This document shows positions 1-64,000 of a stretch of DNA of 64,000 bases, piece after piece. Source of the DNA: Armatimonadota bacterium. Lineage in GTDB: Bacteria > Armatimonadota > Zipacnadia > UBA1398 > JAKPQA01. Numbering within the stretch: position 1 is the stretch's first letter; each line of letters starts with the position of its first letter. The translations under genes and the position numbers were made by a program. The notes under the pieces were generated by a model. It worked only from the letters and a program-made list of their open reading frames with translations, did no database searches and had not been told where the DNA came from. The stretch is taken from contig JAKPQA010000192.1 of the NCBI GenBank assembly GCA_029547025.1, positions 1 through 64,000 on the forward strand. The letters run 5' to 3'.

Positions 1-433
1 CATTCCGGCCACTGCGGCAAGGGAAGACACGCTACGGCAACCTGTCGCCCGGTACCGCGAGCACCCGTGTCGGGGGCACCGCCCCCGCAGCGGAGAGCCA
101 TGGACGGAATGGGGGATCGTTGGGGTGGGGATGTCGGCTCTTGTCAACGCAGAACAGCATGGCCTATTCGCTCAGCCTGGGGCAGCCCGGTTCGAGCGAT
201 CCGTGTTGCGGTTCGTATAAGGTGAGTATAGTACCTCCAGGCATTTCCGCCAGACAGCGCAAGATCGGGGAGCGAGTCAGGCCATGTCGGCCGCGGCCAG
301 CAACGCGATGCTGATGGTGTTGTCCGGGTACGCCATGGACCCGCGGGCTTGCGCCGGTGTGGTCCGGTGTTCACAATGGGTCCGGGATCGCTTCTGTCCC
401 TCGTGTTCACACACCAGGCTCCGGTGATACCTC
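1..433. other. Intergenic region upstream of lacI-type gene
   Basis: No convincing gene is seen here; the short frames on both strands are arginine/proline-rich and look like noise. It holds a perfect 7-bp hairpin (71-87, arms CGGGGGC/GCCCCCG, loop ACC) and a weak promoter-like pair further down. It is presumably the end of an upstream transcription unit plus the regulator's control region. Confidence 0.5.
206..232 (+). promoter_or_regulatory. Weak promoter candidate upstream of the LacI-type gene
   Basis: TTGCGG (206-211) and TATAGT (227-232) resemble sigma-70 -35 and -10 boxes, but the spacer is only 15 nt and the distance to the start codon is about 200 nt. It lies in a locally AT-richer patch of an otherwise GC-rich region. 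Tentative. Confidence 0.22.
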
Positions 434-1444
434 ATGCCCAGTATCTATGATGTCGCCCGCGAGGCCCGGGTATCCATCGCGACGGTCTCGCGGGTGTTCC
501 GTGGCACGGCTCCGGTGAGTGCCGCAACGCGGGAGCGTGTTCTCGCCGCCGCCCGTGCGCTGGGGTACCGCCCCAATCGGATCGCACGGGCCCTGGCCGA
601 GGGGAGAACTCGCGCGATCGGCGTCATGCTCCCCACCGATATCTCCAATCCGTTCTATGCGCAACTGGCGCAGCATGTGGCCAGCTGCGCCCGCACCGCA
701 TCATACGACGTTGCGGTGGGCCTGCCCCCCGACGACTCGGTCGAGAGCTTCCTCGAGACCACTGCGGCCCTGGAGGAACGCCAGGTGGATGGCCTGCTGT
801 TGTGTGCCTCCTGCTCGCGAGTGGCGGCCTACGCCGCCCGGCGTCCTCAGGGAGCGTGTCCCGCGGTTGCCGTCGGCTGCCTCCCGACCGTCGACGTGCC
901 CCTGGTGTCGGCTGACGAGGAATATGGGGGATATCTTATCACCAATCACCTCCTGGCCCTGGGGCATCGGCGAGTCGCCTTCCTGTGTGCGCCGGGCCAG
1001 CCCGGAACCGCGCATCCCCAGGGGCGCGAGCATGGCTACATTCGCGCCATGGACGCTCGCGGGCTCGAGCCGCTCCTATGGCATGGAGTCGGCACGCTCG
1101 AGTCGGGGTACACGAGGGTACGGGACTTGATGGCGGAACACGGCGACCTGACGGCGCTCGTTGCCGTGAACGACGCCGCGGCTCTGGGGGCACTCAGGGC
1201 CCTCTACGAGCTGAAGCGGCCGGTCCCCGCGCATGTGTCTCTGACCGGGTTTGACAACGTGGTGCAGGGGGTGTACTCGGCGCCGGCTCTCACATCGGTC
1301 GACCTGCCGGTTGCCGAGATGGCCGAGCGAGCTGTGCGGCTCCTCCTGTCCCTGGTCGGCTGCGACGGCACGGTGCCGACGCGCATCATCGTCAGGCCTC
1401 GCCTGGTGGTGCGCGAGTCCACCGCGCCGCCACGACCGCACTGA
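434..1444 (+). CDS. LacI/GalR-family transcriptional regulator
   Basis: A 336-residue repressor of normal LacI-family length. Residues 3-50 form the N-terminal helix-turn-helix and hinge helix (YDVAREARVSIATVSRVF, then the family-typical LGYRPN), followed by a periplasmic-binding-protein-like sugar-sensing domain (IGVMLP, GHRRVAFL, ALVAVNDAAALGAL, SLTGFDN). The family binds palindromic operators and releases them, or co-represses, upon sugar binding. The gene lies 25 nt upstream of a GH35 beta-galactosidase and in line with a second hydrolase, so it probably controls that set. I could not find a clear palindromic operator. The ligand is unknown; a galactoside is an inference from the neighbour only. 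Confidence 0.93.
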   Translation: MPSIYDVAREARVSIATVSRVFRGTAPVSAATRERVLAAARALGYRPNRIARALAEGRTRAIGVMLPTDISNPFYAQLAQHVASCARTASYDVAVGLPPDDSVESFLETTAALEERQVDGLLLCASCSRVAAYAARRPQGACPAVAVGCLPTVDVPLVSADEEYGGYLITNHLLALGHRRVAFLCAPGQPGTAHPQGREHGYIRAMDARGLEPLLWHGVGTLESGYTRVRDLMAEHGDLTALVAVNDAAALGALRALYELKRPVPAHVSLTGFDNVVQGVYSAPALTSVDLPVAEMAERAVRLLLSLVGCDGTVPTRIIVRPRLVVRESTAPPRPH

Positions 1445-1469
1445 CGGACCATCTCTTCGAGGAGGACCC

Positions 1470-3212
1470 ATGGGGCCGGTCACGATCCGCGGCAACCATT
1501 TCATCCAGGATGGCAGGCCTCTTCAGATCATCTCCGGCGCCATCCACTACTTCCGTGTGGTGCCCGATTACTGGTCCGACCGGCTGTTGAAGCTCCGCGC
1601 CTGCGGGTTCAACACGCTGGAGACCTACGTGGCCTGGAATCGCCACGAGCCCCGCCCCGGTGTGTTCGACTTCAGTGGCATGCTCGACATCGAACGGTAC
1701 CTGCACCTGGCCCACGAACACGGCCTGATGGCCATCGTCCGGCCCGGGCCCTACATCTGCTCGGAGTGGGACCTGGGCGGCCTGCCCTCGTGGCTGCTGG
1801 CCGATGGGAACATGCAGCTGCGCTGCGCGTACCGGCCGTACCTGGATGCCGTAGATCGCTTCCTCGACGCACTCATGCCGCGCCTGACGCCCCTTCAGGC
1901 ATCGCGGGGTGGGCCCATCATCGCCATGCAGGTCGAGAACGAGTACGGCAGCTATGGTAGTGACAAGGCGTACCTCTCACACCTGGAGCGCGGCCTGAGG
2001 GATCGCGGGTTCGACGGCCTGCTGTTCACCTCCGACGGCGCCACCGACTGGATGCTCGAGGGCGGGACGCTCCCGCACATTCTCAAGGTCGCCAACTTCG
2101 GCTCTGACCCAGCGGGGAACTTCGCGAAGCTCCGCGAGCATCAGCCCGAGGGCCCGATGATGTGCGGCGAGTTCTGGGCCGGCTGGTTCGATCACTGGGG
2201 CGAGAAACACCACACGCGCGACCCGGAGGACGCCGCCAAGTGCCTCGACGAGATGCTCGCCTCAGGCGCGTCGGCGAGCATCTACATGTTCCACGGAGGC
2301 ACGAACTTCGGCTTCCTCAATGGCGCCAACCACAGCGATCGCTACGAGCCGACCATCACCAGCTACGACTCTGATGCCGCGCTGAATGAGGCCGGCGACC
2401 CGACACCCAAGTACCATGCCTTCCGGCGCGTCGTGTCCCGCTACACGCCGCTGCCCGACATCGACGTCCCGTGCCCCTCGGCCAAGGCCGCGTACGGCCG
2501 TGTCGAGCTCACCGGGCAGGCCAAGCTGTTCGACGCACTCGATGCCCTGTCGTCGCCGTTGGAGCGTCCGACGCCCGACCCCATGGAACTCGTGGGTCAG
2601 GACTACGGCTTCATCCTCTACCGAACCACGGTACGCGGGCCGCGCGAGCCGCTGCCTGTCGTGCTCCACGAGGTACACGACCGGGCCCAGGTGTTCGTCG
2701 ACGGTGAGTTCCGTGGCGTCATTGAGCGCAGCGGGCCGCAGGAGGATCTGGTGCTCGGGTTCGAGCCGGGCGAGCATGCGCTGGACGTCCTCGTCGAGAA
2801 CATGGGCCGCATCAACTACGGACCCCTCCTGCACGACCGCAAGGGCATCACCCGCGGCGTGCGGCTCGGGAACCAGTTCCTGTACGGTTGGACGATCTGG
2901 CCCCTGCCACTCGACGACCTGACGGGGCTCTCGTTCCGGCCGCGGGCCGATCTGTCGGGTCCGGCCTTCCTCCGCGGCACGTTCCGCGTCGACGACGCAC
3001 GTGACACTTTCCTGGCCACGCCCGGCTGGAGCAAGGGCGCGTGCTTCCTCAACGGCTTCAACCTGGGACGCTACTGGGAGAGGGGGCCGCAGCGCACGCT
3101 CTATGTGCCGGCTCCACTCTTGCGCCCGGGCGAGAACGAGATCATCGTGTTCGAGCTGCATGGGGCTACGGAGCCCTTCGTCGAGTTCCGCGACGTCCCC
3201 GACCTGGGCTAG
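1470..3212 (+). CDS. GH35 beta-galactosidase
   Basis: A 580-residue glycoside hydrolase of family 35, which removes terminal beta-galactosyl residues. The TIM barrel starts at the N-terminus with the typical SGAIHYFR and GFNTLETYVAWN segments. The acid/base is expected at E158 in VENEYGSYG and the nucleophile at E234 in CGEFWAGW. Beta-sandwich domains follow, ending in the family-typical FLNGFNLGRYW region. An in-frame extension runs upstream to about 1251, but it overlaps the regulator; the ATG at 1470 has GGAGGA seven nt upstream (1461-1466) and gives the usual family N-terminus. No signal peptide is evident, so it is probably cytoplasmic and acts on imported oligosaccharides, unlike the secreted hydrolase next to it. 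Confidence 0.93.
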   Translation: MGPVTIRGNHFIQDGRPLQIISGAIHYFRVVPDYWSDRLLKLRACGFNTLETYVAWNRHEPRPGVFDFSGMLDIERYLHLAHEHGLMAIVRPGPYICSEWDLGGLPSWLLADGNMQLRCAYRPYLDAVDRFLDALMPRLTPLQASRGGPIIAMQVENEYGSYGSDKAYLSHLERGLRDRGFDGLLFTSDGATDWMLEGGTLPHILKVANFGSDPAGNFAKLREHQPEGPMMCGEFWAGWFDHWGEKHHTRDPEDAAKCLDEMLASGASASIYMFHGGTNFGFLNGANHSDRYEPTITSYDSDAALNEAGDPTPKYHAFRRVVSRYTPLPDIDVPCPSAKAAYGRVELTGQAKLFDALDALSSPLERPTPDPMELVGQDYGFILYRTTVRGPREPLPVVLHEVHDRAQVFVDGEFRGVIERSGPQEDLVLGFEPGEHALDVLVENMGRINYGPLLHDRKGITRGVRLGNQFLYGWTIWPLPLDDLTGLSFRPRADLSGPAFLRGTFRVDDARDTFLATPGWSKGACFLNGFNLGRYWERGPQRTLYVPAPLLRPGENEIIVFELHGATEPFVEFRDVPDLG

Positions 3213-3248
3213 GGGGGCGCCGCGTCGTTCTGTGTCCGGGAGGTCGCC

Positions 3249-5750
3249 ATGCCCCTCGCGATGCTTCTCGCATGGGTGCCGGTCTCGCTTGTCCAGCAGG
3301 TTGCGCCGGAAGACGTCTTCGTGGAGGCCGAGTCCGCGGCCAGCCACACATTCAGCAACGTGGCGGACTTCCCCGGCATCGTGAGCGGCGGCCGCATCCT
3401 CCGCTTGTGGGAGGGCAACGACCCGCCGGCCGACGGGTACTGGGCGGACTTGCCGTTCGCCGTGGCGGGCCAGGGGGACTACCACGTCTGGCTGGCGGCT
3501 TCGCTTCCGGGATCCACGAGCCCCTTCTGGTGGCGTGTCGACGACGGCCCCTGGGGCCATGTCACCGACGACATGCTTCTCGAGGTCGGCGAGACCTTCG
3601 GCGTGTCTGGCGTGATGGCGTGGATCGAGCTCACCACACAGCGCCTGGCTGCGGGCGGCCACAGGCTCCGGGTGCGGGTGGACGAGCGCCGCCCCGGACT
3701 CGAGAAGGCCCATCTGCTCTACCTCGACGCGATGCTCGTCACGCCGCGGGATATCATGCCTCGCGGCCTTGTGACGCCGGCGGACTTGCCGAACCTGGCG
3801 CCCCGGCCCGCTCCGCCGGTGCCCGTTCACCGAGCGGGCACACCAGGCGAGCCGATGATGCTCGGCACATCGGTGATGGGCCACAGCCAGAACCTGCTCG
3901 TGAAGTCCATCGGGTTCTCGCTGTCGCAGACCGACTCGGATCACCTGACGGTCAACGAGACCGCGCCCGGTGTGTGGGACTGGGCTGCGGCCGATGCCGG
4001 GCTCGAGGCCTGTCGCAAGGCCGGGCTTCGCTGGCAGTACTTCCCCCACTGGCACTGGCCGCCCGAGTGGTACCGCGCCACCGATCGGTTCGTGCCGTGC
4101 ACGGGCTTGCGCAGCGGCCGGAAGCTGGCCTGCATGTCCCTCTGGAGCCCGGATATCCTACCGTGGTTCGACCACTGCTACACGGCGATGGCCGAGCACT
4201 ACGGGTCTGGGGCTGATCCGGTCGCCGCCATCTACGTCGGCGTCCACGGCGACTTCGGCGAGACCATCTTCCCCATGGGCTTCCACCCGGTCGAGCGGGA
4301 ACGCTTCGGCCCCGAGGGCACGGGCGTGGCGGACTTCTGGTGTGCCGCTGAGCCGGACCGGGCCGCCTTCCGTGTCTGGGCGAGCGAACGGTACGAGTCG
4401 CTCGAGGCCCTGAACCAGGCTTGGGGCACCGACTTCGCCGGTTGGGATGTCCTGGACTATCCGCCCGCCGCCTACAGCAACGAGGCCGACGTGAAGTCCA
4501 CACCGGAGGTGCGCCGGCGCTGGCTCGACTTCATCGACTGGTATTTCGGCAGCATGACACAGTTCACGGCCGACGTATGCCGCATCGCCCGACGCCACTT
4601 CCCCGAGGCCATGCTGGTTCTGCCGGTGGGCGGCGGCGCCGAGTCCTTGGTGTATGGGCAGGACAACACGGCGCTACCCAAGATCGCCGCCGAACTCGGC
4701 GTCCACATCCGGTCGACCCACGGCGGCTTCCAGCCCTTCGCTGACAACTACAGTACGATCAACCGGCGCATCGCCACGGCCTCCAAGTTCTACGGCGCGC
4801 CCTTCTGGACCGAGCCCCCGGGCTCGATCTCGGCCACGCTCGAGGTCAGCCGGATCGCCGAGTCCATCGCCTGTGCCAGTTGGGGCTTCTGGGACTGGGG
4901 CAGCAACCCGGTGGCGGCCGCCGACGTGTTCCGCGAGTATGCCGCCTTCTTCACTCGGGAGAAGCCCGTCGTCGACGTAGCGCTCCTCTTCCCCACCACC
5001 AACTACCGGCTCAACTGGCTCAACGCCCACTCGCCGAAGCTCGCGAAGATGGGCGCCGAGCTGCGCGACGTGATGGACTATGACATCATCGACGAGATGC
5101 TCATCGCCGACGGCGCCCTCGACCGCTACCGGGTGCTGGCATGGCTCGAAGGCGACTGGGTCGAGGCATCGACGCTGCGGAAGCTGGCCGACTGGATTGA
5201 GGCAGGCGGCGTCCTGTTCCGGGTCGGTGCCGAGCCGATGCAGGACGTCTCCGGCGATGCGGCGCTCGCCCGCGAGTTCCTCGGTGTCACCGACGCCGCA
5301 CCCGTGCCGGGCGGGGGGTCCGGGCCGCTCGTCGTCGCCGACTTCGCCCGGCACCTGAAGGGCACGCCCGAGCCGGTGGTCGCGGCCACGGCGAGCCCGC
5401 TGGCCGAGGGAGCGCAGATGCTGGCGCAGGCCGGCGGCGCACCCGCGGCCTGGGCTGTGCCGCGCGGGCGCGGCTGGGTGATCGTCTGGGCCGGTATGTG
5501 CAACGATGACCGCGAACGCCGTACGGCCTCCGAGCTCTTGCGGGACGTGGTCTACAACCTGTCGGCGCTCGACGGGACCAAGGCAGACGCCCTGGAGCTC
5601 GATACGGCCTGGGATAGCGTCTACACCACGCTCCTGGCCAATGGCGAGGCGGTGGTCTACAACGACTCGACGGAGCCCCGCGCGGTGACCATCGGCGGCC
5701 AGACCCTCGACCTTCCGCCGAAGTCGCTGCGGAGCGCGCTGGCGAAGTAG
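3249..5750 (+). CDS. Secreted multidomain glycoside hydrolase (clan A, GH42/GH14-like)
   Basis: An 833-residue protein with a short hydrophobic N-terminus suggestive of export. Residues about 20-165 are a beta-sandwich carbohydrate-binding-like module that resembles the N-terminus of the giant GH2-type protein at 53.1-58.2 kb. A TIM barrel follows; two glutamates sit where clan-A enzymes have them, E338 in HGDFGETIF and E522 in FWTEPPG, and I infer these to be acid/base and nucleophile. The C-terminal third resembles the trimerisation and beta domains of GH42 enzymes (VALLFPTTNYRLNWLN, then LADWIEAGGVLFRVG). It starts 36 nt after the GH35 gene and is probably cotranscribed. Family assignment beyond clan A is uncertain, and the substrate is not readable from sequence. 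Confidence 0.72.
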   Translation: MPLAMLLAWVPVSLVQQVAPEDVFVEAESAASHTFSNVADFPGIVSGGRILRLWEGNDPPADGYWADLPFAVAGQGDYHVWLAASLPGSTSPFWWRVDDGPWGHVTDDMLLEVGETFGVSGVMAWIELTTQRLAAGGHRLRVRVDERRPGLEKAHLLYLDAMLVTPRDIMPRGLVTPADLPNLAPRPAPPVPVHRAGTPGEPMMLGTSVMGHSQNLLVKSIGFSLSQTDSDHLTVNETAPGVWDWAAADAGLEACRKAGLRWQYFPHWHWPPEWYRATDRFVPCTGLRSGRKLACMSLWSPDILPWFDHCYTAMAEHYGSGADPVAAIYVGVHGDFGETIFPMGFHPVERERFGPEGTGVADFWCAAEPDRAAFRVWASERYESLEALNQAWGTDFAGWDVLDYPPAAYSNEADVKSTPEVRRRWLDFIDWYFGSMTQFTADVCRIARRHFPEAMLVLPVGGGAESLVYGQDNTALPKIAAELGVHIRSTHGGFQPFADNYSTINRRIATASKFYGAPFWTEPPGSISATLEVSRIAESIACASWGFWDWGSNPVAAADVFREYAAFFTREKPVVDVALLFPTTNYRLNWLNAHSPKLAKMGAELRDVMDYDIIDEMLIADGALDRYRVLAWLEGDWVEASTLRKLADWIEAGGVLFRVGAEPMQDVSGDAALAREFLGVTDAAPVPGGGSGPLVVADFARHLKGTPEPVVAATASPLAEGAQMLAQAGGAPAAWAVPRGRGWVIVWAGMCNDDRERRTASELLRDVVYNLSALDGTKADALELDTAWDSVYTTLLANGEAVVYNDSTEPRAVTIGGQTLDLPPKSLRSALAK

Positions 5751-5761
5751 CGGCAGCGGCC

Positions 5762-5777
5762 GGGGACCCCGGTCCCC
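5762..5777 (+). terminator. Terminator-like perfect hairpin
   Basis: GGGGACC-CC-GGTCCCC is a perfect 7-bp stem 12 nt after the stop of the secreted hydrolase. No T-tract follows. It directly abuts repeat copy A, so it may also be part of that element. Confidence 0.4.
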
Positions 5778-5852
5778 TGGTCTTGCGGAGGGGCCAGATA
5801 GGGGGAACCGTGGGCCGGTAGGCCGATGGTGGGACCCTAATCGGCCCGGGTC
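5778..5852 (+). repeat. Structured intergenic repeat, copy A
   Basis: Begins GGTCTTGCGGAGGGGCC, continues to GGGGGAACC, then a variable stem (GGGCC-GGTA-GGCC core), then GGTGGGACCCTAATCGGC and CCGGGTC. It shares the flanking conserved blocks with copies B, C and D at 8.1-8.5 kb but has a different stem sequence. It sits between the secreted hydrolase and the methyltransferase-like gene. Confidence 0.75.
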
Positions 5853-5895
5853 GGCCGTCAGGCCGACGGATCGACCCAAGGAGGCAACCAACACC

Positions 5896-6744
5896 ATGTG
5901 GACCACCGAGCAGCTCCTGGCCGAAGCCGTCGGCGGGCGCGTCGGCAGGCGCTTCGTCGGCATGGACGAAATCGACGGCATGGAGGCCGATGCGCTGAAG
6001 CGCGCCGCCGAGCAGGCCCTGGCGCGGCCCCAAGCCTCCGAGTTCGATCCCGGCGCCCGGCCGCTCAGCCGGCGGCTCTTGGCGGCCCAGTGGACGCTGG
6101 TGCTCGATAGCGTCGGCCTGCCCGCGGAGCCGAGAGTGCTCGAGCTGTGCGCGGGCGGCAGCGATCCCGTGGTCGTGGCGCTGGATGTGCTCTACGGCAG
6201 CCGGGCCACCTATGCGACCATCAACCTCAACCGGAAGCTCGCTGCCGAGCTGATGGACCGCGCCCGGGGCCTCGACCTGCAGGTCCGGCTCATCGAGGAC
6301 GATGCCCAGAACCTGCTGACGCACTTCCCCAGGGGCAGCTTCGACGCCGTCTGCTTCCACCACGCTGTCAACGACATCCTCCAGACGGCCGTGGCGGCCA
6401 AGCACGGCCTCGACACCCGGGATCTTGACTGGTGGCCCAACGAGCGGCAGATGATCGAGTGGATGGCCGTCGAGCACGAGGCTCACGGGCTCAGCGAAGT
6501 CGGCCTTCCGGAGCTGCGAGCCATCTTGGAGTCGGCCGCCACCGCGGTGAAGCCCGGCGGCACCCTCTGCTTCGACCACTGGACGTGGCACTACCACCTG
6601 GGGCTGGACTGGTTCCCCGGGGCGCTGTTCAACCAGCTCATCCCGATGGCCCGCGAGGTGGCCTTGTCGCTCACCACGCCGCTGGTCGAGGTGACCCCCG
6701 CCGGCCTCGACCGGCAGTGGTGGATGGTGCTGAGGAAGCCGTAG
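5896..6744 (+). CDS. Class I SAM-dependent methyltransferase-like protein
   Basis: A 282-residue protein with a Rossmann-like methyltransferase core. VLELCAGGSDP (about residues 78-88) corresponds to the SAM-binding motif I, IEDDAQNLL and FDAVCFHHAVNDI to motifs II-IV, and VKPGGTLCFDHW to the post-motif region. The C-terminal aromatic stretch (HWTWHYHLGLDWFPG) is unusual. The start has AGGAGG 11 nt upstream. It lies after a repeat copy, 145 nt behind the hydrolase genes, so cotranscription with them is possible but not clear. I cannot name the substrate. Confidence 0.6.
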   Translation: MWTTEQLLAEAVGGRVGRRFVGMDEIDGMEADALKRAAEQALARPQASEFDPGARPLSRRLLAAQWTLVLDSVGLPAEPRVLELCAGGSDPVVVALDVLYGSRATYATINLNRKLAAELMDRARGLDLQVRLIEDDAQNLLTHFPRGSFDAVCFHHAVNDILQTAVAAKHGLDTRDLDWWPNERQMIEWMAVEHEAHGLSEVGLPELRAILESAATAVKPGGTLCFDHWTWHYHLGLDWFPGALFNQLIPMAREVALSLTTPLVEVTPAGLDRQWWMVLRKP

Positions 6745-7216
6745 GCCGCAAGCCGGCGTCACGGCGCCATCGGTCGGGCGTGAGCTATGTCGGAGCCGCG
6801 ACGGTGTTGCCTGTGAGAGTGGTGAACGCCACCTCATAGCCGCGCCAGCCGTGCCATCTGTGCCGCTGCAACGCGGATGAGTCGGGCCTGCAGCTCACCG
6901 ATGGCCCCGATCACGAGTTCAACCCGTGCTGGCTGCCCGATAGCGGGATCGCGTTCGTGTCCACGCGGGCGAAGCGCTTCGTGCTGTGCAACGTCACGCC
7001 CGTGGCGACGCTCCACCGGATGGAGCGCGACGGGAGCGGCATCGCGGGCTCTCGGCGAAATCTGGCGTTCTGGCGGCGCCGTACCTGGCTCCACGCGTGC
7101 GTGAAGCGTCTCGCTTGGAACCGACGAGAAACCGACCGGGACGGTCGGCCTACGCGGCGGCGTAGCATCCAACCTGGGCCCATGGCGGGTCCACCGTCTG
7201 GGCCCGCCCGCTCCCC
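6745..7216. other. Intergenic region with gene remnant
   Basis: This 472-nt gap lies between the methyltransferase-like gene and the convergent isomerase-like gene. Apart from the propeller fragment I see only GC-rich sequence without a supported gene or strong hairpin. Confidence 0.5.
6840..7060 (+). pseudogene. Fragment of a PD40/TolB-type beta-propeller protein (HzsA-like)
   Basis: An open stretch of about 70 codons reads CHLCRCNADESGLQLTDG, then FNPCWLPDSGIAFVSTR, then LHRMERDGSGI. These are the hallmarks of WD40-like PD40 repeats as found in the middle domain of hydrazine-synthase-alpha-like and cytochrome-associated propellers. A stop codon (6837-6839) precedes it and the coding similarity ends after the DGSGI segment. 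It has no start or RBS of its own, so it is a remnant of a much longer gene. Confidence 0.55.
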
Positions 7217-8104
7217 CTACCGCCCCAGCCCCGCCACGAACTCGACGAAGCGACAGGCGCAGCGGTCGAGGTTCTCGAGCGAGCCGCCGCCGCGCAGCGG
7301 GGAGCACATCTCGTAGCCCACGAAGCCCTCGTAGCCACCGTCGGCCAGCACGTGCAGGAAGCGCTTGTAGTCGATGAAGCCCTCGCCCATGGGCACGGCA
7401 AGCAGCGTGTCGGTCTGTCGCTCGTAGTTCACCAGTGGCGGCACATAGCGGAAGCGCCGCAGCCGCAAGTAGTCAGCCACAGTGGTGTGGCGGAGCATCG
7501 GCAGCACGGCACGAACCGCCTCGGCTGGGTCATCGCCGTGCAGCGCCGGCGCCCACGCGTCGAAGGCTGCCCCGCAGTTCGGCCGGTCGACCTCCACCAG
7601 GAGTTCGACCATGGCCTCGCTGGCCACGGCCACATCGTGGTGGTTCTGGACAGCCAGCGAGACACGGTACTCGGCCACGCGATCCGCGCACTCGCGAATG
7701 GCCGTCACGCAGCGCGACCATGCGGCGGGGTAGGTGAGGGAATGCGACTCGAACGCCGTGAAGACACGCACCACGTCGCAGCCGAGACCGCGGGCGATCC
7801 GGCCCAGCTCGCCAACGTGGTGGATCTGCATCTCCACCGTCGGCACATCCGGATGCTCCGCGTCGGCCGTGAAGTTGGTGTAGCCAGCCAGACAGGCGCA
7901 AACGAGCCCGCGCGCCTCCAGCCGCTCGCGGAGTGCGGCGATGCGCTCTGCTGTCATGTCCAGCACCGACGCGTGCGGCCGCTTCGCCATGAGCATGATA
8001 CCGTCGAATCCAAGGTCGGCCGCCCGGTCGACAATGGCATCGAGATCGAGGGCGGCCTGCCCCCAGAAGCCGGCATACGAGACGGTGTGCAGACAGGTCT
8101 TCAC
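7217..8104 (-). CDS. Sugar phosphate isomerase/epimerase-like TIM barrel
   Basis: A 295-residue member of the xylose-isomerase-like TIM-barrel (AP endonuclease family 2) superfamily. The predicted strands run from DLGFDGIML near the start through VVRVFTAF and LAVQNHHD to YEGFVGYEM. Metal-ligand candidates include the E in AFESH, the H pair in NHHDV, D in AAFDAWAP and E in GYEM. Family members usually isomerise or epimerise keto sugars or inositol derivatives. An upstream in-frame extension exists, but the GTG at 8104 has AGGGG eight nt upstream and begins the conserved fold. It lies downstream of the GH38 gene on the same strand, separated by the repeat block. Substrate unknown. Confidence 0.75.
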   Translation of the reverse strand: MKTCLHTVSYAGFWGQAALDLDAIVDRAADLGFDGIMLMAKRPHASVLDMTAERIAALRERLEARGLVCACLAGYTNFTADAEHPDVPTVEMQIHHVGELGRIARGLGCDVVRVFTAFESHSLTYPAAWSRCVTAIRECADRVAEYRVSLAVQNHHDVAVASEAMVELLVEVDRPNCGAAFDAWAPALHGDDPAEAVRAVLPMLRHTTVADYLRLRRFRYVPPLVNYERQTDTLLAVPMGEGFIDYKRFLHVLADGGYEGFVGYEMCSPLRGGGSLENLDRCACRFVEFVAGLGR

Positions 8105-8164
8105 CGCATTCGCCCCTATCCCGCCAGTAGCGATAGCCCAAAGCCTCGCACAGCCACCAGACCC

Positions 8165-8237
8165 GGTTGCGGGGGGGGGCCACATGGGGAGGGCCGTCCG
8201 GCGAAGCCGGATGGTGGGCCCCCAATGGGCTCTGGTC
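8165..8237 (+). repeat. Structured intergenic repeat, copy B
   Basis: Contains GGTTGCGG, a G-run, CCACATGGGGAGGGCC, then a near-perfect stem CCGTCCGGC-GAA-GCCGGATGG (one G-U wobble), then GGGCCCCCAATGGGC and CTCTGGTC. The conserved blocks match copies A and D although the stem sequence differs. Confidence 0.75.
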
Positions 8238-8311
8238 AGCCGCAGGCCAACCGTCCAGGACCATCAGTGGCCTCCGACTGCGCTCTCCGGCCCATCCAGG
8301 GCCGTCGGGCG

Positions 8312-8364
8312 CCGGGCCGATTAGGGACCCACCAGCCGCCCGTGGCGGCTGGTTCCCCCCATCA
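8312..8364 (-). repeat. Structured intergenic repeat, copy C (inverted)
   Basis: Read on the minus strand: TGATGGGGGGAACC, stem AGCCGCC-ACG-GGCGGCT, then GGTGGGTCCCTAATCGGC and CCGG. The stem is perfect and extends into the flanking ACC/GGT, giving 10 bp. The right-hand block is almost identical to that of copy A. Confidence 0.75.
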
Positions 8365-8403
8365 GGCATTGGCGGTAACCTAGGGCTCCCGTGGCCCATC
8401 CGC

Positions 8404-8474
8404 CTGGTTGCGGAGGGGCGCCATGGGGGGAACCACGCGTCTCCCAGCGTGGTGGGCCCCCAACGCGCCCGGTC
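8404..8474 (+). repeat. Structured intergenic repeat, copy D
   Basis: Reads CTGGTTGCGGAGGGGC, GCCATGGGGGGAACC, stem ACCACGC with GCGTGGT around an 8-nt loop, then GGGCCCCCAACGCGCC and CGGTC. It has the same architecture as A, B and C with another stem sequence. Confidence 0.75.
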
Positions 8475-8533
8475 CGCACGCCCCAACCTCGGGCCGGTCA
8501 GGGGCCCCGCGCCCCCTGGGCGCACCCCTGTGC

Positions 8534-8552
8534 GGCCCTCCGCAAGACCAGG
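8534..8552 (-). repeat. Truncated repeat copy E
   Basis: On the minus strand CCTGGTCTTGCGGAGGGCC matches the left end of copy A (CCTGGTCTTGCGGAGGGGCC) and then diverges. Only the left block is preserved. Confidence 0.6.
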
Positions 8553-8617
8553 CGGGCGTTCCGCGCGACCTTCGCGAGACCCAGCCGCCCGGCCAAGGGC
8601 GCTATGTTACCGCCAAT

Positions 8618-8649
8618 GCCCCCATCAGGCCCCTCCGCAAGACCGGGCG
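8618..8649 (-). repeat. Truncated repeat copy F
   Basis: On the minus strand CCGGTCTTGCGGAGGGGCC is followed by TGATGGGGGC, matching the left block of the family; it then enters the 15-bp inverted-repeat arm instead of the variable stem. Confidence 0.6.
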
Positions 8650-8729
8650 GTGCCGTACCTGAGGCCTTCGGACTGCGCCCCAGGGCGAGGTCACCACCAA
8701 TGCCGCATCGGGCCCCAATCAGTCCCGCC

Positions 8730-11375
8730 TCAGCGCTTCGGCACCAACACCAGCGTCACGAGCCTATTCGGCCCCACGGCGACTCGGAGGTCGCCGAGGG
8801 AGAGCTCGACATGCTCCCGCGCCGCCTCCTGCAAGTCAGTCAGCCAGGCATTGGCCACAGGGAAGCTCGGACGGACGGCCGCGGTCACGTCGTGTGCGTC
8901 GGGGTTCCACAGCCGCACGACGATCGCGTCCTCGCACTCATGCCGCTTGATGGCGGTGATTCGGACCTCGGCCGGCTCCACGGCCACGAGTGGCTTGGCC
9001 GCACCCCGTGTGCCCCCATGCGGCGCCGACGTAACGCACCGAAAGCCGGACCTCATCCGCTGGGCCAGCGCGAGCAGTCCCGCTGCATGGGGGCGGAACG
9101 AGAACGGCGCGATGGCATACTCGAAGTCGAGGGTCCCGAGGCACTGGCCGCCCTCCTCGCCGGCCGTACCCACGGTGGCGCGGAAGCCCCGGAAGAGCGT
9201 CAGGGCGAGAGTGCGCGCGCGGTCATCGCGGACCGCGGCCTCCTTCTGGCGGGGCGCGACGACCGCCAACCCGGCCTCGCCATCGCAGACGGCCGCGAAC
9301 GACTGCTGAGGCTTGAGCTCCGAGTCATCCTCGACCCAGTCGCATGTGTCGAGCAGGGCGATGGGCCGCCGGACGACGTCGAACTGCATGTCGGTGAACC
9401 AGTCCCGCGCGGTGAGTCCGGTGGGGAACAGCACCCGCAGGCGATGGTCGCGGGCTACGTTCTCGACCGTCGTGCCGACCTGAACCGCGCGGGTGTCCGC
9501 CAGAAGAGTGACGAGGGACACGATCCGCAAGGGCACGCGGTCGCTGGAACGACGGGCTCCGCCCGGCGCGACGGCTTTGGGAACCCACAAGGAGTGCTCG
9601 ATGCGGAGCGTTGCCGCCAGCGGGCCGTCCTGTACCAGGCTGATGGTGGCCGGCGAGCCGGAGCTGAGCACGAGCTCGTCGTGCGGCGCCGGTCGAAAGG
9701 TCCAGCCGTCTCCCACGTCGGCGCCATCCTCAAACACCATGAGGCCGCGGTACTCCCGCCCGGTGGCCTTGTCCAGGACGTCGAGCGAGCCGTCGCTGGC
9801 CGCCTCGACCCGTAGATCATCGTTCTCGAGGACCCGCGGCGCGACGCAGAGGCTGCCCGGATAGCGCACAGGCCGATCTGACGGCACGACGAACAGGTTC
9901 TGCGCGCCGAAAGCAGGCACCCTCAGCACGGCCGCGATCGCCAGCACGTCGTGGGCGGGGAACTGGGGTATCTCGCGCACGCCCACGCGCAGCCTCGGCA
10001 CGGCGCGCTGCTCATCGAGGATCTGATAGGGCACCTCAACACCATCGGCGTCGACGAGACGGAACCAGGCCGGGCGAGGGTGGGGCAGCTCGATGGTCAC
10101 GATCTGGGCCCCACGGTCCGGGCTGCCGGCCGACGAGAACACGGTGATCGCGTGTGTCGCGCCCTCCGGGCCAGTGGCGTCCATCCGCCCGACCAGACAC
10201 CGAAGTGCCCGGTCCACGAGCCCCTCGCCGATCAGCCGGCACTGGTCGAAGCGGTAGAGCATGTCCTGGTGAACCTGATCGACGCTGCACCCACAGATGG
10301 AATCATGGGGCTGATTGAGCAGCAGATGCCGCCAGGCGAGGTCGATATACCGCGCGGGGTACTCGTCGCCGGCCAACCACGCGGCCGCACTCCAAGGCTC
10401 GGCCCAGAGGGTCAGGAGGGATTCACAGGCCTCGTTCTGCTGCTTGAGCGGGGCGCGCGAGGAATGGATGCCCGCGAACAGGTTGCTGAGGCGTCCCCGC
10501 CGGTTGGGCTGCCGCAGCTCCCCGCGAAACGAGGGCAGCGGCCCCAGCTTCGGACGGAGCCGGTCGAGATAGACGGCAAGTGATTCCTGGGCGAGCTCGA
10601 TCTCGTTGCCGTGCGTCGCGTTCCAGCGGTCGATGAGCTCGCCGAGCTTGGGCTCGACCTCGACGTGATCGACACCATCCATCAGCAGGATCTCCCCGGT
10701 CGAGAAGCGATTCGCGAACCAGTCCAGGAAGGTCCGGGTGAGCCCAATGGCTTCGTCCACATCCATCTCGCGCCCCATGAACGCCTTGCGGACTTCATAC
10801 CAGAAGTCGCTGTACGCGATGTCGTTCGAGAGGCGCAGTACCAGCGTCTGCGTGCCGTCGGCCCCGACCCACCAGCACTCGGCGCCGCACTGATCGTCGT
10901 TCATGCCACGAAACAGCACCGCGTTGTCGATACCGAAACCCGCCAGGATCTGTGGGAGCTGTGAGATGTGGCCGAAGATATCGACCACGTAGCCACTCTT
11001 GAGGGCCTCGCCGCCGAACTCCCGGGCCACACGGTGGCCCAGCAGCAGGTTGCGGATGTGGGCCTCGCCGCTCGGCAGGCTCTCATCGGGCTGCACGTAC
11101 CACGGCCCCACCAACACCCGCCCGCCCCGGATCAAGCGCTCCAGCCGCCCGCGGTTCTCGGGCCGGATCTCGAGGTAATCCTCGAGCACCACAGCCTGCC
11201 CGTCCATGTGGAAGTAGCGGTAGCGCGGGTCGCGCTCCATCACATCGAGCATCTCGTCGATGAGGCCCACGAGCCTCATGCGAAAGCCCTGGAAGGGCAG
11301 ATACCACTCCCGGTCCCAGTGGGTGTGTGAGATGATGCTGGCGCGCTTCCTGGTGCCAGAGGACTCCAATGCCAT
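8730..11375 (-). CDS. GH38 alpha-mannosidase
   Basis: An 881-residue glycoside hydrolase of family 38, typical length for the bacterial enzymes that remove alpha-mannosyl residues using a bound zinc. The N-terminal zinc motif is SHTHWDREWY (residues 16-25), the probable nucleophile is D132 in VDIFGHISQLPQ, and the later zinc-ligand segment is NQPHDSICGCS. The C-terminal half shows the GH38 beta-domains. No signal peptide is visible, so it is probably cytoplasmic. It starts 75 nt after the UbiB-type gene, and the same strand also holds a mannose-1-phosphate guanylyltransferase, so mannose metabolism may be the theme. Linkage specificity is not predictable. Confidence 0.92.
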   Translation of the reverse strand: MALESSGTRKRASIISHTHWDREWYLPFQGFRMRLVGLIDEMLDVMERDPRYRYFHMDGQAVVLEDYLEIRPENRGRLERLIRGGRVLVGPWYVQPDESLPSGEAHIRNLLLGHRVAREFGGEALKSGYVVDIFGHISQLPQILAGFGIDNAVLFRGMNDDQCGAECWWVGADGTQTLVLRLSNDIAYSDFWYEVRKAFMGREMDVDEAIGLTRTFLDWFANRFSTGEILLMDGVDHVEVEPKLGELIDRWNATHGNEIELAQESLAVYLDRLRPKLGPLPSFRGELRQPNRRGRLSNLFAGIHSSRAPLKQQNEACESLLTLWAEPWSAAAWLAGDEYPARYIDLAWRHLLLNQPHDSICGCSVDQVHQDMLYRFDQCRLIGEGLVDRALRCLVGRMDATGPEGATHAITVFSSAGSPDRGAQIVTIELPHPRPAWFRLVDADGVEVPYQILDEQRAVPRLRVGVREIPQFPAHDVLAIAAVLRVPAFGAQNLFVVPSDRPVRYPGSLCVAPRVLENDDLRVEAASDGSLDVLDKATGREYRGLMVFEDGADVGDGWTFRPAPHDELVLSSGSPATISLVQDGPLAATLRIEHSLWVPKAVAPGGARRSSDRVPLRIVSLVTLLADTRAVQVGTTVENVARDHRLRVLFPTGLTARDWFTDMQFDVVRRPIALLDTCDWVEDDSELKPQQSFAAVCDGEAGLAVVAPRQKEAAVRDDRARTLALTLFRGFRATVGTAGEEGGQCLGTLDFEYAIAPFSFRPHAAGLLALAQRMRSGFRCVTSAPHGGTRGAAKPLVAVEPAEVRITAIKRHECEDAIVVRLWNPDAHDVTAAVRPSFPVANAWLTDLQEAAREHVELSLGDLRVAVGPNRLVTLVLVPKR

Positions 11376-11450
11376 GCGGGAACCGCCTCGATCCGGTAGA
11401 GTGACACGAACGCGGGGCCCCGGTTCGGCCGAGACGACGAGACGGCCTCC

Positions 11451-13094
11451 CTAGCGCAGTTTGCCGGAGCGCAAGATGGTCCAGAGGAGCTCGACGCCCA
11501 GCACGAAGCAGAGAACGAAAGCGGCGAGCCCCACGATGGGGAGGCCGTAGAACGTCGGCCCCTCGTTGAGCTGGATGAGCATCGATGAGCTAAGCAGAGC
11601 GGCGGCGACCATGAGGGCGTAGGCCAGGCGGTTGGCGATCTTGTCCAGCCGGTCGGCGAAGTCGCGGAGACCCCGATGTTCCACGTTGACGCTGATCCGA
11701 CCCGTCGCCATCTTCGACAGAATGTCGTTGACCATCCGCGGCGAGTTCAGCAGCAGATCGACCGCGTCGGCGCCGGCCAGCATGGCCGAGACGCCCAGGC
11801 TGCGCGGGTTCAGCCGGCTGGCAGCGGCCTCGAAAAGCATCCGGGCCGCCAAGTCGAGGATCTCGAAGTCCGGGTCGAGTGCCTTGCACACGCCTTCAAA
11901 CGACACGACGCACCGTACCAGAAGCGGCACCGCCGGAGGCAACGACAGACTGTGCTTGAGCACGATGCGCAGCGCGTTGCGGAGCGCCACGCTGAGGCGG
12001 CCCTCCTCAGGTGGAAGAGCCAGAAACTCGCGCACCACCGCCTCGGCATCCTGACTGAACGCGGTGCGGTTCACGTGCTCATTGCGGTAGCAAAGGGCAA
12101 GCAGGTGCTCCGCGAACGCCTCCCCCTCGCCCCGGTAAATGGCCGTCAGCATCTCGAGCAGACGCTTGCGCGAGGCGCCGTCCAGGTGGCCCACCACGCC
12201 AAAGTCGACGAACCCAATGGACCCGTCGCGGAACGCCTGGACGTTCCCGGGGTGAGGGTCGCCATGGAACACGCCGTCGATGAAGATCTGGCGCAAGAGC
12301 ACCGATGCCAGATGCTCGGCGATCCGCTCGGGGGAGAGCCCCATCGCCCTCAGCGCACCCAGATCCGTCACCTTGCATCCGGTCAGACACTCCATGACCA
12401 GGACCCGGCGCGTCGTGTGCTCCCAGTGCACCTTGGGGATCCGCACCGGTGCGCCCGGAGCCAACTGACTGCGCAACCGGTCCGCGTTCCGCCCCTCAGC
12501 CGTGTAGTCAAGCTCACTACGCAGGAGTGAGGCGACATCCTCAACCACACTCACCACATCGATCCGGCGCGCTCGGGAGGAAGCGGCCTGCAGGGCACGG
12601 GCGAGCTGGAAGAGGATCTCGAGATCGGTCTCAACAACCTCCCGGGCGCCCGGTCTCTGGACCTTCACAATCACCGCGCCGACGCCGCGGAGCCGCGCCC
12701 GATGCACCTGGCCCAGCGACGCTGCCGCCAGAGGCTGGGGATCGAAGTCCTCAAACGCCTCGTCCGGATCGCCCAGCTCCTCGCGCAGCACCGCCCGAAC
12801 CTGATCCAGGGGAATGGGCTCGCCCTGGTCCTGGAGCTTCTCCAGCTCTTCCACGTAGGCCGGAGGAATGAGATCGGGACGGGTGCTGAGCAACTGGCCG
12901 ACCTTCACGTACGTGGGACCCAGCTCGCTGAGCATGGCCCTCAGAGAGCTGGCAGGTAGCGCGGTCTCGTCTTCGCTCTGGTCCCGCCGCCGGAACCGGT
13001 CCAGCCCCAGATAGCGCAGAGCGGGATGCCACCCGTGGCGGATCAGTGCTGCCGCGACTTCAGCAACCCGGGAAGCATGGCGGCGAAACCGCAA
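11451..13094 (-). CDS. UbiB/ABC1-family atypical protein kinase
   Basis: A 547-residue member of the AarF/ABC1/UbiB family, which has an atypical kinase fold and supports isoprenoid-quinone or lipid homeostasis at the membrane. Visible hallmarks are LGPTYVKVGQLLSTRPDLIP (KxGQ motif), the A-rich nucleotide loop AAASLGQVHRA, VIVKVQRPG, FHGDPHPGN and FVDFGVVG. Two C-terminal hydrophobic helices (LAYALMVAAALLSSSMLI and the final VGLAAFVLCFVLGVELLW) should anchor it. The frame stays open far upstream but overlaps the PQQ gene; a TTG at 13094 with GGAGG eight nt upstream gives the standard family length. It lies 25 nt after the PQQ gene. Which quinone it serves, if any, is unknown. Confidence 0.9.
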   Translation of the reverse strand: MRFRRHASRVAEVAAALIRHGWHPALRYLGLDRFRRRDQSEDETALPASSLRAMLSELGPTYVKVGQLLSTRPDLIPPAYVEELEKLQDQGEPIPLDQVRAVLREELGDPDEAFEDFDPQPLAAASLGQVHRARLRGVGAVIVKVQRPGAREVVETDLEILFQLARALQAASSRARRIDVVSVVEDVASLLRSELDYTAEGRNADRLRSQLAPGAPVRIPKVHWEHTTRRVLVMECLTGCKVTDLGALRAMGLSPERIAEHLASVLLRQIFIDGVFHGDPHPGNVQAFRDGSIGFVDFGVVGHLDGASRKRLLEMLTAIYRGEGEAFAEHLLALCYRNEHVNRTAFSQDAEAVVREFLALPPEEGRLSVALRNALRIVLKHSLSLPPAVPLLVRCVVSFEGVCKALDPDFEILDLAARMLFEAAASRLNPRSLGVSAMLAGADAVDLLLNSPRMVNDILSKMATGRISVNVEHRGLRDFADRLDKIANRLAYALMVAAALLSSSMLIQLNEGPTFYGLPIVGLAAFVLCFVLGVELLWTILRSGKLR

Positions 13095-13102
13095 CGAGGC
13101 GC

Positions 13103-13107
13103 CCTCC
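13103..13107 (-). promoter_or_regulatory. RBS deciding the TTG start of the UbiB-type gene
   Basis: GGAGG on the minus strand lies eight nt before TTG (13094-13092). No comparable signal precedes the upstream ATG at 13166, which would overlap the PQQ gene by 47 nt. Confidence 0.65.
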
Positions 13108-13119
13108 GTTCCCGGCCGG

Positions 13120-14256
13120 CTACGAGCGGGGCAGATACGACTCCACGCAGCGTACCGCTCCGTCATCGCACCCGAAGTAGAGGCGGTCGCCCTCGCCCAC
13201 CAAGCCCCCCGATATCGCCGAGCCAAACCGCAAGCGGCCCAGCACCCGGCCTTGGTCTCGCGGAGCAACGGCCCACAGGCTGCCGTCATCCGAGGCGAAG
13301 TATAGCACGCCGCGCAGGAGCACGGGTTGCGACCGGACCGCGCCACCGCACCGGCGACGCCAAAGTACATACCCAGTGGTGATGTCCGCGGCATACAGGC
13401 AGCCGTCGTTGGCGCCAAAGTACGCCGTCTGCTCATCGACGCACGGACGACTGCGTACCGCATCGGCCACGACCACATCCCCAAGAACCTGCGCGGTGCG
13501 AAGATCGACGCAATGCAGTCGCCCGTCATCACTGCCAAACAGCAGCCGCGAGCCGTCGACCACCGGGTCCCCGTGAATGGCTGCCTGGGCCTCGGCCCTC
13601 TTCTCCTCCGGCCTCCATTCGCCGTTCAGGGCGCGGACAGCCGGTTGGGTCAGGTCGATGAGGTGGAGGAAACCATCGCCGCACCCCATGGCCAGAACCC
13701 CGTTGGACGACACGGCCAGATCGGCCGCTACATAGGACGGACGCCGGTAGTACCGCTCCAGGACACCCGTGTGGGCCGACAGCACCCGCAGTATTCCATC
13801 ATCGCCCGCCGCGTAGACGCGGCCGTCATACACAACCGGTGCCGACTGCATGGGACCGCGCGTCTCGTGCTCCCATCGGACCGAACCATCAGAGGCGGAG
13901 AGCGCCACCACCAGGTTGGCATCGCTACAGCAATAGAGGGTGCCACCGGCCAGCGCCATCCCGCAGCGCACGGCCAGGCGCGGCGCCGTGCTCACCCAGA
14001 GCTCCTGGCCCGAGTCACGATCGAGGCAGCGCACCGTTCCATCCGTCGATGCCGCAAAGAGCCGGTCGCCGGCCAGCAACGGAGGAGCCACCACCGGGCC
14101 AAAGGTGCTGACCGCCCACCGCACCCGCATACCCGAGTCACGCGGCCAGGCCGCGACGACAACCACCGCGACCCCCGCCACGGCCACGGCCATCGCCGCC
14201 ACTACCGGCCAACGCGGGCCGCCTCGAGCCGGGCCGTCTGGTGGCTGATCGCCCAT
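13120..14256 (-). CDS. Membrane-anchored PQQ-repeat beta-propeller protein
   Basis: A 378-residue protein with an uncleaved-looking N-terminal membrane helix (about residues 17-36, WPVVAAMAVAVAGVAVVVVA) followed by repeating propeller blades. The blades are of the PQQ/BamB type, for example RLFAASTDGTVRCLDRDSG, DGSVRWEHETRG, and TAYFGANDGCLYAADITTG with LWRRR. Such propellers are usually extracytoplasmic scaffolds or cofactor-binding domains. It begins six nt after the uroporphyrinogen-decarboxylase-like gene and ends 25 nt before the UbiB-type gene, indicating one operon. I see no catalytic residues that would make it a quinoprotein dehydrogenase, so a scaffold role is more likely. Confidence 0.82.
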   Translation of the reverse strand: MGDQPPDGPARGGPRWPVVAAMAVAVAGVAVVVVAAWPRDSGMRVRWAVSTFGPVVAPPLLAGDRLFAASTDGTVRCLDRDSGQELWVSTAPRLAVRCGMALAGGTLYCCSDANLVVALSASDGSVRWEHETRGPMQSAPVVYDGRVYAAGDDGILRVLSAHTGVLERYYRRPSYVAADLAVSSNGVLAMGCGDGFLHLIDLTQPAVRALNGEWRPEEKRAEAQAAIHGDPVVDGSRLLFGSDDGRLHCVDLRTAQVLGDVVVADAVRSRPCVDEQTAYFGANDGCLYAADITTGYVLWRRRCGGAVRSQPVLLRGVLYFASDDGSLWAVAPRDQGRVLGRLRFGSAISGGLVGEGDRLYFGCDDGAVRCVESYLPRS

Positions 14257-14262
14257 ACGGCC

Positions 14263-15318
14263 CTACTCCGCCTCCAAGGGCTTCCTCAGACCAATCCGCT
14301 CGCCGATGCACGACTGGATGATGACCCGGTGACCTCCTGAGATGGCCAGGATGCGATCCAGCGGCATCTGCTCACTCGGCGTCACGTAGATCAGCTGATC
14401 GTCACGCAGCCCGGCGTAGTAGTGCGGGAACCCATCGGACGCACGGTCGTTGAGCTGCACGGCTCGAAGCTCCTCCATATCGCGAAACACTGGAATCAGA
14501 TGCTCGTGCGCCCCACAGAGGTGAATGGAGCCCCCCTCCGGGTACAGGCCGAGGATCTCGCGATCAAGCGGCGCCACATGCTCCTCATAGACGGCACGCG
14601 AGACCAACTGCGTCGTGCATCCACAGATGTGGCCGAAGCCCGCAGGGGCGAAACGCGACGAGGCCGCGTAGAACCGCAACGTGTCTGGCGGCACGGCTTG
14701 CCGGTAAGCGCGATGCAGCCCGGCGATCGTGTCCGTGACCGTCCTTAGCCCCGTGACCGCCGACTCGGGTTCATTGATGAGGGCTGCCAGAAGCCGCTCG
14801 CCCCAGAGGTTCACCCCCACATTCAGTGGACTCGCCAGCACCACCGTGCCCAACCACACTCGGCCGGCCGTCGCCTCGAGGCTGGTGCGCCCGCACTCGA
14901 TCGCCTTCACCGCCAGCGGGGACTCACTCGGATCGGGGCAGCTCAAATCCACCAGATCCCCCACAAGCTCGCGCGACCAGACCTGCCCCGCACCGGCGAA
15001 CACCTCGGCGCCGAACAGGGCGTCGACGAAGTGGACTCCATGGGTCCCCGGCTCAAGCACTGGCGGGCGGAATGTGACCGCATCTTCGACCAGTGCCATC
15101 GGGCGGCCGAGGTCGTCGACGCATCGGCTAACCCACTGCCGCGGTGCCTCCAGCGCCGCGGGCCCGGTGTCGTAACCCAGCGGCAGTCCGGCGATGCTGA
15201 ACACATGGCCCGGGTTGTCGCCGCGGTACATGCCCGCCAGTCGGTCCTGATGGACCGCCAACACCTGCTCGGCTCGTTCCGACAGCAATCCGGCGCCTCC
15301 CGCAGCCCCGCCCAACAA
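14263..15318 (-). CDS. Uroporphyrinogen decarboxylase-family protein
   Basis: A 351-residue TIM-barrel protein of the URO-D superfamily, which includes heme-pathway HemE and many cobalamin-dependent methyltransferase partners (MtaA/CmuA type). Supporting segments are GFGHICGCTTQLVSR and GGSIHLCGAHEHLIPVFRDME, the latter matching the 'HxCG' region of methyltransferase-type members. It lacks the clear N-terminal arginine-rich substrate motif of HemE, so I do not call it HemE. An in-frame stop (that of the preceding gene) lies 30 nt upstream; the only candidate starts are two consecutive TTG codons, so a TTG start is inferred. It is sandwiched between manC-type and PQQ genes. Confidence 0.72.
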   Translation of the reverse strand: MLGGAAGGAGLLSERAEQVLAVHQDRLAGMYRGDNPGHVFSIAGLPLGYDTGPAALEAPRQWVSRCVDDLGRPMALVEDAVTFRPPVLEPGTHGVHFVDALFGAEVFAGAGQVWSRELVGDLVDLSCPDPSESPLAVKAIECGRTSLEATAGRVWLGTVVLASPLNVGVNLWGERLLAALINEPESAVTGLRTVTDTIAGLHRAYRQAVPPDTLRFYAASSRFAPAGFGHICGCTTQLVSRAVYEEHVAPLDREILGLYPEGGSIHLCGAHEHLIPVFRDMEELRAVQLNDRASDGFPHYYAGLRDDQLIYVTPSEQMPLDRILAISGGHRVIIQSCIGERIGLRKPLEAE

Positions 15319-15348
15319 CGGCTCGGCACACTGTACCGGCCGGTCGCA

Positions 15349-16437
15349 TCAGTGTCCACCGCCCTGCCGCACGGACCCTCCGCCTTGGCCCAAGCGGAAC
15401 TCGCGCCCCCGGGGGCAGACGAGGACGTGCCCGCTGGCAACCACCACCACGGCCGCCTCCATACCGACCACGGTGATCCCCAACGCGCCAGCGGCCCCCT
15501 CGTGGATCACAAGGCAGTCATGGCAATCGAGAAGGGCCGCGCTGCCGCGGACGACGTTGCCGGCCTCATCGGCTGGGTACAACCGATGCACCGCTTCCCA
15601 ACCGTTGATGTTGTCCCATCCAAACTCGCCGGGCACTACCAGCAGCTCGTCCCAGCCCTCCAGGAGCGCGTAGTCGATCGACATGGCCGGTATGCACCCA
15701 AACGCCTCCGCGACGGCCTCAACGGACCGGCTGCGCCAGGCCTCTACCATCCGGGCAATGGCCATATCCACGGCTGCGACCCGTTCGCGGACGCGATCAC
15801 GCAGCACGCCGACCCGGCAGAAGAGCATCCCCGAGTTCCACAGGAACTGGCCGTGACGGAGGTAGGTCTCCGCCTGATCTGGCGATGGCTTCTCGTGGAA
15901 CCGCCGCACCGTCGCATAGCCGGGTCCGGCGCTTGGCCCCACCTCCAGATAACCAAACCCCACCTCGGGCCGGGTCGGCGACACACCAATAAGCGCCGGT
16001 CGTCCCGTGTCGCGGGCGAGCCTGCAGGCACGGAGTGCCGTACCTCGGAACGCCTCGACATCGCGGATGACGTGGTCAGCGGTCAGGAGCGCCAGCACCG
16101 CGTCTGCCGGCCGCGCGAGTTCGTCGGCTTCGAGCCGGGCAAGCACATAGGCCAGGCAGCCGAGCGTGTCGCGCTTCCCGGGCTCCACAAGGACCTGCCG
16201 ATCGGGCACGCCGGTCTGAGCCCCACGGATCGCCTCAGCCACATCCTGACTGGCCGCGATGAAGACATGATCCACCGAGGCCAGCAGGCGCGCGTGACCC
16301 ACGGCGTCGGCCAACAGCGACGGACCGGGACCGAGGCCCAACAAGGGCTTGGGACGCGACGGCGTGGACAGGGGCCACAGGCGCTGACCCCACCCGCCGG
16401 CCATGATGACCACCACGGCCTCGCCGGTACCGTCCAA
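15349..16437 (-). CDS. manC: Mannose-1-phosphate guanylyltransferase
   Basis: A 362-residue nucleotidyltransferase forming GDP-mannose from mannose-1-phosphate and GTP. The signature MAGGWGQRLWPLSTPSRPKP is at the N-terminus; further family segments are ALLTADHVI, GFGYLEVG, RFHEKP, FLWNSGMLF, SIDYALLEG and FGWDNINGW. Length fits the short, single-domain ManC form without the fused isomerase domain. The frame extends upstream, but TTG at 16437 with GGAGG nine nt before it gives the expected N-terminus. It heads the minus-strand run to UbiB. GDP-mannose would feed glycan synthesis, consistent with the nearby polysaccharide ABC exporter. Confidence 0.93.
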   Translation of the reverse strand: MDGTGEAVVVIMAGGWGQRLWPLSTPSRPKPLLGLGPGPSLLADAVGHARLLASVDHVFIAASQDVAEAIRGAQTGVPDRQVLVEPGKRDTLGCLAYVLARLEADELARPADAVLALLTADHVIRDVEAFRGTALRACRLARDTGRPALIGVSPTRPEVGFGYLEVGPSAGPGYATVRRFHEKPSPDQAETYLRHGQFLWNSGMLFCRVGVLRDRVRERVAAVDMAIARMVEAWRSRSVEAVAEAFGCIPAMSIDYALLEGWDELLVVPGEFGWDNINGWEAVHRLYPADEAGNVVRGSAALLDCHDCLVIHEGAAGALGITVVGMEAAVVVVASGHVLVCPRGREFRLGQGGGSVRQGGGH

Positions 16438-16446
16438 CTGGCTCAC

Positions 16447-16451
16447 CCTCC
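16447..16451 (-). promoter_or_regulatory. RBS deciding the TTG start of manC
   Basis: GGAGG on the minus strand sits nine nt upstream of TTG (16437-16435). The GTG at 16446 is immediately adjacent to this motif and therefore too close to use it. Confidence 0.6.
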
Positions 16452-16465
16452 ACCCCGGTGTGTTG

Positions 16466-16508
16466 GCACCACGGTCTTCGGTGCGCAGGAGCGCTGCTCC
16501 TCGGCACC
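16466..16508 (-). promoter_or_regulatory. Possible switching leader of manC (two exclusive hairpins)
   Basis: On the minus strand the leader reads GGTGC, a perfect AGGAGC-AGC-GCTCCT stem, GCACC, a 9-nt spacer, then GGTGC again. The central GCACC can pair with either flanking GGTGC, giving mutually exclusive stems about 30 nt before the manC start. This is suggestive of an attenuator, but no known riboswitch class is recognised. Confidence 0.3.
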
Positions 16509-16705
16509 AGGCCCGTTCCCGTCCGGCACACCACTGGACGCGGCGGCCGTCCCGAGCCATGATGGCAAGGCCGCACCAATTGCGGCCACGGCACTCGCGC
16601 CGATGGCTTGGCCTTCGTCGCGCTCCGGGACGAGGCGTACGCTCATCGGGGACGCCGGACCCGACGGCGCGAACTGCCGGCCCCGGCACGGGGGCGCGCT
16701 GAGCG

Positions 16706-16711
16706 AGGGGG
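16706..16711 (+). promoter_or_regulatory. RBS deciding the TTG start of the aminotransferase
   Basis: AGGGGG lies seven nt upstream of TTG (16719-16721). Upstream in-frame codons give an arginine-rich stretch unlike the family. Confidence 0.55.
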
Positions 16712-16718
16712 ACTCCAG

Positions 16719-17984
16719 TTGGCCTTCGATCCAAATCGTCCATTCGACGCTGTCTTCGCCGACTACAAGACGCACGTCAACCCGTCCATGGCCGACCTGC
16801 TGCGCTTCATGGGCTTCGAGTCCGTCGAGCACCATGCGCTGGGCGCGCGCGTGTACGATGCCGAGGGCGTCGAGTACATTGACTGCTTGGGCGGCTTCGG
16901 CGTCATGAGCCTGGGACACTGCTCGCCGCCTGTGATCGCCGCCGTGCGCGACCAGCTCGAGCGCATGGCCATGGGGACTCGCGTGCTCTTCCCCGGAGCA
17001 CAGGCAGCCCTCGCCCGTCGCATCGCCGAAGTCACTCCGGGCGACCTGCAATACTCCTTTTTCGTGAACAGCGGCGCCGAGGCCGTCGAGGGCGCTCTCA
17101 AGCTGGCGCGTTTCGCCACTCGAAGAACGGCGATTGTCGCGGCACTCGAGGGCTTCCACGGCAAGACCCTCGGCGCACTCTCGGCATCGGGCCGCGCCGT
17201 CTACAAGGCGCCCTTCGAGCCGCTGGTGCCCGGTTTCGTGCACGTGCCCTTTGGCGACGTGGACGCTCTGGACGCCGCCGTCGACTCCAGTACGGCCGCG
17301 GTCATTCTCGAACCCATCCAGGGCGAGGGGGGCGTCATCGTGCCCCCCGATGGCTACCTGGCCGCCGCCCGGGCGGCCTGCGACCGCGCTGGCGCCCTGC
17401 TGATCCTCGATGAGGTGCAGACCGGGTTCGGTCGCACCGGCCGCATGTTCGCGTGCGAACATGAGGGCGTCTGCCCCGACGTCATGACGTTGGGGAAAGC
17501 CTTGGGCGGAGGCGTCATGCCCATCGGGGCCTTCACCGCTCGGCCACACCTCTGGACCATGTTCGCCGAGAACCCGCTTCTGCACTCCTCCACGTTCGGA
17601 GGCAACCCGCTGGCCTGTGTGGCCGGGATCGCGGCCATTGACACCACCGTCGAACAGGGGCTGCCCGAGCGAGCCGCGACCCTCGGCGCCCACGCCAAAG
17701 CCTCGCTCCAGCGCGTGGCGGACGCGCACCCCGACGTCATCGCGGCCGTGCGCGGCCGTGGCCTGATGCTGGGCGTGAGCTTCACCGACCCCGACATCGG
17801 AGGCCTGGTCATCGCCGGCCTGGCCCAGCGGCGCGTCCTGGCAGCCTACACGCTCAACAACCCGAGTGTGGTGCGCTTCCAGCCGCCCCTCGTGATCGAG
17901 GAGGAGCTACTCGACGAAGTGATCCGCCGCCTCGAGGACTCAGTGGTCCAGACCAAAGAGATGCTCGCCGGCCTCGAAGAGTAG
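16719..17984 (+). CDS. patA: Putrescine-type class III aminotransferase
   Basis: A 421-residue PLP enzyme very close to E. coli putrescine aminotransferase YgjG/PatA. Shared segments include EYIDCLGGFGVMSLGHCSP, YSFFVNSGAEAVEGALKLA, GFHGKTLGALSASG, VILEPIQGEGGVIVPP and LILDEVQTGFGRTGRMFACE. The PLP lysine is in TLGKALGGGVMPIGAF. The reaction would move the amino group of putrescine (or a related diamine) to 2-oxoglutarate; relatives also act on ornithine derivatives or 4-aminobutyrate, so the substrate is a good guess. The TTG start is supported by AGGGGG seven nt upstream. The gene is transcribed divergently from manC and is followed by a terminator. Confidence 0.88.
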   Translation: MAFDPNRPFDAVFADYKTHVNPSMADLLRFMGFESVEHHALGARVYDAEGVEYIDCLGGFGVMSLGHCSPPVIAAVRDQLERMAMGTRVLFPGAQAALARRIAEVTPGDLQYSFFVNSGAEAVEGALKLARFATRRTAIVAALEGFHGKTLGALSASGRAVYKAPFEPLVPGFVHVPFGDVDALDAAVDSSTAAVILEPIQGEGGVIVPPDGYLAAARAACDRAGALLILDEVQTGFGRTGRMFACEHEGVCPDVMTLGKALGGGVMPIGAFTARPHLWTMFAENPLLHSSTFGGNPLACVAGIAAIDTTVEQGLPERAATLGAHAKASLQRVADAHPDVIAAVRGRGLMLGVSFTDPDIGGLVIAGLAQRRVLAAYTLNNPSVVRFQPPLVIEEELLDEVIRRLEDSVVQTKEMLAGLEE

Positions 17985-18014
17985 GAGCGATCGGCAAGCC
18001 GACAGGCTCCTTCT
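17984..18014 (+). terminator. Nested hairpin terminator after the aminotransferase
   Basis: Immediately at the stop codon: outer stem GGAGC/GCTCC encloses inner stem TCGGC-AA-GCCGA, followed by TTCT. This is a good intrinsic-terminator shape with a short pyrimidine tail. Confidence 0.55.
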
Positions 18015-18065
18015 GCCCGCCGCTCCCGCAGCTGCCTGTGGCTGTTCCTTCGGGTCTCGTGCGGG

Positions 18066-18086
18066 CTGGCGGTTCAGACCCGCCAG
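18066..18086. terminator. Hairpin in the convergent intergenic region
   Basis: CTGGCGG-TTCAGAC-CCGCCAG, a perfect 7-bp stem between two convergent genes. It may help stop transcription from either side. Confidence 0.4.
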
Positions 18087-18102
18087 GGGCGGTGTGTGTG
18101 TG

Positions 18103-18130
18103 GTAGCCCGGGGCGGGAGCTCCGGGCTAC
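18103..18130 (-). terminator. Terminator-like hairpin at the end of the ABC exporter operon
   Basis: GTAGCCCGG and CCGGGCTAC form a perfect 9-bp stem around a 10-nt loop, overlapping the stop codon of the ATPase gene. The core 24 nt (18105-18128) recur with 20 of 24 matches at 58411-58434. Confidence 0.5.
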
Positions 18131-18915
18131 TGCGCGCCAGCCTGGTGCTCGCCGCCACCATCCCCGTGCTTGGCAAGATAGTGCTCCAACACGTCGCTCG
18201 CCTCACCCAGCTCGACGATGCGGCCCCGCTCGAGCCACATGACACGGGTGCACAGCGCCCCCACGGCCTCAAGGTCGTGGGAGACAAGGATGAGAGTCCG
18301 GCGAGGATCGGCGCGGAACTCGTTCATCTTCGCATAGCACTTGCGCGTGAAGCGCTCGTCGCCCACGGCAAGAACTTCGTCGATGAGCAGGATATCGGGC
18401 TCAACATGCACGGCCACGGCGAATCCGAGGCGGGTCACCATGCCCGACGAGTACGTGCGAACCGGCGACTCGATGAAGTCGCCCAGCTCAGCGAAGGCCA
18501 CGATGCTCTCGATCCGTTCGGACACCTCGGACCGGGACAGCCCCAGAATGACGCCGTTAAGATAGATGTTCTCGATGCCCGTCAGCTCGGGGTGGAAACC
18601 CGCGCCCAGTTCGAGGAGTGTGCAGACGCGGCCACAGACCTCCACGGTGCCGCCCGTGGGTCGCAGGATACGCGAAAGCAGCCCGAGCAGCGTACTCTTC
18701 CCCGATCCATTGGGGCCAATGAGGCCCAGTACCTCGCCTCGCTCGACCTCAAAGCTCACGCCGTCGAGGGCCCAGAATGCCTCGGAGTGGTGGGTGCGGC
18801 GACGGAAAAGCTGCACCGCAGCGGACTTGAGCGACTCGGGGCGGTCCCGGGACACGACGAATCGCTTCCGCAGGTCCCGAACGACGATGGCCGGTGGGAT
18901 CGATGCCCGCGCCAC
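18127..18915 (-). CDS. Polysaccharide-type ABC exporter, ATP-binding subunit (Wzt-like)
   Basis: A 262-residue ABC ATPase of the polysaccharide/teichoic-acid export subfamily. Walker A is GPNGSGKST, the signature is YSSGMVTRLGFA and Walker B is ILLIDEVLAVGDERF; the AVGDxxF form after Walker B and the LLELGAGFHPELTGIENIYLNG segment are typical of this subfamily. It ends at the core domain and lacks the long C-terminal glycan-recognition domain found in some Wzt proteins. The GTG start lies one nt beyond the permease stop, so the two are translationally coupled. Its partner is the permease immediately upstream. The carried glycan is unknown. Confidence 0.92.
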   Translation of the reverse strand: MARASIPPAIVVRDLRKRFVVSRDRPESLKSAAVQLFRRRTHHSEAFWALDGVSFEVERGEVLGLIGPNGSGKSTLLGLLSRILRPTGGTVEVCGRVCTLLELGAGFHPELTGIENIYLNGVILGLSRSEVSERIESIVAFAELGDFIESPVRTYSSGMVTRLGFAVAVHVEPDILLIDEVLAVGDERFTRKCYAKMNEFRADPRRTLILVSHDLEAVGALCTRVMWLERGRIVELGEASDVLEHYLAKHGDGGGEHQAGAQ

Positions 18916-18916
18916 G

Positions 18917-19726
18917 TCACACCAGCTCCGGCAAGCGCCACTGGAGGCGCCGGAACACAGCGTACCCGGCCGCCAGAGCGAGAACACAGGTGGCGGCCCC
19001 CGCCGCCAACTGCGCGCTGGTCGGCGGCGGGAAGTCGCCCGCGCCCAGGATGGCGAACCGTGTCTGTTCGATCGCGACCGCGACCGGGTTGAGCATGTAG
19101 ATGGTGAAGTAGGGCTCCGCCAGGTTCTGCTTCACCACACCGGCCGGATAAAGAATAGGGGTCACGAAGAAACCGAGCGTGAACGCGAAGCTCAGCAGGT
19201 ACTCCACGTCACGCAGAAGCGTGTTGGCCACGGAGAACAGGAAGCTCAGGCCCAGCGCCAGCGCGGCGAAGAAGAAGAAGATGACAGGCAGCCAGACCAG
19301 CGTCCACAGCACCGGCGGCCGCACGACGACGAACAGGTACAGCAGGAACAGCAGCATCGTGAAGCCCAAGTGGATCAGGTTACCCAGCATCACGGAGAGA
19401 GGGAGCACCTCGCGCGGGAAGTACACCTTCTTGACGATGTCCCGGTTCTTCAGAATGCAGTTGCAGCTCTCGACCGAAGTCAAGTAGATAAAGCTCCACG
19501 GGAGCGTGCCACAGAAGAGGTGCGCCGAGTAGTTCTCGATGGACGAAAAGCGCGTCATGCGTTTGAAGACGACGGTGAGCACCGCCACCTGGACGATGGG
19601 AACGAGGATCGAGATCGCGAACCCAAAGTAGGAGCCCCGGTAGCGTACACGCAGATCCCGCCGCACCAAAGCACGGAGGAGCTCCCGCGCGGCCCACAGC
19701 TCTCGGATGTGCTCTCGCATCGACAT
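18917..19726 (-). CDS. Polysaccharide-type ABC exporter, permease subunit (Wzm-like)
   Basis: A 269-residue ABC-2 type permease with about six membrane helices and the family-typical N-terminal amphipathic region LLRALVRRDLRVRYRGSYFGF. Conserved inner segments include LPWSFIYLTSVESCNCILKNRDIVKKVYFPRE and a final FFVTPILYP region. It pairs with the adjacent ATPase to export an undecaprenyl-linked or similar glycan. The frame stays open to 19825; ATG at 19726 (MSMREHIREL) gives the usual length, with ATG 19750 and 19720 as alternatives because no strong RBS decides. It is divergent from the radical SAM gene. Confidence 0.88.
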   Translation of the reverse strand: MSMREHIRELWAARELLRALVRRDLRVRYRGSYFGFAISILVPIVQVAVLTVVFKRMTRFSSIENYSAHLFCGTLPWSFIYLTSVESCNCILKNRDIVKKVYFPREVLPLSVMLGNLIHLGFTMLLFLLYLFVVVRPPVLWTLVWLPVIFFFFAALALGLSFLFSVANTLLRDVEYLLSFAFTLGFFVTPILYPAGVVKQNLAEPYFTIYMLNPVAVAIEQTRFAILGAGDFPPPTSAQLAAGAATCVLALAAGYAVFRRLQWRLPELV

Positions 19727-19903
19727 CGACCGTCTGCTATAATACGCCATGGCTTGAGCGGCGCGGACCGCCCCATTTGCCAAACGGGCGCTTCCGCCGG
19801 AATGCGCGAGGCGCTCGGGCCGCACTAACGCTGCCCGTACGCCCTTCGGCCCAGGCGCGAGTCTGGGCGCTCTTGCGTACCAGCGGACGACACGGATGTC
19901 TGA

Positions 19904-21721
19904 GTGACCCCCATACCCGACGAGCTTCTCTCACTAGTCCAGAAGCCGGCTCGCTACATCGGCCGCGAGTGGAACGCCATCGTCAAGGATCCACGCGGCG
20001 CTGCCCTGCGTTGGGCCCTGTGCTTCCCGGATATCTACGACGTCGGCATCGCTCACCTGGGCCTGCGGGTGCTCTACCACATTCTCAATCAGGTCGAGGA
20101 CGTCGTGTGTGAGCGAGTGTTCCTGCCATGGCCCGACTACAGAGCGCTCCTGGAGAGCACCGGCTCCCCGCTGTGTAGCCTCGAGAACCAGTTGCCGCTC
20201 GACACCTTCGATGTCGTGGGGTTCTCATTGCAGTATGAGTTGAGCTACCCTGCCGTTCTCGAGATGCTCCGGCTGGGAGGCATCGCCGCCCGCGCGCGCG
20301 ATCGCGGCGAGCGAGACCCGCTGGTCATCGCTGGGGGACCGTGCGCCCTGAACCCCGAACCCCTGGCTGATTTCCTCGACGCGGTCTGTCTGGGCGATGG
20401 GGAGGATGTCGTCCTCGAGATCACCGAGTGCGTCCGGCAGGGCCGCTCCGCGGGCGCGGGCCGCGGCGAGCTGCTCCGCGAGTTGGCGCGGATCGAGGGC
20501 CTGTATGTGCCCGGGCTGTACTCGGTCGAGTACGGGGCCGACGGCCGGGTCCGCTGCATAGAGCCCCAGTCGGGCGTGCCGCCTGTCGTGACCCGGCGGT
20601 TCGTGCGCGACCTGGACGCTGCGGCGTTTCCGACGCGCCCCATCGTGCCCTACGTCGAGGCCGTGCACGATCGTGTGGCCATCGAAGTCAGCCGGGGCTG
20701 CACCCGGGGATGCCGGTTCTGCCATGCCGGAATGACCTACCGGCCCGTCCGAGAGCGGACACCCGATACCATCGTGCGCCTGGCCAGGGAGTCCATTGAC
20801 GCGACCGGGTACGACGAGGTCAGCCTGTTGTCCCTCTCGACGGCCGACTATAGCCAGATCGAGCCACTGTGCGACGCGCTTCTGGAGGAGTTCGATGGAC
20901 AGCATGTCAGCCTGTCGCTCCCGTCGCTGCGCGTCGATTCCTTCTCCGTGGCCTTGTGCGAGAAGGTGTCACGAGTCCGCAAGAGCGGCATCACCCTGGC
21001 ACCAGAAGCCGGAACCCAGCGGCTCCGCGATGTCATCAACAAACCGGTGACCGATTCGCACATCGAAGAGGCCGTCCGGGCCGCCTTCGCCGCCGGCCAC
21101 CAGTCCGTGAAGGCCTACTTCATGATCGGACTGCCCACCGAGACGGAGGCCGACCTCGAGGGTATCATCGGCGTGCTCGAACACATCCGGCGTCTCGCTG
21201 ATGCCATGAAGGTCAGACGACGGGGGCCTGTGGTGAACGTGAGCCTCGCCACCTTCGTGCCCAAGCCCCACACGCCGTTCCAGTGGGAGCCCATGACACC
21301 GATTGAAGAGGCAAGGCGACGGCAGCGCTTCGTGGTGAACGGGGCCAGTCCGAAGCACTTCAGAGTGCGCTGGCACGACGCCGAGCAGGGCCTGGTCGAG
21401 GCCATCCTCGCCCGCGGCGATCGCCGCCTTGGTCCCGTGCTCCAGCGCGTCGCGGGGGCGGGAGGTGGCATGGAGGCCTGGTCCGAGTACTTCAGCCTGG
21501 AGCGATGGCTCGCCGCCATGGATGCCGAGAGGCTGGACCCGCGCCTCTACGCCGGCGAGTGGCCCGAGAACGCCACGCTTCCCTGGGACCACTTGTCGAC
21601 GGGCGTGCGGCGCGAGTTCCTTCTGGGCGAGCGTCGCCGTTCCCGCCAGGGCGTGACCACGCCAGACTGCCGTGTCGACGGGTGCCAAGGGTGTGGAGGG
21701 TTCTGCGAGAATGGTCGTTGA
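19904..21721 (+). CDS. B12-binding/radical SAM protein (TIGR03960 type)
   Basis: A 605-residue radical SAM protein. An N-terminal Rossmann-like region (about 30-200, with FPDIYDVGIAHLGLRVLY) resembles a cobalamin-binding fold, and the radical SAM cluster motif is CTRGCRFC with cysteines at 266, 270 and 273. A C-terminal region ends in a cysteine cluster CRVDGCQGCGGFC that could hold another metal site. This family is encoded next to DUF2344 and RNase G/E in many bacteria, as here; its substrate is still not established to my knowledge. The GTG start follows a three-codon ATG frame ending in an overlapping TGA. Confidence 0.88.
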   Translation: MTPIPDELLSLVQKPARYIGREWNAIVKDPRGAALRWALCFPDIYDVGIAHLGLRVLYHILNQVEDVVCERVFLPWPDYRALLESTGSPLCSLENQLPLDTFDVVGFSLQYELSYPAVLEMLRLGGIAARARDRGERDPLVIAGGPCALNPEPLADFLDAVCLGDGEDVVLEITECVRQGRSAGAGRGELLRELARIEGLYVPGLYSVEYGADGRVRCIEPQSGVPPVVTRRFVRDLDAAAFPTRPIVPYVEAVHDRVAIEVSRGCTRGCRFCHAGMTYRPVRERTPDTIVRLARESIDATGYDEVSLLSLSTADYSQIEPLCDALLEEFDGQHVSLSLPSLRVDSFSVALCEKVSRVRKSGITLAPEAGTQRLRDVINKPVTDSHIEEAVRAAFAAGHQSVKAYFMIGLPTETEADLEGIIGVLEHIRRLADAMKVRRRGPVVNVSLATFVPKPHTPFQWEPMTPIEEARRRQRFVVNGASPKHFRVRWHDAEQGLVEAILARGDRRLGPVLQRVAGAGGGMEAWSEYFSLERWLAAMDAERLDPRLYAGEWPENATLPWDHLSTGVRREFLLGERRRSRQGVTTPDCRVDGCQGCGGFCENGR

Positions 21722-22379
21722 CGTGGCGTACGCCAAGGGACCCGCGCTGCGTTACCTGTCGCACCTCGAGCTGATGCGCGCGTTCGAGCGCGCCGTCCGT
21801 CGGGCGGGAGTGCCCGTGGAGCACTCGCAGGGGTTCAACCCGCGGCCCAAGATCACCCACGCCAGCGCCTTGGCCGTGGGAATGAGCAGTGAGGTGGAGC
21901 GCGCCTGGCTGGTGCTGTCTCGGCCCATGGCGGTGGCCGAGGTCCAGCGCCGACTGACCGGTGCCTGCCCGGATGGGCTACAGATCATTGCTGTCCGTCA
22001 GGCACTCACGGGCACGAAGCCGCCCTATGGGCAGTTCGACCGGGCCGAGTACCGCATCGAGCTCCCCGAGACACAACGCGTTGGGCCCGAGCTCGAGGCG
22101 CGGATCGCGGAACTCCTCGCTCGTCGGGAAATCAGCATCATGCGCGAGAAGGATGGCCAGGCCAGGTGCGTGGATATACGGCCGTTTGTGGAGAGCCTGC
22201 AGGCCACGGACTGCGGCCTCCGCCTTGTGCTCGCATTCGGAGAGGGAGGGCAGGCGAAGCCGGTGGAGGTTCTCGCGGCGCTTGGCCTGTGGAGTCCGGG
22301 TGAACCGGTGCCGTGGATCCACCGCACGGCGCTATTCGCTCACAGGCAGCGGTCCAAGGGGTCGCTGCGGCGGCGCTGA
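21711..22379 (+). CDS. DUF2344 (TIGR03936) protein
   Basis: A 222-residue protein of the DUF2344 family, usually adjacent or fused to the TIGR03960 radical SAM protein. Segments GPALRYLSHLELMRAFERA and HSQGFNPRPKITHASALAVG are family hallmarks. The ATG at 21711 overlaps the end of the radical SAM gene by 11 nt and has GGAGGG ten nt upstream; a longer in-frame start at 21672 lacks support. Its role is unknown; given the fusion forms I infer a physical partner of the radical SAM enzyme. Confidence 0.88.
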   Translation: MVVDVAYAKGPALRYLSHLELMRAFERAVRRAGVPVEHSQGFNPRPKITHASALAVGMSSEVERAWLVLSRPMAVAEVQRRLTGACPDGLQIIAVRQALTGTKPPYGQFDRAEYRIELPETQRVGPELEARIAELLARREISIMREKDGQARCVDIRPFVESLQATDCGLRLVLAFGEGGQAKPVEVLAALGLWSPGEPVPWIHRTALFAHRQRSKGSLRRR

Positions 22380-22419
22380 GTCGTCCCGACCCACAGTTGG
22401 CCCGCCCCACTCGTTGCGG

Positions 22420-22430
22420 AAGGAGGTGAG
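22420..22430 (+). promoter_or_regulatory. Strong RBS of the RNase G/E gene
   Basis: AAGGAGGTGAG is nearly a perfect anti-16S match and lies eight nt before the GTG start at 22439. It is the strongest Shine-Dalgarno sequence in the window. Confidence 0.75.
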
Positions 22431-22438
22431 TCAAGTCA

Positions 22439-24166
22439 GTGAAACGTGAAATACTGGTTTCCACAGACCCCCGTGAAACCCGTCTCGCCCTGCTGGAGGA
22501 CGGCCAGGTCATGGAGGTCAAAGTCGAACGCGAGGCCAGCAAGGTCGGTAGCATCTACAAAGGCATCGTAGAGGCCGTGCTGCCGGGCATGGACTCGGCC
22601 TTCGTCGACGTCGGACTCGAGCGTAATGCCTTCCTGCATGCCTCGGATGCGTGTGCCGAGCTGGAGAGCGAGAGCGGTGAGGGAGGAAGCAATGGGGGGC
22701 GGGGGGGCGGCCGCCAGCGGCGGCGCCGTGTCCCCCCAATCAAGGACCTGGTCCAGCCCAAACAGGAGCTGATGCTCCAGCTCACCAAAGCCCCTATCGG
22801 TGACAAGGGGGCTCGCGTGACCACGCGCATCTCTCTGCCCGGACGCTGGGTCGTGCTGCTACCCGTGGGCGCCAACTACGTCGGGGTCTCGAAGAAGATC
22901 GAGGACGAGGAGGAGCGCGCGCGACTCAAGGAGATCGGCCACAAGCACCGCCCCCGCGGACAGGGCATCATCATCCGGACCGAGGCCTTCGGGTGCGACG
23001 AGAGCGAGATCGCCGAGGATATCGAGATGCTCAAGCAGCTCTGGAGGAAACTCCGGGCCCGGTACCGCAGCCGCAAGGCTCCGGCGCTGGTCCATGAGGA
23101 CCTGGGCCTCACCGAGCGCATGATCCGCGACTACTACAACGACGACGTCACCCGCGTCCTCGTCGACACCAAGGCCGAGTACGATCGCGTGCTGGAGGCT
23201 CTGCGCAACATTGCGCCCGCGGCGGCCAAGAAGGCCAAGCTCTACCGCGAGAAGGAGTCGCTGTTCGAAGCACACGGAGTCGAGGCGGCACTGCGCGACG
23301 CACTTGAACGGAAGGTGCGTCTGCCAAGTGGTGGTAACATCACTATAGACGAGACCGAGGCCATCGTGGCCATCGACGTCAACACCGGGCGCTTCATCGG
23401 CTCCAAAGGTCGCGGACTGGCCGATACCATCCTCAAGACCAACCTGGAGGCGGCTCGCGAGATCCCGCGCCAGCTTCGTCTGCGCGATCTGGGCGGCATC
23501 ATCGTCCTCGATTTCATCGACATGTACAATGCCGACCACAAGCGCCAGGTCATGGAGACGCTCGAAGAGCGCCTCAAACGAGATCGGGCTCGAACGCGAG
23601 TCGTGCACCTGTCGCCCCTTGGGCTGGTCGAGATGACCCGTAAGCGCACGGGGCAGTCGCTTCTGCAGTCGTCGTGCAACGTGTGCACCCGCTGCGGGGG
23701 GCGCGGCCGGGCGCTTTCCCCCGAGACCCTGGCGGCCCGCGTCGAGCGCGACCTGAAACAGAAGGCAAATCAAAAAAAGGTAACCGCATGCCTCGTCATC
23801 GTACCACCCGAGGTCGGCTTCGAGATTGTGGGCCGCGGCGGTGTGGGCGTCGAGGTGCTCGAGAAGGACCTGGGCGTCGCCCTCTATGTGCGCACCGACC
23901 CGAACCTCACCGCGGACCAGTACCGCATCGAGGCCGGAGCCCGGCAGGATATCGAACAGCAGCTCCGCATCCTGCGCCACGGGCAGATGTTCCATGTCCG
24001 CCCGACCAAAGCTGAGATCGACGCCGACACGGTCACCTTGGCCAGCGTCGACGGGATGATGGTCGAGATCGACACCAACAAGGATCCCGAAGACCTCGGC
24101 GACCTTGTCACCGTGTCCCTCTCGGACATCGGCCGCTCATGGGCTCGGGGCACTCTGCTCGAGTAG
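22439..24166 (+). CDS. rng: Ribonuclease G/E family endoribonuclease
   Basis: A 575-residue single-strand endoribonuclease acting in rRNA maturation and mRNA decay. The N-terminal S1 domain (about 38-130) carries a glycine/arginine-rich insertion (residues 77-100). Catalytic magnesium-binding aspartates correspond to D313 in DVNTGRF and D358 in LDFIDM, and the zinc-link cysteines are in CNVCTRC (413, 416, 419). It lacks a long C-terminal scaffold, so it is RNase G-like in size rather than RNase E-like. It completes the conserved trio with the radical SAM and DUF2344 genes. A 16-bp perfect hairpin follows the gene. Confidence 0.95.
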   Translation: MKREILVSTDPRETRLALLEDGQVMEVKVEREASKVGSIYKGIVEAVLPGMDSAFVDVGLERNAFLHASDACAELESESGEGGSNGGRGGGRQRRRRVPPIKDLVQPKQELMLQLTKAPIGDKGARVTTRISLPGRWVVLLPVGANYVGVSKKIEDEEERARLKEIGHKHRPRGQGIIIRTEAFGCDESEIAEDIEMLKQLWRKLRARYRSRKAPALVHEDLGLTERMIRDYYNDDVTRVLVDTKAEYDRVLEALRNIAPAAAKKAKLYREKESLFEAHGVEAALRDALERKVRLPSGGNITIDETEAIVAIDVNTGRFIGSKGRGLADTILKTNLEAAREIPRQLRLRDLGGIIVLDFIDMYNADHKRQVMETLEERLKRDRARTRVVHLSPLGLVEMTRKRTGQSLLQSSCNVCTRCGGRGRALSPETLAARVERDLKQKANQKKVTACLVIVPPEVGFEIVGRGGVGVEVLEKDLGVALYVRTDPNLTADQYRIEAGARQDIEQQLRILRHGQMFHVRPTKAEIDADTVTLASVDGMMVEIDTNKDPEDLGDLVTVSLSDIGRSWARGTLLE

Positions 24167-24173
24167 CTGGCTC

Positions 24174-24219
24174 GCCGATCCGCGGCGCGCATGGCTGAAG
24201 ACACGCGCCGCGGATCGGC
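24174..24219 (+). terminator. Strong 16-bp hairpin after rng
   Basis: GCCGATCCGCGGCGCG (24174-24189) pairs perfectly with 24204-24219 across a 14-nt loop, eight nt after the rng stop. No T-tract follows, so it may be a Rho-independent terminator without a tail, an mRNA-stabilising 3' structure, or an RNase site. Confidence 0.5.
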
Positions 24220-24278
24220 AGGGCCATGTGCCGCTGGGCGCGAAATCCTCGAGACGACGTTCACCGAAGGGGAGCCCC

Positions 24279-25214
24279 ATGCCTGACTCACGGATCCAAG
24301 CCCTGATTGGCCAGGTCGCCTACGACCGGCTGCGCCATGACCTCTTCGCGCTCTGCCAAGACCCTCTGCCCTTCCGCAAGCTCAACTACACCGTGCCCGG
24401 GCATGAAAAGTGTTCGCTGTACGAGGCTGATGACTTCATCGCCGCGGAGCTCGCCGCGGCCGGGTACGCTGTCGAGCGCGAGCCCTGCCAAGTCCAGTGC
24501 TACCGCTGCGACAGCTCCAAACCCAAAGCGCATCAGTACTCGCCGCCGGAGCCCGATGACCCGTGGTACACGGCCTACAACCTGCTCGCGCGAAAGGCGG
24601 GCACGGATCGAGCCGATGAGATCATCGTCATCGTCGCTCACAAGGACTCGCAGAGCTGGGTGGACTCCCCTGGCGCGCTGGACAATGCGGTGGGCACCGT
24701 TGGCGCGCTCGAGATCGCCCGGCTCGTCGCGGGCCAGACGCTACGGCGCAGTGTATGGTTTATCTTCTGTAATGAAGAGCACACCCCCTGGACCAGCGCG
24801 GCCGCAGCCCAGGCGTGCAGAGACCGAGGCGACAACCTGGTGGCAATCGTCAATCTCGACGCCATCGCCGGCCGCACCCAGGAGGCCATCGACCAGGGCA
24901 TCCCGGCAGCATTCACCGCCTACACCGAGGAGCCTGGCCGGGCCATCGCGGAGCACATCCACCGAGTGAACGAGGAATACGGCATCGGGCTGGTCCACAC
25001 CATCGCGCGGCGGGAGTTCGCGAACGATGATGACGGGTCGTTCGTGAAAGCCGGGTTCCCGGCGGCCGTCGTCCACATTGGCTCGTGGCCCTACGGTGAT
25101 CCGAACTACCACACCGAAGAGGACACGCCGGAGCGCGTCGATGTGAGAGTTGTACAGATGTCTATACAAGCGGTCCTGGGCACGGTTCTGGAGATCGCCG
25201 AGCTCTGCCGCTAG
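24279..25214 (+). CDS. M28-family metallopeptidase
   Basis: A 311-residue protein with the di-zinc aminopeptidase fold of family M28. The expected ligands are visible in order: AHKDS (H and D), ALDNAVG (bridging D), CNEEHTPW (catalytic and bridging E), VNLDAIA (D) and the final H in YHTEEDTPE. No signal peptide is present, so it is probably cytoplasmic, unusual for a family often secreted. The start at 24279 has AAGGGGAG just upstream; the longer frame is unsupported. It lies between rng and a heparinase-like gene on the same strand. Substrate unknown. Confidence 0.82.
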   Translation: MPDSRIQALIGQVAYDRLRHDLFALCQDPLPFRKLNYTVPGHEKCSLYEADDFIAAELAAAGYAVEREPCQVQCYRCDSSKPKAHQYSPPEPDDPWYTAYNLLARKAGTDRADEIIVIVAHKDSQSWVDSPGALDNAVGTVGALEIARLVAGQTLRRSVWFIFCNEEHTPWTSAAAAQACRDRGDNLVAIVNLDAIAGRTQEAIDQGIPAAFTAYTEEPGRAIAEHIHRVNEEYGIGLVHTIARREFANDDDGSFVKAGFPAAVVHIGSWPYGDPNYHTEEDTPERVDVRVVQMSIQAVLGTVLEIAELCR

Positions 25215-25250
25215 AGGTCGCGACCTGACTCCTCGCGGAGGTGGCTGTCA

Positions 25251-27146
25251 ATGAGACACCGAGCAGGCAGCGTGCTGGTCCTCCTTCCGGTCCTGGTCTC
25301 CGGTCAGTCGCCCGCCGAGGCGGCGGGCGCGGCGCTGGACCCGGCCCGCGTCGAGGCCATCGTCGCGATGCTTCCGGAGGCCCCCACGGGCCTCGGCCGA
25401 CCGGCCGACGATCGCGCGGCGTGGCAGGAGCTGGCCGCCCGGCCTGCATTCCAGGGCGTGGTGGCTCGCGCTGAGGAGATCGCGGCCTCCCCACTGCCCG
25501 ACCTGCCCGATGAGCTCTTCCTCGACTTCTCGCGGACCGGCAACCGCCGCCGGTGGGAGATGGTCAACAACAGCCGTCGCGGTCGGCTGGCGCCTCTGGT
25601 CCTCGGTGAGTGTATCGAGGACGGCGGGCGTTTCATTGCCCCGATCGAGGAACTCGTTCGGGCCTTGTGTGCCGAGCCCACCTGGGTGATGCCCGCCCAC
25701 GACGGTACCCTGGCCAACTTTGAGGGGAAGGTCATTGACATCGACCTGGCCTCGTCGGCGCTGGGCCGGGAACTGGCGACCGCGGCGTATCTGCTGGGCG
25801 ACCGTCTGAGTGAGGACACCCGGGCTCTGCTGCGCGACAACCTGACGCGACGCATCTTCGACCCGTTCATCGCCATGGTCCGTGGTGACCGGACGCCGAA
25901 CTGGTGGCTTCTCACCACCAATAACTGGAACGCGGTGTGCCTGGCCGGGGTAACCGGGGCTGCGCTGGCTGGCCTCGAGTCGCGCGGTGACCGCGCGCTC
26001 GTTGTCGCCGCAGCCGAGGCACTCTCGCTCAACTTCCTCAAGGGCTTCACCGCTGACGGGTACTGCAGTGAGGGCGTCGGGTACTGGAACTACGGCTTCG
26101 GCCACTATGTGGAGCTGGCCGAGACAATCGGCCAGGCCACCGGGGGGCAGATCGACTTGTTCGAGCGTGATGCGGCCAAGTCGGCGGCCAGCTACGCCAC
26201 CCGCATTCAGATCGTCAACGGCGTGTGCCCGGCATTTGCGGATTGCAGCATTACCGAGCAGCCCTCGGCACAGCTCGTGGAGTTCCTCGACCGCCGCTAC
26301 GGCTGGGGATTGAGGCAGTATGAAGACAACGACATGAGCACCAGCGGCGGAGGCCTGAGCAGCTCGATGCTCTACAGCTTCCCGAACTCGGCCACGCTGG
26401 CACCACCCGCCCCAGCGGCCGCAGCGGGCCCGGGCCTCCGTTCATGGTTCGAGCAGGCCGGCATCCTGATCTGCCGTCCGGCGCCGGGCGGTGACCGCCC
26501 GTTTGCCGTGGCCCTCAAGGGCGGGCATAACGAGGAGCACCACAACCACAACGATGTGGGCTCCTACGTCGTCGTCTTGGGCGACCAGCCGGTGCTGCTC
26601 GACCCGGGTGCCGAGGTGTACACCAAGCGGACGTTCAGCGCGCAGCGCTATGACAGCTCACTCCTCAATTCGTTTGGGCATCCCGTGCCACTCGTGGGTG
26701 GTCAGCTCCAGCGGGCAGGACGGGAGGCCCGAGCCGACGTGCTCGCTGCCGAGTTCTCGGACGCCGCCGATACCCTCACCCTTGACATCACGTCCGCGTA
26801 CCGCGTTGAGGGCCTGCGGACGCTGACGCGGCGGTTCACCTACTCGCGCGAGGGCTCGGGCTCGCTCGAGGTGAGCGATCATGCCACGTTCGTTTCGCCC
26901 CAGACATTCGAGACCGCACTGATCACTCGGGGGACCGTCGAGCAGTCCGGGCCGACCACGCTCAGGGTCACCGATGGGGGCCAGTCGGTCGAGGTCGAGA
27001 TCCGGGCGCCGGGCGACTTCGCCCTGGTGACGGATGACCTGAGGGATGACTCGAAGGAAGAGCCTGTGGCGAAACGGGTCGGCATTCGGCTGGTTGCCCC
27101 AGTGACCGATGCCACGGTGACGGCCACGATACGGCCCGCGGAGTAG
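25251..27146 (+). CDS. Heparinase II/III-like polysaccharide lyase
   Basis: A 631-residue exported protein: N-terminal hydrophobic segment (VLVLLPVLVSG) then an alpha-helical toroid-like domain (about 25-390, with TPNWWLLTTNNWNAVC and GYCSEGVGYWNYGFGHY) and a C-terminal beta-sandwich beginning with the family motif HNEEHHNHNDVGSYVVV near residue 427. Heparinase II/III members cleave uronic-acid-containing polysaccharides by beta-elimination. The bacterial homologues act on many acidic glycans, so the true substrate cannot be inferred. It is 36 nt after the M28 gene. Confidence 0.82.
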   Translation: MRHRAGSVLVLLPVLVSGQSPAEAAGAALDPARVEAIVAMLPEAPTGLGRPADDRAAWQELAARPAFQGVVARAEEIAASPLPDLPDELFLDFSRTGNRRRWEMVNNSRRGRLAPLVLGECIEDGGRFIAPIEELVRALCAEPTWVMPAHDGTLANFEGKVIDIDLASSALGRELATAAYLLGDRLSEDTRALLRDNLTRRIFDPFIAMVRGDRTPNWWLLTTNNWNAVCLAGVTGAALAGLESRGDRALVVAAAEALSLNFLKGFTADGYCSEGVGYWNYGFGHYVELAETIGQATGGQIDLFERDAAKSAASYATRIQIVNGVCPAFADCSITEQPSAQLVEFLDRRYGWGLRQYEDNDMSTSGGGLSSSMLYSFPNSATLAPPAPAAAAGPGLRSWFEQAGILICRPAPGGDRPFAVALKGGHNEEHHNHNDVGSYVVVLGDQPVLLDPGAEVYTKRTFSAQRYDSSLLNSFGHPVPLVGGQLQRAGREARADVLAAEFSDAADTLTLDITSAYRVEGLRTLTRRFTYSREGSGSLEVSDHATFVSPQTFETALITRGTVEQSGPTTLRVTDGGQSVEVEIRAPGDFALVTDDLRDDSKEEPVAKRVGIRLVAPVTDATVTATIRPAE

Positions 27147-27187
27147 GGCGGGGAGGGAACGGGCGTTCGCGGCCCGAACTGGTTCCC

Positions 27188-28720
27188 ATGCTAACGGTTG
27201 TTCACTCGGCTGCCGTGTTCGGCATCGATGCCTACGGAGTGCGTGTCGAGGTCGACCTGTCGCCGGGTCTGCCGCACGTCACGCTGGTCGGCCTGCCTGA
27301 CGGCGCGGTCAAGGAGAGCGTCGACCGTGTGTTCGTGGCCCTCAAGAACTCGAGCTTCGAGACGCCTTCCCTCCGGCTGACGGTGAACTTGGCGCCGGCC
27401 GATCGACGCAAGGATGGGCCTGCGTTCGATCTGCCCATCGCCATGGGGATCCTGGCCTCGAGCGGCCAGATCCGGGCTGACTGCATGGCCGATGTGGGTT
27501 TCACGGGTGAGCTTTCGCTCGATGGCGGTATCCGGCGCGTGTCGGGCGTCCTACCCATGGCCCTGGAGATGCGGCGGCTTGGGCGGCGGCGGATGATCGT
27601 ACCCGCGGACAACGCCCGGGAGGCCGCCGTGGTGAAGGGCCTCGATATCTTCCCCGTGGTCAGCCTCAACGAAGCCGTGGCCATTGTCACGGGCCACGGC
27701 GAGCGCGAGCCGTTCCGCCTGGATGCCTCGGAGACCCAGCTGGATCGGCCGGCCTACGAGGCAGACTTTCACGACGTGAAGGGCCAGGAGCCCGCCAAGC
27801 GAGCCCTGGAGGTCGCTGCGGCCGGGGGACACAACTGCCTGATGGTGGGGCCGCCGGGCAGCGGGAAGACGATGCTCGCCCGGCGCCTGCCAAGCATCTT
27901 GCCGCCGCTGTCGCTGAGCGAGGCTCTGGAGGTGACCAAGCTCTACAGTGTGGCCGGGTTGCTGCCCTCAGACGTGTCACTGTTGTCGGTGCGGCCGTTC
28001 CGCGCCCCGCACCACACGACCTCGACGGCGGGTCTATGCGGAGGCGGAAGCATCCCCCGGCCGGGAGAGGTGAGCTTGGCCCATCACGGGGTGCTGTTCT
28101 TGGACGAACTGCCCGAGTACCGCAAGGATGCATTGGAGGTGCTCCGGCAACCGCTTGAGGATCGCCAGATCACAATATCGCGTGCTACCGCATCACTCAC
28201 CTATCCGGCCTCGTTCACGCTCGTGGGCAGCATGAACCCTTGCCCTTGCGGCTTCTACGGTGATACGGTGCGGCAGTGCGTGTGCAATGCGCAGCAGGTT
28301 CGGCGGTATCTGGACAAGCTGTCGGGGCCGATGTTGGACCGGATCGACATTCACATCGAGGTGCCGCGGCTTTCGGAACAAGAGCTGATGGCGCGGCCGA
28401 CGGGCGAGTCCTCGGAGACCATCCGCGAGCGGGTGTTGAGGGCGCGGGCGGTCCAGCTCAAGCGGTTCGAGGGGCGCAGCGTGTTCACCAATGCCAGCAT
28501 GACGTCGCGGGACCTTCGCACCTACTGCGAGCCGTTGCCCGAGGCCCAGGCACTGATCCGGGCGGCCATCGCGCAGTTCGCCCTGAGCGCCCGAGCCTAC
28601 GACCGCATTCTGAAGGTGGCACGCACCGTGGCCGATCTGGCGGGCGAGGAGTCCATCGGCGTGGCGCACATCGCGGAAGCCGTGCAGTACCGGGCGCTCG
28701 ACCGGAAACTGTGGGGGTAA
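27188..28720 (+). CDS. YifB/ComM-family Mg-chelatase-like AAA+ ATPase
   Basis: A 510-residue protein with the standard YifB layout: an N-terminal Lon-like domain (VEVDLSPGLPHVTLVGLPDGAVKES) and a ChlI-type AAA+ domain with Walker A GPPGSGKT near residue 220, Walker B FLDELPEY and the MNPCPCGFYGD segment. In naturally competent species ComM is a helicase that aids branch migration during transformation; its role elsewhere is poorly known. It starts 41 nt after the heparinase-like gene. Confidence 0.93.
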   Translation: MLTVVHSAAVFGIDAYGVRVEVDLSPGLPHVTLVGLPDGAVKESVDRVFVALKNSSFETPSLRLTVNLAPADRRKDGPAFDLPIAMGILASSGQIRADCMADVGFTGELSLDGGIRRVSGVLPMALEMRRLGRRRMIVPADNAREAAVVKGLDIFPVVSLNEAVAIVTGHGEREPFRLDASETQLDRPAYEADFHDVKGQEPAKRALEVAAAGGHNCLMVGPPGSGKTMLARRLPSILPPLSLSEALEVTKLYSVAGLLPSDVSLLSVRPFRAPHHTTSTAGLCGGGSIPRPGEVSLAHHGVLFLDELPEYRKDALEVLRQPLEDRQITISRATASLTYPASFTLVGSMNPCPCGFYGDTVRQCVCNAQQVRRYLDKLSGPMLDRIDIHIEVPRLSEQELMARPTGESSETIRERVLRARAVQLKRFEGRSVFTNASMTSRDLRTYCEPLPEAQALIRAAIAQFALSARAYDRILKVARTVADLAGEESIGVAHIAEAVQYRALDRKLWG

Positions 28721-28746
28721 GCCCGCGACAGACAGGAGTCCTGACC

Positions 28747-29535
28747 ATGGCACTCGTACACTACCAGTTCTTCGCCGAATCGCTTGGTCTGTGCACGTCG
28801 GCGTATATTGCGCTTCCTCAGCCCCCGGGGCCGGAGATCGCCAAGCATGGGAAGAAGGCGGCGGGGCCATACCAGACCATGTACCTGCTCCACGGCCTGT
28901 CCGATGACCATAGCATCTGGCTACGGCGCACCTCGATCGAGCGTTACGCGGACGCCGCGGGCATCGCAGTGGTCATGCCGGAGGTGGGGCGGAGCTGGTA
29001 CACCGATATGGCTCGCGGGCTCCGCTACTGGACCTACGTGAGCGAGGAACTGCCTTCGTTGTGCCAGGCGGTGTTTCCGCTGTCGGCGGAGCGGGAGGAC
29101 AACTATGTGGCCGGGCTATCGATGGGTGGTTACGGAGCATTCAAACTGGCTCTGAGATGCTCCGACCGCTTCGCCGCCGGTGCCAGCCTCTCGGGCGCAC
29201 TGGATATGGCGAGTTCGGCGAGGGCAGAGGATGGCGAGTGGCGCCGCGAGCTGCAGTGGGTCTTCGGTCCCCTCGACCAGTTCGCTGGGTCGGACCACGA
29301 TCTGCTGCACCTGGCGAGCCACGTCGCGCACTCGGCCGGCCCGAAACCCCGGCTCTACCAGTGGTGCGGGACCGAAGACTTCCTCTACGAGCAGAACCAG
29401 CGTTTCCGCGAGCACGCGAAGACGCTGGGCCTGGATCTGACTTACGAAGAGAGCCCGGGCGGGCACACATGGGACCGGTGGGATGCCAAGATCCAGCGTG
29501 TGATCGAGTGGCTGGGTTTGCCAAAGCCGAAGTAG
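28747..29535 (+). CDS. Alpha/beta-hydrolase esterase (EstA/S-formylglutathione-hydrolase-like)
   Basis: A 262-residue alpha/beta hydrolase of the putative-esterase family (PF00756 type). The nucleophile elbow is GLSMGGYGAFK with S125, the acid is probably D in WCGTEDFLY and the histidine is in SPGGHTWDRW. MYLLHGLSDDHSIWL is the oxyanion-hole segment. It has no signal peptide. Its ATG has AGGAG nine nt upstream; the longer frame overlaps yifB. Relatives deacylate carbohydrates or small acyl esters; combined with the neighbouring glycan genes, a carbohydrate-esterase role is plausible but not shown. Confidence 0.85.
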   Translation: MALVHYQFFAESLGLCTSAYIALPQPPGPEIAKHGKKAAGPYQTMYLLHGLSDDHSIWLRRTSIERYADAAGIAVVMPEVGRSWYTDMARGLRYWTYVSEELPSLCQAVFPLSAEREDNYVAGLSMGGYGAFKLALRCSDRFAAGASLSGALDMASSARAEDGEWRRELQWVFGPLDQFAGSDHDLLHLASHVAHSAGPKPRLYQWCGTEDFLYEQNQRFREHAKTLGLDLTYEESPGGHTWDRWDAKIQRVIEWLGLPKPK

Positions 29536-29549
29536 GGCAGGGGCCGGAC

Positions 29550-30329
29550 GTGAGTGCCAACCACGATCTGCACACGCACACGACGTTCTCAGACGGGGCG
29601 CACTCCGTGGCGCTCCATGTGCTGGAGGCGCGGGCCTTCGAGCTGGACGCCATTGCGATCACCGACCACTACACTCCGGGCTCGGCCCTGGCCGATGATG
29701 CCACATTCGATCGGTACCTGGCTGAGATTGGCGCGGCGCGGCAAGGACAGGATGACGTCATCGTGCTCAAAGGGGCCGAGACACAGGCCATGGACACCCG
29801 CGGCACAGTCAGCCTTGATGCACGGCACGCGGCGCGGCTCGAGTGGGTGCTCTGCGACCTGGGCGGCGCGTCCGAGGGCACCCTCAGGAACACGCCCGAT
29901 CACCGGAATGCCTACATGGAGAATGTGATCCGCACCTACCTGTCGCTCTGCGACATCCCTTACATCAACGCCATCGCGCACCCGTTCAACACGGGCAACA
30001 CCACGCCGTGTGCCCGGCCCGAGGACTACCCCGAGGTGCTGTTGCGGGAGTTGGCCTCGAAGATGGCCGCCACCGACACCGTCTTCGATGTGATGAACGA
30101 CACGGTCTACTGGTTCACGAACTCGGGGCTACAGCCGTGTCAGGTCACGGCCCAGTATGTTGAGCTGGTGAAGCTGTTCGCGGCGGAGGGGGTGCGCTTC
30201 CAGGTCTCCTCGGACGATCACCGGTCGGGCGTGGGCAACACGCGGTGGTCGCTGCTGGTGCTCGAGCGTGCCGGCGTGCCGGTCGGCCAGATTGTGGACC
30301 CGCGGTCCATCATGCCTATCGAGGCGTGA
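29550..30329 (+). CDS. PHP-domain metal-dependent phosphoesterase
   Basis: A 259-residue protein with the PHP metal-binding fold: DLHTHTTFSDGAHS at the N-terminus, AITDHYTPGS, the K in LKGAETQAM, and HPFNTG and SSDDHRSGVG later. PHP domains hydrolyse phosphate esters such as histidinol phosphate or 3',5'-nucleoside bisphosphates. This one is short and lacks any polymerase domain. The GTG start lies 14 nt after the esterase stop. The exact substrate is unknown. Confidence 0.78.
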   Translation: MSANHDLHTHTTFSDGAHSVALHVLEARAFELDAIAITDHYTPGSALADDATFDRYLAEIGAARQGQDDVIVLKGAETQAMDTRGTVSLDARHAARLEWVLCDLGGASEGTLRNTPDHRNAYMENVIRTYLSLCDIPYINAIAHPFNTGNTTPCARPEDYPEVLLRELASKMAATDTVFDVMNDTVYWFTNSGLQPCQVTAQYVELVKLFAAEGVRFQVSSDDHRSGVGNTRWSLLVLERAGVPVGQIVDPRSIMPIEA

Positions 30330-30332
30330 GGG

Positions 30333-30710
30333 CTAGCTGGCAGGGCCGCCGAGCGCCCGGGCGACGGCTGCGGCCAACTCGGCCGGGCCAAACGGCTTCT
30401 CGAGAGTGACACACGCGCCCAGCTTGGCCGCCATTGAGAGGGTGGTCTCCGTCGCCATGATGCCGCCGCCCGACATGGCGACTACGGGGATTGCGAACCC
30501 GCCCTTGCGCAACCTGCGGATCAGCTCGAGCCCCTCCATGTCCGGCATGAAGATGTCGGTGATGACCAGATCGAACCCGCCCTCGTCAAGGGCGCGCAGT
30601 CCCTCGCGCCCATCGCGGGACAGGACAACGGTGTGGCCGGCCTGGCCCAATGCGTCCTGGACCAAGTCGCGCACGTGCGGGTCGTCGTCGATCACCAGAA
30701 CACACGCCAA
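30333..30710 (-). CDS. Stand-alone response-regulator receiver domain
   Basis: A 125-residue CheY-like protein with all key positions: acidic D8-D10, phosphoacceptor D52 in VITDIFMPDMEG, S80 in VAMSGGG and K105 in LEKPF. It has no output domain, so it would act through protein contacts or as a phosphate sink. The TTG start is supported by GGAGAG nine nt upstream. It converges on the PHP gene (3 nt between stops) and diverges from the cupin gene; no histidine kinase is in the window. Confidence 0.88.
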   Translation of the reverse strand: MACVLVIDDDPHVRDLVQDALGQAGHTVVLSRDGREGLRALDEGGFDLVITDIFMPDMEGLELIRRLRKGGFAIPVVAMSGGGIMATETTLSMAAKLGACVTLEKPFGPAELAAAVARALGGPAS

Positions 30711-30854
30711 GGAGGATCACTCTCCATTCGCTCTGCCGGCGGCGGCGCCGGGGGGCCGGCCTCGCCTGGTGCAGCCCCCCGCCGTCGAACCAGCTCAGCC
30801 AGGTGTATCGTTGTGCCAACGCAAACACGATCCGCCGAGGGAGCGAGCCACACC

Positions 30855-31244
30855 ATGGCCGAAGATCGACCCACAGGTTCCGCATCGGTCTCTCCCTGGA
30901 ACGCCGTCTACGAGGAGCAGCGTCCGTGGGGCGGCTTCCGCCAGTACACTCACAACGCCATCAGCACGGTGAAGATCATCACCGTGTTGCCCGGCCAGCG
31001 CCTCAGTCTCCAAAGCCACGAGCGGCGCGACGAGCTTTGGATCGCCCTGACGGACGGCCTCCGGGTCACGTTGGGGGACGAGACTCGCACAGTGGCCCAG
31101 TGGGAGGAGTTGTTCGTACCCCGGGGGACCCGGCACCGCATGGAGGGCGTCGGACTGCAATCTGCCCGCTGGCTGGAGATCTCCTTCGGGGAGTTTGACG
31201 AGAACGACATCACCCGGTATGAGGACGACTTCGGCCGGGCGTAG
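30855..31244 (+). CDS. Cupin, type-II mannose-6-phosphate-isomerase-like
   Basis: A 129-residue single cupin. RPWGGFRQYT at the N-terminus and the metal-site segment QRLSLQSHERRDELWIALTDG are typical of the C-terminal isomerase domain of type-II mannose-6-phosphate isomerase/guanylyltransferase fusions. The second cupin motif is PRGTRHRMEG. Alone, it may isomerise mannose-6-phosphate; it complements the separate guanylyltransferase at 15.3 kb. The longer frame upstream is unsupported. It converges with dut, seven nt apart. Confidence 0.8.
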   Translation: MAEDRPTGSASVSPWNAVYEEQRPWGGFRQYTHNAISTVKIITVLPGQRLSLQSHERRDELWIALTDGLRVTLGDETRTVAQWEELFVPRGTRHRMEGVGLQSARWLEISFGEFDENDITRYEDDFGRA

Positions 31245-31251
31245 TGCATCA

Positions 31252-31704
31252 TTATCGCCCCGAGTGCCCGAAGCCGCCTTCGCCACGCTCGGTCTCCGAC
31301 AGCTCGTGCCGCTCGGCCCACAGGGCTCGTTCGACGCGTGCCACCACAAGCTGGGCGATGCGGTCGCCGCGGCGAACGCCGAACGGCTCGGGCCCCAGGT
31401 TGGCCAGGATGATCTGAAGCTCGCCACGGTAGTCCGCGTCGATGGTGCCCGGCGAGTTGAGCACTGCGATTTGGTGCCGCAGTGCGAGGCCACTTCGGGG
31501 GCGGACCTGCACCTCGAAGCCCTGGGGGATCTCGAGGACGAGACCGGTTGGTATTAGCGCTACCCGTCCGGACTCGATGAACGCGGTCTCCTCGACGGCG
31601 GCGCATACGTCCATCCCTGCCGCCCCCGCAGTGGCGTACGCCGGGAGAGGAAGCCCGTGCGAGTGGGGCAAGCGCCGGACGCCAATGGTCGGCCTCTCAC
31701 TCAT
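31252..31704 (-). CDS. dut: dUTP diphosphatase
   Basis: A 150-residue trimeric-type dUTPase hydrolysing dUTP to dUMP and pyrophosphate. All five motifs are visible: [33 protein letters not shown] and [12 protein letters not shown]. Its ATG overlaps the dehydrogenase stop as ATGA, showing translational coupling. It is the last gene of the long minus-strand run that includes the cell-division genes. Confidence 0.95.
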
Positions 31705-32750
31705 GGCACGGTCACCGCGACCTTGATGCACGAGTCCTTGCGCGTGCTTGCGAAGACCAGGGCCTCTTCGGCCTCTTCGAGGCGGTACCGGGCCGTGACG
31801 AGGGGCTCGACGTTCACCCTCCCGGTGGCGATGAGATCAACACATGCCCGATAGGCGTTGGCGTAGCGGAACACGCCTCGCACGTCGAACTCCCGATTGA
31901 GCAGTGACATCACGTCGAACGGGAACTCACTCTCGGGCGGAAGCCCAACCAGCACAACCACCCCGCCCGGGCGCACGCACTCGGTGGTCTGCTGCACCGT
32001 GGCCACGGTGCCGGCCGTTTCGAACACCACGTCGGCCCCGAGCCCATTGGTCTCCTCGTGCACGGCTTCGACCACGGATTCGGACGCGGCGTTCACCAGG
32101 CGGGTGGCCCCCACCTGGCCCGCTGCCGCCAGCCGGTTCGGCTGCACATCGGCGGCGATGGCGCGCGTGGCGCCATGGGCCGCGGCCGCCTGCAGGGTCA
32201 GGAGCCCGATGGTTCCCATGCCGATCACGGCCACGGTGTCGCCGGGTTTCACGCCGCCGCGCCGGGCGGCGTGCACCCCGACCGCCAGCGGCTCGACCAG
32301 GGCGCCCTGCTCGAGCGTCATGGCATCGGGCAAGGCGAACAGGAAATCAGCCGGCGAGACGACGTACTCGCAGAAGGCGCCGTCGACCGGTGGCGTCGCG
32401 AGGAACACCACGTCGCGGCACAGGTTGTACTTGCCCTCATGGCAGAAGCGGCATCGGCGGCAGGGCACACCCGGCTCGATGGCGACCCGCTGGCCCTCAG
32501 TGATGCCCTTCACGTGGGCTCCCACCTCAACCACGGTGCCCGCGCACTCATGGCCGAGGATCATGGGCTTCTCGACGACGAAGGGGCCAATGCGGCCGTG
32601 CTCATAGTAGTGCACATCGGAGCCGCACACACCCACGGCGCCGACTCGGACCCGGCAGTCATGGGGACCCAGAGTGGTAGGGACGGGCACGTCTTCGACC
32701 CTCAGGTCACGGGTGCCATGGAGTACGGCTGCTCGCATGGTTTCGCCCAC
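31701..32750 (-). CDS. Zinc-dependent medium-chain alcohol/polyol dehydrogenase
   Basis: A 349-residue MDR-superfamily dehydrogenase of the sorbitol/threonine-dehydrogenase type. Catalytic-zinc residues are in [13 protein letters not shown] and [12 protein letters not shown], the structural-zinc cysteines are in [15 protein letters not shown], and the NAD-binding GMGTIGLL is present. Sorbitol, xylitol or related polyols are likely substrates. The GTG at 32750 has GGGGAAG upstream; the ATG at 32738 is also possible. It ends overlapping dut by ATGA. Confidence 0.9.
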
Positions 32751-32781
32751 AGCAAGCTTCCCCTTCCTGGCCCGGTCCGTC

Positions 32782-33102
32782 TCAACCCCAGGCCGACTCG
32801 ATGCCGGCCTCAGAGAGCCGTCCCACCACGTCCTCGGGCGATGTGTCGCGTACGCAGATCACTTTCAGGCGTGACCGTTCGCCGGCGCCCAGGGTGACCG
32901 CGGCCTGCGGGACCCTGAGCCAGCGGGCGACACAGCGTACCAGAGCCTGGTTCGCGGCGCCCTCCACCGGTGGGGCGGTCAGGCGGATGCACACAGCTCC
33001 GTTTCGCTCGCCGGCGACCTCGTCCCTCTTGGCGCGAGGTACGACGCGCACGGGGATCTCGACTCCAGCCGCCGTCTGCCGCAGCTGCACCACGGGGGTC
33101 AC
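32782..33102 (-). CDS. YggU/DUF167-family protein
   Basis: A 106-residue DUF167 protein, homologous to E. coli YggU. Family segments are VRVVPRAKRDEVAGE and RLTAPPVEGAANQALV, followed by LKVICV. Function is unknown. The GTG start overlaps the CPBP protease stop as GTGA. The order yggS, proC, yggT, yggU is conserved in many bacteria, and here a CPBP protease lies where yggT is expected. Confidence 0.88.
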   Translation of the reverse strand: MTPVVQLRQTAAGVEIPVRVVPRAKRDEVAGERNGAVCIRLTAPPVEGAANQALVRCVARWLRVPQAAVTLGAGERSRLKVICVRDTSPEDVVGRLSEAGIESAWG

Positions 33103-34727
33103 GTCACCCGTCCCAGAGCGAAGACCATGATGATCGAGGCGCCGTTCTGAATGGCGTGGAGCACCACGCCGGGGTATACGGAGCCCGTGCGCTCGCGAAT
33201 GTGCGCCATGGCGAGACCGAGAAGGAACAGCTGGGGGGCGACAAACGGATCGAGATGAACCGCGCAGAACAGCGTGGATGAGAGCAGGATTCCGAGCGTG
33301 GGCCCCAGGCGCGTCCGCAGCGCCCCGAGGAGTGCCCCGCGGAACAGTATCTCCTCGACCAGCGGCGCCCCGATGGCCACCGTGAGCAGCATGGCGACCA
33401 TGTCGAGGGGATGAGAGGCCGATCGGGCCAGATCGATGGCGGGGTTGATCGACCTCGAGCCGCCGCTCAGCGCGTTGAGCAGCAGTCCCGCGCCCACGAT
33501 CAGCGGGAGCACCCCGCAGTACCCCCCCACGCCCCACAAGAGCATCCTCCATAGTGGGAAGCGGTGGATTCCCAGGGCGCGAGGACCGTCTGGCCCGGCC
33601 CGCCGGGCACGCCAGACGGCGAGCCAGACGGCGGCCAGTCCGCCACCAATGTACTGGACAGCCAGCGCGTGGACGGGATGCAGGGCGAGACCCGCTCTGG
33701 CCGCGAGGCCGCACAAGCCCGCCATGGCGCTCTGGCCCACGAAGAGTGCGGTGATGGCCTCGAAGGCTTCGAGTACCGACCATCGTGCCACCGGAGCTCG
33801 AACCTGCGCTCCGGCCGCGAGCGACTGAGGAGGCGCGAACTGGGGGACGGCGAACCCCGCGTCCGCCCCGCCGTCGGGCGGAGTGGCATCTGGGGCGACC
33901 TGGGAGGGCGCCCGGAGCGCATCACGCGACTGGGTGCGCTGGTTCCACCGGACCGCCGCATAGACGGGAAGGACGAACACTCCCGCCACGGCCGCCAAGC
34001 CCATGAGGGCGATGGCGGGCCCCGCGACGGCGATGAAACCCATGGCGTCGCGCAGGGCCGCCTGGCGCTCGGCCTGGGCTTCGGCCGCCTGTCCGAGCTG
34101 TTCGAGCAGGTAGACGCGCAAGGCGCGGCTCGCCCACCGGGGCCGCAGGTCGTCAGTCAGACCCAGCGCGTCGCGCCGAGCGTCAGGCGACGCATGGTCG
34201 CGCAGACCGCGCGCAAGGGGTGCCAGCTCGAGACGCGAGCCGCGGGGTAGGCCTTCGATGACCTCCACGGCTCTCTCGGGCTCACCCCGCTGGACGAGGA
34301 GTGCAGCCACCCTTACCGCAGCACCCGACGGCTCGGTGTCTTCTTCGACGAGCCGTGTCAGCTGCTTCTCGAGGCTGTCATACAGAAGCGGCATGGAGCC
34401 AAGGCCACTGGCGCCGCCCGGGAGCCCTGAGCTCACTAGGGCATCGGCGATGGCCGGGAACTGGGCCGAGACGTCCACCTGTGTGAAATCGGCATCGCTG
34501 CCTCCCTCCCACAGGTTGCGGCCACGGTCGTAGAGCTCCAGACCTCCCACGGCAGCCCAGACTGCCAGCAGCAGCGCGACCCGGACACCATAGGGCACAA
34601 TGGACCCGGCATGACGGATTGCGGCAGGGGGGGAGGGGATGGGCTGCGCTGGAGTCGATGCCACCCCGTCGGGCTCCGGCCCCATCAGAGGCCGGTCATT
34701 GGGAGGTTCAGCGGTTCCCGTAGGCAC
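33099..34727 (-). CDS. CPBP-family intramembrane glutamic endopeptidase
   Basis: A 542-residue integral membrane protein: an N-terminal helix (about 45-60), a soluble helical region, then several membrane helices carrying the CPBP (Abi/Rce1) motifs PLVEEILFRG, FCAVHLD and VVLHAIQNG. Such proteins cleave or process membrane substrates and are linked to prenyl-protein processing, bacteriocin immunity or signalling. The N-terminal half (residues about 70-240) looks like an alpha-solenoid extension rather than the core. The GTG at 34727 has GGGGAG seven nt upstream. It sits between divIVA and yggU. Confidence 0.85.
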   Translation of the reverse strand: MPTGTAEPPNDRPLMGPEPDGVASTPAQPIPSPPAAIRHAGSIVPYGVRVALLLAVWAAVGGLELYDRGRNLWEGGSDADFTQVDVSAQFPAIADALVSSGLPGGASGLGSMPLLYDSLEKQLTRLVEEDTEPSGAAVRVAALLVQRGEPERAVEVIEGLPRGSRLELAPLARGLRDHASPDARRDALGLTDDLRPRWASRALRVYLLEQLGQAAEAQAERQAALRDAMGFIAVAGPAIALMGLAAVAGVFVLPVYAAVRWNQRTQSRDALRAPSQVAPDATPPDGGADAGFAVPQFAPPQSLAAGAQVRAPVARWSVLEAFEAITALFVGQSAMAGLCGLAARAGLALHPVHALAVQYIGGGLAAVWLAVWRARRAGPDGPRALGIHRFPLWRMLLWGVGGYCGVLPLIVGAGLLLNALSGGSRSINPAIDLARSASHPLDMVAMLLTVAIGAPLVEEILFRGALLGALRTRLGPTLGILLSSTLFCAVHLDPFVAPQLFLLGLAMAHIRERTGSVYPGVVLHAIQNGASIIMVFALGRVT

Positions 34728-34835
34728 ATCACGTCTCCCCGGCAGGGGTGCGTACGGCCTCCATTGGGCGCGCACCGGTGTGTACGAGCCACACCGGCTC
34801 GCAGATACGAGTGTACGTGACCCGAGGGAGCCCGT

Positions 34836-35480
34836 CTAGGCGTCGCCAACAGCCATGAGCCAGCGAGGCGGCGAGGCGGGCTCGCCGGCGTTCCCGGTGG
34901 CATCCTCTTCGAGAACGGCACCGGTACCATCCTCCGCGTCTCCGGCGTCACTGGTGGGCGGCGGGTCGATCGGTGCGCCGGTGTCACCGCCCTGCTCTGC
35001 CATGGGCCCGGCGGCGGCGGCCGGGGTTGCCGCCGGCGTCAGGTAGGAGTCGAGGCGGCACAGGTGCGCCTGCAGGAACGCCCGGAACTGGCCGATGAAC
35101 TCATCGCGCTGAGCCTCGAGCTGGGCAGTGGTTTTCTCGATGGCGGCGCGCTCACGCCGCGCGTCACGGATCATCTCCTGCGTCTGGGTCCGCGCATCGC
35201 GGATGATGGCCTCCGCCTCGTGGTGGGCGGAGCTGCGCACGTCATCAGCGGCTCGCTGCGCCAGGATGAGACTCGCGTTCATGTTCTGCTCGATGCTGCG
35301 GTAGTGCTTGACCTCGGTGTCGAGTCGCTCGACCTGCTCCTTGAGTTTGGAGTTCTCGATGAGCAGCTCCTCGAAGTTGTCGATGACTTCCTGGCGGAAC
35401 TCGTCCACATCGCGCGCGCTGTAACCTCGGAAGGCACGGCGGAACTTACGGCCTTCGATATCCACAGCAGTGAGTCTCAC
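34836..35480 (-). CDS. divIVA: DivIVA-domain protein
   Basis: A 214-residue protein whose N-terminus (KFRRAFRGYSARDVDEFRQEV) is the DivIVA/GpsB membrane-binding motif, followed by a long coiled coil (residues about 25-145). The C-terminal third is acidic and proline-rich and low in complexity. DivIVA proteins mark negatively curved membrane and recruit division or polar-growth factors. It follows proC and precedes the CPBP gene. Confidence 0.9.
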   Translation of the reverse strand: MRLTAVDIEGRKFRRAFRGYSARDVDEFRQEVIDNFEELLIENSKLKEQVERLDTEVKHYRSIEQNMNASLILAQRAADDVRSSAHHEAEAIIRDARTQTQEMIRDARRERAAIEKTTAQLEAQRDEFIGQFRAFLQAHLCRLDSYLTPAATPAAAAGPMAEQGGDTGAPIDPPPTSDAGDAEDGTGAVLEEDATGNAGEPASPPRWLMAVGDA

Positions 35481-35496
35481 TCGACGTCATCCCCGT

Positions 35497-36312
35497 TCAT
35501 GCCCGGCCGAGCTCGGCCGACCGTCTGGCCGCTGCGGTCACCGCGGCAATGACAGTACCGCGAAAGCCGGCGGTCTCCAAGGCCGCGATTCCCTCGATTG
35601 TCGTGCCGGCGGGCGACGTCACGCGGTCTTTCAGGGACGCCGGGTGTGCGTCGCCCCGTGCAACCAGCGTCGCGGCGCCCGCGACCACCTGGGCCGCCAT
35701 GGCCTGGGCCAAGTCGCGCGGGAGCCCCGCGCGGACCCCCCCGTCGGCCATGGCCTCGATGAACACGAACGCGTAGGCAATGCCGCTCCCACTGAGGGCT
35801 GTCACGGCATCCATCAGGCGTTCGGGGACCACCCAGACGCGTCCGGTGGTCTCGAGCAGGCGCCGGGCCGACTCGAGGTGTTCCGGGCGCGCCGAGGACC
35901 CGCCGCAGATGGCCGTAGCGCCCATGGTGACCGTGCTACCGATGTTCGGCATGGCCCGGACCACGGGAACGCCGTCGGGCAAGCAAGACTCCAGCATCGC
36001 AGTCGGGATTCCCGCGGCGATGGAGATCACGGTCTGGCCCGGTTCGAGCACCGCCGAAGCCTCTCCGAGTGCCTCGGCGACCTGAGCCGGTTTGACGCAC
36101 AGCAGAACGACGCGAGCGCCGCGCACCGCGTCCGCCAGGGTCGGGGCCGGGGACACGCCGGTCGCGGCGGCGACTTGGTCCCGCACGCTCTCGACGACGT
36201 CGTAGACGCGGGCACGGCCCGCTTCCACGGCGCCACCGGCCACGATTCCGGTGAGCAGCGCACTGCCCATGGCGCCGGCGCCAATGACAGCGAGGCCGGC
36301 ATCGGCGTCCAT
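35497..36312 (-). CDS. proC: Pyrroline-5-carboxylate reductase
   Basis: A 271-residue enzyme converting pyrroline-5-carboxylate to proline with NAD(P)H. The Rossmann motif is VIGAGAMGSALLTG and the family signature is PASLKDRVTSPAGTTIEGIAALE. In many bacteria proC lies next to yggS and sepF, as here. Its ATG overlaps the sepF stop as TAATG. Confidence 0.95.
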   Translation of the reverse strand: MDADAGLAVIGAGAMGSALLTGIVAGGAVEAGRARVYDVVESVRDQVAAATGVSPAPTLADAVRGARVVLLCVKPAQVAEALGEASAVLEPGQTVISIAAGIPTAMLESCLPDGVPVVRAMPNIGSTVTMGATAICGGSSARPEHLESARRLLETTGRVWVVPERLMDAVTALSGSGIAYAFVFIEAMADGGVRAGLPRDLAQAMAAQVVAGAATLVARGDAHPASLKDRVTSPAGTTIEGIAALETAGFRGTVIAAVTAAARRSAELGRA

Positions 36313-36791
36313 TATACGGGCACCTCTTGGGGCCGAGCGAACACTGTGGATTGGTAAGGGGAGGCCGAATGGTTGGACTGGTAGGCGGGCGGCGGGCCGT
36401 GGAACGGAGGGGCGGAGTTGGAGAGGAACGACTGCTCTTCCGTATTGATGGTCAGGGCATGGGGTGTAAACAAAAAGATACTTTCGCCCACGCGCTTGCT
36501 GTGCCCGTCCAGAGCGAAGCAGACGCCCGCGAGGAAGTCGACAATCCGGCGCGCCTGGTTTGCGTCGGCCCGCTCGAGGTTCACCACGATGGGGTGGTAC
36601 TGCTTGAGGGAATCCGCGACAGTCTGGGCATCGTCCAGCGTCTGGGGGAACCGGACGATGATCTCCCGCGAACCCTTTCGCCCCGACGCATCGGGACCGA
36701 ATGTCTGGTACCCATCCTCGTCGAACCGGTCACTCGTGCCATCCTGGTAGGGGCTGTACGTCTTGAGGCGGTCCCACCAGCTTCCGGACAT
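36312..36791 (-). CDS. sepF: SepF-family cell division protein
   Basis: A 159-residue SepF/DUF552 protein, which links FtsZ filaments to the membrane. The C-terminal core has REIIVRFPQTLDDAQTVADSLK, IVVNLERADANQARRIVDFLAGVCFALDG and the final SIFLFTPHALTI. The start at 36791 (MSGSWWDRLKTY) has GAGG nine nt upstream; an ATG at 36806 is an alternative. The C-terminus is extended by a proline/serine-rich tail beyond the usual core. It precedes proC with overlapping TAATG. Confidence 0.92.
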   Translation of the reverse strand: MSGSWWDRLKTYSPYQDGTSDRFDEDGYQTFGPDASGRKGSREIIVRFPQTLDDAQTVADSLKQYHPIVVNLERADANQARRIVDFLAGVCFALDGHSKRVGESIFLFTPHALTINTEEQSFLSNSAPPFHGPPPAYQSNHSASPYQSTVFARPQEVPV

Positions 36792-36839
36792 ACGGTCCGA
36801 CCTCATCGGCTCTCACATCCTCTTCCTGCTGCCACGGCG

Positions 36840-37535
36840 TCAGCTCGCGGCCTCTCGCGGCCCGAAGATGGCGGTCCCTACTCGCACTAGAGTCGCGCCC
36901 TCCTCCACCGCCACCTCGAAGTCACTACTCATGCCCATCGACAGATGGGCTCCCTGTGGCAGGAGCCCGGCGGCCGCACACCGCTCGGCGAGGCGGCGGG
37001 TCTCGGCGAAGACCGGCCTGACCTGCTCGGCGTCGTCGACCCAGGGCGCCATGGTCATCAGTCCCTCGACGGTCAGGCCTTCGAGTGACCGCATGCCCTC
37101 GAGCAGCGCGGCGAGCTGGTCTGGAGCCACGCCGGACTTGGTCGCCTCTCCCGAGACGTTGACCTCGACCAGTACTCGCTGGCGCTTTCCCTGCTCAACG
37201 GCGCGCCGCGAGAGCTCGTCAGCAAGCCGCAGGCTGTCGACGGAGTGGATCCAGTCGCTCAGCCGGACGGCATCCCGGGCCTTGTTCCGCTGAAGGTGCC
37301 CGATGAAGTGCCAGACCGGCCCCCTGCCGAGCTCAGCGTGCTTCGCCAGAGCCTCCTGCACATAGTTCTCTCCTATGTTCACGGCTCCGGCGGAGAGTAC
37401 CTCCTGGATCTCGGCCACAGATCGCTGTTTGGTTACCGCGACGAGAGTGACGCTATGGGGCGCACGTCCCGACCGTTCGCAGGCCCGGCCGATGCGGTCC
37501 AGGACAGCGGCCAGTCTCTCGGCAATGCTGCCCAC
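36840..37535 (-). CDS. yggS: YggS/PLPBP-family PLP homeostasis protein
   Basis: A 231-residue PLP-binding protein of the YggS/PROSC family. LVAVTKQRS carries the PLP lysine, GENYVQEALAKH and WHFIGHLQRNKAR are family hallmarks, and GLMTMAPW and SMGMSSDFEVAVEEGATLVRVG finish the barrel. The GTG at 37535 has AGGAG ten nt upstream; the much longer frame crosses the divergent gene. It heads the minus-strand cluster. Confidence 0.93.
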   Translation of the reverse strand: MGSIAERLAAVLDRIGRACERSGRAPHSVTLVAVTKQRSVAEIQEVLSAGAVNIGENYVQEALAKHAELGRGPVWHFIGHLQRNKARDAVRLSDWIHSVDSLRLADELSRRAVEQGKRQRVLVEVNVSGEATKSGVAPDQLAALLEGMRSLEGLTVEGLMTMAPWVDDAEQVRPVFAETRRLAERCAAAGLLPQGAHLSMGMSSDFEVAVEEGATLVRVGTAIFGPREAAS

Positions 37536-37644
37536 GTGCGGGCCACTCCTTTGGCCGAACAGTGCCGGATGCGCCGGGCGAACCGGCAAGGGCATAACCC
37601 ACGGGTGCCCGAGGCAGTTCAGGCCGCTGATCCGAACCAGAGTG

Positions 37645-37674
37645 TTGCTGGAGTGGTTTGTGCCCCGGGATAGT
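37645..37674 (+). promoter_or_regulatory. Weak promoter candidate for the hypothetical gene
   Basis: TTGCTG (37645-37650) and GATAGT (37669-37674) with an 18-nt spacer, 39 nt before the plus-strand gene. Each box matches four of six consensus bases. Confidence 0.25.
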
Positions 37675-37712
37675 GCAGTATTGCGAGCCCTGATAAGGGG
37701 GCGGCGGCGCCG

Positions 37713-38525
37713 GTGGCCATCGACTACCAGATTGACCGGAACTGCAAACTCAAGCGCCACCTGGGGCGTCAGGGCCTGGTCGACCACCTCAAGAGGCAGA
37801 TGATCCTCGACCTGATGAGTCTCGCGGGACGCCGGTCGTTGGTGCGACCCGTGGGGCGGCGGGGCGTGGAGCCCCCGCCCACCATCAGCGAGGTGGCTCG
37901 AGAGCGACTGGCGTCGCGACTGCGGGTTGAGTGCGAGGCGTTGAGCTCCTACTCGAGAGACTGCGCGGTCTGTCCCGCTAACGAGTTCGCGGAGCGCCGA
38001 TGGGGCATCGGCGGCTGTGTGGGGTTCGTCACGCTGCCTATCGAACGGGACCTCGAACGCGCGTGCGCGGCGTACATTGTGGGGACGGCGACGCACGGGG
38101 ATGTCACTCGCCTGGCGTGGTGGGATGGCATCGCCGCCGCCGCCACGCGGGAGCTGACGCTGTACCGGTTTTTGCGAGCGCGCGAAGACGCCGGTGGGCC
38201 CGTGTTCTTCCAGCGCCGCCGGGCGCTTCCCATCCGGCTCGCTGCCGAGACCATGGGCGCGACACTGACCACTGATGCCGTGTTCGAGTTCCTATTGGGC
38301 TTCGTGGACGGTGACCCGCCCGATGCCGCGGCCGTGGGTGAGTTCTGCGCAGGGCTTCGTCGCGACCTTGAGGCCTCTCTCGGTGGAGACGGGCTCGTCC
38401 GGCGGCTCGAGCGATGCCGGTCGATCGACGACATTCTCCGGTACGGCCAAGCTTGTGCAAAGGCCGCTGCACTCGGTCTGCCGATGTGGGTCGGAGGACC
38501 CTTCGCGCCGCCGCCGAGCCTCTAG
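37713..38525 (+). CDS. Hypothetical protein with a cysteine pair
   Basis: A 270-residue soluble-looking protein that I do not recognise. It begins with AIDYQIDRNCKLKRHLG, has a CAVCPANEF stretch about residue 90 with a further cysteine in GIGGCVGFV, and ends with GLPMWVGGPF. The CxxC could bind a metal, but there is no clear family. It has its own promoter region, divergent from yggS, and its stop overlaps the stop of the convergent GH36-like gene at the tetranucleotide CTAG (38522-38525). Codon use looks like that of the neighbours. Confidence 0.65.
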   Translation: MAIDYQIDRNCKLKRHLGRQGLVDHLKRQMILDLMSLAGRRSLVRPVGRRGVEPPPTISEVARERLASRLRVECEALSSYSRDCAVCPANEFAERRWGIGGCVGFVTLPIERDLERACAAYIVGTATHGDVTRLAWWDGIAAAATRELTLYRFLRAREDAGGPVFFQRRRALPIRLAAETMGATLTTDAVFEFLLGFVDGDPPDAAAVGEFCAGLRRDLEASLGGDGLVRRLERCRSIDDILRYGQACAKAAALGLPMWVGGPFAPPPSL

Positions 38526-41011
38526 CCTCGCGTCTGCCCGCCGGCACCGACGATGTGGTACTCCACGATGGCGGCTCCGGGAGCCTGATCGATGGGTATC
38601 GAGATGCCCTGATTCATGACTTCAGCACCAGTGAGCAGTCTAGCGACACCCGTGTCGATGTCGCGGAACTCGTACTGCGCGCCGGCCTCGAGCCCATGCA
38701 GCCGGAGCCGGGCCGACTCGTAGATGCTCTCGGCGCGCCGGAACGCCTGGACCATCCCGCCACCCGTCTCGGGCTCGTTGAACTGCCAAGCGATCCAACC
38801 ATCGCCCCCGGGCTGGTAGGCGGTCAGAGGGTAGTAGTCGGCCAGGAGATAGGGGGCTAGCCGCTCCCACTCAGCCACCCGTTCGCGGACCGGATCGAAG
38901 TCGTACTCCCGGTTGCGCATGTCATAGCAGAATGTCATATGCGCACACAACGCGCTCCGGAATGTGTAGGGATCTCCGGTGTTGACGCCCGTGCCGTAGA
39001 ACGGCACCCACATGGCCAAGCCGTAGGTATGGAGCTGCTGCCCGACGGGTTCGAGAATGTAGTCGCTGCGCAACAGCGGTACGGATCTGCGAAGCGACTC
39101 GAGATCGTTCCGTCGACCGCCGGAGGCACAGGTGTCGATCAGCATGTGGGGGTGTCTTTGGAGCAGTCCGTCCCAGAAGGCCAGGAAGCCCTCGACATAC
39201 CGGATCTCGGTGATGCCCTGGCGATCCGGGGCGTCGTTCTCCCTCCAGTATTGCAGCGGGTCGATGTTGTAGTCATTGCGGTAGAGGTCGATGCCCTCGG
39301 AGTCGATGAGCGCGCTCACATGGTGGATGAGCCAGTCGAGCGCCTCGGGGTTGCCCAGGTTCAGCAATCGCGTTCCGCCATCGGAGCCGAGCAGCCACTC
39401 CGGGTGCTCTCTCCAGAGCCATGTTCCTGCGGTGACACGCTCAGGCTCGAACCACACGATGGACCGGACGCCCTTGGAGTGGCCGTGATCAGTGATCGAC
39501 CTTAGGCCACCGGGGAAACGGGCGCGGTCGACCTCCCAGGTGCCGGTGTTCGGCCATCCGCTCTCGTTCACGTACCATCCGGCGTCCATCCACCAGTAAT
39601 CGAGGCGGATGCGCTCGTCCAGGTAGCGGTCGATGAAGAACTTCTGGTTCTCGTCGTTGGCATGGATCATCTCGCCGAACTGGTGCGAGCTACATGCCGC
39701 AGTCTGGGGAACCAGCGTCCGGCCGTGGGGGCGAGGCATACCGTATTGGAGCATCCATCGGCGCCAGACATTGCGGGCTCGGGACAAGTCGCCTTGGTAG
39801 AACTGCAGCGCCATCAGGGGCGAACGGACTTCCTCGCCGGGATAGAGTGTGAAGTGAGTGAGCTCCTGGCCACACTGGACCCGGAGACCTAGTCCGGCGT
39901 TTCGGGCAAAGTGGGCCGACCACTGCCCCGGCCAGCCCACGGCCATGAGCACCCCCTGGGCCGGTCCGCCGATGGCGAAGAAGGGGAATGCGGCGTTGGA
40001 TGAACGCCCGCCCGACGTTGCCACCGTAAGTGACTGGCCCGGCCCGAGCACGGACTCGAAGGGCTCATAGTCTGTGGCGATGCATAGACTGCCGGTGTGG
40101 TGATGCACCGTGAACTCGGGACCCTCGTCGCGCTCGAACCACGCATCGATCGAGCGCACGTCCGAGATCATGGGTGTGTTCGCCTCAGCAGCATTGCGCA
40201 GGTGCAGAGTCCACTCCACGGTGGGGAAGTCCCGGTACTCGATGGCCACGCATCGCGCCTCGAGCCCAGAGGCCTCGTGGCGGAGGGTGATCGTGTGCTC
40301 GGTCCGGCCGGCATCCAGTTCGCGCGTGCCACGCTCGATCTGGGACTCAGCCAGCACTTGTTCGAAGTCTCGATCGCCCAGGCGGAAGGAGAAAGGTGGT
40401 GTCGTGTTGTAGGGCCCCCGACGGCCGCCGACGATGGGCAGATCACCGAGCCAGACTTCCTGTCCGCTCGCCAGCACCACGCGAGCGTCCGCCCAGTCGG
40501 CCTGGTCGCACGAGATGCCATCGCCCCCGTCCGCCACTTCGAGCGAGAACTCAGTGGCGCCTCCGAGGTCCACATCCACGGGCAGGCCGGCCATGCCCTC
40601 ACGAAGCCGTGGCGACTCGAAGAGCTTCCGGCCGCCGGTGCTGACCGAGAACACGACGCTGCCCCTGCCGGGCCGGGTGTTCTCGTTGCTGTCGACGCCG
40701 ACCATGGCCAGGAGCCTGGCACCCGGGCCAGGCAGGCGAACGAGCACATCACTCACGGCGTGGCAGTAGAGGCCCCGCGTGTACTCCCGGCCTGCGATGT
40801 TCATGGCCCTGCCCGCGCGGCCGTTGAGCTGCACGGGATCGTTGTTCGCCCGCACGGTGAGTCCAGTGGCGGGCGGCTCCTCGGCGGGAGTCCCCTCGAG
40901 CTTGGCCGAGACGAACCGCCGCATCTCGGCCTGATCTCCGGGCGTGACCAGAGGTGACGCGGGTAGCTGGACCCAGACGGGCCCCGCGAGAACGCCCAAC
41001 AGCATCAGCAA
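38522..41011 (-). CDS. Secreted GH36-like alpha-galactosidase with NPCBM domain
   Basis: A protein of about 829 residues with an N-terminal hydrophobic export segment (LLMLLGVLAGPVWV). Residues about 40-180 are an NPCBM-type binding module (RGLYCHAVSDVLVRLPG, then GVDSNENTRPGRGSVVFSV). A GH36/melibiase-like beta-domain and TIM barrel follow, with WWMDAGWY, the probable nucleophile D580 in YRNDYNID and acid/base D650 in RSDYILEP. The family cleaves alpha-galactosides. The TTG start has GGGGAG eight nt before it; a GTG at 41020 or 41080 would lengthen the leader. Its stop shares CTAG with the convergent hypothetical gene. Confidence 0.85.
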   Translation of the reverse strand: MLMLLGVLAGPVWVQLPASPLVTPGDQAEMRRFVSAKLEGTPAEEPPATGLTVRANNDPVQLNGRAGRAMNIAGREYTRGLYCHAVSDVLVRLPGPGARLLAMVGVDSNENTRPGRGSVVFSVSTGGRKLFESPRLREGMAGLPVDVDLGGATEFSLEVADGGDGISCDQADWADARVVLASGQEVWLGDLPIVGGRRGPYNTTPPFSFRLGDRDFEQVLAESQIERGTRELDAGRTEHTITLRHEASGLEARCVAIEYRDFPTVEWTLHLRNAAEANTPMISDVRSIDAWFERDEGPEFTVHHHTGSLCIATDYEPFESVLGPGQSLTVATSGGRSSNAAFPFFAIGGPAQGVLMAVGWPGQWSAHFARNAGLGLRVQCGQELTHFTLYPGEEVRSPLMALQFYQGDLSRARNVWRRWMLQYGMPRPHGRTLVPQTAACSSHQFGEMIHANDENQKFFIDRYLDERIRLDYWWMDAGWYVNESGWPNTGTWEVDRARFPGGLRSITDHGHSKGVRSIVWFEPERVTAGTWLWREHPEWLLGSDGGTRLLNLGNPEALDWLIHHVSALIDSEGIDLYRNDYNIDPLQYWRENDAPDRQGITEIRYVEGFLAFWDGLLQRHPHMLIDTCASGGRRNDLESLRRSVPLLRSDYILEPVGQQLHTYGLAMWVPFYGTGVNTGDPYTFRSALCAHMTFCYDMRNREYDFDPVRERVAEWERLAPYLLADYYPLTAYQPGGDGWIAWQFNEPETGGGMVQAFRRAESIYESARLRLHGLEAGAQYEFRDIDTGVARLLTGAEVMNQGISIPIDQAPGAAIVEYHIVGAGGQTRG

Positions 41012-41138
41012 CCGACTCACTCCCCGATCGGCCAACGGGCTATGCCGGCGCCGGGTTTCCGACGGTTCACCAAGACACACACGGGCCCCCCATGGTGCCG
41101 GAGGGCCGGGTGTGAGACCATCCGTTCAGGTCGGGGCA

Positions 41139-42653
41139 TCAGGAGGCCTGCGGCGGGGCGGTTCCCGCGGGGGCCTCCATGGCGGACTTCGACAGTCCTG
41201 GGACGTTCTGAAGTAGCTTGGCGATGTCAACGCCTGAGAGCGATTCGAGCACGGACGGCAGCTGGGCGATGACCGTGGCGATGTCGCCGGTGATGCGTGA
41301 GACACCCACCCCGCCCGCGCCGTCTCCGCCCGTGTTGACCATCACGATGCGTTCGGTCTTGGCGAGCGGCGTGGCGATGGCGCTGGCGATGTCGGGCAGC
41401 ACCGACACGACCTTTTCGACGATCGCTGCCTCATTGTACTGCTTCCAAGCCTCCGCCTTCTTGGCCATGGCCTCGGCCTCACCCGAGCCTTTGGCCCGGA
41501 TGGCTTCGGCTTCGGCGAGGCCTACCGCTTTGGCGACCTCCGCCTCGGCCAAGCCGGTTGCCTTCCGCACCTCGGCCATGGCGATGCCTTTGGCTTTGGC
41601 CGCCTCTGCCTCGCCCACGCCGATAGCGCGTGCGGCGTTCCCCTTGGCCTCCGCCTCGATCTCGATCCGGGACTTCTCGCCCTGAGCGATGGTCTCGAGC
41701 CGGTATCGTTCGGCGTCCGCTGGACGCTGAACCGTGGCGGCCAACTCGCGCTGCCGCCGCTCGATCTCGGCGTCCTGCACCTTGATCTGCATTTCCTTCT
41801 CGACCACATCGACCTGCACTTGCTCGCGACGAATCTCCTGGTTGGTCCTGTTCTTTTGCAGCTCGTAGGCCAGGTCGGCCTCGGCCTGCTTGAGTTGGAC
41901 GGCCTGGTTGTACTCGGCCCGCTTGATATTGTAGTCCCGCTCGGCCTGGGCGATGTTGGCCTCTGCCTGGTAGCGGGCTTCCTGCCCAACCTGGTTTGCC
42001 TGCGCCGACCGGATCGTGGCGTCTCGCTGCGCTTCGGCCTCGCCGATGGTGGCGTCGCGTTTCACCTGGGCGATTCGGGGCTTGCCCAGGGCCTCGAGGT
42101 AGCCCTTGTTGTCGCGGATGTCACGGATGGTGAAGGACACGATCCGCAAGCCCATGTTGGCCAGATCGCTGGCTGCCACTTCCTGCACCTGCTGGGCGAA
42201 GGCATCGCGGTTCTTGTAGATGTCTTCCACCGTCATGGTGCCCAAGATGGCGCGGAGGTGGCCCTCCACCGTCTGCAGGGCGATCGACATGGTCTCGGTG
42301 GTTGACTTGCCCAGAAACTGCTCGGCCGCAGTCCGTATCGCCTCGTCGGACCCGTCGACCTTCACCTGAGCCACGCCATCCACGATGACGGGCACCCCCT
42401 CGGCCGTGTACACCTCGGGTGTGGTGACATCGAGGGTCATGATCTCCAAGGAGAGGGAGTGGCATGTCTCGAAGCCGGGGATCACGAAGACGCCGCCGCC
42501 CACGACGCATTTCTTACGCAAGCCGTACACGACCAGCGCCTCATTGGGCCCGGCTTTGCGCCAGCGCGAGGCCAGGAAGCCCAGGAAACCGACGGCACAG
42601 ATGACGAGGACCACCCCGATGATGGCCCCTCTTCCCGCTTCCTCTCCGAACAT
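41139..42653 (-). CDS. floA: Flotillin-family SPFH protein
   Basis: A 504-residue membrane scaffold of the flotillin type. An N-terminal membrane helix (about 10-28) precedes the SPFH domain (GLRKKCVVGGGVFVIPGFETC onward). A very long alanine/glutamate-rich coiled region follows (about 190-430), rich in AEAE-type repeats, and a C-terminal flotillin tail. Flotillins order membrane microdomains and often sit beside an NfeD partner, as here. ATG 42653 has GGAGG nine nt upstream; the longer frame is not supported. The gene name is by family resemblance only. Confidence 0.88.
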   Translation of the reverse strand: MFGEEAGRGAIIGVVLVICAVGFLGFLASRWRKAGPNEALVVYGLRKKCVVGGGVFVIPGFETCHSLSLEIMTLDVTTPEVYTAEGVPVIVDGVAQVKVDGSDEAIRTAAEQFLGKSTTETMSIALQTVEGHLRAILGTMTVEDIYKNRDAFAQQVQEVAASDLANMGLRIVSFTIRDIRDNKGYLEALGKPRIAQVKRDATIGEAEAQRDATIRSAQANQVGQEARYQAEANIAQAERDYNIKRAEYNQAVQLKQAEADLAYELQKNRTNQEIRREQVQVDVVEKEMQIKVQDAEIERRQRELAATVQRPADAERYRLETIAQGEKSRIEIEAEAKGNAARAIGVGEAEAAKAKGIAMAEVRKATGLAEAEVAKAVGLAEAEAIRAKGSGEAEAMAKKAEAWKQYNEAAIVEKVVSVLPDIASAIATPLAKTERIVMVNTGGDGAGGVGVSRITGDIATVIAQLPSVLESLSGVDIAKLLQNVPGLSKSAMEAPAGTAPPQAS

Positions 42654-42794
42654 GACCGAACACCTCCGTTGGACAGTCGCCCGGGTCGAGGCATGAACCG
42701 ACCCGGCGTGGTGCTTCCGGTCCGGACGCGCGACACTCCGCTCAGTCGCGCGGAGTGCCGGCAGGCGGTTCCGAATGGCGGGCGGGCGCACCTC

Positions 42795-43487
42795 TCAGGC
42801 CGAGGGCCCCTCTGGCCGAAGCTCGCGGAGTCGCTCGTCGATGGCCTTGCGCACCATGAGCGTGTTGCCGACCACCCGTTCCACGACGACCGTGACATGC
42901 TTCTCGATGGCCGAACCGTCGGCTGAGCGCGCGGGATTCGTCCGACGGGTCTCGTGAGCCACCACGGCGACCTCACCCACACCGCTGGCGGGGATGGGAG
43001 TCACCACGGTCCCCTCCAGTCCCTCGAGCTCGTGCAGCGCATAGTGACTGGTGCTCTGGATTCGCATGAGCAGCCGACTGAACGCGACGAACGCCAGGGC
43101 CGAGATGACCAGGGCGGAGACCGACGCCAGCGGAGCGCTGATCAGCGGCGGCACACCGATGCTCGCACAGGCGATGCCAGTGGCGCCGAAGATCGTCAGG
43201 AAGCACGAGATGATCAGCGGGCTAAGCGGTGAAATACCTGAGAACTGGGAACTCGGACTCGCAGGGCCGTGCGCGCCCCCGCCATCGGCATGGCCAGCTG
43301 CACCATGGCCGCCCGCGTCGTGACCACCAACGTCGTGGCCGCCGATGTCGTGGCCACCAACGTCGTGGCCGCCGATGTCATGGCCGCCCGCATCATGACC
43401 ACCGAAGTGGCCGAGGACACCCAGCAGAAGCAAGAACAGTGCTCCGAACACGAACGACGCCCAGTAGATCGTCAACGCCGTACCCAT
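42795..43487 (-). CDS. NfeD-like membrane protein with GGHD repeats
   Basis: A 230-residue protein: an N-terminal helix (IYWASFVFGALFLLLLGVLG), then six or seven GGHDx pentapeptide repeats, then two or three membrane helices and a C-terminal OB-like domain (LEGLEGTVVTPIPASGVGEVAVV) typical of NfeD/YuaF partners of flotillin. The His/Asp repeats could bind divalent metal. Three in-frame starts exist (43517 GTG, 43505 and 43487 ATG); 43487 has GGAGG 11 nt upstream and I chose it. It lies between pspA and flotillin. Confidence 0.78.
   Translation of the reverse strand: MGTALTIYWASFVFGALFLLLLGVLGHFGGHDAGGHDIGGHDVGGHDIGGHDVGGHDAGGHGAAGHADGGGAHGPASPSSQFSGISPLSPLIISCFLTIFGATGIACASIGVPPLISAPLASVSALVISALAFVAFSRLLMRIQSTSHYALHELEGLEGTVVTPIPASGVGEVAVVAHETRRTNPARSADGSAIEKHVTVVVERVVGNTLMVRKAIDERLRELRPEGPSA
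43310..43410 (-). repeat. 15-bp tandem repeat coding GGHD pentapeptides
   Basis: Read on the plus strand, GTGGCCGCCGATGTC and GTGGCCACCAACGTC alternate as a 30-bp double unit, then a more diverged copy. They encode GGHD followed by I, V or A. Period, repeat identity and coding frame rule out a CRISPR array. Confidence 0.8.
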
Positions 43488-43523
43488 GGCATACTTCGCC
43501 TCCATCGCGCCCGGCACCGCAGG

Positions 43524-44237
43524 CTATGGCGTGGGCTTCCGCCTCTGGGACACCTTCCGGGGGGGATCCGCGGGATCGACGCGACCCGCCATCTCGGATT
43601 TCAGCGCCGCCAGCTCGCGTTCGACGGCTTGGTCTTCCTCGCCACTCCGGGCCCGCTGCTCGATCACGGAGAGCCGCGTGTCCAGCTCGTCCTGGGCGGC
43701 AACCGCCGTGGCTTCGATCTCGATGACCCGGTCTTCGATGCGGTCCAGGTGTTCCGAGGCCCGAACGCCCGCCCGCCGCGCCATGCCGTTCTGGGCGATG
43801 GCCAGTCGGCGGTGGGCGACGATGAGGTCACGGTATCGCCGCGTTTCCTCCACCTTGGCCTCGAGGGCGGCCAGGTGATCGCGAAGCGTCTGCACACCGG
43901 CGCGCTGGAGGGCAAGCTCGTCGGTCACGTGCTGGGCGCGGCGTTCGCAGGCCAATCTCCGACGGATAGCCTCCCGAGCCAGGTCATCCTTGCTTTGCTC
44001 GACAGCGAGGCGCGCCTTTTGGGCCCATTCGTCTCCCTGCTGCCGGCAGTCAGTGAGGTCCTCGTTGAGGCGACGCTCATCGCGAGCCGCCGCCGCGATC
44101 TCGGCCCGGGCCTCCTGGAGGTTGGCCTCCATCCGGCGGATCAGGGCCTCAAGCTGCTTCTCGGGGTCCTCCGCCCGGCTGATGATGTCGGTGACATTGG
44201 CCCGAACCATGTTGCGTAGACGCTCGAGGACGCCCAC
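43524..44237 (-). CDS. pspA: PspA/IM30-family phage-shock protein
   Basis: A 237-residue coiled-coil protein of the PspA/IM30 family, opening with VLERLRNMVRANVTDIISRAEDPEKQLE, the family's N-terminal amphipathic helix. It coats stressed or leaky membranes. Its GTG has AGGGGG seven nt upstream; the longer frame is a read-through. It is followed by the NfeD-like and flotillin genes, a combination seen in other bacterial membrane-stress operons. Confidence 0.9.
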   Translation of the reverse strand: MGVLERLRNMVRANVTDIISRAEDPEKQLEALIRRMEANLQEARAEIAAAARDERRLNEDLTDCRQQGDEWAQKARLAVEQSKDDLAREAIRRRLACERRAQHVTDELALQRAGVQTLRDHLAALEAKVEETRRYRDLIVAHRRLAIAQNGMARRAGVRASEHLDRIEDRVIEIEATAVAAQDELDTRLSVIEQRARSGEEDQAVERELAALKSEMAGRVDPADPPRKVSQRRKPTP

Positions 44238-44340
44238 AGTGCCACCCCCTGCCGGCTCTCTTGGCCCGCACGCCCGAGGGCAAGCAGCCCGCCTCGAAGG
44301 CGCAGCGCTCCGGCCGGAGAGCCGGGGCGCACATGACGAG

Positions 44341-44352
44341 TCGTTGCAACGA
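44341..44352. promoter_or_regulatory. Perfect 12-bp palindrome upstream of pspA
   Basis: TCGTTGCAACGA is a perfect palindrome about 100 nt before the pspA start. It resembles dyad operators of LacI/TetR-type regulators, but it could be chance. Confidence 0.25.
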
Positions 44353-44432
44353 TTTGGCCAGTCTCGTCGATCACCCGAGGGCCTCGTGAGCACCCGAACG
44401 TGGCGTGCTACACCACTTGTTGGCGGGAATCA

Positions 44433-44453
44433 CCAGACCACACTGAGGTCTGG
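44433..44453 (-). terminator. Hairpin after the PP2C gene
   Basis: CCAGACC/GGTCTGG, a perfect 7-bp stem around a 7-nt loop, three nt beyond the stop codon of the PP2C gene. No U-tract follows. Confidence 0.45.
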
Positions 44454-44455
44454 CA

Positions 44456-46285
44456 TTAAGTGTCTACTTCGCTAAACCGCACCAGCTTGCTCGGCTGCTC
44501 CGCCGAGATGGTGACCGTCTGGGACAGCCGGAGGATCGTGTGGAACACCACGTAACGGCCGAAGGGGAGCTGCGTCAGCATGGCGCTGCACCCGCCGGCA
44601 GGGTCGAGCTCCAGGTCGGCCTCCTGAAGCGGCTCACGATCGCCCTGGCGCGTGACGGTGATCCGTCCCGCAGTGGTGCTCTGCACGCTGATGGTGCCCT
44701 GCGCCGCCGCGGCCGGCGCGAGCCCTGGTGCTGAGGTGGAACGCACGGGCGAGGAGGCGCCGCCCGCGCCGACCTTGCCGATCTTCAGCCCGAACTGCAT
44801 CGGCATGACACGGCCCTGGGCGTCCAATTTGGCGTTCGCGCGCAGCTCGACCACGGGCTCGCCCGTCTCAGGGGAGACCTCACAGCCGAGAGTGTTCTCG
44901 CCCTTGCTGAGCTTCGCCCACTCCTCACCGGAGCCGGACGAGGCACTCCGGGCCCATACGTCCGGCTCCGTCAATGGCGCACCGGACTTGGGGAAGTAGA
45001 AGACCGTGACGTCCTGTGTCTTGGCCGGGGGGGCGGCCTTACTGGCACCGCGGTTGTGCATCTTGGCCGAGACGCCCCACACGATGGCCAGGAAGAGCAC
45101 CCCTGCCGCGAAGCCACCGAGGGCCGACATGAACGGCGAGGCCTGCACACCCGGCATGGGTGGGCGGGGTGGGATGGTTCGCGGGTCCACGTTCTGGGCG
45201 CCCGGCGGCAACCCATCGCGGCGGGGCATGCCGCCCGGGCCGGTGGTACCTTGGGCCACGTCGGAGGGGTCGGACGTGCCTGGGGGCGGGATCACCCGGG
45301 CGGGCGTGGCGGGTCCGGGCGGGAGTTGGCCGGTGAGCGGCTGCGGGGGCCCCAGGGCCCCCTCGGCCGCCAGGGGCGGCGCCGCGGGCCGAGCCGGCGA
45401 GACTCCGCCGCCTGTGACCGGCCGTGCCGAAGCGAGAGGCATGGGCACGGTGCCCGGGTCGCGGCGCGGCGCTCCGGGACGCGGGAACAGGCGATCGAGC
45501 TCGGCGTCGTTCGGGATGTCCGGACGGCCCACATGAACGACCACGACGCCGATATTGCCGCGGCCGCCGCTGTGGTTGGCGGCACGCACCAGACGGTCCG
45601 ACGCAATGGCCGGGGTGGGGGAGCCGGCGAGGATTCGGTGCATGATAGCGTCGTCGACCTCGCGCCACAGCCCATCGGTGCACAGCAGGAGTACATCGCC
45701 CGCGTGCAGGGGCTCGGCCGAGAGGGCGGGACGCACCTGTTCAGCCACGCCGCCCAAGCCATTCACGGGGCGCCATTCGCCGTCGACAAGGGCGGCCTCG
45801 TCGGATGTGAGCTGCTGGAACTCCGTGCCACCCTCTCGGAGGATGTACGCGCGGCTGTCGCCCGCATGGATCAGCCTCGCCGTGTTCCCGTCCACCACCA
45901 CAGCAGTCAGTGTTGTCCCCATGCCGCCGAGGTTCGGGTTGTTCTCACTGGACTGCTTGAGTGTGGCGTCGATGCGCTCGACTGCGTAGAGGAGGAAGGC
46001 TTCGAGACCGGCGAGCCCAGGGATGCCGGACTCGCCCCGGCGCGCGTAATGCTCGACGCCCTCTTCGAGCATGTTGAGCGCCTGGGCGCTGGCGACTTTG
46101 CCCCCTCGGGCCGCACTCAGTCCGTCGGCCACGGCGAACAGGGCGCGAACACCGTTGGGGTCACGCGCGTCGCGGAAGCGCGCCTCCAACGCCGTGTCTT
46201 CCTCGGTCTGGTTCAGCGCCCGATGCACGGCGCCCACGTCCGTACGCGCCGACGAGTCGAGCACCAGGAGCTCAGAGGGTTCCAT
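44456..46285 (-). CDS. Membrane-anchored PP2C-family serine/threonine phosphatase
   Basis: A 609-residue protein: a PP2C catalytic domain (about 15-255) with FAVADGLSAARGGKVAS, GMGTTLTAVVVDG, HAGDSRAYIL, LLLCTDGLWREVDD and GRGNIGVVVV carrying the metal-binding aspartates. A proline-rich linker follows, then a membrane helix near 390-405 (GGFAAGVLFLAIVWGVSA), and an about 200-residue extracytoplasmic C-terminal domain. The C-terminal region is unassigned and may sense an external signal. No Hanks-type kinase is in the window. The ATG at 46285 is chosen; a longer frame runs upstream. Confidence 0.88.
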   Translation of the reverse strand: MEPSELLVLDSSARTDVGAVHRALNQTEEDTALEARFRDARDPNGVRALFAVADGLSAARGGKVASAQALNMLEEGVEHYARRGESGIPGLAGLEAFLLYAVERIDATLKQSSENNPNLGGMGTTLTAVVVDGNTARLIHAGDSRAYILREGGTEFQQLTSDEAALVDGEWRPVNGLGGVAEQVRPALSAEPLHAGDVLLLCTDGLWREVDDAIMHRILAGSPTPAIASDRLVRAANHSGGRGNIGVVVVHVGRPDIPNDAELDRLFPRPGAPRRDPGTVPMPLASARPVTGGGVSPARPAAPPLAAEGALGPPQPLTGQLPPGPATPARVIPPPGTSDPSDVAQGTTGPGGMPRRDGLPPGAQNVDPRTIPPRPPMPGVQASPFMSALGGFAAGVLFLAIVWGVSAKMHNRGASKAAPPAKTQDVTVFYFPKSGAPLTEPDVWARSASSGSGEEWAKLSKGENTLGCEVSPETGEPVVELRANAKLDAQGRVMPMQFGLKIGKVGAGGASSPVRSTSAPGLAPAAAAQGTISVQSTTAGRITVTRQGDREPLQEADLELDPAGGCSAMLTQLPFGRYVVFHTILRLSQTVTISAEQPSKLVRFSEVDT

Positions 46286-46361
46286 GGGCTCACCGCTCAC
46301 CGTGTGGTTAGGGTTTGTCTGCCCCCTGATTCGGTGTGCGAGCCCCAGAGCCCTGCCGAGG

Positions 46362-47462
46362 CTAGCGTGGTGGCACTTCGAAGCGCACGGGACACGTGAA
46401 GATACGAGGGCTGATGACGCCCTGGACGCAGTACGTGCCCGGCGCAACCGGGCTGCCGTCGGTCGCGGTCTGATCCCAGTAGTCCACGTAGACTCGAGCC
46501 GGCGAGCCCGGTATGAACGTCGAGCGGGAGCCAGCCCCCGGTCCGGCTGGGGGCACCAGTTCCTCGGAGTAGCCCATGCCGAACCCGGTCGCCTTGGAGA
46601 GGCGCCAGACTTCCCTGCCGTCGCGGGTCACCACGAGATCGTGGGTCATGTTCCCCGAATAGCGCAGGGTGATGGGAGCAGGGGTGTCGTTGTAGAAGAT
46701 GAGGCGGATCGGGATCCCCTCGCGATCGGGCACGCGGCTGAGCACCTCGAGCGCACAGAATGCACCGCGCTCACCTGGCCTGCGATGGACACCCGTCACT
46801 TCCAGGTACGGGATCCCGGCAGCGGTTACCGCCACCCGGCCCGTCACGACCACGCGCTTGCCGTAGTCCCATTCGGGATCGGGCGCGTACGACGATTCGT
46901 CCCGTGCCAAGCCCGAGCAGTGGATCTCGCCACTGGTGTCCCGCAGGATCCACACATCATCGGCAGTGACTTCCTGGCCCGCAAGCGGTGAGAGCCGTGC
47001 AGCCTTGCGCCCCGCGCACTCCCCGGCGATGGCCACTTCTCTCCCGATCAGGAGCGCGGCATCCTGCCGAATCCGGGCGATGGGAGTGAGGCCCTCAGCG
47101 TCTTCGCGGAGCGCCACGGCAGGCACTGGCTTCGCAAATGTCGGCGGTTCATTGCCGCGCATCGCCGCCGTTTCGAGCATTTCGGCGGCCTGGGCGGAAT
47201 GGTCGACGCCGGCCCAGTAGAGCGCGCCGTCCGCCGCCGGTCGCCGGCAAGGGGCGGAACCGGACGAACCGTCGAAGGGCCCCGCGGGGGCCGGTCTCAG
47301 ATCGAGTGGGGCACCTGCCGGGCCGGGCAGACCGGGCGAGACGATCGGTGCCGGTGTGGCCGGCTCGAATGTGAGGGGGCCCACAAGCTGGGCATCGGGG
47401 CCCGCTCCGACCGGAGCAGACCACAGGCTACCTGCGATCATCGAGGTCAGCAGCAGTCGCAT
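46362..47462 (-). CDS. Exported BsuPI-domain protein
   Basis: A 366-residue exported protein (signal-like MRLLLTSMIAGSLWSAPVGA). The central region (about 150-250) contains a beta-rich stretch resembling an OB-fold (GREVAIAGECAGRK, VVVTGRVAVT). The C-terminal 100 residues match the BsuPI intracellular-proteinase-inhibitor fold (IRLIFYNDTPAPITLRYSG, HDLVVTRDGREVWRLS, GTYCVQGVISP). The family's physiological role is uncertain. It lies 76 nt upstream of the PP2C gene and has a clear promoter candidate. The ATG has GGGGGGA upstream. Confidence 0.72.
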   Translation of the reverse strand: MRLLLTSMIAGSLWSAPVGAGPDAQLVGPLTFEPATPAPIVSPGLPGPAGAPLDLRPAPAGPFDGSSGSAPCRRPAADGALYWAGVDHSAQAAEMLETAAMRGNEPPTFAKPVPAVALREDAEGLTPIARIRQDAALLIGREVAIAGECAGRKAARLSPLAGQEVTADDVWILRDTSGEIHCSGLARDESSYAPDPEWDYGKRVVVTGRVAVTAAGIPYLEVTGVHRRPGERGAFCALEVLSRVPDREGIPIRLIFYNDTPAPITLRYSGNMTHDLVVTRDGREVWRLSKATGFGMGYSEELVPPAGPGAGSRSTFIPGSPARVYVDYWDQTATDGSPVAPGTYCVQGVISPRIFTCPVRFEVPPR

Positions 47463-47573
47463 GTCCGGATCCCCCCGTGCTTTGCGCTCACGCACCGCGT
47501 GTCGGCGCTCACCGCAGCCAGGGACCGGGCCGAACGGACACGGGACGGCATAGGTCCACGCACTCCAGGGGAG

Positions 47574-47602
47574 ATCATGCCTCAACACACTGTGATTGTC
47601 AA
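47574..47602 (-). promoter_or_regulatory. Sigma-70-type promoter for the BsuPI gene
   Basis: On the minus strand TTGACA (47602-47597), a 17-nt spacer, then CATGAT (47579-47574), about 112 nt before the start codon. The -35 is perfect and the spacing is ideal; the -10 matches four of six. The -35 overlaps the imperfect dyad ATTGT-CA-ACAAT (47595-47606), a possible operator. Confidence 0.55.
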
Positions 47603-47754
47603 CAATGACACCGATTTGGTGCGCGCGGTGGCACGGGTGTCCGGCCTGCCATGTCTGCGGTGTTCCCACAGAAGGCCACCGGTGGGCAACAGCGGAAACG
47701 GTGCGGGCCCCTGCGCCGCGGGGGGGCGATTGGCCGCACCATGGAGGAACTGGG

Positions 47755-48744
47755 ATGCAGAAGCGTGTCTTGGGCCGTACCGGCCTGATGGTGGGCGAGC
47801 TGTCCCTTGGTGCCGCGTTCATTACCGGCGGGCCCGACGGTGCCCGGGGAGCCACCCCGGTTGTGCGGCGGGCCTTGGAGCTCGGGATGAACCTCGTCGA
47901 CACCTCGGCGGACTACGGCGACAGCGAGGCCGCCCTGGGAGCGGCACTTGATGAGCTCGGACAACCGTTCATCGTGTCAACCAAGCTTGGTCCTCGCGGC
48001 CGAGGATTCGATCCCAAGGACAAGGACGCGCTGCGGCGCGCCGTCGACGAGAGCCTCAAGCTGCTGCGCCGCGACACGCTCGACATCTTGATGATCCACG
48101 AGCCCGACCGGCCAGGCGAGATCGACTGGTATTCGGACACCACGTCCTTCCATGGGCCGGTGACCGAGCTGCTGCAGGAGCTCAAGGATCGCGGGGTGGT
48201 CCGGTTCACGGGTCTGGGCGGCACCACGGTTTACCAGATGGCCATGCTGGTGGCGACGGGGGAGTACGATGTGGTCCTCACCGCCTTCAACAGCAGCCCG
48301 CTGTGGCGCGAGGCACTGACGCATGTGATCCCAGAGGCGGCCAAGCAGAACATGGGCGTCCTGCTGGCCTCACCGACCCAGCAGGGCTGGCTCGCGCGAC
48401 GCTTCGACGACGAGGTGCGCCACGGTGCGCGGTGGCTGAGCCCGCAACGCCGAGCGCAGTTTCTGGCGCTCTATGATCTGCTGGACGAGACGGGGATCGA
48501 GATCCCGGTATTCTGCCTCCGTTGGGCCCTGGGCGTGCCGGGCGTCTCCACCGTGCTCACCGGGCCACGCACCGTCGAGCAGCTCGAGCAGAACTTTCGC
48601 GCCGTCGAGGAAGGCCCACTGCCGGCCGATGTGGTCGCGCGTCTGGACGAGATCGCCGCCATGGTGCCCTATCGACCTTTCGAGGAGCCCTTCGGGTGCA
48701 TGCTCGGCAACCCACATTACTGGGGACCGGGCCCCGCGCGCTGA
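47755..48744 (+). CDS. Aldo/keto reductase
   Basis: A 329-residue NADPH-dependent AKR. The tetrad is visible: D and Y in DTSADYGDSE, K in STKLGPRG, and H in IHEPDRPGE. C-terminal cofactor residues lie in VLTGPRTVEQLEQN. Members reduce sugar or steroid carbonyls. The ATG at 47755 has GGAGG seven nt upstream. It is followed 39 nt later by another oxidoreductase. Confidence 0.9.
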   Translation: MQKRVLGRTGLMVGELSLGAAFITGGPDGARGATPVVRRALELGMNLVDTSADYGDSEAALGAALDELGQPFIVSTKLGPRGRGFDPKDKDALRRAVDESLKLLRRDTLDILMIHEPDRPGEIDWYSDTTSFHGPVTELLQELKDRGVVRFTGLGGTTVYQMAMLVATGEYDVVLTAFNSSPLWREALTHVIPEAAKQNMGVLLASPTQQGWLARRFDDEVRHGARWLSPQRRAQFLALYDLLDETGIEIPVFCLRWALGVPGVSTVLTGPRTVEQLEQNFRAVEEGPLPADVVARLDEIAAMVPYRPFEEPFGCMLGNPHYWGPGPAR

Positions 48745-48783
48745 GTCACGGCCCGGTTGACCGACTGCGGGAGGCTGACCCCC

Positions 48784-49791
48784 ATGAGAGCCGTGTGCGC
48801 GAACGCTCCGGGCGTGCTGGGCATGATGGACATCCCGGTGCCGCGCATCGAGGACCCGTTCGAGTGCATCGTCCGGCTGGACGCGTGCTCGATCTGCAAC
48901 AGCACCGACCCGAAGCTGCTGGAGAACGAGTTCTGCCCGGGGCCTTTCCCGACCGTGCTCGGGCATGAGTCGGTCGGCACAGTGGTTGAGGTGGGCCCCG
49001 GTGTTCGCAACTTCCGGGAGGGCGACAGGGTATTCCGCCAGCGTCTTGGTGATGAGCACGTACCCGGTGGCCGGAGCACGTGGGGCGGCTTTGCGGAGTA
49101 CGGCGTCATCTCAGACCAGTGGGCCCAAGATGACGTACCCTACCTGCACTGCGCGGATGGCTACCCGGCCCACGCACAGCAGAAGGTCATGGCCGACGTC
49201 GCTCCGCCGCTGGCCACGGCGATGATCACACTGATGGAGACATTGGACTACTCCACCAGCGCCGGCGTCGTGCCGGGCCAGTCGGTGGCCGTTGTCGGGT
49301 CCGGGCCTGTGGGCCAGGCGCTCGCGTTGTTCGCTAAGCTCTTGGGTGCGGCTCCGGTCGTTGCCTTCGGCCGGCGCCAGGAACCCGGTGAGCGCTTCGC
49401 TAGAGTCGCCCATGCCGACGCATACCTGTGGCAGCCCGACGACGTTGAGCGCGAGGCGGAGCGGGGCCGGTTCGACATTGTGTTCGAGGCCGTTGGCTCC
49501 CGCGAGGCCCTCGACACATGCCTCCGCCTGGCCGGTGTCCGAGGGACCGCGTGGTGCTACGGCGTCGCGCCCGAGTCACACGCGTACACCGAGACACAGA
49601 AGACCGACCCACGGTACCGCAACGCGCCGGTGTTCGAGGGCCGCGTGCAGCGGCGCCTGGCGGACTTCATCGAGGCCGGTGATATCCGTCTCGAAGACTG
49701 GATCAGCCACGTGCTGCCCATGGCCGACTACCAGCGCGCTTTCGACCTGACTGCCCGCCGCGAGGCGTTCAAGGTGGCGTTGGTGCCGTAG
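48784..49791 (+). CDS. Medium-chain (zinc-type) alcohol dehydrogenase-like protein
   Basis: A 335-residue MDR-superfamily protein with a catalytic-zinc-like CSICNSTDPK, GHESVGTVVEVG and a NAD(P)-binding VGSGPVGQALALFAK. The structural-zinc cysteine cluster of classical members (CxxCxxC) is absent; the corresponding region reads FRQRLGDEHVPGG. It follows the aldo/keto reductase and may act on the same substrate. The ORF could begin earlier, but ATG 48784 gives the standard MRAV start. Confidence 0.82.
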   Translation: MRAVCANAPGVLGMMDIPVPRIEDPFECIVRLDACSICNSTDPKLLENEFCPGPFPTVLGHESVGTVVEVGPGVRNFREGDRVFRQRLGDEHVPGGRSTWGGFAEYGVISDQWAQDDVPYLHCADGYPAHAQQKVMADVAPPLATAMITLMETLDYSTSAGVVPGQSVAVVGSGPVGQALALFAKLLGAAPVVAFGRRQEPGERFARVAHADAYLWQPDDVEREAERGRFDIVFEAVGSREALDTCLRLAGVRGTAWCYGVAPESHAYTETQKTDPRYRNAPVFEGRVQRRLADFIEAGDIRLEDWISHVLPMADYQRAFDLTARREAFKVALVP

Positions 49792-49812
49792 TTCGGATGC
49801 ACCTCTGCTCCC

Positions 49813-52800
49813 TCATCGCCATTCCACCTTGACCGTCTGACTCGCGAACGGTATGCCGCTGCGGAATGGCCCACGCAGCGAGACCGTGATCTCGGCTTGG
49901 CCCGGTTCGAGTGGCGCCACGCCATTGAGCTCGACGACGCGCCGGTCGCCATAGACCATCGGCGGTCCGGCGAAGTCCCACTTCGCTGGCAACCCGACGC
50001 GCGTGGCATCACCCCCGAGCTCGAGCGTTTGGCCGGCGCCCTCGACCCACGGCCAGATGCCGGTGTTGCGCAGTTCGACTGCCAGCGCGAACGGCTGTCC
50101 GGCACTCGCCTTGGGGGCCGCCGCCGAGACCATGCCCGAGAACTGCTTCACCTCGAGCGACCACTCGACGGCATCATATCCGGCCACCCACTCGCGGAAC
50201 GGTTTCAGTAGGCCCGCTCGCCGCGTGGCCGCCAGCATGTTTCCGGGCACGGTAGCGGCCTCCGCGTCCAGATCGTCCGCGAGTCGGCACACCTCATCGC
50301 GCATGGCGATGAGCCGGGCGCGAGCATCGGCGGGCAGTTCCGGTGCATCGCGGTGCGCGAGCACCAGCGACTCCATCGCCGACAGCGCCTCGAGCCGCCG
50401 CAGTAGGTAATCGAAGTAGGTCGCGAAGAGCCGCATGTGCGCGAACCACTTCGCACCGCCGCGCGAGCGGACCGAGGACTCCAGCGCCGCCAGGTGCTCC
50501 GCGTAGTCACCCAAGCGCCGGCGCGCCGCATGGGCGACCTGGGCCCGGTCATGGTCGCTGAGTTTCACCCATTCCTGCGGGAGGAGATGCAGGTCGTAGA
50601 TGTCGAGCAGGTCATCGTAGACATCGGCAAGCTCGAGAAATGGGAGGGCATTGCGCTCGCCGAAACTACGGGCCCCCCAGGCGTAGCGGAATGTGTTCAC
50701 AGTCGCCGTGGGCTCCCAACTGAAGTATCCGATGGCCTCCCACTGCAGCTCGGTGCCGCAGTATGCTCCGCCGATCCAGAAGCTGCCGCGGTCGGCGAGC
50801 AGGCGTTTCATGCGCGGGATCGATGGCGGCCGGAAGCTGGCGAACAGGTTGTCGAGCCACGTGTCGCCCATCGGACCGAGGGTGTCGAGACTCCGGCTGA
50901 GCATACCCGCCCCACTGCCATGCCCGACGATGTACAGGTCGGCCGGGAGCAACGCGTCGAGCTCGGGCTGGTATGGATCCATATACGGATAGACGGCGAT
51001 GTCGCCCGCGAAGCCGAGAGATCGCACTTGGCCGTAGAGCAGGATGTGCTGCTCCCACATGGCGTTCCGCGTGCGGGACGCGTCCACATAAGCCTGGCAC
51101 CGATCGCACTGGCAGATCCCGCCATTGTCATCGCGGATCATGACGATGCCGTCGATGGGGTATGTCTCGAGCAGCTCCCGCGCGTAGGCCTCGAGATAGC
51201 AGGCATAGCTCGGATCGGTGAAGCAGGGCACCCCCGGGTTCGTCTTCGACATGGCCTCGGGATGAGCGGTCGCAAAGGTGGACGGCACGCACCCGACGGG
51301 TATCCACTGCCACACCTTCACACCACGCCGGTGCAGGTAGTCCAGCAGCCTGAGGCCGCGTTCGCGATGCGCGGGGATCTCAGAGAACCGGGCCCCCGAC
51401 GCCGGGTCGATGGCGTCCGGCGAGTTGGATTGCAGCTCCGGCATGTACCGGTACGTCACCGGCATCTTCCAGTTGCCCCACATGCTCAGGTCGGCCATGG
51501 TGTTCATGCCGCTGGCGATCATGCCGCCGAGGGCGTGCTCCCATTCGTCGTCGGTGCCGTAGGGGAAGTCGACCTCGTGCTCGCCGCCACCGAAGCCGCC
51601 TGCCCGGAGGTTGCTGGCGGGGTTCTCCGCGATGAGCGGCGCGCGCACCCCACCTGTGGCGTCGGCCAGGTACTCCGCGAGCCGCTGCGCGCCCTGAGTG
51701 AGGCCGAAGGGCGTCAGCGCGGTGATAGTGACGCCGCCGCCGCGGGGCTCGATGGCGAACCCGTCGCCGCTGATACCAGGCGCATCGGCCTGAGTGGCGA
51801 TGCGAAGCGCAACCTGGGCCGCTGCCGGCGGACCGGCGACGGCGGCCTCGACACCACGAGCGCGCAGCGCGTCGGCCAGTACCTCGGCAGGGACCCGCGC
51901 CTCCGGCGGCGCGGATACACGGATGGGCCCCGGCCCCAAGGATGCCGTGCGGGGCGTAACGTCGATCACGAGTCCCTCATCGGCCAGCTCGGCCAGGGCG
52001 TCAGCCTGTGCCCGGCGGGCACAAGGGGCAATATGGAGCTGACGGCGCCACCGGCGCCCGTTGGTCGTCTCCTCGCCCAGCTCGACCACAGACACGAGGC
52101 CAGCACGGTGGATGAACGCCGGGTGCTTCACGGCGGCATCGAAGTCCCTGAACCCATAGTACGGCGCCCGGTTCGCGAGGTAGGGCAGCGGCTCGGCGTC
52201 GCCCGCGATCGGAAGCCTGTACTCGACCGCGTGGCCGACCCACGGCGAGCGCCCCTCCCACGGCCTCTCGTCAGCAATGATCTCGACCCGGCCGCACGAC
52301 TGGACGCGGTACGTCACCGCCGTATGCAGGCCGTCGGCAGTGGCTCGCTCGAAACTGAGTTCGGTGAGTGCGCCCGTGGACAAGGACGACACCAGCCGTA
52401 CCATCGGTGTGTCGAGTGGCGTGCGCGGCGCCCCGTCCGTCTGAGCCACCACGAACGCCTGCGCCGTCAGCGGGCCGGCGATCGGCTTCCCGCCGCCTGT
52501 CGTAACGGACTGCAGCAAGCCCGACTCCGCACGAATGCGGACCCTCACCGCGTCGTAGGTGATGAGAAGATCCTGGCCGATGCGGCTCAGATGTGATGCG
52601 CGATCGGGCGTGCCCCGGACGACGCTCAGCGTTGCCCACGCCGCTGGCGGGACGGCGCACGAGAACACCAGCAGGTCCTCGGCTCGAGGAGTCGGCACGG
52701 GAGCGGCGAGTGCGGCTCTCCAGTGCGGCCGTCCCTCGCGGATCGCGAAGGGCACCTCCCGCCCATCAAGCACTAGCCGGACATGTCCCCAGTCGATGAG

Positions 52801-52950
52801 CCCGGGCGACGCCAATCGGCCGGTAGGCACTTCCACCCATGCAGCGCCGTCCCAGGTCGTCGGGTTGTACAGCCGCATCTGCGCCAGCGGCGCGCCGTCA
52901 ACCGCCGTCGCCGCCACCAGTGCGCCAACCAGCGTGATCGCCGATACCAC
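49813..52950 (-). CDS. Secreted DUF4838-type putative glycoside hydrolase
   Basis: A 1045-residue exported protein (N-terminal MVSAITLVGALVAATAV). Residues about 350-430 form a GH20b-like small domain ending FGLTQGAQRLAEYLADAT. The TIM-barrel-like region (about 440-780) resembles DUF4838, with WQWIPVGCVPS and the conserved IRDDNGGICQCDRCQAYVD near residues 600-620. A C-terminal Ig-like domain (about 950-1045, KASAGQPFALAVELRNTG) follows. It precedes, on the same strand, the giant GH2-type gene. Family function is not established; glycan cleavage is an inference. Confidence 0.72.
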   Translation of the reverse strand: MVSAITLVGALVAATAVDGAPLAQMRLYNPTTWDGAAWVEVPTGRLASPGLIDWGHVRLVLDGREVPFAIREGRPHWRAALAAPVPTPRAEDLLVFSCAVPPAAWATLSVVRGTPDRASHLSRIGQDLLITYDAVRVRIRAESGLLQSVTTGGGKPIAGPLTAQAFVVAQTDGAPRTPLDTPMVRLVSSLSTGALTELSFERATADGLHTAVTYRVQSCGRVEIIADERPWEGRSPWVGHAVEYRLPIAGDAEPLPYLANRAPYYGFRDFDAAVKHPAFIHRAGLVSVVELGEETTNGRRWRRQLHIAPCARRAQADALAELADEGLVIDVTPRTASLGPGPIRVSAPPEARVPAEVLADALRARGVEAAVAGPPAAAQVALRIATQADAPGISGDGFAIEPRGGGVTITALTPFGLTQGAQRLAEYLADATGGVRAPLIAENPASNLRAGGFGGGEHEVDFPYGTDDEWEHALGGMIASGMNTMADLSMWGNWKMPVTYRYMPELQSNSPDAIDPASGARFSEIPAHRERGLRLLDYLHRRGVKVWQWIPVGCVPSTFATAHPEAMSKTNPGVPCFTDPSYACYLEAYARELLETYPIDGIVMIRDDNGGICQCDRCQAYVDASRTRNAMWEQHILLYGQVRSLGFAGDIAVYPYMDPYQPELDALLPADLYIVGHGSGAGMLSRSLDTLGPMGDTWLDNLFASFRPPSIPRMKRLLADRGSFWIGGAYCGTELQWEAIGYFSWEPTATVNTFRYAWGARSFGERNALPFLELADVYDDLLDIYDLHLLPQEWVKLSDHDRAQVAHAARRRLGDYAEHLAALESSVRSRGGAKWFAHMRLFATYFDYLLRRLEALSAMESLVLAHRDAPELPADARARLIAMRDEVCRLADDLDAEAATVPGNMLAATRRAGLLKPFREWVAGYDAVEWSLEVKQFSGMVSAAAPKASAGQPFALAVELRNTGIWPWVEGAGQTLELGGDATRVGLPAKWDFAGPPMVYGDRRVVELNGVAPLEPGQAEITVSLRGPFRSGIPFASQTVKVEWR

Positions 52951-52999
52951 TACACGGGCCCCCGTTCAACACCGGGCGGAGAGGTACCGCCTGCTTCGG

Positions 53000-53015
53000 C
53001 CCGACCTCAGTCGGG
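53000..53015 (-). terminator. Small hairpin after the GH2-type gene
   Basis: CCCGAC-CTCA-GTCGGG, a perfect 6-bp stem in the 190-nt gap between the GH2-type and DUF4838 genes. Terminator function is uncertain. Confidence 0.3.
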
Positions 53016-53140
53016 CGCGGCAGGCCGCCGTCGGCTCCCTGCCCGCGCGCCAAGCCCGACGGCGTACGCCGACCCGCCCTCCGCCGGCCCAGTCGGAAGC
53101 CCCAAGCCCGCCGCGGTCTCCGCTGCCCACCGCCATCTGC

Positions 53141-56100
53141 CTACGGCCCCACAGCCGCCGTCACCGCGATCAGCGCCGGCACACCGTACCGGCTGCCCTC
53201 GGGGCCGTAGGACATATCCACGCCCGTGATCTCCACGTCGGGCCGAGGATTGGCCCACTCGAACCGGTACAGCACGGCCTGGTCCCCGGTGTCACCACCC
53301 GCCAGCGGCGCTGCCCAGGCAACCGACGCGTTCGGGAGGCCCACCGGCTGTCGGCTGACCCAGTGGTCGACCTCCTGCCCGTAGCGCACGGGAACGGTCA
53401 CCGTCTCGCCGTCGGCATAGTGAACCACGTACTGGAACACCGTCGGCGGGGCATCGTCGGGCTTCGCGGCACGCCACTCCCCCGTACGGCTCATGGTGTG
53501 CAGGAAGAAGAGGGCATCCGCCTTGCCCGTGACGGGCAAGCCGGGAACGGCCTCGGCCAGCTGCCCCCTCGCGCCGGGGCCCGCGAGCATCACGCACGAT
53601 GGCAGGGGCGAGGTCTTGAAGTCGCGGATCTGGTACGGGACGCCTTCCAGTGTGACGTCGCCCACCGGGAGCTGCGACAGGTCGCGACCACCCTCATACC
53701 AGCCCCGGTCAGCCGTCAGGAACTGGTTGCACCGCTCGTTGAGCGGGATGGGCCGGAACGTGAGGTTGGCCGTGGTGAGCGCCCGACCGCCCGAGAACAC
53801 CGCGTGCAGGTTCCGCAGGAGCGTGGCAACGATCGCGGCCTTCTTCTGCCCGTTCTCGGGCACCGGCTCCGCATCCTTGGCATGGATCTGGTTCAGCACC
53901 AAGCCGCCCTGGCCCATGGGGTACTTCACCAAGCCGCCGATGTTCAGCAGCGGCTTGACGCGCTGGCTCCAGTCGTCAGGCCGGACCGCGTAGACCCACA
54001 TGTTGTCGATGCCCGTGGTCTCGCCGGGCTTGTCGAAGTCCGCCAGCTCGATGGTGATCCGGCGCGCAGCGCGCGGCTCGATGTCGAAGTCCTGCCGCTC
54101 CTCGCTCGGCTTCGTGGTGAGCACCATGGGCTCGGCGTCCTCGTCGAAGTAGAGCTTCACGCTGCCGGGAATGCAGTAGTGCGTGTTCAGCATGATCGTG
54201 AACCGGCGGATGCGCTCCTCGCGCGGCAGGGTCAGACTCACTCTCGGGTTCGCCGTGGGCATGTAGTGGATCAGCTTCCACGCATCGGCACTGGAGAAGC
54301 CATTCACGACGTTGCGGGGCCAGCCCGCCTCGGCGGCCCGCGCCGCGGCCGTATCGCCGGCCCGGGCTCCGGGGAACTCACCGAACGGCGCCACGTCCTC
54401 GAAGTCCACCACGTATGTGAACGCGTCGTCCACCAGGTACCGGTCTCCAGCCCATGGAAAGATCCGCTCTGCGGACTCCAGCGTCACATCACGCACCGTC
54501 AGCCCGAGAAGCAGTGGATCGCGGACGGCGGGAAGCGTCACCCGCTCGAGTTCGAACGGCCGGATCATGTGCTCGACGCCCACGAGTCGGTTGAAACTCC
54601 CGAGTCCCTCGGGCGTGAGCCCCCAGGCCATCAGCCATCCGCCCTTCTCGGCGAAGCTCCGGACGGCCGCGGCACTGCCGGCGAGCTCATCCAATGACTG
54701 GGGCGTAGCATCGAACACGATGACGTCATGCTTACCGTCTGCCATGGCGGCCAGCACACTGGGAGCCTCGTCGAACTGAAGGCCCGAGCCGGCCAGCATC
54801 CGGTAGGCCGGCGTGTCAGGCGACATGACGACCGCCGTGCTCCGCCGCACCGGCGCGTAGGCGGCGCAGTAGCTCACCAGGTTGTCGAACAGCCGCTGAG
54901 CCACGGGGTCGCCATCGAGCTTCTCGCCTACCACCAGCTGGCACAGCACCAGCAAGCCGTCCTCGACCGGGCACTCCAGGAGCGCCGAGCAGCCGAGCTG
55001 CTCGTCGCACTGCACCAGCGATACGGCGCCGCGCGTCGCCTTGCGGTAGGCATTGCGGTAGACGACATGGTCGCCGGACCACGTGAAGAAGTCCTGCTGC
55101 CCCAGGCCCGCGAACGCCGGATGGTCGAGATTCTCTGCGAACGCCACACGGCCGACGAAGTCCGTCGGGGTGCAGTCCGCCGGGACGGCCAGGTATCGAA
55201 GGGGGTTCTGCTGATCCAGCACCAGCACGCGCGCCCCCCGAGACGCCAGCGCCACCCAAACGGGATCCGTCGCCTCGCGGGGAGAGAGAGCATCTCTGCC
55301 GACGATGATGAGCGTCGCTTCGGGCCCGATCGCCGCGGGCGAGTCGACCTCGGTGAACGCGATGCCCATCGCGCCGAGCCGCGCTCTGACGGCCCCCTGC
55401 GGGTCGAGCACAGCAACGGCCTCGCGTGGCAGACCCGGCTTCGGGGCCGTCGAGGGGCCCAGCACGGCGACGGGCTTCACCTCGCGGAAGACCTCATTGC
55501 CGTCGCGCGCGCAGGTCAAGATGAACTCGCCCTCGGTCCGGCTGGTCGTGGCGGGCACGGTGAACTGCACCGAGAGCTCTTGCGCCCCGCCAGCGGGAAG
55601 CGAGACCATCTTCTCCTCACCGGCCACCTTCGCCCCGCCGACATGGAGCTGCCAGCCGACCGCGATGTCGCCGGCCAGGTGCGTGTTGTTGAACACCTTG
55701 AGCCGCCGCGTCACCGTGTGGGCAGACCCGAAGGTCCAGTTCCACTCCCGGCACAGTACGGCCACCGGCCGCCACGAGTTGTAGTGAAGATCGGTCTCGC
55801 CCGACGTCATCCAGAAGTGCGTTGCGGCCACGCCATGCCAGCGGTAACCCTCGGCCAGCATCTTGCACAGTCGCCCCACACCGATGCGCGTGTCGCTCCC
55901 CCAGCCGCTGAAGCACCCCTCGCCGCCAAACTGGGCGAACGCGCTGGGCGTCGACCCACGGACGTAGAACGACTCGCCCATGAAGATGGGCTTGTCGGGC
56001 ACAAGCCGCCAGATATTCCACCCGGGGTTGGTCACATGGGCCTGGTACGCTTGCTCGAGCGTGTACGCCTCATCGGGATAGCTGCGCCACGCGCTCTCCA

Positions 56101-58171
56101 TGTAGTGCACACCATTTACCGGCAGGGCGTTGGACTTGAGGCAGTTACCCCCATCGACCATTACGGGTCGGGTGGGGTCGAGGGCCATCAGCGCGTCAGC
56201 CGCCTTGGCGATCTCCGGCTCCACCGCATCGGCCTGACCCAGATTGCGTGAGTTGATGAACGTGATCTCATTCTCCATTGACCAGATCAGGATGCTGGGA
56301 TGGTTGCGCTCCTCGCGCACCCACGCCTGCATCTGCGCCACCCAGTTCTCATAGAGCGCCGGGTTGTCGCTCAGGCCGGCCAGGTAGTTCGCGCCCTGCC
56401 CGTCGAAGATGCCGCTGCGGCGAACGACGATGCCCCGCTCGTCCATCAAGTCCAGGGCTCGCTGTTTGGTCAACCCGGCGAAGCTCCGCCCCCAGAATCG
56501 CCACATGTTCTGCCCGTTGGCGCGCCAGGTGCGGATCGCAGCCTCGGGGTCCCGGTCGGTGGTCGTATCGGCGAAGAACTGCCACGGCACACCATTGACC
56601 GTGAACGAGCGCCCCGACCAACCCCACTCGCGGAAACCGAACCGGGTGGTGTGGGTATCGACAACGGTGCCGTCGGAGGAAACGCGCGTGGCGAGCTCGT
56701 AGAGGTTCGGCTCGTCCGGCCACCACAGTCTGGGGTCCGCCCACGGTTCCGCGATGTCGATCGTGGCCTCCGCCCCAGCCGGTACCACAACGGTCTCGGG
56801 AGCCCACGCCTTCGAGTCCCCGGCGCCCACCGGTGTCGCGGTGCAGGCGACCTGAACCGTCCGAGCCGATGCCGAAGGGTTCCGGAGGGTGACCTGGACG
56901 CCGAGCTCTCCGCGCGTGACCGACGGCTTCACGAACACGTCCGAGGCGTACACCGCGCCGCTGACCACCAGGCTCGGCGCCTCCAGAATGCCCGCATTCT
57001 GCGCGTACTCCTCGGCGCCGATGGGGTAGTCGAAGCCCTGGTTCACGTAGTTGCGGGAGCCCATCCAGGTCACGGGCGTGTTGAAGCTCATCCGGCAGCT
57101 GCGGCCTGTCTTCCGCTCGCTGAAGGCGTAGTAGCCATCCTTGATAACCACGGCGATCTCGTTCACGCCGCCGAACTTCACAGCCGGCGTGATGTCGCAC
57201 TCGAACAACGCGAACATCGCCTTCGTCCAGCCGCACAGCTGGCCGTTCACCAGTACGCTACCGATCATGCTCAGCGAGGGGAGCCTCAGGAACAGCGACT
57301 GGCCCGCCAGCGCCTGGGGGATGTCCACCCGGGTCCGGTAGACCAGGCGGTGACACAGCCGGAGCTCGGGGTTCGTCTCGAACTTGTTGCCTGGAACCGT
57401 GATGGCGCGCCAGAAGGCTGAGGCCTGGTCGGGAAGCGTCGTGGTCGGGCCGTTGCGGTCCGTCACCTCGTTCTCGTCGTACCGGCAGACCTGCCAAAGG
57501 CCCGACAGGTCGGTCTGGCTCCGGTTGCCTTGCCGCCCCGCCACCACGGACACGACTCGCGCGGCCGCCTCGCGGTCGCGGTCGGTCTGCCAGTCCTCAT
57601 CAGGCCGGAACCTGCCATTCGGTCGGAACGGACCCTTATGGATACACAGCAGGTCGGAGGCGTACAGGATCCTGTCCGGCTTCTCCTCGCCGTTGTCCGT
57701 GCGGGTGCCGGGCGTCAGGCGGATCTCGAGCGTATGGTTCCCCTGTGTGAGTTCCGCCGCGCCCAGCTGCAGCCACGCTACCTCGCACCACTCGGCGATC
57801 TCCATCAGGTCGGTGGTCAGCTCATCAGGCGCCACCGTGGCCCAAGCCCGGCCATCGATTCGCCACTCGAACGGCGACCGGACGAACTCAAACCCAATGC
57901 GGTTCCACACCTCATAGCGTCCCGCCGAGGGGAGGGTGAACTCGTACGCCAGCACGATGCCGCCCTGCGGGCACTGCTCCGCGACTCTCTCGGCATCGAT
58001 GCTGATGTGAAGCCAGGCTTCGCCCGAGAGGAACTGCTTGTTGCCCCAGCCGGAGCCACTCACCTCGTAGTTAGTCCGAGTCGGACTCTCGCCCTCGAGC
58101 CAGACATAGTCCTGCGCGCAGGCGCCGGCCACCATCAGCGCGGTGCAGAGCATCGTGTGGCGGATTCGCAT
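53141..58171 (-). CDS. Very large secreted GH2-type beta-glycosidase
   Basis: A 1676-residue exported protein (MRIRHTMLCTALMVAGACA). Residues about 20-175 resemble the beta-sandwich module of the hydrolase at 3.2 kb. GH2 sugar-binding and immunoglobulin-like domains follow (about 215-520), then the TIM barrel with the acid/base E635 in WSMENEITF and the nucleophile E733 in KPIFMGESFYV, 98 residues apart. The last 800 residues contain further beta-rich domains, possibly including a glutamine-amidotransferase-like fold in the 1000-1250 region, and are not clearly assigned. GH2 includes beta-galactosidase, mannosidase and glucuronidase. GGAGG lies ten nt before ATG. Confidence 0.83.
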   Translation of the reverse strand: MRIRHTMLCTALMVAGACAQDYVWLEGESPTRTNYEVSGSGWGNKQFLSGEAWLHISIDAERVAEQCPQGGIVLAYEFTLPSAGRYEVWNRIGFEFVRSPFEWRIDGRAWATVAPDELTTDLMEIAEWCEVAWLQLGAAELTQGNHTLEIRLTPGTRTDNGEEKPDRILYASDLLCIHKGPFRPNGRFRPDEDWQTDRDREAAARVVSVVAGRQGNRSQTDLSGLWQVCRYDENEVTDRNGPTTTLPDQASAFWRAITVPGNKFETNPELRLCHRLVYRTRVDIPQALAGQSLFLRLPSLSMIGSVLVNGQLCGWTKAMFALFECDITPAVKFGGVNEIAVVIKDGYYAFSERKTGRSCRMSFNTPVTWMGSRNYVNQGFDYPIGAEEYAQNAGILEAPSLVVSGAVYASDVFVKPSVTRGELGVQVTLRNPSASARTVQVACTATPVGAGDSKAWAPETVVVPAGAEATIDIAEPWADPRLWWPDEPNLYELATRVSSDGTVVDTHTTRFGFREWGWSGRSFTVNGVPWQFFADTTTDRDPEAAIRTWRANGQNMWRFWGRSFAGLTKQRALDLMDERGIVVRRSGIFDGQGANYLAGLSDNPALYENWVAQMQAWVREERNHPSILIWSMENEITFINSRNLGQADAVEPEIAKAADALMALDPTRPVMVDGGNCLKSNALPVNGVHYMESAWRSYPDEAYTLEQAYQAHVTNPGWNIWRLVPDKPIFMGESFYVRGSTPSAFAQFGGEGCFSGWGSDTRIGVGRLCKMLAEGYRWHGVAATHFWMTSGETDLHYNSWRPVAVLCREWNWTFGSAHTVTRRLKVFNNTHLAGDIAVGWQLHVGGAKVAGEEKMVSLPAGGAQELSVQFTVPATTSRTEGEFILTCARDGNEVFREVKPVAVLGPSTAPKPGLPREAVAVLDPQGAVRARLGAMGIAFTEVDSPAAIGPEATLIIVGRDALSPREATDPVWVALASRGARVLVLDQQNPLRYLAVPADCTPTDFVGRVAFAENLDHPAFAGLGQQDFFTWSGDHVVYRNAYRKATRGAVSLVQCDEQLGCSALLECPVEDGLLVLCQLVVGEKLDGDPVAQRLFDNLVSYCAAYAPVRRSTAVVMSPDTPAYRMLAGSGLQFDEAPSVLAAMADGKHDVIVFDATPQSLDELAGSAAAVRSFAEKGGWLMAWGLTPEGLGSFNRLVGVEHMIRPFELERVTLPAVRDPLLLGLTVRDVTLESAERIFPWAGDRYLVDDAFTYVVDFEDVAPFGEFPGARAGDTAAARAAEAGWPRNVVNGFSSADAWKLIHYMPTANPRVSLTLPREERIRRFTIMLNTHYCIPGSVKLYFDEDAEPMVLTTKPSEERQDFDIEPRAARRITIELADFDKPGETTGIDNMWVYAVRPDDWSQRVKPLLNIGGLVKYPMGQGGLVLNQIHAKDAEPVPENGQKKAAIVATLLRNLHAVFSGGRALTTANLTFRPIPLNERCNQFLTADRGWYEGGRDLSQLPVGDVTLEGVPYQIRDFKTSPLPSCVMLAGPGARGQLAEAVPGLPVTGKADALFFLHTMSRTGEWRAAKPDDAPPTVFQYVVHYADGETVTVPVRYGQEVDHWVSRQPVGLPNASVAWAAPLAGGDTGDQAVLYRFEWANPRPDVEITGVDMSYGPEGSRYGVPALIAVTAAVGP

Positions 58172-58410
58172 GGCGGATCGCCCTCCCGATGAAGAGAACG
58201 CCGGGAGGGCCTTCGGCGCTACGCGGAGGTGCCCCTGCCCACAGGGGGGGCATTCCTGGCGGCGCCGGCTTGTGAGCTGTCCGGGGTGCCGGGCCGCGCC
58301 CCGCGAGCGGGACGTCACGCTCCTCCGCTACCCACTCGCCCCGTCGGAGACCCGGCTGCGGTCGGCCGCGGCAGGTCCCCGCCTCCAGCCCTGCAGCCCC
58401 GAACGCGAAC

Positions 58411-58434
58411 AGCCCGGGATCGGAGCCCCGGGCT
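58411..58434 (-). terminator. Hairpin after the second SPFH gene, related to 18105-18128
   Basis: AGCCCGGG-ATCGGAGC-CCCGGGCT, a perfect 8-bp stem 32 nt after the 58467 stop. It shares 20 of 24 positions with the hairpin at 18105-18128, so this is a repeated structural element, not a chance hairpin. Confidence 0.45.
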
Positions 58435-58466
58435 GCCTACTGCCATCGGCCATCTGCCTGCCGGCC

Positions 58467-59360
58467 TCACCGCGCCTTGTCCGGCTTCACCGGTTCCGAT
58501 TGCGGCTTGAACAGGTCCGACATGTTCACGATGCTGTTCCCGCTGATGACGTACACCGGCGTTCCCGACGGCAGGTCCTCGATGTACTGGTACTCGACCA
58601 CCGATGGGTGCTCTGCCAGAGCCTGCCCGCGGATCTCGATGGCCGTCGCTTGCCCGCGGGCCTCGATGATCTTGCGGAGCTTATCCTTCTGCTCACGCTG
58701 CAGCTCATATCGCTTGCGCTGGGCACGCTGTTGCGCGATCTGCTTCTGCTCAATGGCTTGGTGATACTCGGGTGAGAACCGCACGTTGCGGATCAGTGCA
58801 TCGTCCAGCACGATGTAGTACTGCGCGAACACCTGCGACAGGCGCGTCCTGAGCGCGTCCTCGATCTCCTGGCGCTTGCTGGCGAAGACTTCCTCGGCCG
58901 TGTAGCCGGCGATGACGGACCGAGCCGTGCCGTTCGTGTTCGGCTTGACGATCTTCTCCTCGTACTCGGTTCCCACTTGCTGATGCAGCCGGTGCACCTG
59001 CTTCGGGTTGGGGTGATAGCGCACCGTCAGGTCGACGTAGACTGCCTGCGCGTCCGAGGTCTTCGCGCTGACCTCGCCGGCGCGAAGTTGTGCTTCGCCC
59101 AACTCGCTGCTCGAGAAGACATAGGTCCGGCTGCGCACCTCATAGAGCATCGGATGCTCGACGAAGGGCACCAGCAGGCTCATGCCCTCGCGCAACGTGT
59201 AGGGGCGCACCCCTCCTCGGAAGTCGCTGAACACCACTCCACGATAGCCTGCGGGAACCACGCACACCGAGGCCGCCAGCGCGATGAGGCCGACCAGCAC
59301 GGCTGCACCCACAGCCAACCGGGGAAGTGCCGGCCGGCGACCGGTGATCGTTGCGGTCAT
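58467..59360 (-). CDS. Prohibitin/HflC-like SPFH protein (second of pair)
   Basis: A 297-residue protein with an N-terminal membrane helix (PRLAVGAAVLVGLIALAASVCVV) and an SPFH/Band-7 domain (VVPAGYRGVVFSDFRGGVRPYTLREGMSLLVPFVE). A charged coiled region follows (QKQIAQQRAQRKRYELQREQ). It ends with an SDLFKPQ tail. It resembles HflC/prohibitin proteins, which bind proteases such as FtsH. Its ATG overlaps the stop of the upstream gene as ATGA, so the two SPFH proteins are probably made in equal amount and may form a heteromeric ring. Confidence 0.88.
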   Translation of the reverse strand: MTATITGRRPALPRLAVGAAVLVGLIALAASVCVVPAGYRGVVFSDFRGGVRPYTLREGMSLLVPFVEHPMLYEVRSRTYVFSSSELGEAQLRAGEVSAKTSDAQAVYVDLTVRYHPNPKQVHRLHQQVGTEYEEKIVKPNTNGTARSVIAGYTAEEVFASKRQEIEDALRTRLSQVFAQYYIVLDDALIRNVRFSPEYHQAIEQKQIAQQRAQRKRYELQREQKDKLRKIIEARGQATAIEIRGQALAEHPSVVEYQYIEDLPSGTPVYVISGNSIVNMSDLFKPQSEPVKPDKAR

Positions 59361-60430
59361 CGGGATCCCCCCTCCCGCTCAACACGAGCCGGGGCATCGG
59401 GCTTCACGTCCGGCTCCTCACCTGCGGCCCGGAGCACGGCCAGATCGTGATCGAGGCCCAGGTCCCGAAGAGTGAGATCCGGCAATGGACGCGGCGCCGG
59501 AGGCGAGAAGCCGCGTGGTGCCGATTTGATCTCGTCGAGCTCCGGTTTCGTGACGATCAGGCCCTTCACGTTAGGCGAGATCTTCTTCACGTACTCGAAC
59601 CGCATCAGCAAGGGGTTGCGCTGCAGGGCGATACCGCGCTCCCGGATCCGCTCGGCATCGCCTTCGGCCTCGACACGGAGCCGGTCGGCCTCGCCAGCCG
59701 CCTCCTGGATCCGGTAGTCCATCTGCTCGGCTTCCTGCAGTGCCCGCTGCTTCTCCTCGACCGCGGCGCGGAACTCCTCGGAGAACTCGACCTCGTCGAT
59801 GATCACGTCTTCGAGGGTCACGTACCACGGAGCGAACTTGTCGGCGAGTTGCGAGCGAATATCATTCTGAATCACGTCGCGGACCTGGCTGGTGAAGTCG
59901 CTAACTGGATGCTGCGCGCACACCATGCGCACCACGGCCCGCGACACCGGTCGGATCACCCGCTCGGCATAGTCGGGCCCCACCGTTTGGTGGAGCTTCG
60001 GGAGCGTGTCCCGCGACAGCCGGTAGCGCACGGTGATCTCTACATCGACCTTCTGACCGTCCGATGTCAGCGCCTGAAGGTGATCTTGCCCTTTGGCGGC
60101 CCCCTCTTTGGACTTACGCGTCATCGAGTATGTGCAGACCTTGGTGTCGTAGATCTGCACCTGCTGCAGCAGCGGAATACGTGAGTGGAAGCCCTCGGAC
60201 AGCGCCGTCGGCAGCACACCCCGGACCCTGTCGAACACGACACCGCCCGCGCCATAGGGCACCACCACATAGGCCCGGGCCATGAACAGGAGCAGGAAGG
60301 GGGCGGCCACCCACCACCAGCGGAACCGGACGGCACGGGTTCCCGTTGGGCTACTTCCGAAGCCGTGGATGATCCGCTCAAACCGATCCCCAAACGGCTG
60401 ACCGGGGCTCTTCCCGGCACGTGGGGGCAT
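59357..60430 (-). CDS. Prohibitin/HflK-like SPFH protein (first of pair)
   Basis: A 357-residue protein with a proline-rich N-terminus, a membrane helix (RWWWVAAPFLLLFMARAYVVV) and an SPFH domain (VPYGAGGVVFDRVRGVLPTALSEGFHSRIPL). A coiled coil (EKQRALQEAEQMDYRIQEAAG) follows, then a proline-rich acidic tail that its partner lacks. ATG at 60430 has AGGAGG nine nt upstream. It lies 90 nt behind cstA and overlaps the second SPFH gene by ATGA. Confidence 0.88.
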   Translation of the reverse strand: MPPRAGKSPGQPFGDRFERIIHGFGSSPTGTRAVRFRWWWVAAPFLLLFMARAYVVVPYGAGGVVFDRVRGVLPTALSEGFHSRIPLLQQVQIYDTKVCTYSMTRKSKEGAAKGQDHLQALTSDGQKVDVEITVRYRLSRDTLPKLHQTVGPDYAERVIRPVSRAVVRMVCAQHPVSDFTSQVRDVIQNDIRSQLADKFAPWYVTLEDVIIDEVEFSEEFRAAVEEKQRALQEAEQMDYRIQEAAGEADRLRVEAEGDAERIRERGIALQRNPLLMRFEYVKKISPNVKGLIVTKPELDEIKSAPRGFSPPAPRPLPDLTLRDLGLDHDLAVLRAAGEEPDVKPDAPARVEREGGSR

Positions 60431-60520
60431 ACACACCGACCTCCTTGATGTCCTTCGACCACGCAACCAGCCACATGTTCAGGGACGGTCGAGCCACAGC
60501 CTGGTCGCGGCAGCCTCACT

Positions 60521-62281
60521 CTATGAGGCAGGCGAATCCGCAGGCCGTCTCGCCAGGCGCCAGCGCAGCCACCCCTGGCTCGCCACCACCACCACGCCCA
60601 GCGCCAGGGCGAAGAGCAGTATGGCGGCCGCCAACAGCACGTATTTGCCTCCCGACAGGTACTTCGGCACCAGGATGCCGAGCGCGCCCAGCGTGGTGAG
60701 CAGCATGAACATGGCAGGAACCATGGTGAACCATGGAACTGTCTGACGGTTCAGCAGCCACAGCGACACGACGAGCAGGCCAAGCGCCGCGAGCAGCTGG
60801 TTGGCCGATGCGAACACCGGCCAGATCTGTTCGACCGCCCCACTGGCCGCCGTGACGAGCATGAGCGCCACCGAAAGCCCGGCGTTGAACCAGTACTGCC
60901 GGAGAAACCCGGGTGGCTTCGCGAACAGCACGCCCCACAGCTCCTCGAGCAGGTACCGGTTCAGCCGGACGGCCACATCGAGCGTCGTGACCAGGAATCC
61001 CTCCAGCATCAAGATGCCGAACACTGTCCCCAGTGCCGTCGGCACGAATCCCAGCCCCCCGTTCAGCACTCGGCCCGCCGCCAACGAGAAGGCCAGCACG
61101 GGATTCGATTTGGGACCGCCGGGCGCCGGAAACACCAAGGAACGGTACTCGGTGTGCGCCAGCGTGCTCCCCACGACCAAGATGACCACCAGCGCCATGA
61201 GCGACTCAAGCAGCATGCCGTCGAACGCGATCCGCTTGCCCGCCGGCTCTGACTCGCACTGCTTCGACGTGGTCCCCGACGAGACGAGGCTGTGGAAGCC
61301 CGAGATGGCCCCGCACGCGACGGTCACGAACATCATTGGCCAGATGGCGCCCAGTGCCGCGTTGCCCTCAGCAATGCTCACCGCCGGAAGGCGAATCTGC
61401 AGCCCGCGCATACCGCCGCAGACCAGGGCCACGACCAACCCCGCCAGCCCTGCATAGAGGAGCTGCGTGTTGATGAAGTCGCGCGGCTGCAGGACCATCC
61501 ACACTGGGATCGCGGCGGCGACCAGCACGTAGACGGAGAGGATTGCGCCCCACAGGTCCGGACTGACCGTTACCGGATGCGCCAGGCCGATGAGCACCGA
61601 GACGACACACACGACGATAGCCAGCAGGTAGGCCAGCGGCGTGGCGATCCGGCGGCGGTACAGCAGGTAGCCCATCAGCGGCGAGAGTCCCGTGATGATC
61701 AACACGGAGGTCGACGCAACGCCCCCGATGCGGCCGACCATCACGCCATCCTTCATCTCGACGCGGAGCAGCGTCTGCGACGGATCGAGCCCCAGGGCCG
61801 TGAGCGGGTAGACCGAGGTGAGGGCCGTCTTGGTCAGGTTGAGGAAGGCTGCCGTGACGAGGACGATCATCACCGTCGTGAAGCTGATGAACAACGCGAA
61901 GCCGGATCGACCCATGGTGCGTCGGGCGATCTGGGCCATGGACCGCCCGCCCTCGCGAAGGCTCGCAAACAGCGCCGTGAAGTCATGCACCGCACCGATC
62001 AAGACGCCGCCGAGGAGGACCCAAAGCAGCGACGGGGCGAAGCCGTAGATCAGCGCCATGGTGGGTCCCACGATGGGCCCCGCGCCGGCAATCGCAGAGA
62101 AGTGGTGGGCGAAGACCACGGGAGTGCGTGTCGGTACGTAGTCGCGTCCATCGTTGAGCTGACGCGCCGGAGTCGGCTGATCCGGCGACAGCCCCACCCG
62201 GCGCGACACGTACCCTCCGTAGAAATGGCTCCCCAGCCACAGCGCGCCCACACCCACAGCCAGCAACACCAGTACGTTCAT
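60521..62281 (-). CDS. cstA: CstA-family carbon starvation/peptide transporter
   Basis: A 586-residue polytopic membrane protein of the CstA family, which imports peptides or pyruvate under carbon limitation. Hallmarks are FAHHFSAIAGAGPIVGPTMA, HDFTALFASLREGG and SGTTSKQCESEP, with more than ten hydrophobic segments. It is shorter than E. coli CstA (about 700), within the known range. ATG 62281 has GGGAGG seven nt before it; the longer frame upstream is unsupported. It precedes the two SPFH genes. Confidence 0.93.
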   Translation of the reverse strand: MNVLVLLAVGVGALWLGSHFYGGYVSRRVGLSPDQPTPARQLNDGRDYVPTRTPVVFAHHFSAIAGAGPIVGPTMALIYGFAPSLLWVLLGGVLIGAVHDFTALFASLREGGRSMAQIARRTMGRSGFALFISFTTVMIVLVTAAFLNLTKTALTSVYPLTALGLDPSQTLLRVEMKDGVMVGRIGGVASTSVLIITGLSPLMGYLLYRRRIATPLAYLLAIVVCVVSVLIGLAHPVTVSPDLWGAILSVYVLVAAAIPVWMVLQPRDFINTQLLYAGLAGLVVALVCGGMRGLQIRLPAVSIAEGNAALGAIWPMMFVTVACGAISGFHSLVSSGTTSKQCESEPAGKRIAFDGMLLESLMALVVILVVGSTLAHTEYRSLVFPAPGGPKSNPVLAFSLAAGRVLNGGLGFVPTALGTVFGILMLEGFLVTTLDVAVRLNRYLLEELWGVLFAKPPGFLRQYWFNAGLSVALMLVTAASGAVEQIWPVFASANQLLAALGLLVVSLWLLNRQTVPWFTMVPAMFMLLTTLGALGILVPKYLSGGKYVLLAAAILLFALALGVVVVASQGWLRWRLARRPADSPAS

Positions 62282-62381
62282 GCCCCGGCCTCCCTGCGGC
62301 GCATGATACCAGTTCCGCGGGACAGCCACCCAGGTGGCGCGGGCTCGGGAGCGCGACGCGGGCGGCTCCGCCTCTCGGCCC

Positions 62382-63413
62382 TCACCCCGTCCGGCGGTTG
62401 CGGGCCGAGCGGTAGCCGAAGCGCAGCAGGCGGTGGTTGCCCGTATCGGCAACGTAGAAGTCACCGTTGGGCGCGAACACCATCCCCGAGGGCGAGCACA
62501 GGTTTCCGTTCGGCCCCAGCATCGGCCCGACTCGAGCCAACAGAGCGCCATCGACCGCAAACTTGAGGATGGCGTGATGCTCCGCATCCACCACCCAGAT
62601 GCTGTGGTCGGCGTCGCGGCATGCGGACACGGGCGCCCGGAGCGGGCACTGCTCCACCCCGCGGAAAACGCCCGTCACCGTGCCGGAGCCGTCGGCATGA
62701 ACCAGACGGCCATTGCCGGTGTCAGCCACGATGATCTCGCCATCAGGCCCGGCCCAGACGCCGCGTGGCGAGCGGAGACCGCCCGCACGCTCGAAAGCGT
62801 ACTGCTCCATGAACCTCCCGCGCGCATCCAGCACCTGGATCAGATGGTTCCCCGTATCGGCCACGAGCAGGTTGTTGAACCGGTCCATGCACACTGCCTC
62901 GGGGGACCGGAAACGCCCGAAGCCCTCGCCCCGCCCGCCGATGGAGCACATGTACGTGCCATCCTGGGTGAGCTTGGTGATGCGGTGGTTGCCCATCTCG
63001 AGCACGTAGATGAACAACCGGGGATCTACCACCACATCACTCGGCATCCGGAACTGCCCGGCTCCTTCGCCCACCCCACCGTAGCCGTAGGCCTCATCCC
63101 GCGGCGTGATCTTCTGGATGCGGTGGCGCATGGTGTCGGCCACATAGAGGTTCTCGGCGCCATCGATGCACAGCCCCGAGGGTGACGAGAAACGGCCGAT
63201 CTCCTGCCCGGCCTCGCCGATGGTCTCGAGCAATGCCAGCCGCCCGCCGCTGGCATGGTGGCGGGCCGTGGGGGCCGTGCTCTGCGAAGACAAGTCGTTG
63301 ATCGATGGGAGAAGGATCTCCTCCTCAACCGGCGCCTGTGGGGCCTCGGCGATCTCCAGAAAGTCGAACCGGTCGCGACGCATGCGGTCGCCGTCACTCC
63401 TCGTCTTCGACAT
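62382..63413 (-). CDS. NHL-repeat beta-propeller protein
   Basis: A 343-residue protein with about five or six NHL repeats, for example [61 protein letters not shown] and [16 protein letters not shown]. The N-terminal 50 residues are low in complexity and no signal peptide is evident. NHL propellers serve as protein-binding platforms. ATG 63413 overlaps the AAA gene end by 20 nt; ATG 63383 is an alternative. Confidence 0.85.
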
Positions 63414-64000
63414 CCGGCGGGCCGACGGCCGTGGCGCGGCGCTCGGCCTCGAAGGCGCGATAGGCCGCAGCCGCTGCCTCGGCCACGCCCGGCTGCATCA
63501 TGATGCCGTAGTCCTCTGGCCCCAGATCGGGCAATGGTTCGGATGGCTCGCTTGACGACGGCCGCGCGCGGTTCTGCGCCCAGCGGCGCAGGAAGTCGAT
63601 CTCGGCAGCCATGGTCCGGCACAGTGGGAAAGTTTGCTGGACGGCGGTGACGATATCGTCGGTCGTCACCTCAGCGCCCTTGTCAAATGCATCGTACATG
63701 CCCGCGATCACCGCCTGTTCGATCTCCGCGCCCGAGAAGCCCGCCGAGACGGCGGCGAGACGCTCAAGATCGAACCGCTCCACGTCGCGGCCACGCCGGG
63801 CGAGGTGAATGCGGAAGATCTCCTTCCTCTCCGTAATGCCCGGGAGGTCGACGAAGAAGATGTCGTCGAACCGGCCCTTGCGGAGCAACTCGGGCGGCAG
63901 CTGTGAGATGTCGTTGGCGGTGGCGATGACGAACACCGGCGCTGTCTTCTCCTGCAACCAAGTTAGCAGTGTGCCGAACACCCGGGCGGTAGTTCCCGCG
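63394..64000 (-). CDS. Ycf46-like AAA+ ATPase, C-terminal part (truncated at window edge)
   Basis: The frame is open to the window edge at 64000, so only about 200 C-terminal residues are seen. [20 protein letters not shown], then [22 protein letters not shown], then [14 protein letters not shown] and [10 protein letters not shown] form the AAA+ second half (sensor 1, arginine finger, lid) and are typical of the Ycf46 type. The C-terminal tail is acidic. The Walker motifs are outside the window. The gene precedes the NHL protein and overlaps it slightly. Confidence 0.85.

Follow-up and report, generated by a model that had tools for sequence, protein, structure and literature searches.

The window analysed here, a stretch of 64,000 nucleotides, is one contig of the 6.3-Mb, 369-contig genome of an Armatimonadota bacterium, assigned by kinship to a Zipacnadia-like class, and it harbours a family of hairpin-forming repeats placed between its ORFs, as scored in the window (Table 1). 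Copies A, B, C and D, described by a first-pass annotation of the sequence, are all present where it had put them, and they have their conserved boxes in common. Copy A comes after the stop codon of the ORF at 3249-5750 and ahead of a methyltransferase-like gene whose ATG is at 5896; it is part of the 5' leader of that gene, directly upstream of the ribosome-binding site. Copies B and C form an inverted pair and face each other. RNAfold yields an identical nested hairpin for A to D, copy C having been folded with its empty site rejoined, i.e., after removal of the MITE described below. The earlier observation that the stems differ in sequence and still pair is borne out, with one internal mismatch in the upper stem of copy A.

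Table 1. Hairpin copies and MITE in the window. CM R1, covariance model score and E-value; shuffle z, RNAfold energy relative to shuffled sequences.
Feature	Position	Strand	Sequence features	CM R1	Shuffle z
Copy A	5783-5849	+	tag TTGCGGAG; lower stem GGGCC..ATAGGG/CCCTAAT..GGCCC; upper stem CCGTGGGCC/GGCCGATGG	73.3 bits, E 3.4e-12 (whole genome)	-3.7
Copy B	8167-8234	+	upper stem CCGTCCGGC/GCCGGATGG	60.9 bits, E 2e-9	-2.4
Copy C, main part	8316-8366	-	upper stem CCAGCCGCC/GGCGGCTGG	45.8 bits, E 4e-6	-3.7
Target duplication, left	8356-8366	.	CCCCCATCAGG		
MITE, 252 bp, in copy C	8367-8618	.	TIRs CATTGGCGGTAAC / GTTACCGCCAATG		
Copy D, MITE cargo	8408-8472	+	upper stem ACCACGC/GCGTGGT	77.3 bits, E 4e-13	-3.0
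Copy F, antisense MITE cargo	8489-8545	-	upper stem GCGCCC/GGGCGC	48.4 bits (L025:1582-1638)	
Target duplication, right	8619-8629	.	CCCCCATCAGG		
Copy C, severed 5' part	8619-8644	-	GGTCTTGCGGAGGGGCC...		

The two additional copies that had been taken for truncated ones, E and F, have other origins. 'E' represents the 5' terminus of copy C, which was severed when a MITE inserted and left an 11-bp duplication. The second copy of this duplication makes up the inner 11 bp of the severed piece; the main part of copy C reaches its score in Table 1 despite the cut. As for 'F', it is a full antisense hairpin with another stem type, located beside D in the MITE, whose cargo consists of these two hairpins, in forward (D) and reverse (F) orientation. 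The element is a MITE by its TIRs, its target duplication of fixed length, the absence of a transposase gene and its many copies: in this genome we counted 107 matches to its TIR pattern, as opposed to one for a reversed control. We extracted 25 TIR-to-TIR spans, mostly of 222-405 bp, and about half of them have the 11-bp duplication, perfect or with one mismatch. Furthermore, among 80 distinct MITE junctions approximately a quarter fall within hairpins, mostly at one spot of the lower stem, e.g. between GGAGGGGCCGAATAGGGG and CATTGG. The idea that a purine-rich run followed by an ATG could give rise to short peptides finds no support, as about half of the copies have ATA instead and the boxes enclose interiors of differing length and sequence.

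In the GC-rich window, the short boxes alone are no commoner than in shuffles (box TTGCGGAGGGGC with up to two mismatches, 15 matches for 13.5 expected), and genome-wide and structure-based tests were therefore needed. The first-pass annotation had proposed a search of the genome for the conserved blocks and the construction of a covariance model, and it had named unpaired stems elsewhere in the genome, or confinement to a single locus, as findings that would speak against it. Genome-wide, there are 257 occurrences of TTGCGGAGGGGC when one mismatch is tolerated, and the reversed pattern gives 90; a covariance model built on 16 copies identified at least 150 places; unlike the short boxes, the whole unit of sequence plus structure is significant. 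The genome copies still pair and are spread well beyond one locus. They occur in both orientations, as inverted pairs and in tandem arrays, and like REPs they are short palindromes of high copy number, those of the window lying between ORFs. A second model, R2, detected the hairpin in 29 of the 46 genomes of the class. We also searched 84,980 species genomes for the outer boxes, leaving the interior unspecified, and obtained 95 stretches. Almost all of the 80 that were listed come from MAGs bearing the label Armatimonadota, Zipacnadia or WS1; two genomes carry just the label 'bacterium' or 'Bacillota'.

The common form of the hairpin is GGAG-GGGCCG(A/C)ATRGGG, an upper hairpin, GGG(N) and CCCYATCCGGCCC. 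The GGAG tag at the 5' foot is fixed across copies, the lower stem in its common form keeps an unpaired A or C opposite a C, and a purine-rich bulge is conserved; the upper stem alone is free to change. In 61 distinct copies, standard pairs fill 97.6% of the pair cells, compared with 79.6% after shuffling and at most 61% in a control where the partners were slid by one to three columns. Two-sided changes affect 11 of the 16 pairs, including all seven of the upper stem, and G-U pairs are present as well. A set unbiased with respect to pairing was obtained by collecting copies on the outer boxes only. Its 78 distinct interiors have a mean fold z of -2.5, and swapping halves between copies makes the interiors less stable, with a mean of -6.8 instead of -11.8 kcal/mol. 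In this genome, the frame ACC-xxx-CGnAG-xxx-GGT holds AGC/GCT, ATC/GAT, GGC/GCC, AGA/TCT and AGG/CCT; these upper-stem variants are real compensatory substitutions that go beyond module swaps. The lower stem itself has two alleles, ATGGGG, which accounts for the ATG behind the purine-rich run, and ATAGGG, giving 29 G-C and 27 A-U at the pair concerned.

Covariation may also arise without selection. Template switching during replication, which perfects quasi-palindromes, is an established type of mutation, and pairing might then reflect mutation bias. Such events could supply stem variants, and the stems of some copies do differ by whole blocks. However, they ought to repair the mismatch of the lower stem as well. 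In 132 exact copies collected with both partners of the mismatch left free, the 3' partner is C throughout, and it faces A or C in 126, T in one and a pairing G in five (counted by eye), which means that the mismatch is kept in about 127. The asymmetric GGG bulge, another expected target of repair, also persists in most copies. Survival of the mismatch favours recognition over a purely mutational process, which moreover leaves the copy number and the association with RAYT genes described below unexplained. We consider this explanation very improbable.

Y1_Tnp (PF01797) genes are found in 34 of the 46 class genomes. A hairpin of at least 30 bits is present within 300 bp at 12 of the 96 Y1_Tnp loci, whereas 0.43 would be expected from the genome-wide hairpin density (Poisson P 6e-14), a density computed from no more than 117 scored candidates in any one genome, a cap that bears on the genome under study and on genomes G007 and G039. 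Four of these loci (G010:C75, G000:C246, G016:C313 and G031:C28) supplied copies to model R2; the remaining eight are still far above expectation. Several genes have a sense copy upstream and an antisense copy downstream (G010:C75, G039:C297, G033:C170, G022:C561), and at G010:C75 the bracket is exactly inverted, one hairpin lying approximately 20 bp upstream of the ATG and the other 12 bp downstream of the stop codon. A gene of the RAYT family flanked by copies is the arrangement that characterizes REPtrons.

The association follows the phylogeny of the enzymes. In a tree of 70 Y1 proteins, all 21 that are flanked by strong or weak hairpins belong to a single clade of 27 (support 95/96), and the 43 proteins outside it all lack flanking hairpins; the tree omits 26 of the 96 genes, 23 without a P-D-H motif in the frame taken and three that were too short. 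Six members of the clade gave no hit, yet in at least four of them the gene adjoins GGAG-tagged palindromes with other stems, e.g. TTCGGAGCGGCCGGGCTTCAGCCCGGCCG, which indicates that the tag and the RAYT clade are linked while the stems turn over. In seven class genomes devoid of hairpins, Y1_Tnp genes are either absent or present in dozens, and the association is thus one of clade, not of genome. Among the proteins tested, the RAYTs of G010 and G030 score above the cut-off of NCBIfam NF047646, 'REP-associated tyrosine transposase', and the best PDB match of the former is E. coli TnpA-REP (4er8, E 8.6e-10). A clade protein aligns to the TnpA-REP structure sequence across the HuH motif, which reads PDHVH or PDHLH in the clade proteins inspected, with PEHVH and PQHLH in two of them. 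Judging from their sequences, these proteins have the HuH motif and a predicted catalytic Tyr. Integron attC-like sites were also considered and set aside because the partner gene codes for a Y1 HuH protein.

Taken together, the data make it very probable that we are dealing with a REP/RAYT system and that the repeats are its REPs. Of the ideas put forward in the first-pass annotation, compensatory change and a mobile element or DNA hairpin find support, but its folded RNA of no class known to it gives way to a known kind of element, a REP with a RAYT HuH endonuclease. A structured non-coding RNA or an mRNA element involved in leader function, processing or stability, selected on the transcript, would account for the strong covariation and the G-U pairs, and the location of copy A in a 5' leader just ahead of a ribosome-binding site would suit it. 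We nevertheless regard such an RNA as very unlikely: Rfam has no match above the gathering score in the window, as the annotation had anticipated in finding no known structured RNA class, and the copies lie in either orientation, form inverted pairs and tandem arrays, bracket RAYT genes and are found inside a transposon-like element. Some copies may have a secondary role as RNA, as with E. coli REPs, but no finding here demands an RNA function. When an intergenic repeat shows compensatory change, even strong change, this is on its own no evidence for an RNA gene.

In E. coli, the RAYT depends on the GTAG tag of the REP, on its mismatch bulge and on positions within the lower stem, while the upper half is described as non-specific structure (PMC8266576). 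The anatomy described here, with a fixed tag and lower stem, a kept mismatch and a variable but paired upper half, fits these rules of recognition, and the hairpin set agrees with E. coli in that the upper half appears to be only structural. By analogy with known RAYTs, which cut and rejoin REPs as single-stranded hairpins, the RAYT would bind the extruded single-stranded hairpin, read the tag, lower stem and bulge, and cut and rejoin the hairpin, thereby spreading REPs between genes. The upper half would need only to be helical, which would let compensatory changes build up there. Class-wide hairpins with fixed lower and covarying upper parts thus offer a natural experiment on how RAYTs read their substrates.

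The REP/BIME (REPIN) elements of long-stem RAYTs, such as those of E. coli TnpA-REP (group 2 / subclass 2.2) and other enterobacterial REPs, share with the present system a 5' tetranucleotide tag. They also resemble it in their long hairpins with a mismatch or bulge, their inverted doublets, their many intergenic copies and a RAYT gene flanked by copies. Their tag is GTAG or GTGG, as opposed to GGAG here, which departs from the canonical GTAG or GT[AG]G. As degenerate or other tags (GYRG, CGTC, CnGA) are on record (PMC3733652, PMC6006769), we claim a variant and not a canonical GTAG REP. Compared with E. coli-type REPs, the stem is also longer and two-tiered, with an upper half that varies freely within one genome, and the RAYTs form a separate clade in Armatimonadota. 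The GTAG- and CGTC-tagged superfamilies (PMC3733652) and the CnGA-footed structures of class 3 TnpA-Y1 (PMC6006769) are likewise short tagged palindromes, with complementary stem variants and occurrence as singles, dimers and clusters; 'GGAG' is absent from these two papers, which do not cover the present lineage. The REP papers searched for 'GGAG', PMC8266576 also among them, do not contain it, and the wider literature searched, which lay mostly outside subscription papers, yielded no work joining REPs and Armatimonadota. The REP/RAYT system is of an established type; what is new, so far as that literature goes, is its GGAG tag, its two-tier stem and its lineage, to which REP/RAYT systems are hereby extended. 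Of the enterobacterial REPs, GTAGGCCGGATAAG..ATCCGGC resembles the lower stem GCCG.AT/AT.CGGC; the likeness was noted post hoc and is taken as a lead only.

The genome under study has two Y1 genes of its own. The first (C246), which has a hairpin copy adjoining it, was placed by BLAST nearest to the hairpin clade, with best hits of 39-48% identity, and every one of its twelve best hits has strong or weak hairpins beside it. An in-frame TAG interrupts the gene, and PDHLY replaces PDHxH, the second His of HuH being a Tyr; this RAYT is probably dead, with the caveat that the MAG is fragmented. The second (C157) is an intact Y1 gene amid a different REP with GTAG-type ends. Many copies of the GGAG hairpin appear instead to have spread as cargo of the MITE, which makes 11-bp target duplications and often enters the lower stems of REPs, as in copy C. 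The D-type hairpin that it carries is present in 89 nearly identical copies by pattern count, and this type appears to have multiplied mainly through the MITE. The class-mates have no more than four matches to the TIR, and the MITE burst is hence specific to this genome.

One might ask whether the hairpins are mere internal parts of the MITE family and spread solely with it, given the 89 D-type copies and the clear 11-bp duplications. For copies D and F this is true, but for the family as a whole it is contradicted: other genomes reach approximately 100 hairpins with at most four TIR matches, copies A, B and C lack TIRs of this sort, and the quarter of MITE junctions inside pre-existing hairpins shows the hairpin to be the older of the two. 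As a general account it is the least probable of all those considered. The parent transposase of the MITE was not found in this genome, and an IS4-family parent was rejected since PF01609 has no match there.

It is tempting to go further, and on balance we slightly favour the following scenario. The repeats would represent a GGAG REP superfamily with its own Armatimonadota RAYT clade, whose enzyme would read the tag, the mismatched lower clamp and the bulge and leave the upper hairpin free, which would give each genome a library of interchangeable upper stems. In the present lineage the RAYT would have died, and the family would have been taken over by a MITE for which REPs are prey and cargo at once. 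A REP-targeting, REP-carrying MITE suggests how REPs may keep multiplying once their own enzyme is lost. Among IS elements inserted into REPs, ISPpu9 of Pseudomonas putida (PMC8450116) is similarly a TIR-bounded element often found in REPs; the MITE does so at a fixed position of the lower stem, and it differs in being non-autonomous and in carrying two REPs of the family that it targets. Of note, a related TIR, CATAGGCGCTAAC, occurs in G039 at four places, none of which has a transposase between the TIRs; the fourth is a stretch with N, and the other three hold a 112-bp MITE.

An intact second gene for a REP-associated tyrosine transposase (RAYT) lies in the genome of the Armatimonadota bacterium itself (G000) among a different palindrome, which is of the GTAG type and distinct from the GGAG-tagged hairpin; this genome therefore has two REP systems. 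A related MITE family is found both here and in another genome of the class, G039 (table).

The second RAYT gene and the related MITE family (C, contig; L, extracted stretch)
Feature	Location	Length	Remarks
Second RAYT gene	G000:C157:24587-24907 (L175:1000-1950)		Intact; surrounded by GTAG-type palindrome CCTGTAGCCGAGGCTTCAGCCTCG
Related MITE family	G039:C282, C67, C501 (L365-L368)	112 bp	TIR CATAGGCGCTAAC
Related MITE family	G000, L116:306-623	318 bp	TIR CATAGGCGCTAAC

Many G000 contigs (e.g. C36, C47, C52, C58 and C65) start or stop within MITE or REP repeats. These repeats have thus probably broken up the assembly, and their copy counts in G000 are lower bounds.

The hairpins also form tandem arrays with a period of ~159 bp (G000:C134:72-919; likewise C94, C176, C177, C203 and C278). 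In divergent hairpin pairs of two class genomes, the spacer is nearly constant, at 37-41 bp (L212, L250, L252, L255 and L259), as expected if the doublet (REPIN) spreads as a unit.

As for the methyltransferase-like gene of the window, much of its 5' leader is taken up by REP copy A (region 5783-5895), whose 3' end lies shortly upstream of AAGGAGG, followed by the ATG at 5896. Copy A could affect the expression of this gene.
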